A stretch of DNA of 64,000 nt from Pseudorhizobium pelagicum (lineage in GTDB: Bacteria > Pseudomonadota > Alphaproteobacteria > Rhizobiales > Rhizobiaceae): positions 180,137 to 244,136 of the forward strand of contig JOKI01000005.1 in assembly GCA_000722615.1 (NCBI GenBank), written 5' to 3'. The position numbers and the translations under genes were made by a program. The notes beneath the pieces are model-generated. The model made no database searches, had not been told where the DNA came from, and worked only from the letters and a program-made list of their open reading frames with translations. Shown here piece after piece: positions 1 to 64,000 of the stretch. Each line of letters begins with the position of its first letter. Within the stretch, counting starts at the first letter, position 1.

Positions 1-295
1 TCTTGTCGGCGTGGCTGATCACCTCGTCGATCTCGTAGTCGGCGTAGGCGACGGAATAGGCATGGGTTTCCTTGCCGAACCGCTCGTGGCCGAGACGCAC
101 TTCGTTGAGCGAGGACGAGGTGGTGCCGTCCATGTAGTCGCGCATGAAGTCGAAAACGCCCCAGGTGGCAAAGCATTTCAGCGCCAGCAGCGCCTTCGCG
201 CCGGAGAGTTCGCGCAAGGTGGCGATCGTCTCCATGTTGCGAAGCAGCTTCGACTTGTCGATCAGATAGTAGGGGGTCTGGATACTGCTGGTCAC
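1..295 (-). CDS. nspC: Carboxynorspermidine decarboxylase, N-terminal part (runs off the left edge)
   Basis: The first 98 residues of a fold-III, PLP-dependent decarboxylase that converts carboxynorspermidine or carboxyspermidine to norspermidine or spermidine. The opening T-P-Y-Y-L-I-D-K stretch and the A-L-L-A-L-K segment at residues 35-40 (K40 is the expected PLP lysine) fit the NspC family, as does the later S-S-S-L-N-E-V-R-L-G block. The start is a GTG at 293-295 with a GAGG-like ribosome site a few bases upstream; no in-frame ATG lies nearby. The C-terminal three quarters and any downstream carboxynorspermidine dehydrogenase lie outside the window. The family call is strong; whether the product is spermidine or norspermidine cannot be read here. 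Confidence 0.85.
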   Translation of the reverse strand, partial: MTSSIQTPYYLIDKSKLLRNMETIATLRELSGAKALLALKCFATWGVFDFMRDYMDGTTSSSLNEVRLGHERFGKETHAYSVAYADYEIDEVISHADK

Positions 296-415
296 GCCTA
301 GCCTCGGAGCTTGCTCGTCAGAAAGGGGGCCGAATACCCCGGATCGACCGGAGGTTCAACCCAACAGCGCATATGTGACAGACAAGCTTCCGAGAGCACG
401 GCTGCCCGCGGAAGC

Positions 416-443
416 GAATGGCCCTCCGTGAAGAGGGCCATTC
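416..443 (-). terminator. Hairpin terminator candidate after the DUF992 gene
   Basis: A perfect 11-bp inverted repeat (416-426 pairs with 433-443, 6-base loop) begins 7 bases past the stop of the 450-983 gene. There is no clear T-run on the minus strand, so it may act as an mRNA 3'-end stabiliser or a factor-assisted terminator. Confidence 0.5.
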
Positions 444-449
444 GTCAGA

Positions 450-983
450 TCAGCTCGCCGGCGTCAGCGTCATGGACGTACCGGTTGCCGCGATGTTCAG
501 GCCCAGCTGTCCCTGGACGCTGACCGTCTGCAGATGGATCGAACCGGATGTACCACCGATCAGGATGTTCGCACCGATGCCGGCACCGACAGTCGCCTCG
601 GCCGTGGCGCCCTGGTAGAGGCCACCGAGCGAACCAGCGTGATATCCAGCCGTCGGAGCAAAGACTGCCCACACCATCTTGCCGCGCGTCGTAAAGCCAA
701 GGTCGATACCCATCTTGCGCAGGCTGCCGACATAGGCGTCACTGCGATCGCCGTCGGTCGAGGTGAACACGCAGCTCACTTCCTTGGCAGAGCCCAGAAC
801 ATAGCCGACGCCGCCGCCGATGTCGCAGGCCAAATAGCCGAGCTTCACGCCATTGCGCGCGCCCGAGTCCTGATAGACCGGTGCAGCCTCCTGGTAGCGG
901 ACGGCGTCAGCGGCGAATGCGGCCGGGGCCGATGCGAATGCGACGGCTGCTGCGGATACGGTAAGCGCGAGGATCTTCTTCAT
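450..983 (-). CDS. DUF992 family exported protein
   Basis: A 177-residue protein of unknown function matching the DUF992 family, common in rhizobia. An export signal covers residues 1 to about 25 (M-K-K-I-L-A-L start, hydrophobic core, A-F-A cleavage site). The mature part is rich in Gly and Ala with the family's L-G-Y-L-A-C-D-I-G-G-G-V-G-Y pattern near the start and a second Cys about 20 residues later, which could form a disulfide. An ATG ten codons upstream exists, but the start at 983 has a good AAGGAGA site and gives a proper signal peptide. It stands alone, followed by a strong hairpin. Probably periplasmic. Confidence 0.8.
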   Translation of the reverse strand: MKKILALTVSAAAVAFASAPAAFAADAVRYQEAAPVYQDSGARNGVKLGYLACDIGGGVGYVLGSAKEVSCVFTSTDGDRSDAYVGSLRKMGIDLGFTTRGKMVWAVFAPTAGYHAGSLGGLYQGATAEATVGAGIGANILIGGTSGSIHLQTVSVQGQLGLNIAATGTSMTLTPAS

Positions 984-1295
984 TGTTATCTCCTTCTGAA
1001 AATGCTGCCGCACATCGCCTCATGGCGCCATGCGTCTTTTCAGTTGGAGAGAACGATTGTGATGGAAAAATGATCCATCGCCGATGATAACGCTTCGTTA
1101 AGATGTGTTTCAGGCGGGAGGGGAGCGTTTCCAAAGGCAAGGGGTTAGCGCCATCCTGCCGCTTTCTTCCATCGTCGTCACTAGAAGCCTCCTCCTCCCG
1201 CCCTAAGTGCGGTCGTGAACGGTCATGCCAAGGATGGGTCACGATATGAATTGGGGAGTCGGATCGGCTACCGATGGGCTGAAGCGAGGGTCTTC
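984..1295. other. Intergenic region between two divergent genes
   Basis: No gene is supported here. It should hold the promoters of the DUF992 gene (minus) and the CopD/HemJ-like gene (plus). Visible structure: a perfect 12-base palindrome CATGGCGCCATG at 1021-1032 and a short inverted repeat TAACG-CTT-CGTTA at 1088-1100, either of which could be a regulator site. I see no convincing -35/-10 pair. Confidence 0.5.
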
Positions 1296-1796
1296 ATGAT
1301 CCTCAGCCTGAAGTTTCTGCACATTGCAGCGATCGCAATCTGGGCGGGAGGTCTCGTCAGCCTGCCGGGTCTTTACGTGCAGCGTGCCTATGTCGAGGAC
1401 AAGGACTCGCTCTACCGCCTGCAGATGATCGTTCGCTTCGCCTATGTTGCCGTCATCTCTCCGGCTGCCTTCATCGCGGTCGCAAGCGGGATCATGCTGA
1501 TCTTCGGTCAGCAGACCTTTGCCGGCTGGTTTTCGCTCAAGCTCTTCTTTGTCGCCCTGCTCGCCGTCCTGCACGTCCTGACGGGACTGGTCATCATTCG
1601 CCTGTTTCGCGAAGGTGAGATCTATCCCGTCTGGCGTTTCGTGATGACGACCGTCCTGACGTGCGGTGTGGTTGTTGCCATCCTGTTCGTCGTGCTCGCC
1701 AAGCCGACGATCCATGCGTCGATCATCGAGGACCTGTTCAAGCCCGGCGGACTTCGAGACCTCGTGCAGTCCATCAGTCCTTGGGCGATACCATGA
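1296..1796 (+). CDS. CopD/HemJ-like four-helix membrane protein
   Basis: A 166-residue membrane protein with four predicted helices. The opening L-K-F-L-H-I-A-A-I-A-I-W-A-G-G-L followed by L-P-G-L-Y-V matches the first helix of the HemJ/CopD superfamily, which carries a conserved His. A second helix starts S-P-A-A-F-I-A-V and a third W-F-S-L-K-L-F-F. The upstream in-frame ATG at 1215 would add a non-hydrophobic tail; the ATG at 1296 has a GCGAGGG site and begins at the first helix. It converges on the DUF2231 gene with a 23-base overlap and sits beside cytochrome oxidase genes, so a role in oxidase or haem/copper biology is likely but unproven. Confidence 0.65.
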   Translation: MILSLKFLHIAAIAIWAGGLVSLPGLYVQRAYVEDKDSLYRLQMIVRFAYVAVISPAAFIAVASGIMLIFGQQTFAGWFSLKLFFVALLAVLHVLTGLVIIRLFREGEIYPVWRFVMTTVLTCGVVVAILFVVLAKPTIHASIIEDLFKPGGLRDLVQSISPWAIP

Positions 1797-2274
1797 GGCC
1801 AATGCCATGATCGAAGATGAGCTTGCCGCCATGCCAACCGGCCATTCCGGTCACGACTGCCGCCATCATGGAAACCAGCAATCCGTGAGGCAGGACTTCG
1901 GCCGATTCCGTCACGCGCAGGCCCCAGTTCAACCCGGCGAGAGCGATCAGCATGATGGCCGCGATGGCATGCGCCCAGCTGGCGACACGCTCGCGGATGC
2001 CGGCAACCGAAAGCAGCTCGATGGTCCCGACCGCACCCGCTGCGGCGCCCATGAAGAAGGCGCCGCCCGAGGACCACAGGCCGGCCCGCAGCCAGAACGC
2101 ATCGCCAGACCACCAGTAGATGACGTCGATCGCCAGGGTGACGAAGACAAGCGCAATGGGAAAATGAACCGTCATCGCATGCAGCGGATGCCCGGCCACG
2201 GCAACCGCGGAGGTCACATCCTTTTCCATAACCTCGGAGACTACCGGATTTTTGCTATCTTCGACGTCGGCCAT
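1774..2274 (-). CDS. DUF2231 family membrane protein
   Basis: A 166-residue protein with four predicted helices matching DUF2231 (H-P-L-H-A-M-T-V-H-F-P-I-A motif around residues 24-36, with conserved His). Family members often sit near haem-copper oxidases or cytochrome genes; their activity is unknown. The start at 2274 was chosen over the ATG at 2280 because GGGAG sits seven bases upstream of the former and almost touches the latter. It is divergent from coxB with only about 54 bases between starts, and it overlaps the 3' end of the 1296-1796 gene. Confidence 0.8.
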   Translation of the reverse strand: MADVEDSKNPVVSEVMEKDVTSAVAVAGHPLHAMTVHFPIALVFVTLAIDVIYWWSGDAFWLRAGLWSSGGAFFMGAAAGAVGTIELLSVAGIRERVASWAHAIAAIMLIALAGLNWGLRVTESAEVLPHGLLVSMMAAVVTGMAGWHGGKLIFDHGIGLMVSPKD

Positions 2275-2328
2275 GACCATACTCCCTTTCGCGGGATAAT
2301 CCGGCAATGCCGCCAGTGGTTCCCAAGG

Positions 2329-3003
2329 TTGCTGTTCGGCCTTGGCGCCACCCTCCTCGCCGGCTGTACCGGAGACCTGTCGGCACTCGATCCGGCCGGA
2401 CCATCCGCTGCCTCGATCGCCCGCCTGTGGTGGGTGATGCTGGCGGCATCGGCCTTGCTTTTCCTGCTGGTCATGGGGCTGCTTTTCGTCGCCATCATGT
2501 TCCCGCACTTCGGCAGACGGATTTCGCAGCGGTCGTGGATCCTGGCCGGGGGGCTCGCGCTGCCGATCCCGATCCTTTTTGCCCTGACCTTCTACGCCTT
2601 CTGGCAAGGCGAATACCTGCTGAGGGGTGGCGGCACAGAAGCCGAGGAGCTCGTCCGCGTCGAGGCGCTGGGAACGCGGTGGCAGTGGCAATTCCGCTAC
2701 CCGGATACAGCCGAAAACCCCACCACATCCGGCGTCCTGCACATCCCCGCCGGAAGAACTGTCGAGGTTGCGGTCACCAGCACGGACGTCATCCACAGCT
2801 TCTGGATCCCGCGCCTGGCGGGCAAGATCGATGCCGTCCCGGGTCACGTCACCTATCTGCGGCTGCGCGCAGATCGACCGGGCCGCTACGGCGGCCAATG
2901 CGCGGAATATTGCGGCACCGGCCATGCCGGCATGAACTTCGAGGTTCACGCCCACGCGGAAGAGGATTACGCCGCCGCCCTCGGCATCGAGAAAGCCCCA
3001 TGA
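2329..3003 (+). CDS. coxB: Cytochrome c oxidase subunit II
   Basis: Subunit II of an aa3-type oxidase, which accepts electrons from cytochrome c at the CuA centre. After a lipoprotein-like signal (L-L-A-G-C) there are two transmembrane hairpin helices, then a cupredoxin domain with S-F-W-I-P-R-L and the complete CuA ligand set C-A-E-Y-C-G-T-G-H-A-G-M near the C-terminus. The start is uncertain: no ATG lies in frame near the N-terminus. TTG at 2329 is the closest usual start, but the residues just upstream (R-Q-W-F-P-R) look like a natural signal-peptide n-region, so translation may begin earlier from a rarer codon. It overlaps coxA by four bases, indicating translational coupling. Confidence 0.85.
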   Translation: MLFGLGATLLAGCTGDLSALDPAGPSAASIARLWWVMLAASALLFLLVMGLLFVAIMFPHFGRRISQRSWILAGGLALPIPILFALTFYAFWQGEYLLRGGGTEAEELVRVEALGTRWQWQFRYPDTAENPTTSGVLHIPAGRTVEVAVTSTDVIHSFWIPRLAGKIDAVPGHVTYLRLRADRPGRYGGQCAEYCGTGHAGMNFEVHAHAEEDYAAALGIEKAP

Positions 3004-5516
3004 CAGATCACCACGAGAAACCCACTTCGCCGATTGCCCTTCATCATGCACTGGACCGGATCTGGGGCACGAAATCCGGCTGGGGCCGCCTGGCAACCGT
3101 CAACCACAACGTGGTCGGCAAGCGGTTCATGCTGACGGCGCTTATCTTCTTTGCCATCGGCGGATTGCTTGCCATGCTGATCCGCACGCAGCTTGCCTCG
3201 TCGCAAAGCGCATTCATGGATGCGGAGCAATACGCGCAGGTCTTCACCATGCATGGCTCGGTGATGATGTTCCTGTTTGCGATACCGTTCTTCGAGGGAT
3301 TGACGATCTACCTACTCCCGAAGCTTCTTGGCACCCGGGACCTCGCCTTTCCGCGGCTGACCGCATACGGCTTCTGGTGCTACCTCTTTGGCGGCAGCAT
3401 CTTGATCATTGCGTTGATCGGCGGCGTTGCACCCAACAGCGGCTGGTTCATGTACACGCCGCTCTCCTCGGACATCTATTCGCCGGGCATCAACTCCGAT
3501 GTCTGGCTGCTGGGGATCACCTTCGTCGAGATCTCTGCTCTTTCGGCGGCCATCGAGATCATGGTGACGATCCTGAAGCTGCGGGCGTCCGGCATGTCGC
3601 TCGACAGGATGCCGATCTTTGCCTGGTACATGCTGATCGTGGCAACGATGATGCTGGTCGGCTTCCCGCCGCTCATCCTCGGGTCGATCCTTCTCGAGAC
3701 CGAACGGGCCTTCGGCCTGCCGTTCTTCGACCCGAACCGCGGCGGCGACCCGCTCTTGTGGCAACACCTCTTCTGGCTGTTCGGCCACCCGGAGGTTTAC
3801 ATCATCTTCCTGCCTGCCGCCGGCGCGATATCGACCATCCTGCCCGTCTTTGCCGGAACGCCGCTGGCGGGCTACCGTATCATCATCGCCGCACTGGTCT
3901 CGACGGCCTTCCTGTCCTTTGGACTCTGGGTCCACCACATGTACGCGGTGGGAATACCGCACGTCGCACTCTCGTTCTTTTCCGCCGCCAGCGCGCTGGT
4001 GGCAATCCCGACCGCCATCCAGATCTTCGCCTGGCTGGCGACCATCAGCCACGGGCGACCGCGCTTTTCCGTTCCGATGCTGCACATCATCGGCTTCTTC
4101 TTCGTGTTCGTGATCGGCGGGCTGACGGGCGTGATGCTGGCCATGGTGCCGTTTGACTGGCAGGCCCACGACACGCACTTCGTGGTCGCGCACCTGCATT
4201 ACGTCCTGGTCGGCGGCTTCGTGTTTCCCATGCTGGCGGCCGCCTATTACTGGTTGCCGCACATCACCGGTCGACAGCCCGTGCAGCATCTGTCGCAGGC
4301 CGCCTTCTGGATGATCTTCCTGGGCTTCAACATCACCTTCTTCATGATGCACCTGACAGGCCTGCGGGGCATGCCGCGGCGCGTGTTCGAATACCCGCCG
4401 GAATCGGGCTGGGAGATGCTGAACTTCTTTTCGTCCCTCGGCAGTTTCGTGATGACGATGGGCTTTGCACTGGTGGCGCTCGATTTCATCCTTCTCTTCC
4501 GGTTCGGCCGTCCCTTCCGGCGCAATCCCTGGCGCGCCGGCACTCTGGAATGGGCAATGCCGACCCCCTCACCCTCCTACAACTTCGCCTCCCTCCCGGT
4601 CATCGATCGGCGTGCGGATATGCTCGATCCCGATGTGCTCGGACCGCAGCTGGCCGCCGGCAAGGGGCTGCTCGGCTTTCCGCGCGACGGGCGCATGGAG
4701 CTTCTGGCCGTCGACATCGTGACCGGCAAACCCGAGCACGTGGTTCGCCTGCCGCGCCAGTCCTTCATGCCGCTCTGGACAGCGATCGGCACCGGCTTCT
4801 TCTTCCTGTCGCTGCTCTTCAAGTTCTACTGGGTCACTCCCTTCGCTCTTGCCTCCGTGGTCTTCATGTTTCTCCTGTGGAGCAGGGACACCGCCGAAAA
4901 GGATGACCTCGGAAACCTTCCGATCGGCAACGGACAGGAATTGCCGCCGCACATCGAGGCGGAACGACCGCCATCCTGGTGGGCCATGGTCTTTGCGCTC
5001 GTCGCCGATGCGACGGCCTATATCTCGCTTCTGTTCGGGAGCCTCTTCCTCTGGATCTCCGCCCCGAACTGGCCGCCCCAGGACATCGGGCAGATCGGGC
5101 TGCTGGGACCTGCAATCGCCGCTGTCTCGCTGGTGCTGGCTGCGTGGTCCGGTCGCCAGGCTTCCGCCGGGGGCGGCAAAGGCGCAGTTGGCTGGCTCTC
5201 GCTGACGACTGTCGGCCATCTGATCGCCACCACCGTCTTCCTGTGGCTGGCGTTGACGGCCCTGCCGTCGCCGCGCAGCCATGCGGCCGTCGCCAGCATC
5301 TTCGTCGTCTTCATCTACGCCGCAATGCACAGCGGGCTTGGAGCCGTGTTTGCCGGCTACGGGATCTGGCGGGTGCGCAGCGGCTTCGTCTCGCCGAGGC
5401 GCAATCTGGATCTGCGCATCGGCGTGCTCTGGCACGGTTTTGCCGCCATGGTGGGGCTCGCCGCCGCGGGCTTCCCCTTCGTCCTCGCCAGCCTCACCAG
5501 CGAGGTTTCTCCATGA
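3000..5516 (+). CDS. coxA: Cytochrome c oxidase subunit I-III fusion
   Basis: An 838-residue fusion of the catalytic subunit I (residues about 1-600) with a subunit III domain (about 660-838). Subunit I shows the CuB and cross-link motif H-P-E-V-Y, the W-V-H-H-M-Y pair, and the haem ligand stretch H-F-V-V-A-H-L-H-Y-V. The Glu of H-P-E-V is the one used at the end of the D proton channel in type A oxidases. The subunit III part has several helices but lacks a free-standing start. It reduces O2 to water and pumps protons across the inner membrane. The order subunit II, I-III, small protein forms one operon with four-base overlaps on both sides. Confidence 0.93.
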   Translation: MTDHHEKPTSPIALHHALDRIWGTKSGWGRLATVNHNVVGKRFMLTALIFFAIGGLLAMLIRTQLASSQSAFMDAEQYAQVFTMHGSVMMFLFAIPFFEGLTIYLLPKLLGTRDLAFPRLTAYGFWCYLFGGSILIIALIGGVAPNSGWFMYTPLSSDIYSPGINSDVWLLGITFVEISALSAAIEIMVTILKLRASGMSLDRMPIFAWYMLIVATMMLVGFPPLILGSILLETERAFGLPFFDPNRGGDPLLWQHLFWLFGHPEVYIIFLPAAGAISTILPVFAGTPLAGYRIIIAALVSTAFLSFGLWVHHMYAVGIPHVALSFFSAASALVAIPTAIQIFAWLATISHGRPRFSVPMLHIIGFFFVFVIGGLTGVMLAMVPFDWQAHDTHFVVAHLHYVLVGGFVFPMLAAAYYWLPHITGRQPVQHLSQAAFWMIFLGFNITFFMMHLTGLRGMPRRVFEYPPESGWEMLNFFSSLGSFVMTMGFALVALDFILLFRFGRPFRRNPWRAGTLEWAMPTPSPSYNFASLPVIDRRADMLDPDVLGPQLAAGKGLLGFPRDGRMELLAVDIVTGKPEHVVRLPRQSFMPLWTAIGTGFFFLSLLFKFYWVTPFALASVVFMFLLWSRDTAEKDDLGNLPIGNGQELPPHIEAERPPSWWAMVFALVADATAYISLLFGSLFLWISAPNWPPQDIGQIGLLGPAIAAVSLVLAAWSGRQASAGGGKGAVGWLSLTTVGHLIATTVFLWLALTALPSPRSHAAVASIFVVFIYAAMHSGLGAVFAGYGIWRVRSGFVSPRRNLDLRIGVLWHGFAAMVGLAAAGFPFVLASLTSEVSP

Positions 5517-5863
5517 CCATTCATCCGATCATCTACATCATCGCCGGATTTCTGTTCTGGAGTGCCCTTTTCCTGCTGTTCTACGGCGTGCAGGCGACCG
5601 GCTGCCATCTTGCCGGCGACAATGTTTCGGCACTCGGAGAACATCCCGTTCTGCGGTCGGTGCTGATCGGACTGCTTCTTCTCTCGATCGCCGCGGGTAT
5701 TGGTCCGTTCCTCCGGGCCAGAAAGCGCCGGGCAGAACGGCAGCCGGCCGACGACACCGCGCAATTCGTGCGCGAGGTTGGCGGCTACGTCTGGCTTGCC
5801 GCGGCCATCGCCATCCCCTTCTCCTTCGGCGGGGTCGCCTGGCTCACCCTCTGCGGGACATGA
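5513..5863 (+). CDS. Small membrane protein of the oxidase operon
   Basis: A 116-residue protein with three hydrophobic segments (about 5-25, 45-65, 88-110) separated by a basic R-A-R-K-R-R loop. The ATG overlaps the stop of the subunit I-III gene, so it is surely co-translated. I do not recognise a named family. By position it may be an accessory or subunit IV-like component of the oxidase; that is inference only. Confidence 0.7.
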   Translation: MTIHPIIYIIAGFLFWSALFLLFYGVQATGCHLAGDNVSALGEHPVLRSVLIGLLLLSIAAGIGPFLRARKRRAERQPADDTAQFVREVGGYVWLAAAIAIPFSFGGVAWLTLCGT

Positions 5864-5871
5864 ACCCACTG

Positions 5872-5911
5872 GCCTTGCTGCCTGGGTACGCAGCACTGGC
5901 TTCTGGTTTTT
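5872..5911 (+). terminator. Probable intrinsic terminator of the oxidase operon
   Basis: A stem TGCTGC (5876-5881) / GCAGCA (5890-5895), extended by GCC/GGC with small mismatches, is followed by a five-T run at 5907-5911. It lies just after the last oxidase-operon gene. Its composition is less GC-rich than the flanking genes, as expected for a terminator. Confidence 0.45.
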
Positions 5912-5971
5912 ACACAACTGACATTCTTGGTGCCTAGGAGGAACGGACCAACAGCATCAGGAGATTCGTTC

Positions 5972-6874
5972 ATGCCAAGCGCGCCAGCTACCCCACTGCC
6001 CACTCCGGCGCCGCGTCCGATGAGCGACTGTCAAGGTCTCGCCATATCCCACGCCGGTCACGCCACCCGCCTGAAATGGCACCGTCTTCGCCGCCGGCTC
6101 GACGATCCCTTGTTCTCGGCGGCCGTCATGAAGGATGGCTTTCGCCTCGGCGCCTCCGTGGAACTGGACCTGAAGGTCCGCGCCGACGGCGGCTTCGTGG
6201 TTCTCCATGACGACGTTCTGGAGGGAGAGACGACGGGTCAGGGCCCAGTCCGCGACGCCTCGGCCGCCGACCTTCGGAAACTGCAGATGAAGGTTGGTGG
6301 CGAGGCTCTGACGCTGAGCGAAGATCTGGCCGACATGCTCCCCACCGCGCATCCGCATGCGCTCCTGCAGTTCGACATGAAGGACGACCTCGCCTCGATC
6401 GGCGAACGGGGACTGGACCATCTCACGGGCCATTTCCGCCACCTGGGTCAGCACGTGATCGTCAGCGCTTCCGATCTGGATCTGATCCTCGCCATCAAGA
6501 AACGCATGCCCGACCTGCGGCGCGGGATCGACCCGACCGACCAGCTGGTGGATCTGCTGCACGGCGAGGGCCTGAGCGCCGTAGAGAAGGCCCTGATCGC
6601 AGACATCACCGGACCGACCGAGCCCGAGACCATCTATCTGGCATGGCCGCTTCTGCTGGACGCCGCCAGGCAGGGGCTGGACATGATCGGGATCTGCCAT
6701 AACCACGGCAAGATCGTCGACGCCTGGACCTACAACCTGCGTGATCCTGCCCAAGGCTTTAGCGAAGGCGAATGGCAGGAATTCCGGTCTCTGATGGCGC
6801 TCAGGCCCGACCAGATCACCACGGATGAGCCCCTGGCCACCGAACAGGCCTGGGCCGACAGAACAGCCCCCTAA
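5972..6874 (+). CDS. Divergent glycerophosphodiester phosphodiesterase family protein
   Basis: A 300-residue TIM-barrel GDPD-like protein. It keeps the E-L-D metal pair (V-E-L-D-L-K), the catalytic H-D-D (V-V-L-H-D-D) and a later D-M-K where most members have E-x-K. The canonical N-terminal H-R-G is replaced by S-H-A-G-H and no E-N-T follows, so it is a divergent member that may have a different diester substrate. The start at 5972 has CAGGAG upstream; an internal ATG at 6020 is an alternative. It runs toward the phosphatase gene with only two bases between stops, so it is part of the same functional locus although separately transcribed. No export signal is evident. Confidence 0.75.
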   Translation: MPSAPATPLPTPAPRPMSDCQGLAISHAGHATRLKWHRLRRRLDDPLFSAAVMKDGFRLGASVELDLKVRADGGFVVLHDDVLEGETTGQGPVRDASAADLRKLQMKVGGEALTLSEDLADMLPTAHPHALLQFDMKDDLASIGERGLDHLTGHFRHLGQHVIVSASDLDLILAIKKRMPDLRRGIDPTDQLVDLLHGEGLSAVEKALIADITGPTEPETIYLAWPLLLDAARQGLDMIGICHNHGKIVDAWTYNLRDPAQGFSEGEWQEFRSLMALRPDQITTDEPLATEQAWADRTAP

Positions 6875-6876
6875 GG

Positions 6877-7704
6877 CTAGGCTGCAGGGGCGGCCTGCGA
6901 CAGGCCGGCCGCTTCGACCAGGAAAGCAAGCTCGGCACTCAGACCCGGCGTGCAGGCAACGACCGGGCCGCCGCGGGCGATCATCTCCGCAAGCATGGGC
7001 GCAGACACCTCGACACCTGCCTCGCGGGCAATCAGGATGCCGGCCAGCATGTCCCAGGCCGACAGCTGCCGCTCGTAGTAGAGATCGGAGATGCCTTCCG
7101 CGACCCGGACAAGCCCGATTGCGGCCGCTCCCATGCGTCGATAGTCGATGCCGCGATCGTAGAGCCCCCGGGATACGGCGAGATAGTCCTCGAAGTCCGT
7201 GCGGCGGGAGTGGCCGAGGATGGCGATGGCGTGCCCGGGGTCGGTGGTGGTGGATGCCTTGATGGCAGTGCCATCCTTGAACGCACCTTCACCGCGAATG
7301 GCGTGGAATACCTTGTCCTGCGCCGCGTCGTAGATCACCCCGACCAGGATCTCGCCCGCTGCGACGAATGCGATGGAGACGCCCCAGTGGCGGAAGCCGC
7401 GGATGTAGTTGGTGGTTCCGTCGATGGGATCGACCACCCAGGTCCCGCCTTCACCGGCAACTCCGCCCCCCTCCTCGCCCATGAAGGCGTCCTCCGGAAA
7501 GGCATCGAGCAGCGCAGTGCGGATGGCGCCTTCGGCCCGCTTGTCGGCCACGGTGACGAAATCCTGAGTTCCCTTGCTCTCCACAGCAAGCGTCTCCGGC
7601 AGGGCCTCGGCCCTGAAAGCGGCAGCCGCGCGACCAACCTCGCGGGCAACGGAAATGGCTGCCTCGGCGCGGGCCTTGAGCGAGGCGATATCGAATGATG
7701 TCAT
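6877..7704 (-). CDS. Inositol monophosphatase family phosphatase
   Basis: A 275-residue Mg-dependent phosphatase. All family motifs are present: G-E-E near residue 76, W-V-V-D-P-I-D-G-T-T-N near 90-100 and W-D-M-L-A-G near 218. Members hydrolyse inositol phosphates, 3'-phosphoadenosine phosphates or sugar phosphates. Its ATG directly abuts the TAG stop of the GDPD-LacI gene, making it the last gene of the importer operon. In this setting the likely job is to remove phosphate from the product released by a phosphodiesterase, such as a sugar or inositol phosphate. The specific substrate cannot be told from sequence. Confidence 0.85.
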   Translation of the reverse strand: MTSFDIASLKARAEAAISVAREVGRAAAAFRAEALPETLAVESKGTQDFVTVADKRAEGAIRTALLDAFPEDAFMGEEGGGVAGEGGTWVVDPIDGTTNYIRGFRHWGVSIAFVAAGEILVGVIYDAAQDKVFHAIRGEGAFKDGTAIKASTTTDPGHAIAILGHSRRTDFEDYLAVSRGLYDRGIDYRRMGAAAIGLVRVAEGISDLYYERQLSAWDMLAGILIAREAGVEVSAPMLAEMIARGGPVVACTPGLSAELAFLVEAAGLSQAAPAA

Positions 7705-9456
7705 CTATGCACTTCTTCTCGTGATCAGGGTGATGGGGGTGAACTCCACCCGCGCCACGGCATCCGGTTCGGACATGCGGCTGGTCAGCAGGTCGACGGC
7801 CTGGCTTGCCTGCACGTCGCAGGGCTGCAGGAAGGTGGTCAGTTGATAGGCGCTCCAGCTTGCCTGGGGAATGTCGTCGTGCCCGACGACCTTTATGAAC
7901 CCGTCGTTGCGGCCCCTGGCTGCCAGACCGTCCAGCACGCCGCAGGCCATGTAGTCGTTCACGGAGAAGACGCCGTCGATGCCGAGGTCGAGCAGCTCGC
8001 CCGCCGCTTGTTGCCCATGGAGGTAATCGTTGATCGCGACCGGCACCAGCTGCGCCTCGACGCCGAGTGTCGAACAGCGTGCCAGAAAGGCTTCCGCCCG
8101 CCGGCGTGACGAATAGGACACGGCGGCCCCGGAGACCACGGCGAGCTTTTTCGCTCCGGATTTCAGAAGAACATCGGCGGCCGTGTAGCCCGCCATACGA
8201 TCATCGGAAACGACCCGGTCGACGAAAGGAAAGTCCTCTCCCTTGTTGATGAGGACAATCGGCACGCCCTCGGCGGCGCATTCCTCAAAGATATGGGACG
8301 GAGGCGCATCGGAGGTAACGATCACACCGGAGACGGCATAGTGCAGCAGCTGACCGATGACGGTCGCGCTGTCGGCCTCCTTGGACGTCGGCAGCAGGAT
8401 CGGCCGGAAATTGCGCGCAATCAGCGTGTGGGCCAGTTGTTCGAGCTGCAATGTCCGGAAGGGGTTGTCGAGCCCGGCCGCAACCAGTCCGACAAGGTCG
8501 GAACGCTTGTTGGTGAGGCTGCGGGCCAGATAGTTGACCCGGTAGCCCAGCTCCTTTGCAGCCTGATAGACCTTCTCCCGCGTCTTGTTCGAGACGCTGG
8601 CGTCCGGTGTAAAGGCGCGCGACACTGCGGCGCGCGACACGCCGGCCGCCTTTGCGACGTCGAAGGACGTTACCCGGCGAAGCTCGCGCGCCTGGCCATT
8701 GCCATTGCCGTTGCCCGGCTTCGAGCGCATCAGATCCGGCAGGTCGGTGCAGATGCCGAGAACCGGAAGCGCCATGATGTCGCTCAAGACCTCCGGCCTC
8801 TCCTCGTGCCACAGCACGATCTGCCTGCCGTCGGCGAAGGCTCTTTCCAGAAGCGCCTCGGTCACGAACTCCTGCGGCGTCTCGCTTGCCCGCTCCCAGC
8901 AGAGGTGCAGGATATCGGCGCTCGCCTCGTCGCCCAGCGCGTGCGGATCAGCCCCGACACGGACCAGCACGGAGAGCGGGTAGTCGCACCCCAGCTCCCG
9001 CAGTTCGCGCACCTGCGCCGCGTCGAAGGAGCCGAAGCAGGCAAAGCGCTGGTCCATCTCCTTGAGGTGCTGCCAGCAGAGCGGGCCGGTACCAGCCCGC
9101 TTCAATTCGACGTAGAGGCCGCAGCCGGTCTCGCGCGCCAGTGCCGCGACGTCCTCGAAGCTCGGCACATCCGGAACCTCTCTCCGCAGGTCCGCAAACG
9201 ACATCTGCGAAATATGCAGATCCTTCTGGAAGACACGCTGGAGATGGTCGTCATGGGAGACGACGACGACCCCATCCGCCGTCATCTGGGTGTCCAGTTC
9301 CCACATCTCGGCACCGAGTTCGGCAGCAAGGCGGAAGGAAGACAGCGTGTTTTCGACGCTGTGACCGCTTGCCCCGCGATGCCCGATGCAGAAAGGCCGG
9401 CCCGAGGCGGTGGAGGGCCAGGCAAAGCGTGCGAGGAAATCCGAGAGATCGTTCAT
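7705..9456 (-). CDS. GDPD-LacI fusion: phosphodiesterase domain joined to a LacI-family repressor
   Basis: A 583-residue two-part protein. Residues about 20-243 form a full GDPD domain with every catalytic motif: H-R-G at 26-28, E-N-T at 35-37, E-L-D at 53-55, S-H-D-D at 67-70 and V-E-L-K at 116-119. A flexible G-N-G-N-G-N-G linker at 248-254 follows. Residues 263-310 are a LacI helix-turn-helix and hinge (T-S-F-D-V-A-K-A-A-G-V-S-R-A-A-V-S-R), and about 318-583 a periplasmic-binding-protein-like effector domain ending near the usual LacI terminus. The start at 9456 has GGAGA upstream and follows the ATPase stop by one base. It likely represses its own importer operon and may cleave or sense the phosphodiester inducer. 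LacI proteins normally have the HTH at the extreme N-terminus, so an enzyme placed ahead of it is odd. Confidence 0.9.
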   Translation of the reverse strand: MNDLSDFLARFAWPSTASGRPFCIGHRGASGHSVENTLSSFRLAAELGAEMWELDTQMTADGVVVVSHDDHLQRVFQKDLHISQMSFADLRREVPDVPSFEDVAALARETGCGLYVELKRAGTGPLCWQHLKEMDQRFACFGSFDAAQVRELRELGCDYPLSVLVRVGADPHALGDEASADILHLCWERASETPQEFVTEALLERAFADGRQIVLWHEERPEVLSDIMALPVLGICTDLPDLMRSKPGNGNGNGQARELRRVTSFDVAKAAGVSRAAVSRAFTPDASVSNKTREKVYQAAKELGYRVNYLARSLTNKRSDLVGLVAAGLDNPFRTLQLEQLAHTLIARNFRPILLPTSKEADSATVIGQLLHYAVSGVIVTSDAPPSHIFEECAAEGVPIVLINKGEDFPFVDRVVSDDRMAGYTAADVLLKSGAKKLAVVSGAAVSYSSRRRAEAFLARCSTLGVEAQLVPVAINDYLHGQQAAGELLDLGIDGVFSVNDYMACGVLDGLAARGRNDGFIKVVGHDDIPQASWSAYQLTTFLQPCDVQASQAVDLLTSRMSEPDAVARVEFTPITLITRRSA

Positions 9457-9457
9457 G

Positions 9458-10513
9458 CTAAAGTCTCCGGCCATCCTCGGCAAAGACCAGCGCCGCGGCG
9501 CTCTCCAGTTTCCAGCTCACGCTGTCCCCCGCTCTCACGTCATCCTGCGCCGGTTGCACCGAGCGCAGCACAGAGCCGTCCGGCAAGGCAACATCATAGA
9601 GGTTCTCACGCCCCTGCGTCTCGGCAAATATGACCTTGCCCGAAATCGGCACATCGCCGGCGCGCCCGAAGTGCTCCGGTCTGATGCCGACCGTCAGGTC
9701 GGTTCCGTCAGGGATTTGGGAAGCGACAGGAAGCGGAAGCCTGAGGCTGCCATCGTCGAGAACGAAGCCCCCCGCCTCCGCACGCCCCTTGAGGAAGGAG
9801 ATCGGCGGATTGCCCAGGAACCCGGCTACAAAGGAGGTGCGCGGATTGCTGTACATGTCCTTCGGCGTGTCGATCTGGATGATCTTGCCACCTTTCATGA
9901 TGGCGATCCGTTCGCACATCGACATGGCTTCCACCTGATCGTGCGTCACCAGGATGGCGGTAATCCCGGTCTCCAGCTGGATGCGGCGGATTTCCGAGCG
10001 CATCTCCAGCCGCAGCTTGGCGTCCAGATTGGCGAGCGGCTCGTCGAGCAGCAGCACGTCGGGCTTGCGCACCAGGGCCCGCGCCAGCGCCACCCGCTGC
10101 TGCTGCCCGCCGGACAGCTGGCCGGGGCGCCGCTCCAGGAGCTCCGAGATGTGCGTCAGCTCGGCAATGTCCCGAACCGCCCGATCGACATCTGCCTTGC
10201 TGTCCTTGCGGACGGTCAACGGGAAGGCGATGTTCTCGAAGACGCTCATGTGCGGATAGAGCGCGTAGTTCTGGAACACGACGCCGACATTGCGCTGCTG
10301 GCTCGGCAGATTGCTGACGTCGCGGTCGCCGAACAGGATCTGCCCGCCGTTGACCCGGTGGATGCCGCAGACGGCAAAGAGGGTCGTCGACTTGCCGCAC
10401 CCCGAGGGACCGAGGAGGGCGAGCATTTCGCCGTCCTCAACCGTCAGGTTCATGCGGTCGATGACGGTATTGCCGTCAAAGGTCTTGGTGAAATCTTTCA
10501 GGACGATTTGCAT
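9458..10513 (-). CDS. MalK/UgpC-type ABC transporter ATPase
   Basis: A 351-residue ATPase that powers the importer made of the next two upstream genes. It shows Walker A G-P-S-G-C-G-K-S (35-42), signature L-S-G-G-Q-Q-Q-R (133-140), Walker B L-L-L-D-E-P (154-159) and a C-terminal TOBE/OB regulatory domain of the CUT1 (MalK/UgpC) subfamily from about residue 235. Its start overlaps the stop of the 10513-11337 permease by one base. CUT1 importers take up di- and oligosaccharides, glycerol-3-phosphate or glycerophosphodiesters. Confidence 0.92.
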   Translation of the reverse strand: MQIVLKDFTKTFDGNTVIDRMNLTVEDGEMLALLGPSGCGKSTTLFAVCGIHRVNGGQILFGDRDVSNLPSQQRNVGVVFQNYALYPHMSVFENIAFPLTVRKDSKADVDRAVRDIAELTHISELLERRPGQLSGGQQQRVALARALVRKPDVLLLDEPLANLDAKLRLEMRSEIRRIQLETGITAILVTHDQVEAMSMCERIAIMKGGKIIQIDTPKDMYSNPRTSFVAGFLGNPPISFLKGRAEAGGFVLDDGSLRLPLPVASQIPDGTDLTVGIRPEHFGRAGDVPISGKVIFAETQGRENLYDVALPDGSVLRSVQPAQDDVRAGDSVSWKLESAAALVFAEDGRRL

Positions 10514-11337
10514 CAGCCTTTCGTGCCTCCGCCGAAAATGTTCATCAGTCGGTCCCGGAAGATGGCGTAGAGCGCCAGGATGGGCAGCGTGTAGAACAGC
10601 CCGACCGACTTAAAGAGGTTGAAGTTGTAGGTGGTGGAATCCGGGTCCGAGACCGTGTTCAGGTAGATCGACAGAACCTCGAAATCGGCGGACGGTGCCA
10701 GGATGCGTGGCAGCATGTATTCGCCCCAGGCATCGATGGCCGCAAACAGCGCCAGCGCGAAAAGACCGGGTCTGACCTGCGGCAGGATCAGCCTGCGCCA
10801 GACCGTGAACCGGCTTGCGCCATCCTGCACGCCTGCCATTTCGATCTCCCACGGAACGGTGTCGTAGAAGCCCTTCATGATCCAGATGCCGAAGGGCAGC
10901 ATCAGCCCGGCCTTGACCAGCACGACGCCGGTCAGCGTGTTGTAGAGGCCGACGAACTGCAGCACGAGGAAGACGCCGATGATCAGCGTCACCAGCGGGA
11001 ACGCGTGCATGACGAGAATCCCGCCAAGGAAGAACCGCCGGAACGGCATGTTGAGCCGCGACAGCGCGTAGCCGGCGGTGGAGGAAACCCCGAGCACGAT
11101 CAGGACGATGCTTGCCGTGAACAGGATCGTCGTCAGCGTCGGACCCCAGACGTCACCGGTCGCGGTCGGATCGATCAGGAAGCGCCAGTGCGATAGCGTG
11201 AAGCCATTCGGGATGGCCGAGCCGGGCGGCGAAGTGGTGACCGTGTCGACCAGCAGGAAGGCATACATCACGATGATCGGCGCGCTGATCAGGAGCAACA
11301 CCAGGATGATCGGCCAGTTGGAATAATTGCGTGTCAT
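10513..11337 (-). CDS. MalG-type ABC transporter permease
   Basis: A 274-residue inner-membrane permease of the CUT1 family with six predicted helices. The ATPase-coupling EAA loop is visible (E-M-A-G-V-Q-D-G-A-S followed by L-I-L-P-Q-V-R-P). It is the second permease of the importer and starts nine bases after the MalF-like gene stops. It forms the translocation pore with the 11347-12657 product. Confidence 0.9.
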   Translation of the reverse strand: MTRNYSNWPIILVLLLISAPIIVMYAFLLVDTVTTSPPGSAIPNGFTLSHWRFLIDPTATGDVWGPTLTTILFTASIVLIVLGVSSTAGYALSRLNMPFRRFFLGGILVMHAFPLVTLIIGVFLVLQFVGLYNTLTGVVLVKAGLMLPFGIWIMKGFYDTVPWEIEMAGVQDGASRFTVWRRLILPQVRPGLFALALFAAIDAWGEYMLPRILAPSADFEVLSIYLNTVSDPDSTTYNFNLFKSVGLFYTLPILALYAIFRDRLMNIFGGGTKG

Positions 11338-11346
11338 GTGCTTCCC

Positions 11347-12657
11347 TCAGAATTCGATTTTCGGCCGGCCGAGAAGCTCGTCGAACCGGAACAGCCTGAG
11401 GTAGATGATCGACAGCGACACGCCGACGATAACCAGGATGAGCGCCATGGCGGCACCGAGGCCATACTGGAGGTTGCCGGTGTAGCTGTTCAGCGCAGTA
11501 TTGAAGGATTCCAGTGCCCAGACGGTTGTCGTGCGACCGGGACCGCCGTTGGTGGTCAGCCAGATCTCCTGGTAGGAGGACAGCAGCGACAGCGTCTGGT
11601 AGCTGGTCACGAAGAGGATCGGCCAGCGCAGATGCGGCAGGATGATGTAGCGGATCTGCTGCCAGCGGCTCGCCCCGTCGACCTCGCTTGCCCAGAGCTG
11701 CTGGACCGGGATGGCTTTGAGTGCACTGGAAAACAGGATCATCGCAAAAGCGGCACCGATGAAGCCGTTGACCATGATGACGATGGTCCAGGCGGTGGGT
11801 ACCGAGCCCTTCATGTAGTTGAAGGCCGGCAGACCGAGAGCATCCGCGGCGGTGTAAAGGAAACCGCCCTCCCAGGTGAACCACTTCCACATGACGGCAT
11901 AGAGGACGATCGGTGTGATCCGCGGCAGGAGCCAGAGCATGCTGAACGCGCTTGCGGCTCCCGCAGGCAGGTAGAAGGTTGTCACGGCGAGGAACAGGCC
12001 GACAAAAACCGTGAAGGATAGCGTGACCGCCACGTAGAAGACGGTATTGAGGACAATCCGCCACGTGTCGCTGGTGGAAAACAGCTGCTTGAAATTGGCT
12101 GTCGTCCACGTCCAGCCGGTGTAGCTCGCCTCGACGATCTGATCGACCGTATCGGCAGGCGCCGAAGGCAGGAACGTGGCGATCGCCTGGCGCGCTGCGG
12201 ATTCGCTGGTGAAGCGGCTATTGAGGATGGAAAGCTCGAACTGGTCGACGGCAAGCTTCAGGTCGCGGATGGAGCGCGGCCGGTGCTGCAGGGTCTTCAG
12301 CTCGCGCTCGAACAGACGCTCGTCCGTAAACGTTCTGCCGCCGAGCTGCTGCTCGATCTCTGCGAGAAACGCAGGATCGGTACCGGCATCCCTGGCCTTT
12401 GCAATCCCCTCCGGATCGACAACGAAGCTCGCCTTGGAAAGCGCGTCGGCGATCTCGACCGGAACGCCGTTTTCCTTCAGCGCCGTCAGAAGGTTTCCCG
12501 TCACCACATAGGAACCGCCGCTGATACCTGTCGACGTACTCATATTGGTGAAGGCGAACACCGCCGTCAGCACCACAGGGAGAAAGAAGAACCCTATCAG
12601 CACGACGAGCGCAGGGCTCATGAAGGCGAGCCCGACCATGTAGGATCGCGTACGCAT
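11347..12657 (-). CDS. MalF-type ABC transporter permease with large periplasmic insert
   Basis: A 436-residue CUT1 permease, longer than the usual 290-320. Helix 1 (about 8-32) is followed by some 180 polar residues before the next helix (near 215), recalling the P2 loop of enterobacterial MalF, which contacts the binding protein. The EAA loop S-E-V-D-G-A-S-R-W-Q-Q and I-L-P-H-L-R-W-P is near residue 335. It lies between the binding-protein gene and the MalG-like gene; the 66-base gap upstream contains a strong hairpin. The insert has no obvious Cys pairs and I do not recognise it as a named domain. Confidence 0.88.
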   Translation of the reverse strand: MRTRSYMVGLAFMSPALVVLIGFFFLPVVLTAVFAFTNMSTSTGISGGSYVVTGNLLTALKENGVPVEIADALSKASFVVDPEGIAKARDAGTDPAFLAEIEQQLGGRTFTDERLFERELKTLQHRPRSIRDLKLAVDQFELSILNSRFTSESAARQAIATFLPSAPADTVDQIVEASYTGWTWTTANFKQLFSTSDTWRIVLNTVFYVAVTLSFTVFVGLFLAVTTFYLPAGAASAFSMLWLLPRITPIVLYAVMWKWFTWEGGFLYTAADALGLPAFNYMKGSVPTAWTIVIMVNGFIGAAFAMILFSSALKAIPVQQLWASEVDGASRWQQIRYIILPHLRWPILFVTSYQTLSLLSSYQEIWLTTNGGPGRTTTVWALESFNTALNSYTGNLQYGLGAAMALILVIVGVSLSIIYLRLFRFDELLGRPKIEF

Positions 12658-12687
12658 CGGTATCTCTCAAATTTAAGGGAATGGTGC

Positions 12688-12715
12688 GCCGGGCGGAACA
12701 TCAGCTCCGCCCGGC
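12688..12715 (-). promoter_or_regulatory. Intercistronic hairpin between binding-protein and permease genes
   Basis: A perfect 10-bp stem (12688-12697 with 12706-12715, 8-base loop) sits between the stop of the binding-protein gene and the start of the MalF-like gene. Such hairpins protect the upstream mRNA from 3' decay or attenuate readthrough, so that binding protein exceeds permease. Confidence 0.6.
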
Positions 12716-12723
12716 AATCGGCT

Positions 12724-14079
12724 TCAGCGGATGACGACCTTGTCGCCCAGCGTCGCCTTGATCTCGCTCTCCACGCCGCTGACGGCATCGGCGACCGGGG
12801 ACGTCTTGGTCCACGAGGCTTCCAGCCCCTTGTACATGGCCTTCCAGACGACACCGAAGTCCGGATCGTTCGGGAGCGAGGTCGCGTGCGGAAGCAGGGC
12901 TTCCGTTGCAACCGTCGTCCAGCGATCATTGGCATAGAGCGGAATCTCCGCTTCGGCCGTGCCAATCGCGAGGTGGCCCGACTTCACGGCATGCAGAGCG
13001 TTGATGCGCGGCTCCGAAGCGATGGTGATCAGTTCGGCGGCGATCGTCGCGTCATCATCCGTGCCTGTCGTGGACAGGAGGTAGACCAGCGGATGGGTAA
13101 TCGTGTTGGCACGACCCTTCTCGTTGCCCGCCGGGATGAGGCTGTACTGCATCTGGCCGAAGAAGTCCTTGAGGCCCCACTTGGTTTCCCACTCGGCCTT
13201 GTGCCAGGTGCCGCCATGCCAGATGCCGGCCTTGTCGTGGGCAACCGCGTCATGCCAGCTGTCCCAGGTGGTGCCGAGATAGGTGGCCGGAACCACGCCC
13301 TTCTCCACCGCGTCGACGAAGAACTGATACATGTCCGTCAGCGCCTGCCGGTCGAGAACCAGCTTGCCGGATTCGCGGTCGGTCATCTCGCCGCCGAAGC
13401 TCTGATAGAACTGCCAGTAGTCGGTTCCGTTCGACGGCCGCGGCATGAAGCCCTTGCCCGGTTCGACCACGCCGGCATCCTGCATCTTCTTGGCATCATC
13501 CAGCATCGAATAAAGCGTGTACTCGCCGCTCTCGACCTTGCCCGGCAGCGCCTCGATGTCGGCGTCCGTATAACCGATCGCCTTCATGTGGCTGCGGGAG
13601 AAGAAGAAGGGACGCGACTCGGCGTCCTGCGGGATGCCCCAGACCCGGCCGTCGAAGGACGCGACGTCGATCAGGTTGGGATAGAGCTGATTGAGCGGCC
13701 AGGCGTCGAAATCGACGTAGTCCTCGACCGGGCGCAGAAGACCGGACTGCGACCAGGTGCCGATGTCCTCGTGGCCGGAAACGATGATGTTGGGCGCGGT
13801 GTTGGATTCAGCCGCGAGCGTCACCGCCTGCTTGAAGTCGTCCCAGGTGGTCCAGGTCTGACCTTCCACGGTGACGTTGAGCTCCTCGCCGCGGATCACC
13901 GCCTCGCGCTCCAGGATATCGGCCGCCATCTTGATGGCTTCGATGCGGTAGTCGTTGGTGGGGCCGGTACCGCCAGCCCACACTTTAATGGTGACATCCT
14001 TGGCGGACGCAAGAACCGCAGTTGACGCAAGCAGCGCCGCTGCCAGCGTTGCGGATTTCATGAATGAAGCAACGGTCAT
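12724..14079 (-). CDS. Family 1 extracellular solute-binding protein
   Basis: A 451-residue periplasmic binding protein of the CUT1 type that delivers substrate to the permeases. The signal peptide runs to about residue 26 (A-S-A cleavage), and the mature part begins V-T-I-K-V-W-A-G-G. The fold is that of UgpB/MalE-like proteins, with aromatic-rich segments such as W-H-G-G-T-W-H and W-D-S-W-H-D that could line a carbohydrate or polar head-group pocket. The start at 14079 has GGAGG seven bases upstream. It is the first gene of a six-gene operon reading down to 6877. The GDPD and phosphatase partners suggest a phosphodiester or phosphosugar ligand. Confidence 0.88.
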   Translation of the reverse strand: MTVASFMKSATLAAALLASTAVLASAKDVTIKVWAGGTGPTNDYRIEAIKMAADILEREAVIRGEELNVTVEGQTWTTWDDFKQAVTLAAESNTAPNIIVSGHEDIGTWSQSGLLRPVEDYVDFDAWPLNQLYPNLIDVASFDGRVWGIPQDAESRPFFFSRSHMKAIGYTDADIEALPGKVESGEYTLYSMLDDAKKMQDAGVVEPGKGFMPRPSNGTDYWQFYQSFGGEMTDRESGKLVLDRQALTDMYQFFVDAVEKGVVPATYLGTTWDSWHDAVAHDKAGIWHGGTWHKAEWETKWGLKDFFGQMQYSLIPAGNEKGRANTITHPLVYLLSTTGTDDDATIAAELITIASEPRINALHAVKSGHLAIGTAEAEIPLYANDRWTTVATEALLPHATSLPNDPDFGVVWKAMYKGLEASWTKTSPVADAVSGVESEIKATLGDKVVIR

Positions 14080-14207
14080 GGTTGAACCTCCGAAGAGAAA
14101 TGGACTCTTCTGCTGCTCGCCGAGCAGTGCGCGAGATGCCGCAGAAGCGTTGAAACGATCATCAACGGGTCCGCTTTAGAGGCCGCGCATAACATCCAAA
14201 TGACAAA

Positions 14208-14223
14208 TTGCACGCGTGTGCAA
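14208..14223. promoter_or_regulatory. Candidate LacI-type operator upstream of the importer operon
   Basis: TTGCAC-GCGT-GTGCAA, a 16-base inverted repeat with a central CG and one mismatched pair, 129 bases upstream of the binding-protein start. Size and central CG fit LacI-family operators, and the only LacI-type gene in the window is in this operon. Confidence 0.55.
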
Positions 14224-14333
14224 AAATCTCTGTCGAGATGACCTGCGGAAGATCAGCACGACGCTCAACCGGCCGTTTCAGACGATCTCATCAGCCAGAA
14301 ACACGTCCGGCCGACGCTTGGGCGATGCAGAAA

Positions 14334-15428
14334 TCAGGCGACCGCCCGTTCTTTCCCGGCGTGCTGGACCGTGACGTTCGGGGCGGCAGACCAGCGGGGC
14401 TCATCGATATTCTCGAGCATGATCCGCATGATCGTCGGCAGCGCCTTGACGAAGGCCGACACGCAGGCCGGGTCGAACTGCGAGCCTCCACGCTTGCGAA
14501 TATGATCGACCGTACGCTCCACACTCCAGGCCTCCTTGTAGGGACGTGCCGTGGTGAGAGCGTCGAAATTGTCGGCGATCGCGACGATGCGACCGGCCAG
14601 GGGAATCTCTATACCCGACAGGCGGTTGGGATAGCCCTGCCCGTCCCACCGCTCATGATGGGTAGCGGCAATCTCGGCGGCGAGTTGCAGCAGGCTGCAA
14701 TTCGACTCCTGCAGGATACTGCGTCCGACCAGGGTATGGTGCTGCATCTCGGCATACTCCCGCTCGGTCAGCTTGCCTCTCTTCAGCAGGATGGCGTCCG
14801 GTATTCCGACCTTGCCGATATCGTGCATCGGCGACGCCAATCGGATATCGCGACAGTAATCCGGATCGAGACCGTAGGCGCTGGCAATGGCTTCCGAGAA
14901 GGCACCGACCCGTCTTGTGTGCTTGGCCGTATCGGAATCCTTGTAGCTGGCAGCGATGGTGAGCCGCTCGATGATCTCCTCCTCCCGCGCCCGCAGTTCC
15001 TTGAGAGCCTTGTCGACTTCCCTCCGCAACCATTCCGCCTTTTCGGCAAGCTGGTTGCGGGCCTCGACAAGCGCTCCGAGGTTGCGCATCCGCGCCTGGA
15101 ATTCGAAGGGATCGACCGGCTTCGTCAGGAAGTCGATCGCACCCGCGTCCAGTGCCAGCATCCGCACAGACATTTCGGTGTCGGCGGTGACGAAGACGGT
15201 GGGTTTGTCGCGATACTTCGGGAACCGACAGATTTCCGCCAGCAGTTCGACGCCGGTATAGGCGGGCATCAGGTAGTCGATGACGGCCACGTCGTAATCG
15301 AGATCCGGCATATCCGCGAGAACGGCTTCGGGAGAGCTGTATTCAAGAACCTGATAGCCGAGTTTTTCGACCAGCTTCTTCAGGAACGCAAGGTTGGTGC
15401 TATTGTCGTCTACAAGCAGGATACGCAT
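14334..15428 (-). CDS. Response regulator with HD-GYP phosphodiesterase domain
   Basis: A 364-residue protein with an N-terminal receiver domain (D51 phospho-acceptor in V-I-D-Y-L-M-P; K103 in L-T-K-P), a coiled-coil linker at about 118-160 and a C-terminal HD-GYP domain. H202-D203 and H-H-E-R-W-D-G-Q-G-Y-P (257-267) keep the metal ligands and GYP motif of active cyclic di-GMP phosphodiesterases. The start at 15428 has AGGGGA upstream; a longer in-frame extension overlaps the kinase gene and is not needed. It lies 11 bases after the hybrid kinase and is its likely phosphotransfer partner, linking that kinase to c-di-GMP breakdown. Confidence 0.9.
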   Translation of the reverse strand: MRILLVDDNSTNLAFLKKLVEKLGYQVLEYSSPEAVLADMPDLDYDVAVIDYLMPAYTGVELLAEICRFPKYRDKPTVFVTADTEMSVRMLALDAGAIDFLTKPVDPFEFQARMRNLGALVEARNQLAEKAEWLRREVDKALKELRAREEEIIERLTIAASYKDSDTAKHTRRVGAFSEAIASAYGLDPDYCRDIRLASPMHDIGKVGIPDAILLKRGKLTEREYAEMQHHTLVGRSILQESNCSLLQLAAEIAATHHERWDGQGYPNRLSGIEIPLAGRIVAIADNFDALTTARPYKEAWSVERTVDHIRKRGGSQFDPACVSAFVKALPTIMRIMLENIDEPRWSAAPNVTVQHAGKERAVA

Positions 15429-15439
15429 CACTATTTCCC

Positions 15440-17614
15440 CTATGCCGCTATGCGGCGCCGTTGTTCGTGGAAAGTCGCCGCCAGTCCGTCCAGTTCGGTG
15501 GCCGCAAGGCCCGACGCCTCCAAAGCCATGCATGAGCTGACAACGCCCGTAAAACCAAGGTTAGCCGAGGCACCACGAAGCGAATGGAGCAATCGCGCCG
15601 TCCGCTTCACATCGCCTTCATTTGCCGCTGTCTTGATCTGCGCGAGCAGCTTCTCCGCGTCCTCGAAGAAGTCAGAGAGAAGCTCCCGGAAACCGTCATC
15701 CCCGAGCGCCTCGACGAGTTCCAGGCGACGTGCCTCAAAACCCGTTTCCTCCTGGACCACAGTCCGCGGCCTTGGCGCCACGGTGTCTGTCTCAAGCACG
15801 ATCTTTCGCAGCGTCGCCATTGTGATCGGCTTGGACTGGAAGCCGTCCATTCCGGCGTCCGCGCAGAGCCGCCGATCGTCATCTGAGGCATTGGCCGTCA
15901 TTGCGATGATGCGCAGCCGCGCCAGGCCCGGCAGTGCCCGGATCATCCGCGTTGCCTCCAGGCCGTCGACCACGGGCATCTGCATATCCATCAGCACCAG
16001 GTCGAAGTCTCCCTCGCTCACCTCCCGGACCGCCTCCAGGCCATCGCCTGCCACCGTGACATGCTGGCCAAGGCGGAGGAGGAAGCCCTTCGCCACGTCC
16101 TGGTTCACCTTGTTGTCTTCGACGAGGAGCACCTTCAGCTGTGGAAGCTCCCGCGGGCCTGTCGTTGCGACGTCGCTTGCCCCCGCCTCGGGTTCGACAG
16201 CGGTGGCCGGAATCTCGAACCAGAAGATGCTGCCTTTTCCCGGGATGCTCGACACGCCGATCTTGCCGGACAGCCGCTCCACGATCTGCCGGCAGATTGT
16301 CAGCCCGAGGCCGGTCCCGCCAAACCGTCGGTTGATGGAAGCATCGACCTGGCTGAAGGGCTGGAAGAGCTTTCCGATGCCGTCCTCGTCGATGCCGATC
16401 CCGGTGTCGGAAATCTCGAACCGCATCCGGTCGCCGCCATCTGCCTGGAACTGGCTGATCCTGAGCGTGATGACGCCGTCTGACGTGAACTTGCACGCAT
16501 TGCTGAGCAGATTCAGCAAGACCTGACGCAGCCGCGTCGGGTCGCAGAGGATCACCGGAAACACGGCGTCCTCGTCGATCTCGAACTGCAGGAGGTTCCG
16601 GTTCTCCCGCGCCCGATCCTGAACGATGCCGAGGGCGGAGCAGGCGACAGACCGGATCGCCGTCGGCCGGGCCTCGATCTCCAGCATGCCGTTTTCGATC
16701 TTTCCGTAATCCAGGATCTCGTTGATGATCTCGAGCAGCGCCTCGCCGGACCGACGAATGGTTCCGACGCTGTGATGGGCAGCGGCCGGGATATCCGACA
16801 GGTCCAGCAGCTCGGCAGTTCCCAGAATGGCATTGAGCGGCGTGCGCACCTCGTGGCTCATGGTCGCCAGAAACTGTGATTTTGCCTGGTTGGCACTCTC
16901 CACAGCGCGGTACGCCACCTCCAGGTCGCCCGTCATCGCCTTGAGCTTCGACCCCGCCGCCCTGACCGATTGCAACTGCCGGCGGAGAAGATGGACGAGG
17001 ACGCCGACACAGACGACGAGGAGGATCACGAGGAGGCCCGACTTGACCTGCAGGGAAAGCAACTGCGATCTGTTTTCGGCGCGATCGAGGCTGACGGCGC
17101 TGTTGGCGTAAAGAAGCAGATCTTCGGTGTCGGCCATCAGGCGAATGACCTGAACCTTCGCGGCCTGAAACGACGCTTCCGATGTACTGCCTGCCGCGGC
17201 GATCTCGTTGAAGACCGGCTCGATGGCCGTAATGCTCGACTGGATCGATGAAAGCAGCGGAGCAGCATCCCTGTCGCCTCCGAACTTCCGGTCGAAATCG
17301 CCGTTGTTGAGGATCGCCATGCGCGAATACAGGATATCGTAGCGGAGCAAGGCCGGGCGGAGGCTGTCCGGGGCATAATCCCGCCGCGTCGTGAGATCAT
17401 GCATCGTCTCGTGAAGCTTCCTTGTCTCCCGATCCAGCTGGTAGATCGACCACAGCGCATTTTCGCGGATGCCGTCCTGAAGGCTGGAATAGCGGTTGGA
17501 AATCAGCGCGAAAACCACCGCCAGCCCAAGGAGGAGTACGACGGAGAAAGTCTGCAGGACAGCGGTCGCCCTGCTTGCCTTCCGAATTGCGTCTGTGTCG
17601 GAAAGTTCGCTCAA
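15440..17614 (-). CDS. Hybrid sensor histidine kinase with receiver and Hpt domains
   Basis: A 724-residue membrane kinase. Helices at about 20-40 and 191-211 bracket a 150-residue helical periplasmic sensor. Then come a coiled coil, HisKA with H254 (S-H-E-V-R-T-P-L), HATPase with G-T-G-L-G-L-T at 433-439, a receiver domain with D543 (L-M-D-M-Q-M-P) and a C-terminal Hpt with H677 (L-L-H-S-L-R-G). This is a complete four-step phosphorelay in one chain, able to pass phosphate to the HD-GYP regulator. Its ATG overlaps the stop of the exported 17611-18126 gene, so the periplasmic partner and kinase are made together and the former may feed the sensor domain. Confidence 0.92.
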   Translation of the reverse strand: MSELSDTDAIRKASRATAVLQTFSVVLLLGLAVVFALISNRYSSLQDGIRENALWSIYQLDRETRKLHETMHDLTTRRDYAPDSLRPALLRYDILYSRMAILNNGDFDRKFGGDRDAAPLLSSIQSSITAIEPVFNEIAAAGSTSEASFQAAKVQVIRLMADTEDLLLYANSAVSLDRAENRSQLLSLQVKSGLLVILLVVCVGVLVHLLRRQLQSVRAAGSKLKAMTGDLEVAYRAVESANQAKSQFLATMSHEVRTPLNAILGTAELLDLSDIPAAAHHSVGTIRRSGEALLEIINEILDYGKIENGMLEIEARPTAIRSVACSALGIVQDRARENRNLLQFEIDEDAVFPVILCDPTRLRQVLLNLLSNACKFTSDGVITLRISQFQADGGDRMRFEISDTGIGIDEDGIGKLFQPFSQVDASINRRFGGTGLGLTICRQIVERLSGKIGVSSIPGKGSIFWFEIPATAVEPEAGASDVATTGPRELPQLKVLLVEDNKVNQDVAKGFLLRLGQHVTVAGDGLEAVREVSEGDFDLVLMDMQMPVVDGLEATRMIRALPGLARLRIIAMTANASDDDRRLCADAGMDGFQSKPITMATLRKIVLETDTVAPRPRTVVQEETGFEARRLELVEALGDDGFRELLSDFFEDAEKLLAQIKTAANEGDVKRTARLLHSLRGASANLGFTGVVSSCMALEASGLAATELDGLAATFHEQRRRIAA

Positions 17615-18126
17615 TCCGTCACCTCGATTTTGACGATCTGCCAGACGGAACGGGAGAAATACTTCTCGTTGTAGAGGTTTGGATCCAGGTCGAAGGGATA
17701 GATGAGGAAGAGCGGCCCTTTCTCCCGGACCGACATGGTCTTGCCGTGAAGACGGGTGGCCAGGATTGTGTCCAGTTGAGCAACGTCTTCCATCGGCACA
17801 TCTGCGTAGTAGTCATTCAGAGCGGTGATGCGAAGCTTTGCCCCCCGGGCACCGGCTGCCTCAAGGACGCTTCGCAGGTACGGTCCCGAAAACTCGACCT
17901 CTCCCGATGTCCATGGCGTCCTGACCTTCGCAGAGCGCCCGGCGAGCGCCTCCAGCATCTGCAGATCGAACTGTGCGGTCGCGCCGACATTGGGATGATC
18001 GAGCACCGGTGCCGACACGGTCAGCACCACGGGGCCTTTGGGCGCGTCCAGAGCCATGGCTGGAAGTGCAGCCGACACCACCACAGCAAAGAGGCCGAAA
18101 AACTTGGAGAGCAGTCTGATGTGCAT
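17611..18126 (-). CDS. Exported sulfite-oxidase-fold protein lacking the Moco cysteine
   Basis: A 171-residue protein with a signal peptide (about 1-26, A-M-A-L-D) and a domain like the molybdopterin-binding fold of sulfite oxidase and YedY (L-T-V-S-A-P and V-E-F-S-G-P-Y-L-R-S-V-L-E-A-A-G segments). It has no cysteine anywhere, so the Cys that ligates molybdenum in true enzymes is absent. A non-catalytic ligand-sensing role for the adjacent kinase is more likely. The start is unclear: ATG at 18126 gives a clean signal peptide with a weak ribosome site; ATGs at 18180 and 18177 would add up to 18 residues. Confidence 0.7.
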   Translation of the reverse strand: MHIRLLSKFFGLFAVVVSAALPAMALDAPKGPVVLTVSAPVLDHPNVGATAQFDLQMLEALAGRSAKVRTPWTSGEVEFSGPYLRSVLEAAGARGAKLRITALNDYYADVPMEDVAQLDTILATRLHGKTMSVREKGPLFLIYPFDLDPNLYNEKYFSRSVWQIVKIEVTD

Positions 18127-18478
18127 GGGGCGCCCGGATGCCGGCCCTATCTCGGCCAAGCTGTTTGACTGGAACATCATCCTGCCAAACGCGAGACCGG
18201 AGCCCCGCCTTTTTCTACCGCCGCGTCATGCTGGTGGTTTTGGTTCTGAGCAGACCCTCATTTCTAGCGTCGAAATGTTTACTGCTTTTCAAGCAAACCG
18301 CTAAAATTACGCCGGATCGGCAAGAAAGCATCTGAATGGCCGCAGCCGAGCGCATCAGCGACCGCATGGCGGTCACACATCCGTGGAAGTTGTCGATATT
18401 TCTCGGGGCGACGATCTGCCCGGTAGGACGTGGAACATCTAGAACGCTCCACGTGCCCTGCCCAGAAGGCAGCCTTCG
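18127..18478. other. Intergenic region between the signalling operon and the peptidase operon
   Basis: No gene is supported. It holds the presumed promoter of the signalling operon (minus strand, AT-rich around 18260-18310) and the 3' end of the peptidase operon. Visible structures are an inverted repeat ACGTGGA (18428-18434) / TCCACGT (18448-18454) and a 6-bp stem at 18360-18374, both possible 3'-end hairpins without T-runs. Confidence 0.5.
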
Positions 18479-20227
18479 TCAGACGGAGGCTGCGGCGGCC
18501 TGTCTGGCGGGAAGGATCTCCTGCCAGGCGGCATAGGCGGAAAGCACGGTTTCCATCTGCGCGGTGTGCCCGGCGATAAATGCATCCCCGTAGATGGTCT
18601 CGTCCGGATACTCGGTGATCAGCGTCATCGGCACCGTATGGCGGTCGTCGATGGAGGACAGGCACGGGAAACCGTTGATGATCCGGAACCCCGTCTCGCC
18701 CGCATGGATCTCGTAGAGGGCGATCTGCCGATTGTTGTAGTCCAGGAGACCCGGGATGGCGCCGAGGTGGCGCGTCACACGGTCGAGCAGTGCTTCCGCC
18801 TGGTCTTCCCAGCTGGCGTGATGCCGCATGATGAGGAAGAACCCCTTCGGCAGCGTCCACATCCCGAAGCCGCGCGGCACATAGCCTGACAGCGGCCGTG
18901 TCCATTCATGCGAGGGATAGCCATGCAGGTTCACGTGCAGCGCTGCGCCGCTGATCTCCTGCGCCTTGAAGCGGATTTCCTTCTCGTTCAGATGCGGTCC
19001 GGCGTTCTCCGGCGTGCGGTACTCAAGATCATCGCCAAGGGCGGTGTAGCGCGCGGCGTGATGCATGTGACGCGGATTATCCACCCTCAGACGCTGGTGA
19101 ATGGCGTAGCCGTCCGGGTTCTCCAGCGGAGAGATGGTGAAATGCGCCTCCGGCATCTGGCGAAGCCTGTCGGCCGCGCGCAAGGCACCGACGATACCGG
19201 TTGTCTCGTTCGGGTGCTGCCCCCCGCTGATCATCACCGGCACGTCGCGACCGGCAACATAGCGGGCGGAAACCTGCCGCCCCGAGCGCGAGTGAGCCGC
19301 AAAGGCCGCGCCGTCGACCTCACCGAGGAGCCGGGCAACCTGCGCGACCGCCAGCGGCTCCCGTGCGGTCTCGAGATCCTGCACTTCACCGTCGAGGAAC
19401 AAGGTTGAAAGCGGCCTCACCTCGATTGCCACCGAGACCTCGCCCTGGCTCTTGACGATCTCCGGCACGATCTGCCCGGGCTTCAGTCCGCGGTCGCCCA
19501 GCGGGCGCCCTGACTTCTTCTGGAAGAACTCGAGCAGCGAGAAGTAGAAATCCTCGTGGAGCGCCTCGCGCAGGCTGACAACCTCGTCGCCGACCGCCAA
19601 CGGCTCGTCCTCGGCGGGATGCGCCACGCGAATGTTCAGCTCTTCGAAATACGGCTCCTCCGAACCCCAATCCTGTTCGGCAACAGCCGCGATCGACGCC
19701 GCGAACAGCGCCTCGTAATCCGTCTCCAGGCGCTCGCCCTGGTCATCACCGGCGGCGCGATACCAGCCTGTCGGAGACACATTGGTTTCACCGACGATAT
19801 CGACATGCACGCGGTTGGGTGCCAGGACCTTCAGCGTCTTCACGCCGGTCGTCTTCGTCAGACGCACGTCGTAGAAAAACTCGCCGTCCTCGCGCTCCAC
19901 GAAGTCGATCTTCGCATCGCCGACGAGCGCTGCCAGCGGATAGGCCTCGAGGCGGAACCGGTTCCGCGGCGCGTCGGGATGCACCGGGTATCGGATTTCG
20001 ATCGCCTCGACCCCACGCAGGTCAACCTCTTCGAGGAAGGTGTACAGGACCGGCTTGTAGGCGCTGCGGATGCGGGCGGTGATGCCCTTCTCCGCCAGGC
20101 GGCGCTCCGCGGCGCTGCGGCTGTTGCGGTCGTCGAAGGTCCAGGCCTCGAAGGACTGGCCGGCCACCGCGCCCGCCACCAGCTGGTCGAGAGTGCGCTC
20201 GAATGAGGTCGTGAGGATCTTGGACAT
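18479..20227 (-). CDS. M14 family zinc carboxypeptidase-like protein with long N-terminal region
   Basis: A 582-residue protein. The C-terminal part is an M14 carboxypeptidase domain: zinc ligands H338 and E341 in G-G-Q-H-P-N-E-T-T-G, an E-N-P-D-G-Y block at 369-374 and H435 in V-N-L-H-G-Y. The first 320 or so residues are not a recognisable propeptide; they look like a conserved all-beta accessory region. No signal peptide is seen, so it should act in the cytoplasm on imported molecules. It is the last gene of the Dpp-type importer operon, four bases after the permease. A role in trimming imported peptides or amide conjugates is inferred from this. Confidence 0.82.
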   Translation of the reverse strand: MSKILTTSFERTLDQLVAGAVAGQSFEAWTFDDRNSRSAAERRLAEKGITARIRSAYKPVLYTFLEEVDLRGVEAIEIRYPVHPDAPRNRFRLEAYPLAALVGDAKIDFVEREDGEFFYDVRLTKTTGVKTLKVLAPNRVHVDIVGETNVSPTGWYRAAGDDQGERLETDYEALFAASIAAVAEQDWGSEEPYFEELNIRVAHPAEDEPLAVGDEVVSLREALHEDFYFSLLEFFQKKSGRPLGDRGLKPGQIVPEIVKSQGEVSVAIEVRPLSTLFLDGEVQDLETAREPLAVAQVARLLGEVDGAAFAAHSRSGRQVSARYVAGRDVPVMISGGQHPNETTGIVGALRAADRLRQMPEAHFTISPLENPDGYAIHQRLRVDNPRHMHHAARYTALGDDLEYRTPENAGPHLNEKEIRFKAQEISGAALHVNLHGYPSHEWTRPLSGYVPRGFGMWTLPKGFFLIMRHHASWEDQAEALLDRVTRHLGAIPGLLDYNNRQIALYEIHAGETGFRIINGFPCLSSIDDRHTVPMTLITEYPDETIYGDAFIAGHTAQMETVLSAYAAWQEILPARQAAAASV

Positions 20228-20231
20228 GGGA

Positions 20232-21077
20232 TTACCTTGAGCTTCTGCCGGTCGGGTCGAGACTGTCGCGCAGCCAGTCGCCGAGAAGATTGAGGCCGAG
20301 CACCGTCAGCAGGATGGCAAGGCCCGGAAAGACGCTGACCCACCACGCGGTCTGCAGATAGGTACGGCCATCGGCCAGCATCCCGCCCCAGCTCGGGATC
20401 GTCGGATCGACGCCGAGCCCAAGGAACGTCAGGCTGCTTTCCAGAAGGATGTTGTTGGCGACGTTGAGCGTCATCAGCACGATCACCGGGCCGATGAGGT
20501 TGGGCAGCAGGTGCTGGACGATGATGCGCCAGTCGCGCACGCCGATGGCACGGGCCGAGAGGATGAATTCCCGCTCGCGCAGGGTCAGCACCGAGCCGCG
20601 CACCACGCGGGCATATTGAACCCACTGCGAGACGATCAGCAGGATGATCGTGTTCGTCAGGCTGCCGCCGACGATGGCGATGAAGGTGATCGCCAGGAGG
20701 ATGAAGGGCATCGCCAGCTGCAGGTCGGCGAACCGCATGACCAGCATGTCCCAGAAACCGCGGTAGTAGCCGGCGATCAATCCCATCAGCACGCCGAAGA
20801 TGACGGCGCCGATGACCGATGTGAAGCCGACAAGCAGGGAGATCTTGCCACCGGCGACCACCCGCGCCAGCACGTCACGGCCCAGCGGATCGGTGCCGAA
20901 CACATGCGCCATGTCGCTGAAGGGCGGCACCAGACGGGAGAGCAGATTGACCTTCTCGGCGCCCGGGAAGAGCACGTCGGAGAGGAGGACCGCACCGCAG
21001 ATGATGACGGTGAGAAAGGCGCCGAGGATGAACTCGAGGCTGTGGAACCGCTGCAGGCGTGACGTTTTTGCGGCCAT
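20232..21077 (-). CDS. DppC-type ABC transporter permease
   Basis: A 281-residue permease of the peptide/nickel/opine (PepT) family. It has the N-terminal helix plus the G-T-D-P-L-G-R-D-V-L-A-R motif typical of DppC/OppC, five further helices and an EAA-like loop (A-R-A-I-G-V-R-D-W followed by H-L-L-P-N-L). It pairs with the 21083-22006 permease, five bases upstream. Confidence 0.92.
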   Translation of the reverse strand: MAAKTSRLQRFHSLEFILGAFLTVIICGAVLLSDVLFPGAEKVNLLSRLVPPFSDMAHVFGTDPLGRDVLARVVAGGKISLLVGFTSVIGAVIFGVLMGLIAGYYRGFWDMLVMRFADLQLAMPFILLAITFIAIVGGSLTNTIILLIVSQWVQYARVVRGSVLTLREREFILSARAIGVRDWRIIVQHLLPNLIGPVIVLMTLNVANNILLESSLTFLGLGVDPTIPSWGGMLADGRTYLQTAWWVSVFPGLAILLTVLGLNLLGDWLRDSLDPTGRSSR

Positions 21078-21082
21078 GGTGC

Positions 21083-22006
21083 TTACTCCGTGCGGATGCG
21101 GGGATCGATGAGCCCGTAGGCGATATCGACCAGGAGATTGATGCCGACGATCAACAGCGAAAGCACGGTGATGACGGCCTGCAGGACCGGGTAGTCACGC
21201 GCGCCGACGGCGTCGAAGGCAAGCGTTCCCAGACCCGGCCAGTTGAAGACGCGCTCGATGACGACGATACCGCCCAGCAGGCCGCCGAACTGCAGGCCGA
21301 AATAGGTGATCAGCGGGATCGCGCAATTGCGCAGCGCATGCTTGTAGAGCACCTTCGTCTCGCTGAGCCCCTTCGCCCGTGCCACCATCACATACTGCGA
21401 CTGCAGCGTGTCGAGCATGGTGGTGCGAACGAGGCGGACGTTCGTTGCCGTCAGGATGATGGCCATGGTGGCGCCGGGCATGATGTAGCTCTCGATGCCG
21501 CCCATCCCGCTCGGCGGCAGGAGACCGAGCGTAATCGAGAACAAGAGCACCAGCATGGTGGCGAGCCAGAAATTGGGGAAGGACAGCCCGATCAGCGAAA
21601 AGATCCGGATCGCCTGATCCAGCCCCTTGCCTCGGGACGTTGCGGCCATGATGCCGAGCGGGATCGACAGCACGATCGAGATCGCCATGGAGACGAAGGC
21701 CAGCATCAGCGTGGCCGGAATGGCGTTGCCGATCAACGTCGAGACCTGCGTGCCGCCGACGAAACTGCGGCCGAAGTCGAGGGTCAGGATGCCCTTGAGG
21801 AAGTCGAAATACTGAACGAAGAACGGCTTGTCGGTTCCGAGCGCCGCACGGATGCGCGCAAGATCGTCCTCCGTCATGCTGCCGCCGCCCTGGAACATGG
21901 TCACGGCAGGATCGCCCGTCAGCCGGATGGCGAAGGACACGAGCAGTGTGATGGCGATGACGACGAAGATCGCTTGCAACAAGCGTTTGACGAGAAACCC
22001 GGCCAC
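21083..22006 (-). CDS. DppB-type ABC transporter permease
   Basis: A 307-residue permease with the DppB/OppB N-terminus (L-V-K-R-L-L-Q-A-I-F-V-V-I-A-I-T) and the coupling loop R-A-K-G-L-S-E-T-K-V with K-H-A-L-R-N. It follows the binding-protein gene after a 60-base gap that contains a strong hairpin. It forms the pore with the DppC-like protein. Confidence 0.92.
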   Translation of the reverse strand: MAGFLVKRLLQAIFVVIAITLLVSFAIRLTGDPAVTMFQGGGSMTEDDLARIRAALGTDKPFFVQYFDFLKGILTLDFGRSFVGGTQVSTLIGNAIPATLMLAFVSMAISIVLSIPLGIMAATSRGKGLDQAIRIFSLIGLSFPNFWLATMLVLLFSITLGLLPPSGMGGIESYIMPGATMAIILTATNVRLVRTTMLDTLQSQYVMVARAKGLSETKVLYKHALRNCAIPLITYFGLQFGGLLGGIVVIERVFNWPGLGTLAFDAVGARDYPVLQAVITVLSLLIVGINLLVDIAYGLIDPRIRTE

Positions 22007-22029
22007 GTTCTTTTCCTTGAAGTCGAGGG

Positions 22030-22058
22030 AGGTGCCGCCCGATGGCTGGGCGGCACCT
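22030..22058 (-). promoter_or_regulatory. Intercistronic hairpin between binding-protein and permease genes
   Basis: A perfect 11-bp stem (22030-22040 with 22048-22058, 7-base loop) between the family 5 binding-protein gene and the DppB-like gene. It probably stabilises the binding-protein mRNA or limits readthrough into the permeases. Confidence 0.6.
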
Positions 22059-22066
22059 GTTTGCGA

Positions 22067-23599
22067 TTATTCGACGGTGACGTCTGTGAGCTTCAGGCGG
22101 TTGTCGGGAGCTGCCACGAAGTTCTGCACCCGCTTCGAGACGCCGTAGATGGCGTTCGAGTTGTAGAGCGGAAGCTCCAGTGCCCGGTCGGCGATGTAGG
22201 CACCGATCTCCTTCAGGATCCGCTCGCGCTCGGCACGATCGGTCAGCGGCCGCTGGGACTCCAGCATTTCGTCGAGCGTTTCGTCCGTCTCGTAGGGGTT
22301 CCACTTTTCGCCCGAGTGGTACATCGAGTAGGCCGTGTTGTCGTAGTCGAAGGTCCAGCCACCCCACTTCTGCTGGAACATCGCGCCGGTCTTGCCCTGC
22401 GGGATGATGTCGTTCAGCAGCACGTTCGTCTCGTAGGGCTGGATGGTGGCGTTGAGGCCGACCATCTGCAGGAAGCTCGCCACGACCTGGGCGACTTCGT
22501 TCATGGTGGCATCATTGCCGCGGATGTCGATCTGCAGCGGCGAACCGGCCGCAACGCCTGCTTCTGCAAGCAGCGCCTTGGCAGCTTCGGGATCATACGG
22601 CAGCGGAGCGAGTTCCGGGTCATGGCCGAAGGAGAGCGCGCTCTGGAAGGTCGCGATCTCGGCGCCCTGGCCGGCAAGGATCGATTCCACGATGGTCTTG
22701 CGATCGACCGCCATGATGATCGCCTTGCGGACACGCGGATCGGCCGTGATGCCGTCGCGGGTGTTGAAGCGCAGCGCATCGACGGTCGGACCGGGCACGC
22801 TGACGATCTCGAGGTTGTCGTCGGCTTCGATGACCGGGATCATGCCGATCGGAATGATCGGCGGGATAACGATATCGACGCGACCGGCCTGCAGCTCGGC
22901 AACGGCTGTCGCCGGCTCGGTGATGAAGCGGTACTCGAGCTCCGAGAGCTTCGGTGCGCCGCCCCAGTAGTCAGCATTGGCTTCCAGCTTGATACCGACC
23001 TTCGGCTCGTAGGAGACGAACTTGAAGGCGCCGGTACCGACCGGGTTGAGGTTGAAGAAATCCTCGCCCTTTTCCTCGATGTACTTCGGCGGAACGATCA
23101 TCGCGCCGTAGCCGGCGAGCTTCGTCAGGAGAACCGGGTCCGGCGTCGTGAGCTTCATGTCGACCGTGTATTCGTCGATGACCTCGACGCTCTCGATCGC
23201 GATGTAGTTCGAGCGCTGCGGTCCCTTGGCACCTTCTTCGCCCAGCAGGCGGTCGAAGGTGTATTTCACCGCTTCGGCGTTGAAGGGCTCGCCGTTGTGA
23301 AAGGCGACGTTCTGGCGCAGCGTGAAGCGGATGCGCTTGCCCTCGTCCAGCTCTTCCCAGCTCTCGGCGAGACCCGGCACCAGCTCCATGTCGGGGCCGC
23401 GATAGGTCAGGCCGTCGAAGATGTTGGTGGAGACGGCAGCCCAGGCCACCAGGAAGGTGTCGACCGGGTCCCAGCTGCCTGGATCCTGCGAGCTGGAAAG
23501 CGTCAGCTTGCCGGCGGCGAGCGCCGGACCGGAGAACGCCGTTCCCGCCATGGCGAGCGCGACGGCCGCCGATAGAAGTCCCCGTTTCATTATTGTCAT
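22067..23599 (-). CDS. Family 5 extracellular solute-binding protein (DppA-like)
   Basis: A 510-residue periplasmic binding protein. The signal peptide ends near residue 29 (A-L-A-A-G). Family motifs include W-D-P-V-D-T, L-R-Q-N-V-A-F-H-N-G-E-P-F-N-A and the late W-G-G-W-T-F-D-Y-D-N. Family 5 ligands include di- and oligopeptides, opines and other amides. The start at 23599 has GAGAGGA upstream; ATG 23590 is an alternative. With PxpABC downstream of the same promoter, pyroglutamyl-containing peptides or related lactams are attractive ligands, but that is inference. Confidence 0.88.
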   Translation of the reverse strand: MTIMKRGLLSAAVALAMAGTAFSGPALAAGKLTLSSSQDPGSWDPVDTFLVAWAAVSTNIFDGLTYRGPDMELVPGLAESWEELDEGKRIRFTLRQNVAFHNGEPFNAEAVKYTFDRLLGEEGAKGPQRSNYIAIESVEVIDEYTVDMKLTTPDPVLLTKLAGYGAMIVPPKYIEEKGEDFFNLNPVGTGAFKFVSYEPKVGIKLEANADYWGGAPKLSELEYRFITEPATAVAELQAGRVDIVIPPIIPIGMIPVIEADDNLEIVSVPGPTVDALRFNTRDGITADPRVRKAIIMAVDRKTIVESILAGQGAEIATFQSALSFGHDPELAPLPYDPEAAKALLAEAGVAAGSPLQIDIRGNDATMNEVAQVVASFLQMVGLNATIQPYETNVLLNDIIPQGKTGAMFQQKWGGWTFDYDNTAYSMYHSGEKWNPYETDETLDEMLESQRPLTDRAERERILKEIGAYIADRALELPLYNSNAIYGVSKRVQNFVAAPDNRLKLTDVTVE

Positions 23600-23641
23600 G
23601 TACCTGTTCCTCTCAGATGCGTGCGATGTCTTCGCGGTTGT

Positions 23642-25464
<1,823 letters not shown>

Positions 25465-25468
<4 letters not shown>

Positions 25469-27243
25469 TCAAGTGTTTCCGGCACGTCCTGCCCGGCAAG
25501 GTTGGAACTGTTGTCGCGGGTGGAAGGCGAAATGCGGGCGATCACCTCGCCTGCGTTGTGGGAGGAACCTGCTTCCGCAAGAATGGAGATGACGCCCGTT
25601 TCCGGTGCCGTGACGGCGGTTTCCATCTTCATCGCATCCATGACCGCAAGCGCGTCCCCCTTCTGCACCAGATCTCCATCGGCAACATTCCACTGCACCA
25701 GCGTCCCGGGCACGGGTGCGCGAACATCGCCCGCATGGCTTTCGAGGTCAGATCCCTGCTGCGACGAAGACGGCGCCTGGCCAAGCAATTTGAGAAAGGC
25801 ATCCGGAATACCAAGGCGGACGAGCTTTCCGTCGAGTTCGACGGTGGCGCGCAGAAGCGGCGCCGTGTCCGGCTGCAACGGTCGGGCCTCGGCCTCCAGC
25901 GTCCCGGCGAAATCGGTTTCGATCCAGCGGGTATGGACGCGGAAGGTCTCGCCGGCAAAGTCCGGATGGTCGATGACCGCCCGGTGGAAGGGCAGCACCG
26001 ACGGCACGCCCTCGATCTGGAACTCGCCGAGCGCCCGGCGTGCACGGGCAAGAGCCTGCGCCCGGTCGGCGCCCCAGACGATGAGCTTGGCCGCCAGCGA
26101 ATCGAACATCGGGGGGATGACGCAACCGCTGGCGACGCCGGAATCGAGCCGCACGCCCGGACCGGAGGGTGCCGCAAATTTCGTGATCTCGCCAGCCGAG
26201 GGCAGGAAGCCGCGGCCGGGATCTTCCATGTTGATCCGGAACTCGATGGCATGGCCACGCGGCAGAGGTGTTTCGGTCGTGCTGAGCGGCAGGCCTTCGG
26301 CGATGCGGAACTGCTCGATGACGAGATCGAGCACCGTCGTCTCTTCCGTCACCGGGTGCTCGACCTGAAGCCGCGTGTTGACCTCCAGAAACGAGATCAT
26401 CCCGTCGGCGCTCAAGAGGAATTCCACCGTGCCGGCACCGGTGTAACCGGCCTCCGCACAGATATCGCGGGACGCCTCGTGGATCTTCTCGCGCTGTTCA
26501 GGCGAGAGGAACGGAGCCGGCGCCTCTTCGACGAGTTTCTGGTTGCGCCGCTGCAACGAACAGTCGCGGGTGCCCACCACGAGCACATTGCCCAGCCGGT
26601 CCGCCAGCACCTGCGCCTCGATGTGGCGCGGACGGTCGAGGAACTGTTCGACGAAGCATTCGCCACGCCCGAAGGCGGCGACCGCCTCGCGGGTCGCCGA
26701 CAGGAACATCTCCTCCACCTCGTCGAGGTGGAGCGCGACCTTCATCCCGCGCCCGCCGCCGCCATGGGCGGCCTTGATGGCGATCGGCAGGCCGAAGCGC
26801 TTCGCAAACGCCAGCGCCTCAGCCGCACTGGAGATGGCGCCATCGCTGCCGGCAACCAGCGGGGCTCCGACCCGCTGGGCGATGCGGCGCGCCTCGAGCT
26901 TGTCTCCAAGAGCCTCGATCACCTGCGGATCCGGGCCGATCCAGATCAGCCCCGCATCGATCACCGCCCGCGCGAATTCGGCCCGCTCGGATAGAAAACC
27001 GTAGCCCGGATGGACGGCATCGGCGCCGGATCGTCTGGCAACGGCGATCAGCTTGTCGATGTCGAGATAGGTGTCCTTCGCGCTCGCACCATCCAGCGCA
27101 TAGGCTTCGTCCGCCTGAGCGACGAAGAGCGCGCCGACGTCGGCATCGGCGTAGACGGCGACAGAGGCCAGGCCGTAGTCCTTGCAGGCCCGGATGATCC
27201 GCACCGCGATCTCGCCGCGGTTGGCGATCAGAACCTTCTTCAT
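25465..27243 (-). CDS. Biotin carboxylase with C-terminal biotin carrier domain
   Basis: A 592-residue protein. Residues 1-445 are a biotin carboxylase (L-I-A-N-R-G-E-I-A start, ATP-grasp [19 protein letters not shown] active-site loop). A linker follows, then a biotinyl domain with A-M-K-M, biotin on K539. It uses ATP and bicarbonate to make carboxybiotin. No classical carboxyltransferase is nearby; the next gene encodes a PxpB-PxpC fusion, whose relatives serve as the carboxyltransferase part of urea carboxylase. That suggests a biotin-dependent carboxylation of an amide or lactam nitrogen. It overlaps both neighbours by four bases. Confidence 0.9.
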
Positions 27244-28874
27244 GTCTGTTTCCCCGGAATAACTCTGTCGACGAAGCGGTGTGTCGGATTGAAGCGTATG
27301 CGTGCACCCACCGGGATCTGACCGGCAAGATCGAGGTGGTAGCCCGCGACATTGGCGATCACCGGATAGCCGCCGGTGAGCGGATGGTCGGCAAGGAAGA
27401 GCACCGGCTGGCCGCTCGCCGGCACCTGGATGGCGCCATGAACGGTGGCTTCACTGGGAAGTTCCTTGGTGATCGCACGTTCGAGTGCCTCGCCCGCAAG
27501 CCGGATGCCGACGCGGCTCGACTGCGCCGTGACCTGCCATGTCTGGGACAGGAAGCTTTCCACGGCGCTCTCGGTAAACCAGTCGGTTCTCGGTCCCATG
27601 ACGACGTCCAGCACCACCTCCTCGCCGGCACGCGGCATGGAGACGGAGGGCAGTTCATCCATCGTGACCAGGCTTCCGACCGGCGCATCGCAGATTGCAA
27701 TGTGATCGCCCGCCGCAAGCGGCGCGGGACCGATCTGCGCCAGCGTATCGGTGGCAGCGCTTCCCAGCACGGGAGCAACTGCAAAGCCGCCGCGTATCGC
27801 CAGATAGGAACGCATGCCGGCGGGAGGTGCTGCGAGCGTCACCACATCGCCATCGTCGAGCGCCACCGCCTGGTTATGGGGCGCCGTCAACCGGGCACCG
27901 CCAGCGCTGACGATCGACACAGGCGCCGGAGCGCCGGCCAAAGCAAGGACACCACGGCCGCGCATTCGGAACGTCAGCCCGCCGAGCGTGACCTCGAGCG
28001 CCGGCGCACCCGGCGGATTGCCGACCAGCCGATTGGCCATCTTCAGGGCTCCACGATCGGCTGCGCCGGACCGGCTGATACCTTGGTTTGCCTGCCCCGA
28101 ACGCCCGAGATCCTGGAACAGGACCGGAAGGCCGACGGAAAGGATTTCGATCCCAGCCGCGTCCTCGGCCATGGCGGGCGACTGTTCCGCCTTGATCGGC
28201 GCCTTGATCTCGTAAGATCCGGCATTCCCGATATCGATGAAGCGGACACGGCTTCCGGGCTGCAGCAAGGCCGCCGGATCGCGGTCGATGTCGAACATCG
28301 ACAGCGGCGTCGTGCCGATCAACTGCCAGCCGCCGGGGCTCGTCTTGGGATAGACACCGGTGAATTCGCCGGCCAGTCCGACGGCACCGGCCGGCACATG
28401 CGTGCGTGGCGACTTACGTCTCGGCACCGCCAGCCGCGGATCACCGCCGGCCAGATAGGCAAAGCCTGGCGCAAAGCCTGTGAATGCGACCAGATAATCG
28501 GCTGCGCCATGAAGGCGAATGACATCTTCCGATGTCACGCCCAGAATGGCGGCGACCTCTGCGAGATCCTCGCCGTCATAGTGGACCGGTATCTCGACCA
28601 GCGATCCGGAGGAGGCCCTTCTGTCCCCGCCGAGATGGGACGCAACGACGGATCCGAGCGTTTCCGCCGAGATCTCCAGCGGATCGAATTCGATCAGCAG
28701 CGTGCGGGCAGCCGGGATGATTTCACCAACGCCGGCGACCGGATGCTCCTGCAGGGCCTCGAAAAGAGCGAGCGTTTCACCAAGGTCGGAAAGCTCCACG
28801 AGAACGCAGTCCTCCCTTACGGGCAGGACACGCATCGACGGAGTGCGCAGCGGTGCGGGAGTGCTTTCCTGCAT
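27240..28874 (-). CDS. Fused PxpB-PxpC (KipI-KipA) 5-oxoprolinase-type subunits
   Basis: A 544-residue fusion. Residues about 14-230 match PxpB/KipI ([13 protein letters not shown], then P-R-R-K-S-P-R and [10 protein letters not shown]), and about 245-540 match PxpC/KipA ([22 protein letters not shown]). In E. coli and Bacillus the separate proteins form ATP-dependent 5-oxoprolinase with PxpA; related domains in urea carboxylase transfer the carboxyl group. The start at 28874 has GAGG five bases upstream and lies seven bases after the pxpA stop; a longer frame running into pxpA is not needed. Confidence 0.88.
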
Positions 28875-28881
28875 GGCTGCC

Positions 28882-29652
28882 TCAGCCTGCTGCGCCGGCG
28901 CAGGCGCCGATCGCAATGCCGGCTTCCTCGAGCGCGCTGCGCAGACGCTGCGCGATCGCGACGGCTCCCGGACTGTCACCGTGCACGCAGATGCTCTGCG
29001 CATCGATCTTCGTCAGCGTGCCGTCGATAGCCTCGACCACACCGTCCTGGACGAGCCGCACCATGCGTTTGGCAATCATATCCGGGTCATGCAGCACGGC
29101 CCCGGCCTCACGTCGGGAGACCAGCGCGCCCTCAGCCGTGTAGCCGCGATCCGCAAAAGCCTCGGCCACCACCGTCAGGCCGGCAGCCTTCGCCTGCGCG
29201 ACGAGCGGCGAGCCCGCCAAAGCCACAAGCGCCAGCGAAGCATCGACGGCAAGGATCGCCGCAATAACGTCGGACGCCTGCCGTGTATCGAAGGCGATGG
29301 TGTTGTAGAGGGCGCCGTGCGGCTTGACGTAGGTGACGCGCGTGCCCGCCGCGGTGGCGAGCCCCTGCAGCGCACCGATCTGGTAGATCACGTCGCCGAT
29401 CAATTCCTCGCTGTTCGGATCCATATTGCGCCGGCCGAAGCCGACGAGATCGCGGTAACCGACATGGGCGCCGATGGCGATGCCCCGTTCGGCCGCAGCC
29501 CGCAGTGTCCGCAAGATGCCTGCCGGATCGCCTGCATGGAAGCCGCAGGCCACGTTCGCGCTGCTGACGACATCGAGCATCGCGCTGTCATCGCCCATGC
29601 GCCAGGCGCCGAAGCTTTCGCCGAGATCGCTGTTAAGGTCGATCATCCTCAT
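28882..29652 (-). CDS. pxpA: 5-oxoprolinase subunit A, LamB/YcsF family
   Basis: A 256-residue TIM-barrel-like protein with the family's [11 protein letters not shown] opening, [17 protein letters not shown] and V-K-P-H-G-A-L-Y-N motifs. It works with PxpB and PxpC in cleaving 5-oxoproline to glutamate at the cost of ATP. Start choice is between ATG 29652, ATG 29646 and GTG 29667; 29652 is used here. It is the first gene of the eight-gene operon reading down to 18479, so the pathway enzymes are expressed before the importer. Confidence 0.9.
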
Positions 29653-29717
29653 GAGACCCGTTCCCACCCAATTCTGTGGACGAAGCTAGCAACTCCCGAT
29701 AACCCTGTCCAGACTGT

Positions 29718-29747
29718 TGAACAATTTTCATACATTGCCCTACAAAT
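29718..29747 (+). promoter_or_regulatory. Weak promoter candidate for the GntR gene
   Basis: TTGAAC (29718-29723) and TACAAA (29742-29747) with an 18-base spacer in the AT-rich stretch between pxpA and the divergent GntR gene. The same stretch must hold the pxpA promoter and the regulator's site. Confidence 0.3.
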
Positions 29748-29843
29748 AATCATTCAGCCAGGATGGAGCCCGTGTTCCATGGCGGCGCCGTGGTTTTCTA
29801 TTGAACTCCGCCGGTCGTCCTGCGATTGGCATTGTGAAGCGGG

Positions 29844-30596
29844 ATGGGCAATCTGATGACAACTTTCAGGACGGGTGGTTTGGGCGAGAATGAACTGGAA
29901 GCGCCAAATACGAAGCGCTCTGCCCGCCAGAACAGCAACGGCGTCGAACCGTCCCTGACGCTCGCCGAGACGCTTGCCGGCCGTATCCGCGAGCAGGTGA
30001 TCTCCGGCCGGCTCGTTCCGGGCAGCCATCTCTCCGAACAGACACTCAGCGACGAACTGCAGGTCTCGCGCAACACGCTGCGCGAGGTTTTCCGACTACT
30101 GACCAAGGAAGGGCTGCTGCGTTACGAAGCCAATCGCGGCGTCTTCGTCGCGACGCCCAGCATGTCGACGATCGTCGACATCTACCGGGTTCGCCGCTTC
30201 ATCGAGTGCCCGGCGCTGGCTCAGGCACATCCCCGCCATCCGGCCGCGTCCAAGATGCGCATTGCCGTCGAAGCGGCCCATGATTGCCGGGACAAGGGCG
30301 ACTGGCTGGGCGTCGGCACGGCCGACATCGCATTCCACGCAGCGATCGTCGAGCTTGCCGACAGTCCGCGTCTCAGTGACTTCTACCGGCAGATCTCTCT
30401 GGAACTCAGACTGGTCTTCGGACTGCTGCACGACCCCGAGTTTCTCCACGCTCCCTTCGTCGACCAGAACCGCAGCATCGTCACGCAACTGGAAGCCGGC
30501 AATCCACAGGGCGCCTCGGAGACCCTGGAAGCCTATCTGTTCCAGGCGGAACGGTTCATCCTGGGGGCCTATGCAAGGGTCTCCGGCAGCCCCTGA
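29844..30596 (+). CDS. GntR family (FCD-type) transcriptional regulator
   Basis: A 250-residue regulator: winged helix-turn-helix at about 40-105 (L-A-G-R-I-R-E-Q-V-I-S-G-R-L, S-R-N-T-L-R-E-V-F-R-L-L) and an all-helical FCD ligand domain at about 110-240 with the metal-binding pattern D..H..H. The long polar N-tail (about 35 residues) is unusual; ATG 29856 would shorten it by four. It is divergent from the pxpA operon and is its likely regulator. It converges with the acyl-CoA dehydrogenase gene, overlapping it by 28 bases. Confidence 0.85.
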   Translation: MGNLMTTFRTGGLGENELEAPNTKRSARQNSNGVEPSLTLAETLAGRIREQVISGRLVPGSHLSEQTLSDELQVSRNTLREVFRLLTKEGLLRYEANRGVFVATPSMSTIVDIYRVRRFIECPALAQAHPRHPAASKMRIAVEAAHDCRDKGDWLGVGTADIAFHAAIVELADSPRLSDFYRQISLELRLVFGLLHDPEFLHAPFVDQNRSIVTQLEAGNPQGASETLEAYLFQAERFILGAYARVSGSP

Positions 30597-32185
30597 GAAA
30601 CGCCAGCCTCCGGCAGCTGCTGCAACCGCATCGCCATCCAGGCACTAACCGCCTGCCAGCCCGCCCGCATGTAGCTGTCGGCGAGATAGAGTCCGCGCTC
30701 CGGATCATCGCGAAGTGCCGCCATGCGCGCGCTGAATTCCATGAAATCCCCCAGAGCCCGAAGCGCCTCCGCCGCCTTGTCTGGATGTTCCCCGGCCAAG
30801 CCCTCGATCTCCGCCCTCGCACGCTTCTCAAAAACCTGCAGGCCGCGCCCCTCGTCCCGCCACAGCCGTCGCGTCAGGAAGTCGATGGCCTGCATCCCGG
30901 TGGTGCCTTCGTAGATCGTCATCACGCGCGAGTCGCGCAGATACTGCTCGAGCGGCCAGTCGCGCGTATAACCGGCCCCGCCGAGCACCTGGATGGCGGC
31001 ATTGGCAACGTCGAAGCCCGCTGCCCCACCGAAATTCTTGATCAGCGGCAGCATCCATCCGGCAAGGTCCGCAAGCGCCCGGCGGCGGCTCTCGTCCGGC
31101 TCGAGACGCGCGAGATCCATGATGGTCGCGAGTTCCAGCACCGCCGCCCGCAGCACCTCCGTCTGCCGGCGTATCTCGTGCAACTGTCGCCGGACGTCCG
31201 GATGCGTGGCGATCGCAACCGGCGGTCGCTCGGGATGTCCACCCTGACGCCGCTCTCGGGCATAGCCCTCCGCGATATCCACCGAAGCCGAGGCGAGCCC
31301 GAGACCCTGACAGGCGGTCTGCAGGCGCATCAGCTCGATCATCGTGAAGAGCTGCGGCAGCCCTCGCCCCTCTTCGCCGATCAGGATGCCGACAGCCTCC
31401 TCGAACCGCATCGCGCAGGTCGGCGAACCATGCAGGCCCATCTTCTCCTCTATGCGTTCGACACTCACGCCGTTCCGGCAGCCATCGATCCCGTCCGGCA
31501 CCAGGAACAGGCTGATGCCTCGGGTGCCGGGCTGGTCGTTGGTGCGGGCAAGCAGGCAGTGGCCGATGCGTTCGGCCATGTCGTGGTGCCCGAACGAGAT
31601 CCAGATCTTCTGGCCGGTGATCCGCCATGTCCCGTCACGGCATTGCGCCCTCGTGCGCAGACGGCCCACATCTGATCCGGCCTCCGGCTCGGAGATGCAG
31701 ATGGTGGCAGCCCATTCTCCCGCCAGAAGCTTCGGCACCCATTCATCCGCAACTGCACCGTCGGCAGCCTCCGCCAGCAGATGAGCGGCGGCGCGCGTCG
31801 AACCGGCAGCCATCATCAGCGCCACGCAGCCGCGCTCGAACAGTGGCGCGCAAGCCGCCTGGACGGTCAGCGGCAACCCTTGCCCCCCGTAGCGATCGGA
31901 GACGTCCATCCCCAGCCAGCCGGACGCGGCGTATCGTTTAAATGCAGCTGCAAAACCGGCCGGCGTTCGCACCCGCCCCTCGACGAGTTGCGCACCCGTC
32001 CGGTCTCCGGGAGTGTTGAGCGGCGCCAGGACCCCTTCGGCAAACTGCGCGGCCTCCTCGACGATCGCTGAAACCGTCGCGTCGTCGCAGTCCGCGCTCA
32101 GCTCTTTCACCCGATGCCAGCCCGGGGTCAGTGCCAGAAGCGTCAGTGTTCGCTGCGCTTGGCCGGAAAAGCCTATCCCAGTCAC
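30569..32185 (-). CDS. Acyl-CoA dehydrogenase
   Basis: A 538-residue FAD enzyme of the larger acyl-CoA dehydrogenase subgroup, with C-terminal extension beyond the standard 380 residues. Motifs: I-S-E-P-E-A-G-S-D-V-G and W-I-S-F-G in the FAD-binding middle region, and Y-E-G-T-T-G-M-Q-A, the FAD adenine motif, near residue 435. It is the last gene of the minus-strand trio with SDR and ligase, coupled by a four-base overlap. In this setting it may oxidise a hydroxyphenylpropionyl-CoA or other side-chain acyl-CoA. Confidence 0.9.
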   Translation of the reverse strand: MTGIGFSGQAQRTLTLLALTPGWHRVKELSADCDDATVSAIVEEAAQFAEGVLAPLNTPGDRTGAQLVEGRVRTPAGFAAAFKRYAASGWLGMDVSDRYGGQGLPLTVQAACAPLFERGCVALMMAAGSTRAAAHLLAEAADGAVADEWVPKLLAGEWAATICISEPEAGSDVGRLRTRAQCRDGTWRITGQKIWISFGHHDMAERIGHCLLARTNDQPGTRGISLFLVPDGIDGCRNGVSVERIEEKMGLHGSPTCAMRFEEAVGILIGEEGRGLPQLFTMIELMRLQTACQGLGLASASVDIAEGYARERRQGGHPERPPVAIATHPDVRRQLHEIRRQTEVLRAAVLELATIMDLARLEPDESRRRALADLAGWMLPLIKNFGGAAGFDVANAAIQVLGGAGYTRDWPLEQYLRDSRVMTIYEGTTGMQAIDFLTRRLWRDEGRGLQVFEKRARAEIEGLAGEHPDKAAEALRALGDFMEFSARMAALRDDPERGLYLADSYMRAGWQAVSAWMAMRLQQLPEAGVSQGLPETLA

Positions 32186-32943
32186 CGGGGCTGCATCCGG
32201 ATTCCGCCGTCGAGGCGGATGACTTCACCGTTGACATACTGGTTCTCGATCACGAAGCGGACCGCATCGGCAAACTCGGCAGGATCCCCAAGCCGCGCGG
32301 GATAGGGGATCGCCGCGCCGAGACTGTCCTGGGCCTCCTGCGGCAGGCCGGCCAGCAGCGGCGTCAGGAAGATCCCGGGCGCCACCGTGTTGACCCGGAT
32401 CCCGAACCGCGCGAGCTCGCGCGCCGCCGGCAGCGCCATGGAGACGATCCCGCCCTTCGACGCGGCATAGGCCGCCTGCCCCACCTGGCCTTCGAAGGCG
32501 GCAACGGAGGCCGTGTTGACGATCACGCCCCGCGCCTTGTCGTCCAGTTCCGGGTTTGCAGCCATGCATTCGGCCCCCAGCCGCATCATGTTGAAGGTGC
32601 CGATGAGATTGACGCGGATGACGCGCTCGAAATCGGCAAGCGGCATCGGCCCCTCCTTGCCGAGGATACGTCCGGCGGTGCCGATGCCGGCACAATTGAC
32701 GAGAATGCGTAAGCCGTCGCCGGCCTTGGCTGCAAGTCCGAAGGCTTTCGCGGCATCCCCCTCGTCCGTGACGTCTCCCGTGACGGCCACGCCGCCGATG
32801 TCCTGCGCGACGCGACCGGCAGCCTCCCCATTGCGGTCAAACACATGCACCACTGCCCCGAGCCGTGCGAGAAGCCGCGCCGTCGCCTCGCCGAGGCCGG
32901 AGCCGCCGCCGGTGACGATCGCACTGGAGCCTTCGATCTTCAT
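32182..32943 (-). CDS. SDR family 3-hydroxyacyl-CoA dehydrogenase-like protein
   Basis: A 253-residue short-chain dehydrogenase: T-G-G-G-S-G-L-G-E cofactor motif at about 12-20, N-C-A-G-I at about 88 and catalytic Y-A-A-S-K-G. The sequence resembles type II 3-hydroxyacyl-CoA dehydrogenases. It overlaps the ligase stop and the dehydrogenase start by four bases each, so it likely carries out the beta-oxidation step after hydration of an aryl-enoyl-CoA. Confidence 0.88.
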   Translation of the reverse strand: MKIEGSSAIVTGGGSGLGEATARLLARLGAVVHVFDRNGEAAGRVAQDIGGVAVTGDVTDEGDAAKAFGLAAKAGDGLRILVNCAGIGTAGRILGKEGPMPLADFERVIRVNLIGTFNMMRLGAECMAANPELDDKARGVIVNTASVAAFEGQVGQAAYAASKGGIVSMALPAARELARFGIRVNTVAPGIFLTPLLAGLPQEAQDSLGAAIPYPARLGDPAEFADAVRFVIENQYVNGEVIRLDGGIRMQPR

Positions 32944-34796
32944 GCTGCAAGCTCCTTGTCCACCTGAATGACACCCGGCGCATCGGCATAAAGCGCCTCG
33001 ACCAGCTCACCGCGATGCGCCAGCACCGCCCGTTGATTGATGGAGCCCTTGTCCGTCACCTCGCCCTTCTCGAACCGCAGCGGCTCCGTCATCAGCAGGA
33101 GGCGCATGACGCGGGTCGCCGACCCGCTCGACTGCCGCTGGTGCTCCAGGAGCCGTGCCGCGATCGCCGCGCGCACCTTGGGATGCGCGATCACCGCCTC
33201 GTCGTCGAGATCTGCTTCACCGTCCACCAGCCCCCGTAGCGCCGGCATGAAGGGAACGGCAAGCGCCCCGAGCTCGGCACGGCTCTCGCCGGTGATCACC
33301 GCATCGCGGATCAGTCCGCCGAACTGGTTGACTAGCTGTGCGCGCAGAACGCCGACCGCCACCCAGGTGCCCGTCTGAAGCTTGAAGTTTTCCGCCGTAC
33401 GCCCATCGAAATAGAAGCCCCGTCGCGGGTCATCGGCCTCGACGAATTTCACCGCGTCGCCGATCCGATAAAAGCCCTCGTCGTCGAAAGCCTCCGCTGT
33501 CAGCGTCTCGTTTCGCCAATAGCCCGGCGTGACGTTCGGCCCCTTCAGGCGCAACTCGTATCGCTCGTCCGCAGGCACCAGCTTCATCGTCACCCCTTGC
33601 GCCGGAATGCCGATATTCCCGGGCTTGTCCTGGGGATCCGTACAAAAGAGCGCGAAAGGTGCGGTCTCCGTGGAGCCGATGCCGGTGCAGAGCGGGATCC
33701 TCCGGCCTGTCGCCATCTCGGACAGCTCAAGCAGCGCGTCCCAGGTATGCTGCGCCATGCCGGCGCCGGCATACATCAGCAGCTTCAGATCCTTGAAGAA
33801 GTTCTCCCGCAGCGCCCGATCCTCGCGCATCGCCTGGATCAGCATCTCGAAGCCCGCCGGGACATTGAAGTACCAGGTCGGCGAGACCTCCTGGAGATTG
33901 GCGACCGTCTGCCCGATCAGCCCCGGCGCCGGCTTGCCGCGGTCGATGTAATAGGTGCCGCCGTTGTAGATCGCGATGTTGAAGCACTTGTTGCCGGCGG
34001 CCGTATGGTTCCAGGGCGCCCAGTCGACGAGGATCGGAGGCTCGTCGCGGAAATAGCCGTAGCAATCGGCAATCATCTCCTGGTTCGAGCACAGCATCCG
34101 CTGCGTCTGGATGACCGCCTTCGGCGAGCCGGTGGTCCCGGAGGTGAACAGGAACTTCGCTACGGTGTCAGGGCCGACCCTGTCGAAGGCTTCGTCGACA
34201 ACCGCTGTCGGCTCCGTCTTCAGGATATCCTGGAAAAGGAATGAAGCCGGTCGCGTCGGCGGCAGGTTGCGAACGGCAGCAAACGGAATGTCGGCCCCGA
34301 AGGCCGCAGTGGCGCCCTCGAGGAAAGGTCCCGCGTCTTCAGCGAAGACCATGCCGGGCGTGATCTGCCGGGCGATGTCGCTGAGCTTGCCGAGCCCGGA
34401 TGGATTGGTCGTGTAGGCCGGGGCGATGGCAGCGGACGGGATCCCCACATGCTGCGCCCCGAGCGCCATCAGGGCATGCGGGATGGAGTTTTCCGACAGG
34501 ATGACGAGGGGATTTTCCGCCGACAGGCCGAGATCGAGAAGGAACTGGCCGATGCGTCGGATCCGGTCGAGGGCCTGGCTGTAGGTGACCGTGGCCCAGG
34601 CACCCGTTCCCTCGCGGTCGGCCATCCACACACGGTCCGGCGCGATTGTCGCCCAATGCACCAGGCGCGCGTTCAGCTTGTCGGGATAGGCGCCCAGCGG
34701 ATCCTCCCGCCAGACAAGCACCTCCCCGTTCGGCCGCTTTTCCCAGTTCACCACTGGCGTCCACAGCTTTGCATCCTGCACGGCGTTGTCGGCCAT
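32940..34796 (-). CDS. fcs: Feruloyl-CoA synthase-like acyl-CoA ligase
   Basis: A 618-residue ANL-superfamily ligase, the length of feruloyl-CoA synthases. AMP-binding motif F-T-S-G-T-T-G-S-P-K at about 225-234, then the P-W-N-H-T-A-A-G-N and G-S-T-E-T-A-P blocks typical of that group, and E-K-G-E-V-T-D-K-G-S-I-N-Q-R at the C-terminal catalytic lysine region. It would activate a hydroxycinnamate with CoA and ATP. It has a strong GGGAGGGG ribosome site and is divergent from the crotonase gene across a palindromic operator. Exact aromatic substrate is not certain. Confidence 0.87.
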   Translation of the reverse strand: MADNAVQDAKLWTPVVNWEKRPNGEVLVWREDPLGAYPDKLNARLVHWATIAPDRVWMADREGTGAWATVTYSQALDRIRRIGQFLLDLGLSAENPLVILSENSIPHALMALGAQHVGIPSAAIAPAYTTNPSGLGKLSDIARQITPGMVFAEDAGPFLEGATAAFGADIPFAAVRNLPPTRPASFLFQDILKTEPTAVVDEAFDRVGPDTVAKFLFTSGTTGSPKAVIQTQRMLCSNQEMIADCYGYFRDEPPILVDWAPWNHTAAGNKCFNIAIYNGGTYYIDRGKPAPGLIGQTVANLQEVSPTWYFNVPAGFEMLIQAMREDRALRENFFKDLKLLMYAGAGMAQHTWDALLELSEMATGRRIPLCTGIGSTETAPFALFCTDPQDKPGNIGIPAQGVTMKLVPADERYELRLKGPNVTPGYWRNETLTAEAFDDEGFYRIGDAVKFVEADDPRRGFYFDGRTAENFKLQTGTWVAVGVLRAQLVNQFGGLIRDAVITGESRAELGALAVPFMPALRGLVDGEADLDDEAVIAHPKVRAAIAARLLEHQRQSSGSATRVMRLLLMTEPLRFEKGEVTDKGSINQRAVLAHRGELVEALYADAPGVIQVDKELAA

Positions 34797-34831
34797 GACA
34801 TCCCCTCCCAGAGATTGATACTCCCGGATTT

Positions 34832-34864
34832 TTGTTTACAAGGAAACAATCTCTCTGTAAACAA
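34832..34864. promoter_or_regulatory. Palindromic operator with overlapping divergent promoters
   Basis: TTGTTTACA (34832-34840) and TGTAAACAA (34856-34864) are a perfect 9-base inverted repeat with a 15-base spacer, and AAACAA inside (34844-34849) repeats the half site. On each strand the arms give TTTACA - 17 bases - TAAACA, a promoter-like spacing for both the ligase and crotonase transcripts. It is the natural site for the MarR regulator at 35726. Confidence 0.55.
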
Positions 34865-34917
34865 TCATGCAGGACAGACGGCTCCGGGAGGTCCGTCTAT
34901 GAAGGAGTGGATGCACA

Positions 34918-35712
34918 ATGGCCGACGCAACGGCGAGCAACTTCGTCACCTATGAGCTTCGCGACGAGATCGCTCACATCGGGCTCAACCGGCCCGAAAA
35001 GCGCAATGCCATCAGTGACCGTTTCGTCGAGACCATTGCAGAGACGGTGGCCCGCGCCGAGGACGAGGCAAAAGCCGTCGTTCTCTACGGCCATGGCGAT
35101 CATTTCTGCGCCGGGCTGGACCTCGCCGAACACATCAAGAAGACACCCATGGAGGGCGTCCGCGGCTCCCGGCGATGGCACGCGGTCTTCGCCGGCATAG
35201 AACATGGCACCATTCCCTGGATTTCCGCGCTGCACGGCGCCGTCGTGGGCGGGGGCCTGGAGCTTGCCGCCTCGACCCATATTCGCGTTGCCGATCGTTC
35301 CGCCTTCTTCGCCCTTCCGGAAGGCCAGCGCGGCATCTTCGTTGGCGGTGGCGGCTCCGTTCGGGTCGCGCGCCTGGCAGGAGTGGCCCGCATGACCGAC
35401 ATGATGCTGACCGGCCGCGTGGCGGCCGCCGAAGAGGCCGAGCGCTGGAATATCGTTCAATACGTCGTGGACAAGGGCGAGGCGCGCCGGAAGGCGCATG
35501 AACTCGCCTGTGCCGCCGCCAGCAACGCGGAAATCTCCAACTATGCCGTGATCAACGCCCTGCCCCGTATCCAGGACATGGCGAAGGAAGACGGCCTGTT
35601 CGTCGAGTCCTTCATCGCCTCCTTCACCGCCACCACCCCGGAAGCCGAAGAAAGGCTTCGCGCCTTTCTCGACAAGCGGGCGGCGCGGGTGAAGGCGCCG
35701 GGCACCAGCTGA
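34918..35712 (+). CDS. Crotonase (enoyl-CoA hydratase) family protein
   Basis: A 264-residue crotonase. It shows the oxyanion-hole segment H-F-C-A-G-L-D-L and G-A-V-V-G-G-G-L-E-L-A at about 105-115, and P-E-G-Q-R-G-I near residue 140. It may hydrate feruloyl- or coumaroyl-CoA in a beta-oxidation route, or act as a hydratase-lyase; sequence alone does not separate these. It is the first gene of a plus-strand operon running to the TRAP transporter. Confidence 0.87.
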   Translation: MADATASNFVTYELRDEIAHIGLNRPEKRNAISDRFVETIAETVARAEDEAKAVVLYGHGDHFCAGLDLAEHIKKTPMEGVRGSRRWHAVFAGIEHGTIPWISALHGAVVGGGLELAASTHIRVADRSAFFALPEGQRGIFVGGGGSVRVARLAGVARMTDMMLTGRVAAAEEAERWNIVQYVVDKGEARRKAHELACAAASNAEISNYAVINALPRIQDMAKEDGLFVESFIASFTATTPEAEERLRAFLDKRAARVKAPGTS

Positions 35713-35725
35713 GGGAGATGCCGGC

Positions 35726-36196
35726 ATGGATGTGTCCGCACGACGTCCCGACAAGGTCCAGGTGGGCGAACTCGCAGGTTCGCTCGGTTTCCTGCTGCGG
35801 CTTGCACAGCTGCATGCCTTCGAAGATTTCTTTTCCGATCACGGTCCACGCGGCCTCAAGCCGGGAGAGTTCTCCGTCCTGTGGGTGATCGCGTGCAATC
35901 CCGGCATTCGCCAGAGCGCACTGGGACAACGCCTGATGATCAAGCGTGCGCATATGACGAAACTTGTCCGGGCCCTGGAGGACGCAAATCTCGTGTCTCG
36001 GGAAATCCCGGACGCCGATCGCCGCGCGGTGGAACTGACCCTGACGCCGAATGGTCGCCAAGCCGTGGACAAGGCAAGTGACGCCTTCTTCGGCTACGAA
36101 GAGACGACCGGCGCGCCACTCAGCCTGAAAGAAAGGGCGCAGCTGATCGCGCTCCTGCAGAAATATGTCGGTCTTGCGGAGGAGACGGGCCGGTGA
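35726..36196 (+). CDS. MarR family transcriptional regulator
   Basis: A 156-residue winged-helix regulator (Q-S-A-L-G-Q-R-L-M-I-K-R-A-H-M-T-K-L-V-R recognition region and D-R-R-A-V-E-L-T-L-T wing). MarR proteins next to hydroxycinnamate genes (CouR, HcaR) respond to the aryl-CoA thioester; the same is expected here. It sits 13 bases after the crotonase gene and overlaps the amidohydrolase start by four bases. Confidence 0.88.
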   Translation: MDVSARRPDKVQVGELAGSLGFLLRLAQLHAFEDFFSDHGPRGLKPGEFSVLWVIACNPGIRQSALGQRLMIKRAHMTKLVRALEDANLVSREIPDADRRAVELTLTPNGRQAVDKASDAFFGYEETTGAPLSLKERAQLIALLQKYVGLAEETGR

Positions 36197-37068
36197 ACAT
36201 CGACGAACTGATCGCCATCGACATCCACACTCATGCGGAGGAACCCTGCTGCGGTCACCGCGACGACGGCTATGACGAGTTCCAGGCCGGCATGGCGAAA
36301 TACTTCAAGAACCCGGCCGGCGCCAAGGGCATGCTGCCGACCGTCGAGGAAACGGCCGCCTACTATCGGGAACGCAAGATCGGCTGCGTCATCTTCCCGG
36401 TCGATGCCGAACGGGAAACCGGCTTCCGACGCTACGAGAACGAGGAGGTGGCGCAGATCGCCGCCGCCAACAGCGACATCATGATCCCGTTCGCCTCCAT
36501 CGATCCGGCAAAAGGCAGAAGCGGTGCGCGCGAAGCGCGACGTCTGGTGCGCGAATTCGGCGTCAAGGGGTTCAAGTTCCACCCCACCATGCAGGGCTTC
36601 TATCCCAACGACCGCAGCGCCTACCCCCTGTATGAGGCAATCGCCGAAGAGGGCGCAATCACCCTTTTCCATACCGGCCAGACCGGCGTAGGCGCCGGCA
36701 TGCGCGGCGGCATGGGCATGCGGCTGAAATACTCCAATCCGATCCATCTGGACGACGTGGCAGCCGATTTCCCGGACATGCCCATCATCCTGGCGCATCC
36801 CTCCTTCCCCTGGCAGGAGGAGGCGCTCTCTGTCGCGACCCACAAGCCGAATGTCTACATCGACATGTCCGGCTGGTCGCCGAAGTACTTTCCACCGATC
36901 CTGGTCCGCTATGCCAACACGATGCTGAAGCACAAGATGCTGTTCGGCTCCGACTGGCCGGCGATCACCCCGGACCGGTGGTTGGCGGATTTCGAGAAGA
37001 TCGAGATCCGTGACGAGGTCCGTCCGTTGATCCTCAAGGAGAACGCCCGGAGACTGCTGAATCTCTGA
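36193..37068 (+). CDS. Amidohydrolase family (ACMSD-like) metal enzyme
   Basis: A 291-residue amidohydrolase-2 protein. The D-I-H-T-H-A-E motif at residues 9-15 supplies two metal ligands, with F-K-F-H-P, L-F-H-T-G-Q-T-G, L-A-H-P-S-F-P-W and F-G-S-D-W-P later giving the remaining His and Asp. This group includes aromatic decarboxylases and hydrolases acting on ring-cleavage or aryl acids. The start is GTG at 36193, overlapping the MarR stop. In this operon it may act on a benzoate-type product of side-chain shortening. Confidence 0.8.
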   Translation: MNIDELIAIDIHTHAEEPCCGHRDDGYDEFQAGMAKYFKNPAGAKGMLPTVEETAAYYRERKIGCVIFPVDAERETGFRRYENEEVAQIAAANSDIMIPFASIDPAKGRSGAREARRLVREFGVKGFKFHPTMQGFYPNDRSAYPLYEAIAEEGAITLFHTGQTGVGAGMRGGMGMRLKYSNPIHLDDVAADFPDMPIILAHPSFPWQEEALSVATHKPNVYIDMSGWSPKYFPPILVRYANTMLKHKMLFGSDWPAITPDRWLADFEKIEIRDEVRPLILKENARRLLNL

Positions 37069-37109
37069 ACTGCTATCCGCAACATGTTCTGAACTGGGAG
37101 GAAATGAAC

Positions 37110-38225
37110 ATGAAATATGTGTTGTCCATGATGGTCGGACTTGCGGCGCTTGCCGCAACCACCGCCGACGCCCGCGAACTGCGCATCGCACCCGGCGCCC
37201 CGCCGGCGCATCCCTCGCACAGCCACCTGTATTCGAAGCTGGCCGAAATCCTGCCTGAGGTTTCGGATGGCAAATTGACGGCTCAGATCCTCGGCCCCGA
37301 GGTCGTCGGTCTGGGTCAGATGAAGGACGGCCTGCAAAGCCAGCTCGTGGAGGTCGGCAACCTGCTGCCGCTCTACTTCCCGGCCGACCTGCCGAACATG
37401 TCGCTGGCGGGCGAGCTTGCCCTCTCCGGCCGCGAACCGCATGCCATGGCCGCGGCCATGACGGAATACATGGTGACCTGCGACACCTGCCAGCAGGAGA
37501 TGAAGAAGTTCGGCGTCACTTATCTCGGCTCCGGATCGTCCGACGTCTATGCGCTGCTGACGAAGAAACCGGTGCGCACGGCCGAAGACGTCAAGGGGCT
37601 GCGCCTGCGCAGCGGCGGCGCGCCTTTCTCGCGCTGGGCGGAGCATTTCGGCGCCGTACCGGCCAACATCGGCGTCGGCGACACCTTCGAATCGATGTCG
37701 CAGGGCGTCATCGATGGCTCCATGGCCTCGATCGGCGATCTCCTGTCGTTCCGGCTGGTCGAACTCGTCACCAACATCACCTTCGTGCCCCTGGGCACCT
37801 ACCACGCGACCTCCGACTTTACGGTGGCAAACGTTGCCTGGGAATCGCTGAGTGCTGAAGAGCGCAAGCAGCTGGCGACCGCCGCCAACCGGGCCAATGT
37901 CATCTTTACGCAGAGATGGGGTTACGACATGGCCGCCGAGGCGAAGGCTGCCGCGGAAAAGGCGGGCATAGAATTCATCGAACCCGATGCTGCCTTCGTC
38001 CAGGCAGCCGAGGAGTTTGCTGAAGCCGACAAGGAGACGGCCGCCAAGGTGTCGCAGGAACGGTTCGGCTTCGAGGATGCTGCAGAACGCGTGGCGCGTT
38101 TCGCCGGCCTCGTCGACAAGTGGAACGGCATCGTCAAGGAGGCCGGTGGCAATCCTGATGCCATCGCCAAGCGCCTCGACGAGGAAGTCTGGAGCAAGGT
38201 CGACTTCGCGACCTACGGCATGTGA
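37110..38225 (+). CDS. dctP: TRAP transporter substrate-binding protein (DctP family)
   Basis: A 371-residue periplasmic binding protein with signal peptide to about residue 21 (A-D-A). The TRAP pattern G-L-R-L-R-S-G-G at about 168-175 includes the Arg that usually grips a carboxylate. Start ATG 37110 is eight bases from GGGAGG, while the ATG at 37104 is too close to it. With the hydroxycinnamate genes upstream, an aromatic acid ligand is likely. Confidence 0.88.
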   Translation: MKYVLSMMVGLAALAATTADARELRIAPGAPPAHPSHSHLYSKLAEILPEVSDGKLTAQILGPEVVGLGQMKDGLQSQLVEVGNLLPLYFPADLPNMSLAGELALSGREPHAMAAAMTEYMVTCDTCQQEMKKFGVTYLGSGSSDVYALLTKKPVRTAEDVKGLRLRSGGAPFSRWAEHFGAVPANIGVGDTFESMSQGVIDGSMASIGDLLSFRLVELVTNITFVPLGTYHATSDFTVANVAWESLSAEERKQLATAANRANVIFTQRWGYDMAAEAKAAAEKAGIEFIEPDAAFVQAAEEFAEADKETAAKVSQERFGFEDAAERVARFAGLVDKWNGIVKEAGGNPDAIAKRLDEEVWSKVDFATYGM

Positions 38226-38231
38226 GGCAAG

Positions 38232-38256
38232 GGGCCTGCGGGCAGTCCGCAGGCCC
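38232..38256 (+). promoter_or_regulatory. Intercistronic hairpin between dctP and dctQ
   Basis: A perfect 10-bp stem (38232-38241 with 38247-38256, 5-base loop) seven bases after the dctP stop. The GC-rich stem without a T-run fits mRNA stabilisation or partial attenuation so that binding protein is made in excess. Confidence 0.65.
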
Positions 38257-38290
38257 TGCCTGGCTTCAACACTGCGCAACGGGTTCGTCC

Positions 38291-38806
38291 ATGTCCTATA
38301 TTTCCGGTCTAGCCGATAAGCTCTCGCGGATGCTGGCCTTCGTCGCGGCCATCGGCGTGCTTGCCATGATGATCCACGTCTGCGCCGACATCCTCTCGCG
38401 CGTGCTGACGGGTGCCTCGCTGCCCGCCACAGTCGAGATGGTGTCCTACTACTACATGCTCCTGGTCGCCTTCCTGCCGCTGGCCTGGGTGGAACGCAGG
38501 GGCGGCATGATTTCCGTCGAACTGCTCGACTTCATGCTGTCGCCACGCATGCGCCGTGTCTCCGATCTGCTGATCGCCGCCCTCGGCGTCGTGATCTATG
38601 CGGTGATGGCCTATGCCAGCTGGCTGACGGCCGTGAGGAACTACGAGACCGGCACCTTCGTCGTTGCACTACAGACCAAGATCATCACCTGGCCCGGCTA
38701 CTTCCTGCCGCCGGCCGGCTTCGCACTGGCTGCGATCATCGTCACCGTGCGCCTTCTTCAGATCATCACCGGCAACGAAGAGCCGGCGCGGGAGCATCAG
38801 GCATGA
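38291..38806 (+). CDS. dctQ: TRAP transporter small permease (DctQ family)
   Basis: A 171-residue membrane protein with four helices and the E-M-V-S-Y-Y-Y-M-L-L and L-P-L-A-W-V-E-R-R-G-G-M-I blocks of DctQ subunits. A longer in-frame reading from 38222 would run through the hairpin; ATG 38291 starts the real homology. It overlaps dctM by four bases. Confidence 0.88.
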   Translation: MSYISGLADKLSRMLAFVAAIGVLAMMIHVCADILSRVLTGASLPATVEMVSYYYMLLVAFLPLAWVERRGGMISVELLDFMLSPRMRRVSDLLIAALGVVIYAVMAYASWLTAVRNYETGTFVVALQTKIITWPGYFLPPAGFALAAIIVTVRLLQIITGNEEPAREHQA

Positions 38807-40110
38807 GCGTAGACGTCGGTCTCTATGGTGTCGGCATCCTTCTGCTGCTCCTCCTGCTGCGCGTGCCCGTGGCGCTCGCCATGATCACCGTCTCCTTCGG
38901 CGGCATCGCCATGCTTCTCGGCTTCCAGCCGGCCCTCGGCATCGTCACCTCGACCCCTTACAGCTTTGTCGCCAGCTGGACGATGAGCGCGGTGCCGATG
39001 TTCCTGCTGATGGGCTTCATCGCCTTCCATGCGGGCCTGACCACCAGTCTCTTCGATGCGGCCAAGGCGATCCTCTGGCGGGTGCCGGGTGGGCTGGCGA
39101 TCTCGTCGATCTTTGCCTGCACCGGCTTTGCCAGCGTCTCGGGATCGTCGATTGCCTGCGCTGCGGCCATGGGGCGGATCGCGATTCCGGAGATGGTCGC
39201 TGCCGGCTACCGCCCGAGCTTCGCGGCCGGCGCCATCGCCGCCGGAGGCACGATCGGTGCGCTGATCCCACCGTCGATCCTGATGATCGTCTACGGCGTC
39301 TTCGCGGAAACCTCGATCACCCAGGTCTTCGTCGGCGGCATCGGCGTCGGCATCCTCACGGCCTTCTCCTACTGCCTCATTGTTTTCGGCTACTGCTGGC
39401 TGCGGCCGGACATCGTGCCGCGCCACCTGGCGGCCGGCTTTGCCGATGCCGGAGGGCTGCCGGCGATCCTGCGGATCTGGCCGATTGCCATCCTCGTCCT
39501 GCTCGTCTTCGGCGGCTTGTTCTCCGGGTACTTTACGGCGACCGAAGCCGGCGCGGTGGGCGCAGGTGGCGCCATTCTCTTGTCGGTCGTCACCGGCAAG
39601 CTGACGCTGCAGGTGATGCGCGTCTCGCTTCTGGAAACGCTGACCACCTGTGCCTCGCTCTTCATCATCGGCATCGGTGCCTCGATGTTCACCCGTTTTC
39701 TGGGGATCACCGGCCTCTCCTCCTTCATCGGTTCCTTGGTCGCCGGCGCTGACCTCGGCTACGTGGAGTTGATGACGATCATCGTGGCGATCTACCTGGT
39801 ACTCGGCATGTTCATGGAGCCCTTCGGTGCCCTGCTGGTGACCCTTCCCGTGCTGCTTCCCGTCCTCAAGGCGGAGGGCATCAGCCTGGTCTGGTTCGGG
39901 GTCTTCGTGGTCAAGATGCTGGAAATCGGGATGATCACGCCGCCGGTGGGGCTGAATGTCTTCGTCATCAAGAACGTGGCATCGCGCTATGTCAGCGTCG
40001 TACAGGTCTTCAAGGGCGTGGTCCCTTTCATCCTCGCCGACCTCGTGGTGATCGTCCTCACCATCGCCTTCCCCGCCATCGTCCTCAGCCTGCCGCAGCT
40101 CGTATTCTGA
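38803..40110 (+). CDS. dctM: TRAP transporter large permease (DctM family)
   Basis: A 435-residue permease with about 12 helices. Family segments include F-A-C-T-G-F-A-S-V-S-G-S-S, A-G-G-T-I-G-A-L-I-P-P-S and F-M-E-P-F-G-A-L-L-V-T-L-P. It forms the ion-driven import channel with DctQ. It is the last gene of the hydroxycinnamate operon; the next gene is on the other strand. Confidence 0.92.
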   Translation: MSVDVGLYGVGILLLLLLLRVPVALAMITVSFGGIAMLLGFQPALGIVTSTPYSFVASWTMSAVPMFLLMGFIAFHAGLTTSLFDAAKAILWRVPGGLAISSIFACTGFASVSGSSIACAAAMGRIAIPEMVAAGYRPSFAAGAIAAGGTIGALIPPSILMIVYGVFAETSITQVFVGGIGVGILTAFSYCLIVFGYCWLRPDIVPRHLAAGFADAGGLPAILRIWPIAILVLLVFGGLFSGYFTATEAGAVGAGGAILLSVVTGKLTLQVMRVSLLETLTTCASLFIIGIGASMFTRFLGITGLSSFIGSLVAGADLGYVELMTIIVAIYLVLGMFMEPFGALLVTLPVLLPVLKAEGISLVWFGVFVVKMLEIGMITPPVGLNVFVIKNVASRYVSVVQVFKGVVPFILADLVVIVLTIAFPAIVLSLPQLVF

Positions 40111-40136
40111 TCCACGCGGACGGTTGCGGGTCCGGG

Positions 40137-40670
40137 CTATTCGACCTCTGAACCGGACAAATGGTTGCTGGCCGAGCTCTTGACCCGCCCGATATCCGAC
40201 CAGAGCGCATTCACCGTCTCGGCATCGAGATCTGCGAAAAGCTCGCGCAACCAGCCCTCGTGGGCCGCCGCCATGGCCGTGAAAAGCTCGGTTCCCGCCG
40301 GCGTCAGCTGCGCCACGGTGACCCGCCGGTCCTTGTCCGGCGTCACCCGCTTCACAAGCCCGTCCGTCTCCAGCCGCTCCACGAGGCCGGTGACATTGCC
40401 GTTGGTGACCATGGTCCGCTTGGAAAGCTCGCCAAGCCGCAAACCGTCCGTCTCCCGATAGAGCTGCGCCATCAGGTCGAACTGCGGCAGGGTCGCGCCG
40501 AACTCGGCGCGAAGACGGCGACGGATTTCCGTGGTGATGAGTTTGGTCGTGGACAGCATGCGCAACCACAGCCGGGTCTCCGGCTTGTTGCGTCCGCTGG
40601 GACCATGCACGATCATTTCCAGATCGCCGCTGGCCGACTGGCTCTCGGTGATATCCATCCGCACCTTCAT
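40137..40670 (-). CDS. MarR family transcriptional regulator of the aminobenzoate genes
   Basis: A 177-residue MarR protein with an unusually long N-tail (about 35 residues) before the winged helix (L-R-L-G-E-L-S-K-R-T-M-V-T-N-G-N-V-T-G-L-V-E-R-L) and D-K-D-R-R-V-T-V-A-Q-L-T wing. Start is 40670 or 40658. It is divergent from the monooxygenase/reductase gene, with a perfect palindrome on the shared promoter. It probably represses the pathway and is released by an aryl-CoA. Confidence 0.88.
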   Translation of the reverse strand: MKVRMDITESQSASGDLEMIVHGPSGRNKPETRLWLRMLSTTKLITTEIRRRLRAEFGATLPQFDLMAQLYRETDGLRLGELSKRTMVTNGNVTGLVERLETDGLVKRVTPDKDRRVTVAQLTPAGTELFTAMAAAHEGWLRELFADLDAETVNALWSDIGRVKSSASNHLSGSEVE

Positions 40671-40755
40671 CCTCCACCTCAAGAAACAACTACGAAGCAC
40701 AATTTGAAATGTCAAAGGATCGCTGCCCTGGGACTGCCTCGATCCGAAAAAGCGC

Positions 40756-40790
40756 TTGACGCTCTTGAAGGCATTTATATAGTTTAAACT
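40756..40790 (+). promoter_or_regulatory. Promoter with overlapping operator for the aminobenzoate operon
   Basis: TTGACG (40756-40761), 16-base spacer, TATAGT (40778-40783). The perfect palindrome AGTTTAAACT at 40781-40790 overlaps the -10 element, as expected for a repressor site used by the divergent MarR gene. Confidence 0.6.
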
Positions 40791-40826
40791 TAAAATAATA
40801 AGATGGGAACTGAGGAGGAGTGCTTC

Positions 40827-43139
<2,313 letters not shown>

Positions 43140-43149
43140 GGATCCGCTG

Positions 43150-43938
43150 ATGGATGGCAACAGGAAGCTGGAGGGACGCCATGCGCTGGTGACCGGTGCC
43201 GGCAGCGGCATCGGAGCGGCCATCGCGGTGGCGCTCGCCGCGGCCGGTGCCCGCGTCACGCTGGCCGGTCGTCGTGCGACGCCGCTGGAAGCGCTGGCGG
43301 CGCAGATCGGTCCCTCGGCGCAGGTTGCCGCCGGCTTTGACGTGACTGACGCGACGGCCATCAACGACGGCATAGCCGATGCCCGCGCCGCCTTCGGCCC
43401 GATCGACATCCTCGTCAACAATGCCGGCGAAGCGCCGACGGCACCCTTCGAGAAGACCTCGCTGGAGGTCTGGAACCACGTGCTTGCGGTGGATCTGACC
43501 GGCGTCTTTCTGGTGACGCAGGCAGCCCTTGCCGATCTGAAGGCGCGAGGGCCCGGTGGCCGCATCATCAATGTCGCGTCCACTGCCGGCCTCACCGGCT
43601 ATGCCTATGTCTCGGCCTACACCGCCGCAAAGCATGGTGTGATCGGCCTGACGCGGTCGTTGGCGCTGGAACTGGTCAAGACCGGCATCACCGTCAACGC
43701 CGTCTGCCCCGGCTTCACCGATACGCCGATGATTGCGCAGGCGATCAAGACGATCATGACGAAGACCGGACGCAGCCACGAGGAGGCGGCCTCCGCCTTC
43801 ACCAAAAACAATCCGCAGGGGCGGCTGATCACGCCGGAGGAAGTGGCCGACGCCGTTCTCTGGCTGGCATCGCCCGGCGCGGGCTCAATCAACGGCCAGG
43901 CGATCGCCATCGCCGGCGGGGAGGTACTGGCAGGATGA
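43150..43938 (+). CDS. SDR family dehydrogenase
   Basis: A 262-residue short-chain dehydrogenase ([20 protein letters not shown]). It follows the flavoprotein by ten bases and overlaps the crotonase start by four. It likely oxidises or reduces an alicyclic 3-hydroxyacyl-CoA-type intermediate in 2-aminobenzoyl-CoA breakdown. Confidence 0.85.
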
Positions 43939-44780
43939 GCACGGTTTCAATGGCAGGTCATCTGCGACCCTTCAAGGACTATCAGGCACGACACTTTCTC
44001 TGGGAGGTGAGCGAGGACGGCCGCGTCGCAACGATCCGGCTGAACCGTCCGGAACGCAAGAACCCGCTGACCTTCGAAAGCTACGCCGAGCTGCGCGATC
44101 TCTTCCGCGATCTCGCCTATGCCTCCGACATCCGTGCCGTGGTCCTGACCGGCGCCGGCGGCAATTTCTCCTCCGGCGGAGATGTCTTCGAGATCATCGA
44201 GCCCTTGACGCAGATGGCCATGCCGGACCTCCTCGCCTTCACCCGGATGACCGGCGACCTCGTCAAGGCGATGAAGAAATGCCCGCAGCCGATCATCACG
44301 GCCATCGACGGCATCTGCGCCGGCGCCGGCGCCATCCTCGCCATGGCCTCCGACATGCGGCTTGCAACGCCCGAGGCAAAGACTGCCTTCCTCTTCACCC
44401 GCGTCGGACTGGCGGGCGCCGACATGGGCGCCTGCGGGATCCTGCCGCGCATCATCGGACAGGGCCGCGCCGCCGAACTCCTGTTCACCGGCCGCTCGAT
44501 GAGCGCTGAGGAGGGCCATGCCTGGGGCTTCTACAATGCGCTGCATACCGCCGAGACCGTCGAGGCGGAAGCCGGCAAGCTTGCCCATTCGCTGGCCGAC
44601 GGACCATGGTTCGCGCACACGATGACAAAGACCATGCTGAACCAGGAATGGGCCATGGGCATCGACGAGATGATCGAATCCGAGGCTCAGGCCCAGGCCG
44701 TCTGCATGGCCACGAAGGATTTCCGCCGCGCCTTCGAAGCCTTTGCAGAGAAGCGCAAGCCCGTCTTCGAGGGGAACTGA
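43935..44780 (+). CDS. Enoyl-CoA hydratase/isomerase family protein
   Basis: A 281-residue crotonase with N-F-S-S-G-G-D-V-F and [12 protein letters not shown] oxyanion-hole segments and [11 protein letters not shown] near residue 155. It belongs to the group found with aminobenzoyl-CoA genes. It is expected to hydrate, or hydrolytically open, the ring-derived enoyl-CoA. Four-base overlap with the SDR gene. Confidence 0.85.
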
Positions 44781-44781
44781 C

Positions 44782-45981
44782 ATGGCGGCGCAAACCCGGC
44801 CTGCCGACCCAACCCGCGAGCATCTCGACTGGCCGTTCTTCGACGCGAGCCACCGCGCGCTTGCGGAGAAACTCGACGCCCATGCCGCCTCGGGCGCCCT
44901 CTCCGGCATCGACCATGACGATACCGATCGCGCCTGCCGCGCCCTTGTGCGATCGCTGGGCGACGCGGGGCTGCTGGACGCCGCGACCGGTGCCGGCGGA
45001 ACGACGCCGATCGATTCCCGCGCCGTCTGCCTGACCCGCGAGACGCTGGCCTGGCACGATGGTCTGGCCGATTTCGCCTTTGCCATGCAGGGACTGGGGA
45101 CCGGTGCCATCGGCCTTTCCGGCTCCGAGGCGCTGCGTCGCACGGTACTGCCGAAGGCCCGGTCCGGCGAGTGGATCTCCGCCTTCGCGCTCTCCGAACA
45201 GGAAGCGGGCTCCGATGTCGCGGCCATGACCTGCGCTGCCCGCCGGGACGGCGCCCATTATGTACTCGACGGCGAGAAGACCTGGATTTCCAACGGCGGC
45301 ATTGCCGATGTCTACACGGTCTTTGCCCGCACCGGCGAGGCACCCGGCACGCGCGGCATCTCCGCCTTCGTCGTCTACGCCGACGATCCGGGCTTTTCCA
45401 TCGCCGAGCGCATCGACGTGATCGCGCCGCATCCGCTGGCGACCATCCGCTTTGACGCCTGCCGCATCCCCGCCGACCGGCTGCTCGGCCACCCCGGCGA
45501 GGGCTTCAAGATCGCCATGCGCACGCTGGACATCTTCCGCGCTTCCGTCGCTGCCGCAGCGCTCGGCTTTGCACGCCGCGCCATGGACGAAGCCCTGGCT
45601 TATGCCAGAAGCCGTCCGATGTTCGGTGCCACGCTTTCGGACCTGCAGCTGACGCAGGCCGCCTTCGGCGACATGGCGGCCGGCATCGATGCGGCGGCTC
45701 TTCTCACCTACCGCGCCGCTTGGCGGCGCGACGTCCAGGGCCTGCCGACCACCAAGGAGGCGGCCATGGCCAAGATGACGGCAACCGAAACGGCGCAGGC
45801 CGTCATCGACCGCGCCGTCCAGATGTTCGGTGGCCGGGGTGTGCTACGCGGGGAGATCGTCGAAAGCCTCTACCGCGGGATCCGGGCGCTGCGGATCTAC
45901 GAGGGCGCCACCGAAGTCCAGAAACTCATCATCGCGCGCGAGCTCCTGAAGGCCGCGCCTCCGGAGAAGACGCATGCATGA
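44782..45981 (+). CDS. Acyl-CoA dehydrogenase
   Basis: A 399-residue FAD enzyme with the standard fold: [19 protein letters not shown] and [10 protein letters not shown] at the C-terminus. It lies one base after the crotonase stop. In the aminobenzoate route it would desaturate an alicyclic or dicarboxyl-CoA intermediate. ATG 44743 upstream is inside the preceding gene and not favoured. Confidence 0.9.
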
Positions 45982-46369
45982 CATCCTTCAGCCCGAAGGC
46001 TGGGCAAAGCCGATCGGCTATTCCAACGGCGTGTCAGCCCGGGGCCGGCAGATCTATGTCGGCGGCCAGATCGGCTGGAATGGCCAGTGCCAGTTCGAAA
46101 GCGACGATTTCGTCGAACAGGTGCGCCAGACGCTGGAGAATGTCGTGGCCGTCCTGGCCGCCGGTGGTGCAGGGCCGGAACACGTCACCACCATGACCTG
46201 GTACTTCACCGACAAGGCCGAATATCTCGCCAACCTCAAGGGCATCGGGCGCGTCTACCGCGACGTCATGGGTCGCAACTTCCCGGCCATGGCGGCCATG
46301 CAGGTGGCCGCACTGGTCGAGGACCGGGCGAAGATCGAGATCCAGGCCACCGCCGTCGTGCCGGAGTAG
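45974..46369 (+). CDS. RidA-like (YjgF/UK114 family) protein without the canonical Arg
   Basis: A 131-residue RidA-fold protein, overlapping the dehydrogenase by eight bases. RidA enzymes hydrolyse enamines and imines. At the place of the catalytic Arg of E. coli RidA (in P-A-R-S, late in the protein) this one reads P-A-M-A, so it is not a classical RidA and belongs to one of the Arg-less subfamilies. Its place in a pathway that makes a ring enamine (2-amino-5-oxocyclohexenyl-CoA) suggests a deaminating or imine-handling role by another residue set. Confidence 0.85.
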
Positions 46370-46373
46370 ACCG

Positions 46374-48334
46374 ATGACGGGCAGCGCGATCTCCTTCTCA
46401 GACAGCGTCCACGGCGAGATCCGGCAGGACATACTGCTGGTGACCATCGACAATCCGCCGGTCAACGCGCTGTCCCGGGATGTCCGCGCCGGCCTGATGG
46501 CCGCGCTCGATCACGCGGCCGTATCCGAAAGCCTGCGTGGCATCGTCCTCACCGGAGCCGGAAAGACCTTCATCGGCGGCGCCGACATCAAGGAGTTCGG
46601 CCAGCCGCCGGCCGCCCCTCTCCTGCCCGCCGTCATCGAACGGATCGAGTCCTTCGACAAGCCGGTGATTGCCGCCATCCAGGGTGCAGCCCTTGGCGGC
46701 GGTCTGGAAGTGGCGCTCGCCTGCCATCATCGGATCGCCTCGCCGGCTGCTCAACTGGGCTTGCCCGAAGTGAAGCTCGGCCTCGTCCCCGGCGCCGGCG
46801 GCACGCAGCGCCTGCCGCGCCTCATCGGTATTCCCGCCGCCATCGACATGATCGGCAGCGGCCGCAGCGTCAAGGCGGCTGAAGCTCTGTCACTCGGCAT
46901 CCTCGACGCGGTCACGGACGGACATCCGCTGGAGGCGTCCATCACCGCCGCGCAGGAGATGGAGGGTCGTCCTCTCCGCCGCACCGGCACGCTGGCCGTG
47001 CCGAATGCCGATACTGCCGCGATCGAAACGGCAAGGTCGAAGGTTCTTGCCAAGGCACGCGGCCAGCAGGCTCCGGCCGAAGCCGTGAGGCTTGTGGAAA
47101 TGGCCGGCAGACCGCTTGCAGAAGGCCTGGTCGACGAACGGGCAACCTTCCTGCGCCTGCGCGACAGCGCCGAGGCGGCGGCCCTGCGGCATGTCTTCTT
47201 CGCGGAACGCCAGGCATCGAAGGTCGAAGGCCTCGACGGCATGGAGCCGCGTCCGGTCGCCACGATCGGCATCGCCGGCCTCGGCCTGATGGGCAGCGGC
47301 ATCGCCGTCGCAGCCCTTGCCGCCGGTTACAGCGTCATCGGCCTCGACCGCGACGAGACAGAAGCGGCGCAGGGCCGAGACCGCATCCTCGCCCTGCTCG
47401 ACCGCGCCGTCGCGACCGGGCGGATGGATCAGGGCATGCGGGAGAAGCAGGCGGAGCGGCTTGCCGTGACGGCCCGCGACGAGGACCTCACTCCGTGCGA
47501 TCTCGTGATCGAAGCCGTGTTCGACGACGCCGAGGTGAAGATCGACCTCTTCCGCAGGCTCGACCGCGTACTGCGCGCCTACGCCGTGCTGGCCACCAAC
47601 ACCAGCTACCTGAACCCGGACGAGATCGCCGCGCGGACGCAATATCCGGAGCGCGTGCTCGGCCTGCACTTCTTCTCGCCGGCGCACGTCATGCGGCTCC
47701 TCGAAGTCGTCCGTTGCGCCAGGACGGCGCCGGACGTGCTGGCGACCGGACTTGCGGTGGCAAAGAGGCTGCGCAAGCTCGCAATCGTCACCGGCGTCAC
47801 GGAAGGCTTCATCGGCAACCGCATCTTCTCCGCCTATCGCCGCGAGGCGGAATATCTCCTGGAGGACGGTGCGTTGCCGCAGGAGATCGATGGGGCGCTG
47901 GAGGACTACGGCTTTCCCATGGGCCTGTTTGCCGTCTACGACATGGCCGGACTGGAGATCGCCTGGGCCCGCCGCAAGCGGCAGGCCGTGACGCGCAAGC
48001 CGTCGGAACGCTATGTGGAGATCGCCGACCGGCTCTGCGAGGCAGGCCGTCTCGGCCAGAAGGCCGGCCGCGGGTGGTATGCCTATCCGGACGGCAAGCG
48101 CGAGGTGGACCCGCAGGTCACCGCGATCATCGAGTCATGCCGGGCAGCGAAGGGCATAACGCCGCGCAGTTTTTCAGCCGCTGATATCGTAAAGCGGCTG
48201 CTGGCTGCCATGGCCGATGAAGGCCGCCTGCTTATCGAGGAAGGCATAGCCGCCCGCGAGAGCGATATCGATCTGGTGATGATCAACGGCTACGGCTTTC
48301 CGGCCCACAAGGGCGGGCCGATGTTTGCCGCGGC

Positions 48335-48350
<16 letters not shown>
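46374..48350 (+). CDS. FadB-like enoyl-CoA hydratase / 3-hydroxyacyl-CoA dehydrogenase
   Basis: A 658-residue multifunctional beta-oxidation enzyme. Residues about 10-190 are a crotonase domain (F-I-G-G-A-D-I-K-E-F and G-A-A-L-G-G-G-L-E-V-A-L). An NAD-binding domain starts near 300 (G-I-A-G-L-G-L-M-G-S-G-I), followed by two C-terminal 3HCDH domains with L-G-L-H-F-F-S-P-A-H and G-F-I-G-N-R. The chain ends soon after G-Y-G-F-P-A-H-K-G-G-P-M-F, some 30-40 residues earlier than most relatives, right where the convergent livF gene begins to overlap. It likely completes the oxidation of the linear dicarboxyl-CoA formed from aminobenzoate. Confidence 0.88.
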
Positions 48351-49017
<667 letters not shown>

Positions 49018-49018
<1 letters not shown>

Positions 49019-49767
49019 CAGGCGTGGTCTCCCAAGTAGGCTGTGCGGACGGCCGGATCGCTGCGGATCTCGTCCACGGTCCCGGTGGCGATCACCTTGC
49101 CGTAGACAAGCACGGAGATGCGGTCAGCGAGCGCGAACACCGCGTCCATGTCATGCTCGACGAGCAGGATCGGCGCTTCCTGGCGCAGCCCGTCGAGGAA
49201 GCCCGTCAGCGACTTGGAGCCTTCCGGGCCCATGCCGGCCATCGGTTCATCGAGCAGGAAGGCTTTGGAGTTCAGCGCCAGGGCGATGGCTATCTCGAGC
49301 TTGCGGCGCTCCCCATGCGAAAGTTCCGCGGCGGGAAGTCGGGCCCGGTCCTGCAGGCCGACGCGCTCCAGCATCGCCATGGACGTATCGATCAGCGAGG
49401 CGTCACTCATCACCGGTTTGAAGAAGCGGAAGCTCGACCCCTGCTGCGCCTGCACCGCCAGCATGACATTGCGCAGGGCGGAGAACTCGGAGGCCAGCGA
49501 AGACACCTGGAAGGTCCGCCCCAGTCCGAGGCGCGAGCGCTCGGAAACGCCGAGGTGACCGATGTCCTGGCCGGCAAAGCGGATCGTGCCGGAATCCTGA
49601 CGCAGCGTGCCGCAGATCTGGTGGATCAGCGTCGACTTGCCGGCGCCATTCGGACCGATCAGGGCGTGGATTTCGCCGGGCCTGAGGTCCAGAGAGACTC
49701 CGTCGGTTGCCCGCAGCGCGCCGAAGGATTTCGCAAGGTCGGAGAGCTGCAGAACAGGCTCAGCCAT
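49018..49767 (-). CDS. livG: Branched-chain amino acid-type ABC ATPase LivG
   Basis: A 249-residue ATPase with G-P-N-G-A-G-K-S Walker A, L-S-H-G-E-R-R-K-L signature and D-E-P-M-A-G-M typical of LivG. ATG 49767 starts at the homology; the extension to 49812 lies in livM. It overlaps livM by eight bases. Confidence 0.92.
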
Positions 49768-50734
49768 GACGTGCCTTTCCGGCCAGAAGCCCGAGCAGCC
49801 CGCCGCGCGCAAAGAGCACGGTGCCGAGCAGGATCAGGCCGAGGAAGAACTGCCAGCGTTCCGTCAGCCCACCCAGCACATATTCGAAGATGACGAAGAG
49901 GGCAGCACCCGCCAGCGGGCCGAACAACCGTCCCGTGCCGCCGAGAATGATCAGCACGATCAGTTCGCCGGACATGTGCCAGGACAGCATGGAGGGGCTG
50001 ACGAAGCGGTTCAGGTCCGCAAACAGGGCGCCCGCAAGTCCGGTCATGGCGGCAGACAGCGCAAAGGCGGTCAACCGGATCCGGTAGGGCGCGATGCCAA
50101 CGGTGGCGACCCGCACCTCGTTCTGCCGCGCCGCCTGCAGGGCCGTTCCGAAGCGCGAGCTGCGGATCAGCACGAAGAGGCCGAGCGCCGCCATCAGCGC
50201 CACGTAGCAGATCAGGAAGAAGTTCACAGGTCGCATTGTATTGACGCCCGGGAACTGGTTGCGCACCAGGATCGACAGCCCGTCCTCGCCGCCATAGGCC
50301 GGCCAGGAGATGGCGAAATAATAGACCATCTGCGCAAAGGCGAGCGTGATCATGATGAAGTAGACGCCGGATGTCCGCAGGCTGATCGCCCCGATCAGCA
50401 GCCCTACCAGGCCGGCCGCGACCATTGCCACCAGCCAGATCACCGGCATCTGGTTCGTGCCGGACAGCCCGAAGAAAAGAGGATCGCCGGAGAAGCCGTG
50501 CGTGGCAAGGATGCCGGCCGCATAGCCGCCGATGCCGAAGAAGGCCGCGTGCCCGAAGGAGACGAGACCGCCAAGCCCGAGCGCCAGATTGAGCCCCGTG
50601 GCCGCAAGCGCGAGAATGGCCACGCGCGTGGCGAGCGTCACATAGAAGGGCTCGCCATAGGCATTGGCGGCGAGCGGCACGGCCAGCAGCAACACGGCCA
50701 GCAGGATGTTGATAAGGCTTTCACGGCTCAGCAT
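49760..50734 (-). CDS. livM: Branched-chain amino acid-type permease LivM
   Basis: A 324-residue permease with about nine helices and the N-L-A-L-G-L-G-G-L-V-S-F-G-H-A-A-F block. Start 50734 has TGAGG five bases upstream and follows the livH stop by seven bases; the ATG at 50749 lies before that stop and has no ribosome site. Confidence 0.9.
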   Translation of the reverse strand: MLSRESLINILLAVLLLAVPLAANAYGEPFYVTLATRVAILALAATGLNLALGLGGLVSFGHAAFFGIGGYAAGILATHGFSGDPLFFGLSGTNQMPVIWLVAMVAAGLVGLLIGAISLRTSGVYFIMITLAFAQMVYYFAISWPAYGGEDGLSILVRNQFPGVNTMRPVNFFLICYVALMAALGLFVLIRSSRFGTALQAARQNEVRVATVGIAPYRIRLTAFALSAAMTGLAGALFADLNRFVSPSMLSWHMSGELIVLIILGGTGRLFGPLAGAALFVIFEYVLGGLTERWQFFLGLILLGTVLFARGGLLGLLAGKARHG

Positions 50735-50741
50735 GGCGGCC

Positions 50742-51665
50742 TCACGCATGGGCTGCGGGGAAGAGCCCGCGCGGCTTGACGGCCAGAATCAGCGCCATCA
50801 TCACGTAGATCAGCATGGACGCCGCGGCGGCGCCGATCATGCCGGCCTGCGAGGGCGGAAAGAAAAGCGTCAGCAGTTGCGGCAGCAGCAGGCGACCCAT
50901 CGTGTCGACGACGCCGACCAGGAGCGCGCCGAGAAGTGCGCCCTTGATGGAGCCGATGCCGCCGATGACGATCACCACGAAGGCAAGGATGAGAACCGGC
51001 TCGCCCATGCCGACCTGCACCGACTGCAGCGCACCGACCATAGCGCCCGCAAGCCCCGCAAGGGCTGCACCGAGCGCAAAGACGACGGTATAAAGCGTGC
51101 GGATGTCGACGCCGAGCGCACCGATCATCTCGCGGTCGCTCTCGCCGGCGCGGATGCGCATGCCAAGCCGCGTCTTGCCGATCAGCACGTAGAGGCCGAG
51201 CGCCACCAGGGCGCCTGCTGCGATGATCGCCAGCCGATAGACGGGATATTGCGCACCGCCGGGCAGCGCCACAGCGCCCTGAAGCAAGGGCGGAATGTCG
51301 AGATAGAGTGGAAAGGATCCGAACACCCAGCGCGTTCCTTCCGAGAAGATGAGGATCAGCGCGAAAGTCGCCAGCACCTGGTCGAGATGCTCCCGATCAT
51401 AGAGCCTTCGGATGACGAGGAGTTCGATGATAGCTCCGGCCGCCGCCGCGCAGGCGAGGCTGGCGACAAGACCGAGCCAGAAGGACCCCGTCGCTGCCGC
51501 CACAGCCGCGCAGGCGAAGGCGCCCACCATGTAGAGAGAACCGTGTGCGAGATTGATCAGGCCCATGACGCCGAAGATCAGCGTCAGCCCGGCAGCCATG
51601 AGAAACAACATGACGCCGAGCTGAAGGCCATTGAGCAACTGCTCAAGAGCAAGTGCGAATGTCAC
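50742..51665 (-). CDS. livH: Branched-chain amino acid-type permease LivH
   Basis: A 307-residue permease (L-N-G-L-Q-L-G-V-M-L-F-L start, G-L-I-N-L-A-H-G-S-L-Y-M-V-G-A, G-G-I-G-S-I-K-G-A-L-L-G-A). It forms the pore with LivM. The gap of nine bases to the binding-protein stop holds no hairpin, unlike the other importers here. Confidence 0.92.
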   Translation of the reverse strand: MTFALALEQLLNGLQLGVMLFLMAAGLTLIFGVMGLINLAHGSLYMVGAFACAAVAAATGSFWLGLVASLACAAAAGAIIELLVIRRLYDREHLDQVLATFALILIFSEGTRWVFGSFPLYLDIPPLLQGAVALPGGAQYPVYRLAIIAAGALVALGLYVLIGKTRLGMRIRAGESDREMIGALGVDIRTLYTVVFALGAALAGLAGAMVGALQSVQVGMGEPVLILAFVVIVIGGIGSIKGALLGALLVGVVDTMGRLLLPQLLTLFFPPSQAGMIGAAAASMLIYVMMALILAVKPRGLFPAAHA

Positions 51666-51674
51666 TGACTGGCC

Positions 51675-52814
51675 TTACATCTTGCAGTCTTTGGCATAGG
51701 CGTCTTCGTGATCGTCGAAGATCTTCTCGACGGTCTTGTTGGTGAGAACGCCATCCGCACCCTTCACCACTTCCGTCAGGTAGATGTCCTGGATCGGATG
51801 CTGGTTGGTGTTGAACTTGAAGTCGCCGCGCGGCGACTGGATGTCCGCCTTGAGAAGCTCTGCACGGAACGCATCGGTATCCTTGACGTCGGCCTTGGCA
51901 ACCGCCGACAGGATCAGCTGCGCCGCATCATAGGCCTGGACCGCATAGATGGACGGCAGGCGGCCGTATTCGGTCTGGAAGTCGGCGAGGAACTTCTTAC
52001 TGACGTCGGTATCGAAATCCGGAGCCCACTGGCCGGAGGCCTTTGCGCCAAGCGCTGCGTCGCCGATGGCAGGCAACACGTCCTGGCTGAAGGAGAAGCC
52101 GGGACCCATGACCGGGATCTCGACGCCCGACTGGGCATACTGCTTCATAAAGGCGATGCCCATGCCGCCCGGCAGGAAGGCGAACACCGCGTCTGCGCCG
52201 GACGCACGGATCTGGGCGATCTCGGCCGCATAGTCGGTCTGGCCGACCTGCGTGTAGACTTCCGAGGCCAGTTCACCCTTGTAGTAGCGCTTGAAGCCGG
52301 TCAGCGAATCCTTACCGGCCGGATAGTTCGGCGCCATGATGAAGATCTTCTTGTAGTCCTTGTTGGCGTATTCGCCCATGGCCTCGTGAAGATTGTCGTT
52401 CTGATAGGCGGCATTGAAGTAGAGCGGGTTGCAGTTGGCGCCGGCAAGGGCCGCGGGTGCCGCATTGGTGGACACGTAGAACTTGCCCTGGGCCACCGCG
52501 CTCGGGGCAACGGCCATCAGCAGGTTGGACCAGACGATGCCGGTCAGGATGTCGACCTGATCGCTCTGGATCATCTTGTCGGCGATCTGGACGGCCAGTT
52601 CCGGCTTCTGTCCGTCGTCTTCGGTGATGACTTCGATCTCGCTGTTGTCGGCCTGCTTGATGGCCAGCATGAAGCCGTCACGCGTATCGATGCCGAGGCC
52701 GGCACCGCCGCCCGAGAGCGTGGTGATCATCCCGATCTTGACGGGTTCGGCAAAGGCGAGGCCGGAAACGCTCATGCTGAGCGCAAGCGTGGCTGCAGAA
52801 ACCAGTGTCTTCAT
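51675..52814 (-). CDS. Liv-type periplasmic substrate-binding protein
   Basis: A 379-residue family 6 binding protein with signal peptide to about residue 22 (A-F-A). It keeps G-M-I-T-T-L-S-G-G-G-A and the central hinge segments of the family. Homologues near aromatic-CoA genes bind benzoate-like acids instead of branched amino acids, and the neighbours suggest aminobenzoate here. Start 52814 gives the signal peptide; longer readings do not. Confidence 0.88.
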   Translation of the reverse strand: MKTLVSAATLALSMSVSGLAFAEPVKIGMITTLSGGGAGLGIDTRDGFMLAIKQADNSEIEVITEDDGQKPELAVQIADKMIQSDQVDILTGIVWSNLLMAVAPSAVAQGKFYVSTNAAPAALAGANCNPLYFNAAYQNDNLHEAMGEYANKDYKKIFIMAPNYPAGKDSLTGFKRYYKGELASEVYTQVGQTDYAAEIAQIRASGADAVFAFLPGGMGIAFMKQYAQSGVEIPVMGPGFSFSQDVLPAIGDAALGAKASGQWAPDFDTDVSKKFLADFQTEYGRLPSIYAVQAYDAAQLILSAVAKADVKDTDAFRAELLKADIQSPRGDFKFNTNQHPIQDIYLTEVVKGADGVLTNKTVEKIFDDHEDAYAKDCKM

Positions 52815-52886
52815 TTTTTGAACTCCCAGTTGTTCTTGTCGTCCCAGTCCAGGCACGGACCCCTTGATCTCGCAGCCGGATATCCG

Positions 52887-52906
52887 GGTCGGCATTAGAG
52901 CCGACC
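52887..52906 (-). terminator. Hairpin between ligase and binding-protein genes
   Basis: A perfect 7-bp stem (52887-52893 with 52900-52906, 6-base loop) in the 175-base gap after the ligase stop. No T-run follows, so it may be a weak terminator or processing point. Confidence 0.35.
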
Positions 52907-52989
52907 GCTATTGGCGATACCTTCCATACTTGCAAAAGAACGTCCACTGCCGAAGCGGTACGCCACGGCTTTTCCCGCCATCCGCCGCC

Positions 52990-54618
52990 TCATGCCGCCC
53001 TCGCCTGCTTCAGTCGAAACCGCTGGATCTTGCCGGATTCGGTCTTCGGAAGCGTGTCGGCGAAGACGACGGAACGCGGATATTTGTAGGGCGCGATGAT
53101 ACTCTTCACATGCTCCTGGAGCAGTTTTGCCATGGCGTCGGAGGCCGCACTCCCGTCCACCAGGACCACATGCGCTTCCACGATATGGCCGCGCTCCGGA
53201 TCGGGCACGCCGATCACCGCGCATTCCGCCACCGCCTCGTGTTTCAGGAGCGCCGCCTCGACCTCGGGCCCCGCGATATTGTAGCCAGCGGACACGATCA
53301 TGTCGTCGCAGCGCGCGGCAAAATGGAAATAGCCGTCCTCGTCACGGATGAAGGAATCCCCCGTCAGGTTCCAGCCGTCGCGGACATAGTCGCCCTGGCG
53401 ATCGTCGGCGAGATAACGGCATCCGATCGGTCCCTTGACGGCAAGCTTGCCGACGGTGCCGGGCGCCACTTCGCGCATGTCGTCGTCGACGACGATGGCC
53501 TGGTAGCCGGCCAGCGGCTTGCCGGTGCAGGCCGCCCTGGAATCCTCAAGCCGGTTGGAAATGAAGATGTGCAGCATCTCCGTCGAGCCGATGCCGTCGA
53601 CGATCGGCTTACCGGTCTTGCGCACCCATTCATCGTAGACCGGTGCCGGCAGGGTTTCCCCTGCGGAGACGGCGACGCGGAGCGACGAGAGGTCGGCCCC
53701 CTTGTCCATCGCCGCCAGCATGGCGCGGTAGGCGGTCGGCGCGGTGAAGCAGACGGTTGCCTTGTAGGTCTCGATGATCTCGATCATCTTCGCCGGCGTC
53801 GCCTGCTCCAAAAGTGTCGCCGCAGCCCCGAAGCGCAGTGGAAAGACCGCAAGCCCGCCAAGCCCGAAGGTGAAGGCGAGCGGCGGCGATCCGACGAAGA
53901 CGTCGTCGGGCGTCACGGCGAGCACTTCCTTCGCATAGGCATCGGCAATGATCAGGATATCGCGGTGGAAGTGCATGGTCGCCTTCGGCACACCCGTCGA
54001 CCCAGAGGTGAAGCCGAGCAGCGCCACGTCGTCGCGGCCGGTCTTCACGGCCTCGAACTTCACCGGCTTGTCCAGCGCCGCCCGGTCCAGCTCTGCGTCG
54101 TGATTGGCTGTCCCGTCGAAGCCGATCACCTGGGTCAGGAACCGGCTTTCCTTGGCAACGGCCACCAATTCGTCCATCAGGCGCGTGTCGCACAGCGCCA
54201 TCGTCACTTCCGCCTTGTCGACCACCTTGGCGAGCTCGCCGCTGCGCAGCATCGGCATGGTGTTGACGACCACGGCCCCGGCCTTCGTCGCCGCCAGCCA
54301 GCAGGCGACCATGGCCGGATTGTTGGCCGAACGGATCAGCACCCGGTTGCCGGGCTTCAGTCCGTAGTCTTCCGTCAGCGCCCGGGCGATGCGGTTCGTC
54401 CAGTCGGAGAGTTCCTTGTAGGTGCGACGACGGCCGTTGCCGATCAGGGCCGTCTGGTCCCCGAAGCCGCGCTCGACCATGCGGTCGGTGAGCTCCACGG
54501 CGCAGTTCAGCCACTCGGGATAATCGAAGCCGTCGAGAAGGATCTCCGGCCACTGATTGGAGGGCGGAAGATTATCGCGGGCAAACGTATCCAGGTGGCC
54601 TGTCGGTCCCAGTTTCAT
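52990..54618 (-). CDS. abmG: 2-aminobenzoate/benzoate-type CoA ligase
   Basis: A 542-residue ANL ligase of the benzoate and 2-aminobenzoate-CoA ligase group. AMP motif T-S-G-S-T-G-V-P-K at 204-212, P-L-A-F-T-F-G-L-G-G, G-S-T-E-M-L-H-I-F and the C-terminal catalytic lysine in P-K-T-E-S-G-K-I-Q-R. It activates the aromatic acid to its CoA thioester, the first step for the flavoprotein at 40827. Start 54618 matches the family; the frame extends upstream only into a low-complexity region. Benzoate itself cannot be excluded, but the neighbours favour aminobenzoate. Confidence 0.87.
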   Translation of the reverse strand: MKLGPTGHLDTFARDNLPPSNQWPEILLDGFDYPEWLNCAVELTDRMVERGFGDQTALIGNGRRRTYKELSDWTNRIARALTEDYGLKPGNRVLIRSANNPAMVACWLAATKAGAVVVNTMPMLRSGELAKVVDKAEVTMALCDTRLMDELVAVAKESRFLTQVIGFDGTANHDAELDRAALDKPVKFEAVKTGRDDVALLGFTSGSTGVPKATMHFHRDILIIADAYAKEVLAVTPDDVFVGSPPLAFTFGLGGLAVFPLRFGAAATLLEQATPAKMIEIIETYKATVCFTAPTAYRAMLAAMDKGADLSSLRVAVSAGETLPAPVYDEWVRKTGKPIVDGIGSTEMLHIFISNRLEDSRAACTGKPLAGYQAIVVDDDMREVAPGTVGKLAVKGPIGCRYLADDRQGDYVRDGWNLTGDSFIRDEDGYFHFAARCDDMIVSAGYNIAGPEVEAALLKHEAVAECAVIGVPDPERGHIVEAHVVLVDGSAASDAMAKLLQEHVKSIIAPYKYPRSVVFADTLPKTESGKIQRFRLKQARAA

Positions 54619-54735
54619 CGTCGAGTTCCCATGCGTTCTTCTGGTCCGACGCCCGGATGTTTCCGGTGCGGCGGCCGCGGCATTTTTGCCTTTCCACCAG
54701 AAAAGCACCGCGCCCGCCCGCTGGCAAGAGAGAAG

Positions 54736-54745
54736 TTTTAAGTTT
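54736..54745. promoter_or_regulatory. Possible second site of the aminobenzoate MarR regulator
   Basis: On the minus strand this reads AAACTTAAAA, the same ten bases as 40786-40795 next to the palindrome of the monooxygenase promoter. It lies in an AT-rich patch between the divergent ligase and hydrolase genes. Confidence 0.35.
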
Positions 54746-54841
54746 GTAATAATTTTGGCCTCACCCGATCTTTGGCCTCTTCCGCCTCAAGCAGGCAGAT
54801 GCCAGTATGGGCGACACAGCAAGCAGCAAGCCGAGGATCAC

Positions 54842-55666
54842 ATGCGCCACCGCATCACCGACTGGGACGACGCCTATGCCAACGGGCCGAACATCGCCGG
54901 CGGCGAGCGCTGGCCGGGGCTCTGGATCGAACCGGCGCGGATGTACCGGCAGGCCAAGCTGGAGGCCGGACAAGCAAAGCTCGACATCCCCTACGGCGAG
55001 GCGGAGCGCAACAAGCTGGATCTGTTCCTGCCGACGGGGCAGCCGCGCGGACTTGTGGTTTTCGTCCATGGCGGTTTCTGGCTGCGGCTCGACAGGTCCT
55101 ACTGGTCTCATTTCGCCCGCGGTCCGGTCGAGGCAGGCTTTGCCGTGGCCATGCCCTCCTACACGCTCTGCCCGGACATCCGGATTTCCGGCATCACAGC
55201 AGAGGTGGGAGCCGCCATCGAAAAGGCTGCTGAGATGGTCGAAGGATCGATCCGGCTGATCGGCCATTCCGCCGGGGGGCACCTGGTGACCAGGATGATC
55301 ACCACCACGTCTCCGCTCCCGCAGCAGGTGCAGGTCCGCGTCGCCCACACGGTTTCACTCTCGGGAGTCCACGATCTGCGGCCCCTGATGCACACCGCCA
55401 TGAACGCCCAGCTCAAGATCGACCGCCAGGAAGCCTGGCGGGAAAGCCCGGCGCTGCTGGAGCCAATGAAGGGCGCACGACTCACCTGCTGGGTCGGCGC
55501 CACCGAAAGATCGGAATTTCTGCGCCAGAACGCCCTGCTCGCCAACCTGTGGAAAGGCCTCGGCGCCGAGACGGAGGCGGTGGAAGAGCCGGACAGGCAT
55601 CACTTCAATATTCTCGACGGCCTGACCGATCCGCACCACCAGCTGACGGAAACGCTGCTGTCCTAG
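54842..55666 (+). CDS. Alpha/beta hydrolase, arylformamidase-like
   Basis: A 274-residue alpha/beta hydrolase. The H-G-G-F-W oxyanion motif (about 78-82), nucleophile elbow G-H-S-A-G-G-H at about 142-148 and a late D-R-H-H-F-N histidine match the kynurenine formamidase (AFMID) group. That enzyme turns N-formylkynurenine to kynurenine, one step before anthranilate, which the adjacent genes degrade. Start 54842 has GAGG upstream. No kynureninase or tryptophan dioxygenase is in the window, so other aryl-formamide or ester substrates remain possible. Confidence 0.75.
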   Translation: MRHRITDWDDAYANGPNIAGGERWPGLWIEPARMYRQAKLEAGQAKLDIPYGEAERNKLDLFLPTGQPRGLVVFVHGGFWLRLDRSYWSHFARGPVEAGFAVAMPSYTLCPDIRISGITAEVGAAIEKAAEMVEGSIRLIGHSAGGHLVTRMITTTSPLPQQVQVRVAHTVSLSGVHDLRPLMHTAMNAQLKIDRQEAWRESPALLEPMKGARLTCWVGATERSEFLRQNALLANLWKGLGAETEAVEEPDRHHFNILDGLTDPHHQLTETLLS

Positions 55667-56376
55667 GCGAGGTCGAGGGCGTCCTTCAGCCGCGTGACGT
55701 CGCGGACCTGCAGATCCAGATCGGCCTCGATATGGTCGATGTGGTGCAGCATCAGGTCTCGCGCCCGTTCCCCATCACCGGCCTCCAGGGCCGCAAGGAC
55801 CGCCATGTGCTCGTTATGGCCGCAGCTCGAAATGCCCGACCGCCCATAGAGGGCGATGACCAGCGAGGAGCGGGCGATGAGCTCCTCCATGAACTTTTCC
55901 AGGATCGCGTTGCCCGCCATCGAGGCGAGCAGCAGATGGAAATCGCCGGACGCCTTGATCTCGGCACGCCGGGCCGTGGGGCCGCGTTCGTTGAGGTAGC
56001 GGCTCTCTTCCTCCAGCTGGCGCCGCAGCAATGCGATCTTGTCCGCATCGAGACGCTCGAGTGCCGACATCACCACACCTGGCTCGATCAGCCGGCGTGA
56101 GGCAAACACCTGGCGCGCCTCCTCCGGTGTCGGGTTGGAGACGAAGGCGCCCCGGTTGCGCTCCAGGCGCACCAGCCCTTCGAACGACAGCATCTGTAGC
56201 CCCGCCCGCGCAACCGTCCGGCTGACGTCGAACAGCGCCCCCACCTCGCTCTCCGTAAGCTTGGTCCCGGGGGTCAGCCTCCGGTCGACAATGGCGTTGC
56301 GCAAGGCGTCGCGGATCGTGAGAGCACGATCTTCTGTGGCGGACTCGGGTAGGGAAATGTCTTCTTTGATGTTCAT
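55663..56376 (-). CDS. GntR family (FCD-type) transcriptional regulator
   Basis: A 237-residue regulator with a winged helix (I-R-D-A-L-R-N-A-I-V-D-R-R-L, T-E-S-E-V-G-A-L-F-D-V-S-R-T-V-A-R) and an FCD ligand domain (D-F-H-L-L-L-A...H-N-E-H...H-H-I-D-H). It is divergent from the ABC importer at 56617 and converges with the hydrolase gene by four bases. Start ATG 56376 has GGAAG upstream. It most likely controls the importer and racemase operon. Confidence 0.87.
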   Translation of the reverse strand: MNIKEDISLPESATEDRALTIRDALRNAIVDRRLTPGTKLTESEVGALFDVSRTVARAGLQMLSFEGLVRLERNRGAFVSNPTPEEARQVFASRRLIEPGVVMSALERLDADKIALLRRQLEEESRYLNERGPTARRAEIKASGDFHLLLASMAGNAILEKFMEELIARSSLVIALYGRSGISSCGHNEHMAVLAALEAGDGERARDLMLHHIDHIEADLDLQVRDVTRLKDALDLA

Positions 56377-56448
56377 GGACTGCTTCCGGATCACACACTT
56401 CTACCGTCACGCATCGTCCATGCCAAGCGCTCACAACCCCCCATCAAG

Positions 56449-56460
56449 ATTGCATACAAT
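56449..56460. promoter_or_regulatory. Candidate GntR operator with -10-like element
   Basis: ATTGCATACAAT: arms ATTG and CAAT are inverted around CATA, resembling the ATTGTATACAAT type sites of FCD-family GntR regulators. TACAAT at 56455-56460 could also serve as a -10 for the importer. Confidence 0.4.
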
Positions 56461-56616
56461 TTAGCCACGCCAGTGACAGCAATCGCTTCCGGTTTATGCA
56501 GGCTGGCCGAAACTCCGGGCCTCGACTTGCGGAGCAGGAGCGTAAATCCGCATCCACGGCGGGCAAAACGAAACTGGCACGAACCCTGCATGATCAGGTC
56601 AGCAGGGGTGACAGTG

Positions 56617-57717
56617 ATGAACAAAGCATCTGAGATAGACATTGCTTCGGTGACCAAGCTCTACGGCGCGACGACCGCTGTGGAGGCCATCAGCATCAAG
56701 ATCCCGGGCGGGACCTATTGCTGCCTGCTCGGCCCCTCCGGATGTGGCAAGACATCGACGCTTCGCATGATCGCCGGCCACGAGACGATCACCAGCGGCG
56801 ACATCCGGCTCGGCAACACCGTGGTGACCGATCTGCCGCCGGCGCGGCGCGGCACCGCCATGATGTTCCAGTCCTATGCGCTGTTCCCGCATCTCGACCT
56901 CGTCGACAACGTCGCCTTCAGCCTGAAGATGAAGGGCGCCCCCAAGGACGAGCGCCGCGCAAAGGCGATGAAGATGCTGGAGCTCATGGAGCTTCAGGCC
57001 TACGCGACGAGAAAGCCGGCGCAGCTCTCCGGCGGCCAGCAGCAGCGCGTGGCGCTGGCCCGGGCGCTGATCACCAATCCCCAGGCGCTCCTCCTCGACG
57101 AGCCGCTTTCGGCGCTGGACCCCTTTCTCAAAGTGCGCATGCGTGCCGAACTGAAGAAGCTTCAGGCTTCCCTCGGCATCACCTTCGTGCATGTGACCCA
57201 CAGCCAGGAGGAGGCCATGGCGCTCGCCGATGTGATCGTCGTCATGAACGACGGGCGCATCGAGCAGGCCGCCGCACCGCGCCAGGTGTTCGAACGCCCG
57301 GCGACAGCATTCGTGGCGCGGTTCATGGGCAACCACAACGTCATTTCAGGCCGCACCGTCGAAAACCGCGGCGGCACGATGACGCTTGTGGTCCCACAGG
57401 GTGGCCGCTTCATTGCCACCGATCCGACGGATGAGATCGGTGAGACCGCCGACCTCGCCATTCGAACCGACCGGGTGCGCATCGGGATGGCAGCCCGGGA
57501 TGGCCTGGGCTTCACTGGCACCATTACCAACATCGAGTACCGGGGCGCCTCGGTGAAGATCTCCGTGGCCGGTGCCGGCATCGAGGATTTCATCGCCATC
57601 CTCGGCGACAGCGAATTCTTCGCCACCCCCGTCAGGATCGGCGACGCCCTGCATCTCTGCTGGAACCAGGAGGACGTCATCGTCCTCGGTCGCACCGGCA
57701 GTGAATTCCATCAATAA
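56617..57717 (+). CDS. PotA/UgpC-like ABC transporter ATPase
   Basis: A 366-residue ATPase: Walker A G-P-S-G-C-G-K-T, L-S-G-G-Q-Q-Q-R signature, D-E-P-L-S-A-L-D and a C-terminal TOBE-2 domain. Start 56617 has AGGGG eight bases upstream; a longer frame from 56473 runs through the operator region. First gene of the importer operon and partner of the two permeases at 59211 and 60117. Confidence 0.9.
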   Translation: MNKASEIDIASVTKLYGATTAVEAISIKIPGGTYCCLLGPSGCGKTSTLRMIAGHETITSGDIRLGNTVVTDLPPARRGTAMMFQSYALFPHLDLVDNVAFSLKMKGAPKDERRAKAMKMLELMELQAYATRKPAQLSGGQQQRVALARALITNPQALLLDEPLSALDPFLKVRMRAELKKLQASLGITFVHVTHSQEEAMALADVIVVMNDGRIEQAAAPRQVFERPATAFVARFMGNHNVISGRTVENRGGTMTLVVPQGGRFIATDPTDEIGETADLAIRTDRVRIGMAARDGLGFTGTITNIEYRGASVKISVAGAGIEDFIAILGDSEFFATPVRIGDALHLCWNQEDVIVLGRTGSEFHQ

Positions 57718-57749
57718 CGAAGGCCAAAGCCCAACAGAGGAGAACTGAC

Positions 57750-59036
57750 ATGACCAAAGCAAATCAGCCGAAGGGCGTGACCCGCCGATCCCTGCTGAAG
57801 ACCGGTGCGGCTGCGGCCGGCTTTGCCGCCGGCTCCGGTGCCATCACCGGCTTCCCGACGATCTGGGCCCAGAACCCGATCACCCTGCGCCAGTTCGGCA
57901 CCGGCGTCTCGAACCTCAACGCGATTGCCGAGAAGTGCAAGGAAGATCTCGGCATCACGCTGGAGATGACCGCGACCGACAGCGACGCCGCCGCGCAGCG
58001 TGCCGTCACCCAGCCGAACTCCTACGACATCGCCGACATCGAATACTGGATCCTCAAGAAGGTCTACCCGGCCGGCGTCATCCAGCCGATGGAGATCAGC
58101 AAGCTCAAGTACTACGACAAGATCGTGCCGCTCTTCAAAACCGGCAAGCTGACACCCGACAGCGTCATCGCCCAGGGCACGGCGCCGCATACGGTTGGCT
58201 ACGTTGAAAAGGCCGGCGACAAGACCTTTGCCAAGGGTGAGACCGACCTCTTCACCATGGTTCCGACGATCTACAACGCCGACACGCTCGGCATCCGCCC
58301 CGACCTCGTCGGCCGCGAGATCACCAGCTGGGCCGACATCATGGACCCGGCCTTCAAGGGCAAGACCTCGATCCTGAACATTCCGTCGATCGGCATCATG
58401 GACGCGGCCATGATCATGGAGGCCATGGGCAACATCAAATACGCCGACAAGGGTAACATGACCAAGGAAGAGATCGATGCGACCATCGACTTCCTGATCC
58501 AGGCCAAGAAGGACGGCCAGTTCCGCGCCTTCTGGAAGAGCTTCGACGAATCCGTCAACCTGATGGCGTCCGGCGAAGTGATCATCCAGTCCATGTGGTC
58601 GCCGGCCGTCGCCGCCGTGCGCGGCAAGGGCATCGCCTGCAAGTACCAGCCGCTGAAGGAAGGCTATCGCTCCTGGGGAGGCGGCCTCGGTCTGGCGGCA
58701 CACCTGTCCGGTGCCCAGCTCGATGCAGCCTATGAATACATCAACTGGTACACCTCCGGCTGGGTCGGCGCCTACCTCAACCGCCAGGGCTATTACTCGG
58801 CCGCCATGGATACCGCCAAGGAACACATGTCCGCCGACGAATGGGGCTTCTGGGTCGAGGGCAAGCCGGCCCAGGGCGACATCGTCGCGCCGGACGGCAA
58901 GGTCATGGAAAAGGCCGGCGCCGTGCGCGATGGCGGCTCCTTCGAGGAGCGCATGGGCAAGGTCGCCTGCTGGAACTCCGTCATGGACGAGGACCGCTAC
59001 ATGGTCCGCCGCTGGAACGAGTTCATCGCGGCATAA
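57750..59036 (+). CDS. PotD-type substrate-binding protein with Tat signal
   Basis: A 428-residue binding protein of the spermidine/putrescine-like group. The N-terminus carries a twin-arginine signal (T-R-R-S-L-L-K at 11-17), so it is exported folded. Rhizobial members of this group bind varied cations, amines and amides. Neighbouring GntR and racemase-family genes hint at an N-heterocycle or hydantoin-like ligand, which is inference. Followed by a repeat with strong hairpins. Confidence 0.87.
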   Translation: MTKANQPKGVTRRSLLKTGAAAAGFAAGSGAITGFPTIWAQNPITLRQFGTGVSNLNAIAEKCKEDLGITLEMTATDSDAAAQRAVTQPNSYDIADIEYWILKKVYPAGVIQPMEISKLKYYDKIVPLFKTGKLTPDSVIAQGTAPHTVGYVEKAGDKTFAKGETDLFTMVPTIYNADTLGIRPDLVGREITSWADIMDPAFKGKTSILNIPSIGIMDAAMIMEAMGNIKYADKGNMTKEEIDATIDFLIQAKKDGQFRAFWKSFDESVNLMASGEVIIQSMWSPAVAAVRGKGIACKYQPLKEGYRSWGGGLGLAAHLSGAQLDAAYEYINWYTSGWVGAYLNRQGYYSAAMDTAKEHMSADEWGFWVEGKPAQGDIVAPDGKVMEKAGAVRDGGSFEERMGKVACWNSVMDEDRYMVRRWNEFIAA

Positions 59037-59048
59037 GGGACGGAAAGT

Positions 59049-59175
59049 CCCCTCCCCAACCCCTCCCCACAAGGGGGAGGGGCTTTGCGTCCCCCTCTTC
59101 GATCGATGTCGGACGAGAGGTTGCCTCATGGTCTCTCCCCCCTTGTGGGGGAGATGGCCGGCAGGCCAGAGGGGG
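59049..59175. repeat. RIME-like rhizobial intergenic mosaic repeat
   Basis: A compact repeat between the binding protein and permease genes. It holds a 9-bp stem C/G hairpin (59060-59068 with 59074-59082), a second inverted repeat (59134-59141 with 59147-59154) and a GGCCGGCAGGCC block (59156-59167). The pattern of purine-rich clamps around CCGGCAGGCC is familiar from intergenic repeats found many times in rhizobial genomes. It lacks coding capacity and could stabilise the upstream mRNA. Confidence 0.65.
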
Positions 59176-59210
59176 TTTTGAGGCAGCCAAACCGGAGAAT
59201 GGTGCAGACC

Positions 59211-60116
59211 ATGACCACAGCACAGATCGCGGACGTCGGCGAGACGAAGGCAAGGCGCGAGATCCGGATGCCATCCTGGCTCACCTCCTATCTCCAGGCA
59301 GCGCCGCTGGCGATCATCCTGTTCTGCTTCCTGCTGCTGCCGATCCTGATGATCACCGTGGTCAGCTTCTGGGACTATGACTTCGCCCAGATGTACCCGG
59401 ACTTCGTCACCTTCAACTACGGCGAGACGCTCGGCTCCTGGGTCACCTGGAAGACCTATCTCAACACGCTGAAATTTGCCTTCATGGTCTGGGCCATCAC
59501 GCTCTTCGTCGGCTTCTGGGTGGCCTATTTCCTGGCCTTTCACATCCGCAGCTCCGCCATGCAGATGGTGCTCTTCCTCGTCTGCACGGTGCCGTTCCTG
59601 ACGTCCAACATCATCCGCATGATCTCCTGGATTCCGGTTCTCGGCCGCAACGGCCTCGTCAACACGACGCTTGTGAACAGTGGACTGATCGCGCAGCCGA
59701 TCGAATGGCTGCTCTACTCCGATTTCGCCGTCGTGCTCGCCATGGTCCACCTCTACACGCTGTTCATGGTGACGCCGATCTTCAACACGCTGATGCGCAT
59801 CGACAAGTCGCTGGTCGAGGCGGCGCGCGATGCCGGCGCCTCCGGCTGGCAGACGCTGACCAACGTGATCCTGCCGCTCGCCAAGCCCGGCATGGCGATC
59901 GGCACGATCTTCGTCGTCACCCTGGTCATGGCCGACTTCTCCACGGTCCAGGTCATGTCCGGCGGGCAGAGCGCATCGGTGGCGCTGATGATGAAGAACC
60001 AGATGTCGCTTCTGCAATATCCTGCCGCCGCCGCCAACGCCGTCGTGCTGCTTGCCCTCGTTCTCCTGATGGTCGCGGGCATCCTGCGCATCGTCGACAT
60101 CCGCAAGGAGCTTTAG
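59211..60116 (+). CDS. PotB-type ABC transporter permease
   Basis: A 301-residue permease with six helices and an EAA loop (V-E-A-A-R-D-A-G-A-S-G-W and I-L-P-L-A-K-P-G). The start is ATG 59211 or 59199; GGAGA sits 12 or almost zero bases upstream respectively. It abuts the next permease, whose ATG follows the stop without a gap. Confidence 0.9.
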   Translation: MTTAQIADVGETKARREIRMPSWLTSYLQAAPLAIILFCFLLLPILMITVVSFWDYDFAQMYPDFVTFNYGETLGSWVTWKTYLNTLKFAFMVWAITLFVGFWVAYFLAFHIRSSAMQMVLFLVCTVPFLTSNIIRMISWIPVLGRNGLVNTTLVNSGLIAQPIEWLLYSDFAVVLAMVHLYTLFMVTPIFNTLMRIDKSLVEAARDAGASGWQTLTNVILPLAKPGMAIGTIFVVTLVMADFSTVQVMSGGQSASVALMMKNQMSLLQYPAAAANAVVLLALVLLMVAGILRIVDIRKEL

Positions 60117-60935
60117 ATGCAGAGAGAAAAACGCTCCCGCGAGTTCTACGCGCTGGCCATCTTCTTCGTCGTTTTCGTCCTCTTCCTCTACGGACCGCTC
60201 TCGGCCATCCTCATCCTGTCCTTCCAGGGGCCCAACGGCGGGTTGACCTTCCCCCTCAACGGCGTCTCGCTCCGCTGGTTTGCCAATCTCTTCGAGACGC
60301 AAGCAGTCGGCGATTTCGGCGGCTCGTTCCGCCGTTCGCTGATGCTCGGGCTGATGGTGATGGCAACGACCGTCGTCGTCTCGCTGCTGGCCGGGCTTGC
60401 CTTCCGCCGACGCTTCATCGGCGCCACGGCGCTCTTCTATCTGGCGGTAGCAAGCCTGGTCGTGCCCTCCATCATCATCTCGCTGGGGATCGGCGTTCTC
60501 TTCCAGCAGGCAGGCCTTCCGCCGGCCTGGCATTCCTCCGCCTTCGGCGCCCACCTCACCTGGACGCTCCCCTTCGGCGTGCTGATCATGTTTGCCGTTT
60601 TCAACCGCTTCTCGCCCGTCTACGAGGAGGCCGCGCGAGATCTCGGCGCCTCGTCCTGGCAGGCCTTCCGCCACGTGCTGCTACCGATCATCGCTCCCAG
60701 CCTGATCGGGGTCGGCCTCTTCGGCTTCACCCTTTCCTATGACGAGTTCGCGCGTACCCTGATGGCCGCCGGCACCTACAACACCCTGCCGCTCGAGATC
60801 TACGCGATGACCACCAACGTCACCACGCCGGTGCTCTACGCGCTCGGCACCGTCACGACGGCCTTCTCCTTCCTCGTCATCGCGGGAACCCTGTTTCTCA
60901 TCGTCCGCCTCAACCGGCGGCGTCTCAAGGCCTGA
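60117..60935 (+). CDS. PotC-type ABC transporter permease
   Basis: A 272-residue permease with the PotC-like coupling loop (Y-E-E-A-A-R-D-L-G-A-S-S-W and L-L-P-I-I-A-P-S). Second membrane subunit of the importer. Confidence 0.9.
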   Translation: MQREKRSREFYALAIFFVVFVLFLYGPLSAILILSFQGPNGGLTFPLNGVSLRWFANLFETQAVGDFGGSFRRSLMLGLMVMATTVVVSLLAGLAFRRRFIGATALFYLAVASLVVPSIIISLGIGVLFQQAGLPPAWHSSAFGAHLTWTLPFGVLIMFAVFNRFSPVYEEAARDLGASSWQAFRHVLLPIIAPSLIGVGLFGFTLSYDEFARTLMAAGTYNTLPLEIYAMTTNVTTPVLYALGTVTTAFSFLVIAGTLFLIVRLNRRRLKA

Positions 60936-60946
60936 TTGAAACCCTC

Positions 60947-61693
60947 ATGCGAATCCTGATCGTCAATCCGAACACCACAGCCAGCATGACCCGCCGCATC
61001 GCCACGGCAGCGGAGCGGGTGCTGGCCGCCGGCACGGAGCTCGTCGCCGTCACCTCGTCGATGGGGCCTGCCTCCATCGAAGGCTATTACGACGAGGCGC
61101 TGGCCGTGCCCGGCCTACTACAGGCCATCCGCCAGGGGGAGCGCGACGGAGCAGATGCCGCCATCATCGCCTGCTTCGACGACACCGGCCTCGACGCCGC
61201 CCGGGCCATGGCCGGCATCCCGGTGATCGGCATCTGCGAGGCAGCCGTGGCGACCGCCTCCTTCATCGCCCAGCGCTTTACCGTCGTGACTACCATGGAA
61301 CGCTCCCGCCTGCCGGTCGAGGCTCTGGTTCACCGCTACGGCATGGGCATGCGCGCCCGGGTACGTGCAGCAGACATCCCGGTCCTCTCGCTGGAAGATC
61401 CCGCGTCCACGGCCCGCGAGCGCCTCTGCCGGGAGATCGAGATCGCACTGAGGGAAGACCGGGCCGAAGCGATTGTTCTGGGCTGCGCCGGCATGGCCGA
61501 TCTGCCCCGGCAGCTGCAAAACGAATTCGGCGTGCCCGTGATCGATGGTGTCGCGGCGGCGGTGAAGCAGGCGGAGGCCCTGGTCACCCTTGGGCTTTCC
61601 ACCGCCAAGCGCGGCGCCTATGCCTTCCCGGTGGAGAAGACTTACACCGGCATGCTTGCAAGCTTCCAGCCGGACGTCGCTCCGGCCGCCTAG
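60947..61693 (+). CDS. Asp/Glu/hydantoin racemase family protein
   Basis: A 248-residue cofactor-independent racemase of the hydantoin racemase type. It shows V-N-P-N-T-T at 6-11, the two catalytic cysteines in A-C-F-D-D-T-G (about residue 80) and G-C-A-G-M (about 180). It would interconvert the two forms of a 5-substituted hydantoin or amino acid. It is the last gene of the ABC operon, 11 bases after the permease, and overlaps the LysR stop by four bases (convergent). Confidence 0.83.
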   Translation: MRILIVNPNTTASMTRRIATAAERVLAAGTELVAVTSSMGPASIEGYYDEALAVPGLLQAIRQGERDGADAAIIACFDDTGLDAARAMAGIPVIGICEAAVATASFIAQRFTVVTTMERSRLPVEALVHRYGMGMRARVRAADIPVLSLEDPASTARERLCREIEIALREDRAEAIVLGCAGMADLPRQLQNEFGVPVIDGVAAAVKQAEALVTLGLSTAKRGAYAFPVEKTYTGMLASFQPDVAPAA

Positions 61694-62895
61694 CGCCCGC
61701 CGCGGCCGAGCGAGCCTTCGCCCAGGAGAGCGGCCACCTCTGCGAGGATCTCGACCATCTTCCTCTGCGGGTTGGTCGGGCGCCAGCCAGCCCTGAAGGT
61801 CAGCCCGATGGGCCTCACAAGATCGTCGGTGCGGAAGGGCAGCTGCCGCAGAAGACCCCGGTCGCATTCGGTGCGCGCCTGCACATGCGAGATGCAGCAG
61901 AGATGATCGCTTTCCAGAAGCAGCCCGCGCATCAGCAACAGCGAGCCGGACTCGATCAGGCGCGAGGGAGGCTGTCTGCCGGCCGAGGAGAAGATCGTCT
62001 CGAACTGCGCCCGCGTCGGCGTGCCGCTGTGCGGCACGACCCAAGGGTAGACGAAGAGATCGTCCACGGAGATGACCGATTGCGCCGCGAGCGGATGATC
62101 GGGCCGCGACAGGAGCGCCAGCCGGTCATCAAACAGCGCCTCCTGCACGATGTCGTCGATCGGCGCCGGCTCCCGCAATGCGCCCACGAGGATATCGAGA
62201 CTGCCTCGGCGCAGTTCGTTCAGCATGCCGGGATAGGGCCCATCCACAACCCGCACCGCCATCTCCCTGTACTGCTGCCGGAACCGGACGAGTGCCGTCG
62301 GCAACAGAACCGAGCGCGCCAGGGGCATGGCGCCGATGACGATCGACCCCGCTTCGCCGCCGTCGAACTCCGCCAGTTCCGCATCCGCCTGATCCAGCTC
62401 GTAGATTGCCAGCCGGGCCGCCTGCGTCAGCGCCTGGCAAAGACGCGTCGGCAGGATGCCGAAGGCCGTGCGTTCGAAGAGACTGCGGGCTGCCTCCTGT
62501 TCGATCTGCGTGACGGCGCGGTGGACGGTCGGTTGCGCCAACCCCAGCTGTCGGGCGGCGAGCGTGAAATTCTCGGTCTCGCTGACGGCCACCAGCGCCT
62601 GAAGCTGCGCGTAGGTGAGCGAGATCCGCAACCGCGGCGAGATGGTCGCCAGCACCGGATCGAGCAACCCGAACGCGCTCTCCACCCGCCGCAACAGGAT
62701 TTCGCCACGGGGCGTCGGAAAGAACCCACTTCGGCTGCGCTCGAACAGCGAACCTCCGGTCTCGGCCTCCAGCTTGTTGATCGCCTGCGTCACGGCAGGC
62801 TGTGAGACGTGCCATCGCTCCGAAGCCTGCGTCACGGACTTCAGTTCCGCCACCGCAACGAAAAGCCTGAGATGCCTCAGGTTCCGCGAGATCAT
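61690..62895 (-). CDS. LysR-family regulator with two tandem HTH domains
   Basis: A 401-residue regulator, about 100 longer than usual. It carries two LysR helix-turn-helix domains: residues about 5-65 (F-V-A-V-A-E-L-K-S-V-T-Q-A-S, then S-Q-P-A-V-T-Q-A-I-N-K-L-E) and about 94-155 (A-V-S-E-T-E-N-F-T-L-A-A-R-Q-L, then A-Q-P-T-V-H-R-A-V-T-Q-I-E). A standard LysR effector domain follows from about 180. It overlaps the dehydrogenase stop by four bases, so it is co-transcribed with it. It likely controls the divergent galB-like gene and this short operon. Confidence 0.88.
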   Translation of the reverse strand: MISRNLRHLRLFVAVAELKSVTQASERWHVSQPAVTQAINKLEAETGGSLFERSRSGFFPTPRGEILLRRVESAFGLLDPVLATISPRLRISLTYAQLQALVAVSETENFTLAARQLGLAQPTVHRAVTQIEQEAARSLFERTAFGILPTRLCQALTQAARLAIYELDQADAELAEFDGGEAGSIVIGAMPLARSVLLPTALVRFRQQYREMAVRVVDGPYPGMLNELRRGSLDILVGALREPAPIDDIVQEALFDDRLALLSRPDHPLAAQSVISVDDLFVYPWVVPHSGTPTRAQFETIFSSAGRQPPSRLIESGSLLLMRGLLLESDHLCCISHVQARTECDRGLLRQLPFRTDDLVRPIGLTFRAGWRPTNPQRKMVEILAEVAALLGEGSLGRGGR

Positions 62896-63785
62896 AGCCT
62901 GCCCAGGACGAGATCCGCCCGCGCTGCCAGATCATCCTCTCCGGGCTCCACCTCAAGCGATGCAAGTGCTCGCTGCCACTCCACCGTTCCCCGGCTCATC
63001 CAGTCGGGTATCCCCAGCTCCTGCAACGTGACACAGACTTCCTCCACCTCGGCGGCCCGGCGCGCGCCATGCACGATCATCCGCTCCAGGTTGTAGGCGC
63101 CGCGGGCGCGCCAGTCGATGCCGGGGTCGGACGCCTGGAGCGAGGCCAGCACCGCCTCCTCGACGCCCGCCCGCCGCGCACCCAGCAGACACTCGGCCGT
63201 CAGCGCCTCCAGACCCTTGATCATCACGGAACGCAGCATCTTGACGCTGGAGGCGTCGCCGACATTGTTGCCGGTGATCGTCGGCCGCATCTCCAACTGC
63301 TCGAGCAGCCCCGCAGCTTCCTGCGCCTGCGGGCCGGCCAGCAGGAGAGGCACCTGATGACGCTTCGGATAGACCGGCGCCATGACCGCGACGTCCACAT
63401 ACTTTCCGCCCGCCGCCTCGATGACGAGAGCCGCCCTCTCCTTGGTCTGGGGCGCACAGGAATTGCAGTCCAGCCAGAGGGCGCCTTGTTCCAGATGGGG
63501 CGACGCGGTCCGCGCCGCCTCCAGGGCCTGATCGGCCGTCACGAGACAGAAGATCAGCCGCGCACCAGCGAGTGCCTGCTGCAGGCTCTCCACGGCTTCG
63601 ATCCCAGCGTCGCTGCAACGGTCCCGCACTGCCCGCCCCTCTTCACCCGTTTCAGCCAGGGCGATGTCATAAGCGCGGATCGTTCCAGGCCGGCTCTTTG
63701 ACCAACCGGAGGCGATTGCATGACCCGCCTCTCCGAAGCCCATGAAGACGATATTCGAAAGGTAATCCTCGTTGCCGTCAGCCAT
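62892..63785 (-). CDS. NAD(P)-dependent 3-hydroxyisobutyrate dehydrogenase-like protein (DUF1932)
   Basis: A 297-residue protein with an N-terminal Rossmann domain (M-G-F-G-E-A-G-H-A-I at about 15) and a C-terminal DUF1932-type helical domain. It resembles 6-phosphogluconate and hydroxyisobutyrate dehydrogenases. Proteins of this kind often neighbour 4-oxalomesaconate hydratase genes. Start ATG 63785 has a strong GGAGGAGG site. Substrate unknown; a role around protocatechuate or gallate ring-fission acids is inferred. Confidence 0.75.
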   Translation of the reverse strand: MADGNEDYLSNIVFMGFGEAGHAIASGWSKSRPGTIRAYDIALAETGEEGRAVRDRCSDAGIEAVESLQQALAGARLIFCLVTADQALEAARTASPHLEQGALWLDCNSCAPQTKERAALVIEAAGGKYVDVAVMAPVYPKRHQVPLLLAGPQAQEAAGLLEQLEMRPTITGNNVGDASSVKMLRSVMIKGLEALTAECLLGARRAGVEEAVLASLQASDPGIDWRARGAYNLERMIVHGARRAAEVEEVCVTLQELGIPDWMSRGTVEWQRALASLEVEPGEDDLAARADLVLGRL

Positions 63786-63844
63786 ATCTGCACCTCCTCC
63801 GTGGCGGCAAATGTCGCAGATGTCACCCGTCACTTCCACGTACT

Positions 63845-63859
63845 ATAGCTAAAACTTAT
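63845..63859. promoter_or_regulatory. LysR-type binding site candidate
   Basis: ATAGCTAAAACTTAT has the T-N11-A spacing and an ATA/TAT dyad of LysR boxes. It lies between the divergent dehydrogenase and galB-like genes, 75 bases before the latter. Confidence 0.4.
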
Positions 63860-63933
63860 GATCTGGGACGCCTTTTTCATTTGTCGTGCGGCGGCTGGCG
63901 CGCAAGTCTGGCGGAGGTTGAGGAGGAACCTTC

Positions 63934-64000
63934 ATGTCGACGAACAAGACTGCTCTCATCATCAGCGCGCATGCGGCCGATTTCGTCTGGCGCTGCGGCG
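63934..64000 (+). CDS. galB: GalB-like PIG-L family 4-oxalomesaconate hydratase, N-terminus (runs off right edge)
   Basis: The first 22 residues. I-I-S-A-H-A-A-D-F-V-W-R matches the zinc-binding H-x-x-D start of PIG-L family 4-oxalomesaconate hydratases (GalB). The enzyme hydrates 4-oxalomesaconate in gallate and protocatechuate 4,5-cleavage. GAGGAGG sits seven bases before the ATG. Only a fragment is visible, so the call rests on this motif and the neighbours. Confidence 0.65.
   Translation, partial: MSTNKTALIISAHAADFVWRCG

What the first reader, a model, noticed from the sequence alone, without database searches (positions are those of the whole stretch)
7705..9456. Phosphodiesterase domain fused in front of a LacI repressor
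The protein carries an intact GDPD domain (H26, E53/D55, H68, E117/K119 all kept), a G-N repeat linker, then a full LacI repressor. A repressor with its own catalytic domain could destroy or convert its inducer, or gate DNA binding by substrate hydrolysis, giving a built-in shut-off. The HTH is internal, which is rare for LacI proteins.
Basis: partly seen in the sequence, partly recalled or inferred. Interest (0 to 1): 0.82.

Follow-up and report, generated by a model that had tools for sequence, protein, structure and literature searches.

The report
Enzyme fused to its operon's repressor
In one group of soil and root-nodule bacteria, two neighbouring genes, one for an enzyme that looks built to cut phosphate diesters and one for the likely gene switch of the same uptake operon, have merged into a single protein, which offers a natural test of whether the enzyme feeds the switch directly.

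Summary
ORF 7705-9456 (-) is one uninterrupted 583-residue frame with a GDPD domain (26-241), a G-N linker, a LacI helix-turn-helix (266-308) and a full LacI effector domain. It is no artefact: of 76 related loci, 24 carry the same fusion, 50 carry the two domains as adjacent overlapping genes, one is disrupted, one has LacI alone. The 25 fused proteins, window included, form one clade (100/100); sister group and outgroups are split, so one fusion of an overlapping gene pair is the simplest history. Active-site residues are invariant in 77 of 77 GDPD rows; the palindrome at 14208-14223 has a counterpart upstream of the operon in 75 of 75 loci tested. Best reading: a local repressor of an ABC importer/GDPD/phosphatase operon whose enzyme half makes its inducer, a phosphomonoester, as AccF does for AccR in agrocinopine use (PMC4526662, passages). 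The wiring is inferred by analogy; substrate, inducer and cross-talk between halves are untested. The 'built-in shut-off' idea is possible but less supported; the neighbouring phosphatase is a likelier shut-off. New variant of a known kind.

The parts
7705..9456 (-). fused gdpd-lacI gene, 583 aa plus stop
   Evidence: one open frame; same fusion in 24 of 76 loci
8734..9381 (-). GDPD domain, residues 26-241
   Evidence: PF03009, 4.5e-25; catalytic residues invariant in 77 of 77 rows
8680..8727 (-). linker: R244 and 15 variable residues (245-259) with a G-N repeat
   Evidence: the variable stretch between the LMR and R/K-R-VTS motifs is 10-16 aa in the 25 fused proteins, 11 aa in 20 of them
8533..8661 (-). 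LacI helix-turn-helix, residues 266-308
   Evidence: PF00356, 1.4e-12; each position of VSRAAVSR kept in 75 or 76 of 77 rows; the row with a gap there is L068
7711..8496 (-). LacI effector (periplasmic-binding-protein-like) domain, residues 321-582
   Evidence: PF13377/PF00532; phmmer to full-length LacI-family PDB chains over about 260-582
6877..7704 (-). inositol-monophosphatase-family gene, starts at the base after the fused gene's stop
   Evidence: PF00459, 1.4e-53
9458..10513 (-). ABC transporter ATPase, UgpC/MalK type
   Evidence: PF00005, OB_MalK, TOBE_2; best NCBIfam model UgpC, 356.5 bits, below its cut-off of 432
10513..11337 (-). ABC permease 2
   Evidence: PF00528
11347..12657 (-). 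ABC permease 1
   Evidence: PF00528
12724..14079 (-). solute-binding protein, first gene of the operon
   Evidence: PF01547
14208..14223 (.). putative operator TTGCACACGCGTGCAA, about 130-144 bases upstream of the SBP start
   Evidence: counterpart within 3 mismatches of TGTACACGTGTACA in 75 of 75 loci tested; binding not tested
5972..6874 (+). second, divergent GDPD-family gene, convergent with the operon
   Evidence: PF03009, 38.5 bits; a convergent hit lies in 46 of 76 loci, 5 of the 24 fused ones; membership of the system uncertain

Best explanation
The gene encodes a single-chain 'enzyme plus repressor' that controls its own operon. The operon (solute-binding protein, two permeases, ATPase, GDPD-LacI, inositol-monophosphatase-type phosphatase) most likely imports a phosphodiester, probably of a sugar or polyol. 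The GDPD half hydrolyses it to an alcohol and a phosphomonoester; the phosphomonoester binds the LacI half and releases it from the operator at 14208-14223; the phosphatase then removes the phosphate, yielding usable carbon and phosphate and ending the signal. The fusion arose once, by joining two overlapping neighbouring genes. Shown by sequence: fusion, complete domains, operon, conservation of the operator-like site, single clade. Inferred: transport direction and ligand class, hydrolysis, DNA binding, the product as inducer, repression rather than activation.
For: Domains and active site. Order SBP-permease-permease-ATPase-GDPD-LacI kept in 75 of 76 loci (the disrupted L068 included), with the phosphatase in 74 of those 75. 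Operator-like 14-mer within 3 mismatches upstream of SBP in 75 of 75 loci plus the window, against 42 of 2250 random 320-base stretches of the same loci, not cleaned of stretches that hold the true site. No large regulon in the window's genome: 2 exact matches of the pattern, one being this site. Median dN/dS 0.126 (GDPD), 0.044 (HTH), 0.115 (core) in the fused clade, close to 0.108, 0.023, 0.114 in 42 split Rhizobium loci. Enzyme, repressor and phosphatase evolve as one module (distance correlations 0.94-0.95 over 74 rows) apart from SBP and permeases (0.70-0.80), which differ in one sub-group: the repressor goes with the enzyme, not with the transporter. Studied analogue of the same composition where the phosphodiesterase product is the effector (PMC4526662, passages). 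Two Agrobacterium plasmid records shown in both hit lists (NZ_CP123846.1, NZ_KY000039.1) have a GDPD-family match (28.9%) followed on the same strand by an IMPase-family match (34.2%), as expected of accF-accG (that name is recalled).
Against: No ligand, activity or DNA-binding data. AccR is not in the LacI family as I recall, and acc uses a different importer, so the analogy is of wiring, not of parts. The SBP has only weak matches to sugar-binding structures (best 5.8e-07), so its ligand is open. LacI-family proteins often sense free sugars; the inducer could be the diester, the alcohol or the sugar made by the phosphatase. Physical linkage alone could explain part of the module correlations: the ATPase, next to GDPD, correlates at 0.90-0.94 with both modules, and inside the 25 fused rows the contrast is weaker (0.81-0.89 within the enzyme module against 0.66-0.80 with SBP and permeases). 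The whole-genome operator count equals its reversed control (2 and 2), so it is no evidence of a specific site by itself. In 2 of 6 Neorhizobium plasmid hits (H5, H6) the LacI half is broken by frame changes, in nature or by sequencing error.
Confidence: 0.5

Rival explanations
1. Neutral fusion: one frame-changing indel in the overlap of two neighbouring genes joined them. The two halves work exactly as the separate proteins do in Rhizobium, and the junction itself has no function. (Compatible with the wiring of the best explanation; it denies only that the joining matters.)
For: Split relatives already overlap by about 10-20 bases (42 Rhizobium-type loci) or by ATGA/TGATG (8 Chelativorans and Devosia loci), so one indel could suffice. 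The linker varies in length and sequence, and dN/dS of both halves is much alike in fused and split clades.
Against: No split member was found inside the fused clade (25 of 25 fused), although linker lengths differ; this fits a need to read through, but only shows that the LacI half is translated from the GDPD start.
Confidence: 0.3
2. Self-limiting switch: the intact diester is the inducer and the GDPD half destroys it, so the repressor resets itself.
For: Enzyme and sensor share one chain and an intact active site.
Against: In the closest studied operon no affinity of the repressor for the diester was detected and the enzyme product is the effector (PMC4526662, passages). A phosphatase gene lies next in the operon and could end a phosphomonoester signal.
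Confidence: 0.12
3. The frame is fused but the cell also, or only, makes a separate LacI protein from an internal start at M243, so there is no working fusion protein.
For: M243 is an ATG in the 25 fused genes; one public annotation starts the LacI gene exactly there, although the frame is open through both halves (Neorhizobium petrolearium OS53). In 3 of 24 relatives (L008, L025, L028) a second internal ATG has a ribosome-site score of -5 kcal/mol or better.
Against: In the window the site before M243 is weak (-3.3 against -6.6 kcal/mol at the gene start); the median at M243 in 24 fused loci is -3.2 against -6.4 for LacI starts of 50 split loci, where the best of several candidate starts was taken. 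A Met at this place (LMR or MMR) is also ordinary coding sequence in the Rhizobium GDPD proteins. The test is not decisive: several Chelativorans LacI starts also score only about -3.
Confidence: 0.12
4. Sequencing or assembly artefact joining two genes.
For: Close relatives of the family have two genes.
Against: 24 public assemblies have the same single frame and, with the window, form one clade.
Confidence: 0.01

Closest known systems
Agrocinopine catabolism operon acc (AccR, AccA-E, AccF, AccG) of Agrobacterium
   Same: ABC importer, phosphodiesterase, phosphatase and repressor in one regulated unit; the phosphodiesterase product is the repressor's effector (PMC4526662, passages). Two Agrobacterium plasmid records hold a GDPD-family and an IMPase-family match side by side at 28.9% and 34.2% identity.
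   Different: Separate proteins; different importer and AccR not of the LacI family (both recalled). I did not fetch those plasmids, so that the listed matches are accF and accG is recalled.
Split GDPD + LacI operon of Rhizobium leguminosarum and relatives (pRL9, pR132504)
   Same: Same gene order, enzyme and repressor 68-76% identical to the window's, operator-like site at a similar place
   Different: Two overlapping genes instead of one; the window and six fused relatives have a different version of SBP and permeases
LacI/GalR family repressors (LacI, PurR, CcpA, RbsR)
   Same: HTH plus complete effector domain; upstream palindromic site
   Different: HTH is internal, behind about 260 residues of enzyme
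Bifunctional enzyme-repressors / 'trigger enzymes' (PutA, BirA, NadR; recalled, only a search listing seen)
   Same: Catalytic and DNA-binding functions in one polypeptide that regulates its own pathway
   Different: Other folds; in BirA, PutA and NadR the enzyme part does the sensing (recalled), here a separate LacI effector domain is present

Membership tests
GDPD (PF03009) enzymes | Profile match over the whole domain above the curated cut-off | tested here: met
   89.6 bits against cut-off 23.6, model positions 1-243 of 244
GDPD (PF03009) enzymes | Conserved catalytic/metal residues (His-Arg, E-N-T, E-x-D, H-D, E-x-K) | tested here: met
   invariant in 77 of 77 rows; their catalytic role is recalled
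GDPD (PF03009) enzymes | Phosphodiesterase activity | not testable with these tools
   needs purified protein
LacI/GalR transcription factors | LacI-type HTH and PBP-like effector domain in that order | tested here: met
LacI/GalR transcription factors | HTH at the N-terminus of the protein | tested here: not met
   HTH at residues 266-308; it is N-terminal in the split relatives
LacI/GalR transcription factors | Palindromic site upstream of the regulated operon | tested here: met
   window plus 75 of 75 loci; binding itself not tested
Agrocinopine acc system | Importer + phosphodiesterase + phosphatase + repressor in one locus | tested here: met
   by family only
Agrocinopine acc system | Close homologues of the AccA importer and AccR repressor | not tested
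   permeases and ATPase are nearest to maltose/UgpC-type models and the repressor is LacI-type; AccA and AccR sequences were not compared
Agrocinopine acc system | Phosphodiesterase product is the repressor's effector | not testable with these tools
   needs binding assays

The most novel reading that the evidence does not exclude
A repressor that carries its own inducer factory: the GDPD half releases the phosphomonoester next to the effector pocket of the same chain, so the protein senses the flux of incoming diester rather than the pool of free product, and the adjacent phosphatase clears what leaks out. By the same logic the separate GDPD and LacI proteins of Rhizobium would form a complex.
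Probability: 0.2. Interest if true: 0.75.

Novelty: new variant of a known kind. Interest (0 to 1): 0.5.

Why it matters
Enzyme-repressor fusions are known (recalled), but the full-text searches aimed at a GDPD-LacI or enzyme-LacI fusion listed no paper that describes one; the library lacks most subscription journals. Here fused and split states occur in sister clades with the same operon and operator-like site, a natural experiment for whether an enzyme hands its product directly to a regulator. It also predicts a physical partnership between the separate proteins in Rhizobium, and points to a phosphodiester-uptake-like operon shared by many Rhizobiales for which I found no study.

Tried and rejected
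Artefact joining two genes: rejected. Fusion as a trait of all GDPD+LacI operons: rejected; it is confined to one clade. In surveys of 385 class, 394 family and 397 order genomes, whose samples overlap, uninterrupted full-length matches were found only in genomes of the window's own genus: 1 of 385, 5 of 394 and 3 of 397, the three being among the five; the E-value limits were strict (1e-40, 1e-80, 1e-70) and at most 3 candidates per genome were scored, so rarer fusions elsewhere could be missed. G-N repeat as a functional element: rejected, lineage-specific. Fission in Rhizobium from a fused ancestor instead of one fusion: needs two events rather than one, not excluded. Large regulon: no sign of one for the exact pattern. 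Naming the ligand from the SBP: failed, weak structure hits only. The script printed 25 fused of 76 because it counted L080, a LacI gene without GDPD, as fused; I count 24. Paper searches listed no title on this system (two found no paper; others listed 13 of 13, 15 of 46, 15 of 21 and 8 of 95). PMC2996990 and PMC3870299 were looked at in passages and not used.

Full report
What is there. The minus-strand frame 7705-9456 codes for 583 residues without interruption. Pfam finds a complete GDPD domain (residues 26-241), a LacI HTH (266-308) and the LacI effector domain (about 321-582), all above their cut-offs. Sequence comparison with solved structures gives full-length LacI-family chains over about residues 260-582 (best 3bil_A, 4.1e-30; lac repressor, PurR and CcpA among the 60 shown of 109) and GDPD enzymes over part of the N-terminal half (1v8e_A, residues 19-166, 1.1e-14). 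The ATG lies one base after the ATPase stop, and the phosphatase gene begins at the base after the fused gene's stop, so the gene sits inside a tight operon.

Is the fusion real. A search of the genome collection (one genome for each of 84,980 species) with the protein gave 76 loci (the best 80 of 92 relatives were kept, so the list is truncated). In 24 (L005-L028: Neorhizobium, Pseudorhizobium tarimense, Rhizobium wenxiniae, R. terrae, R. populisoli, R. deserti, two Ensifer and others) both domains lie in one open frame. In 50 they are two overlapping genes: in 42 Rhizobium-type loci the likely lacI start, mostly TTG, else ATG or GTG, lies inside the end of gdpd in another frame; in 8 Chelativorans and Devosia loci the overlap is ATGA (7) or TGATG (1). 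L068 is disrupted and L080 is a LacI gene without GDPD. Public annotation of two Rhizobium plasmids shows the two genes as overlapping CDSs. Public annotation of one fused relative starts LacI at M243 and lists no gene for the GDPD part (that table omits pseudogenes), although its DNA is open through both halves. Against uniform integrity: of the six Neorhizobium plasmid hits shown, two (H5, H6) have frame changes inside the LacI half, after about residue 283-291; the GDPD-HTH junction itself is in frame in both. Whether these are real or sequencing errors I cannot say.

History. Its sister group (Rhizobium) and the other rows (Devosia, Chelativorans, L082) are split. One fusion is the shortest history; fusion earlier followed by fission in Rhizobium needs two events. 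The variable stretch between the LMR and R/K-R-VTS motifs is 10, 11, 13, 15 or 16 residues long, 11 in 20 of 25. A G-N repeat occurs in the window, its nearest relative L024 and, in weaker form, L007.

Are both halves kept. The GDPD signature residues are invariant in 77 of 77 rows; the HTH positions are filled in 76 of 77 rows (L068 has a gap) and nearly invariant. Median pairwise dN/dS (pairs with dS 0.2-1.5) in the fused clade is 0.126 (GDPD), 0.044 (HTH) and 0.115 (core), against 0.108, 0.023 and 0.114 in 42 split Rhizobium loci. So neither half has been released from selection after fusion, though the GDPD and HTH values are somewhat higher. An internal start making LacI alone is possible but poorly supported in the window; in 3 of 24 relatives a better-scoring internal ATG exists, and some split Chelativorans genes also have weak sites, so this test does not decide.

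Operon and operator. SBP, two permeases, ATPase, GDPD and LacI occur in this order in 75 of 76 loci, and the phosphatase follows in 74 of those 75 (absent at L031). Upstream of the predicted SBP start each of the 75 loci and the window has a 14-mer within 3 mismatches of TGTACACGTGTACA, at -116 to -252 (8 with 0, 9 with 1, 17 with 2, 42 with 3; the window has 3). Of 2250 random 320-base stretches from the same loci 42 were this good; stretches holding the true site were not removed, so the background is overstated. The loci are related, so the 75 are not independent, but the site also holds between Rhizobium, Chelativorans and Devosia. The pattern TGNACACGNGTNCA has 2 matches in the 5.13 Mb genome, one being this site; the reversed control pattern also has 2, so the whole-genome count is at chance and the evidence rests on position and conservation. 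In a comparative study of LacI-family factors 72% were autoregulated (PMC4052901, passages).

How it probably works. The gene set imports something, should cut a phosphodiester and remove a phosphate, and carries a LacI-type regulator. The agrocinopine acc system has the same kinds of parts, and there the repressor binds the phosphodiesterase's product L-arabinose-2-phosphate (two steps, KD about 0.11 and 1.64 uM), no affinity for the diester was detected, and in an accF mutant the diester no longer triggers quorum-sensing signal or plasmid conjugation (PMC4526662, 12 of 20 passages). By analogy I take the GDPD product as the inducer and the phosphatase as the off-switch. A further hint: in the window and six relatives (L015, L018, L019, L020, L024, L026) SBP and permeases are of a different version (mean identity 59%, 51% and 58% to those of the other 18 fused loci; 69%, 63% and 72% to Devosia's), while GDPD, LacI and phosphatase stay at 78%, 80% and 72% (ATPase 70%). 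Over 74 rows GDPD-LacI-phosphatase distances correlate at 0.94-0.95 and with SBP and permeases at 0.70-0.80; the ATPase is in between, 0.90-0.94 with either. The repressor thus stays with the enzyme when the transporter changes. Linkage could produce part of this, and within the 25 fused rows the contrast is weaker (0.81-0.89 against 0.66-0.80).

What is not shown. Repression as opposed to activation is assumed from the family. Paper searches listed nothing on a GDPD-LacI fusion, nor on this operon, but the library lacks most subscription journals, so this is not proof of novelty.

Verdict. Its mechanism is plausible only in modified form. As a kind of thing it is a new domain combination of a known kind, the enzyme-regulator fusion, with unusually good natural controls.

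Noticed in passing
window 10513-14079; L015, L018, L019, L020, L024, L026: SBP and both permeases are a different version from those in the other fused loci, while GDPD-LacI and phosphatase are not: a likely module exchange inside the operon.
   Followed up: partly
   Followed up: partly
window 5972-6874 (+): A divergent GDPD-family gene converges on the operon; a convergent hit is kept in 46 of 76 loci. By eye it lacks the usual His-Arg-Gly start of the domain.
   Followed up: partly
L111 9727-10740 (Neorhizobium petrolearium OS53): Public annotation lists only a LacI gene starting at the equivalent of M243, which hides the fusion from domain-architecture searches, although the frame is open.
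   Followed up: partly
L116 6001-7739 and L117 3001-4735: Neorhizobium galegae VafX2 and Neorhizobium sp. EC2-8 copies whose LacI half changes frame after about residue 283-291; real decay or sequencing error unknown.
   Followed up: partly
L068 about 8980-10449: Disrupted copy of the GDPD and LacI genes in Rhizobium sp. RCAM05350.
   Followed up: no
L031 about 10760-10870: No phosphatase match between LacI and the convergent GDPD gene.
   Followed up: no
window 2307-5516 (+): Long frame that reads like cytochrome oxidase subunit I followed by a subunit-III-like part in one protein; judged by eye only.
   Followed up: no
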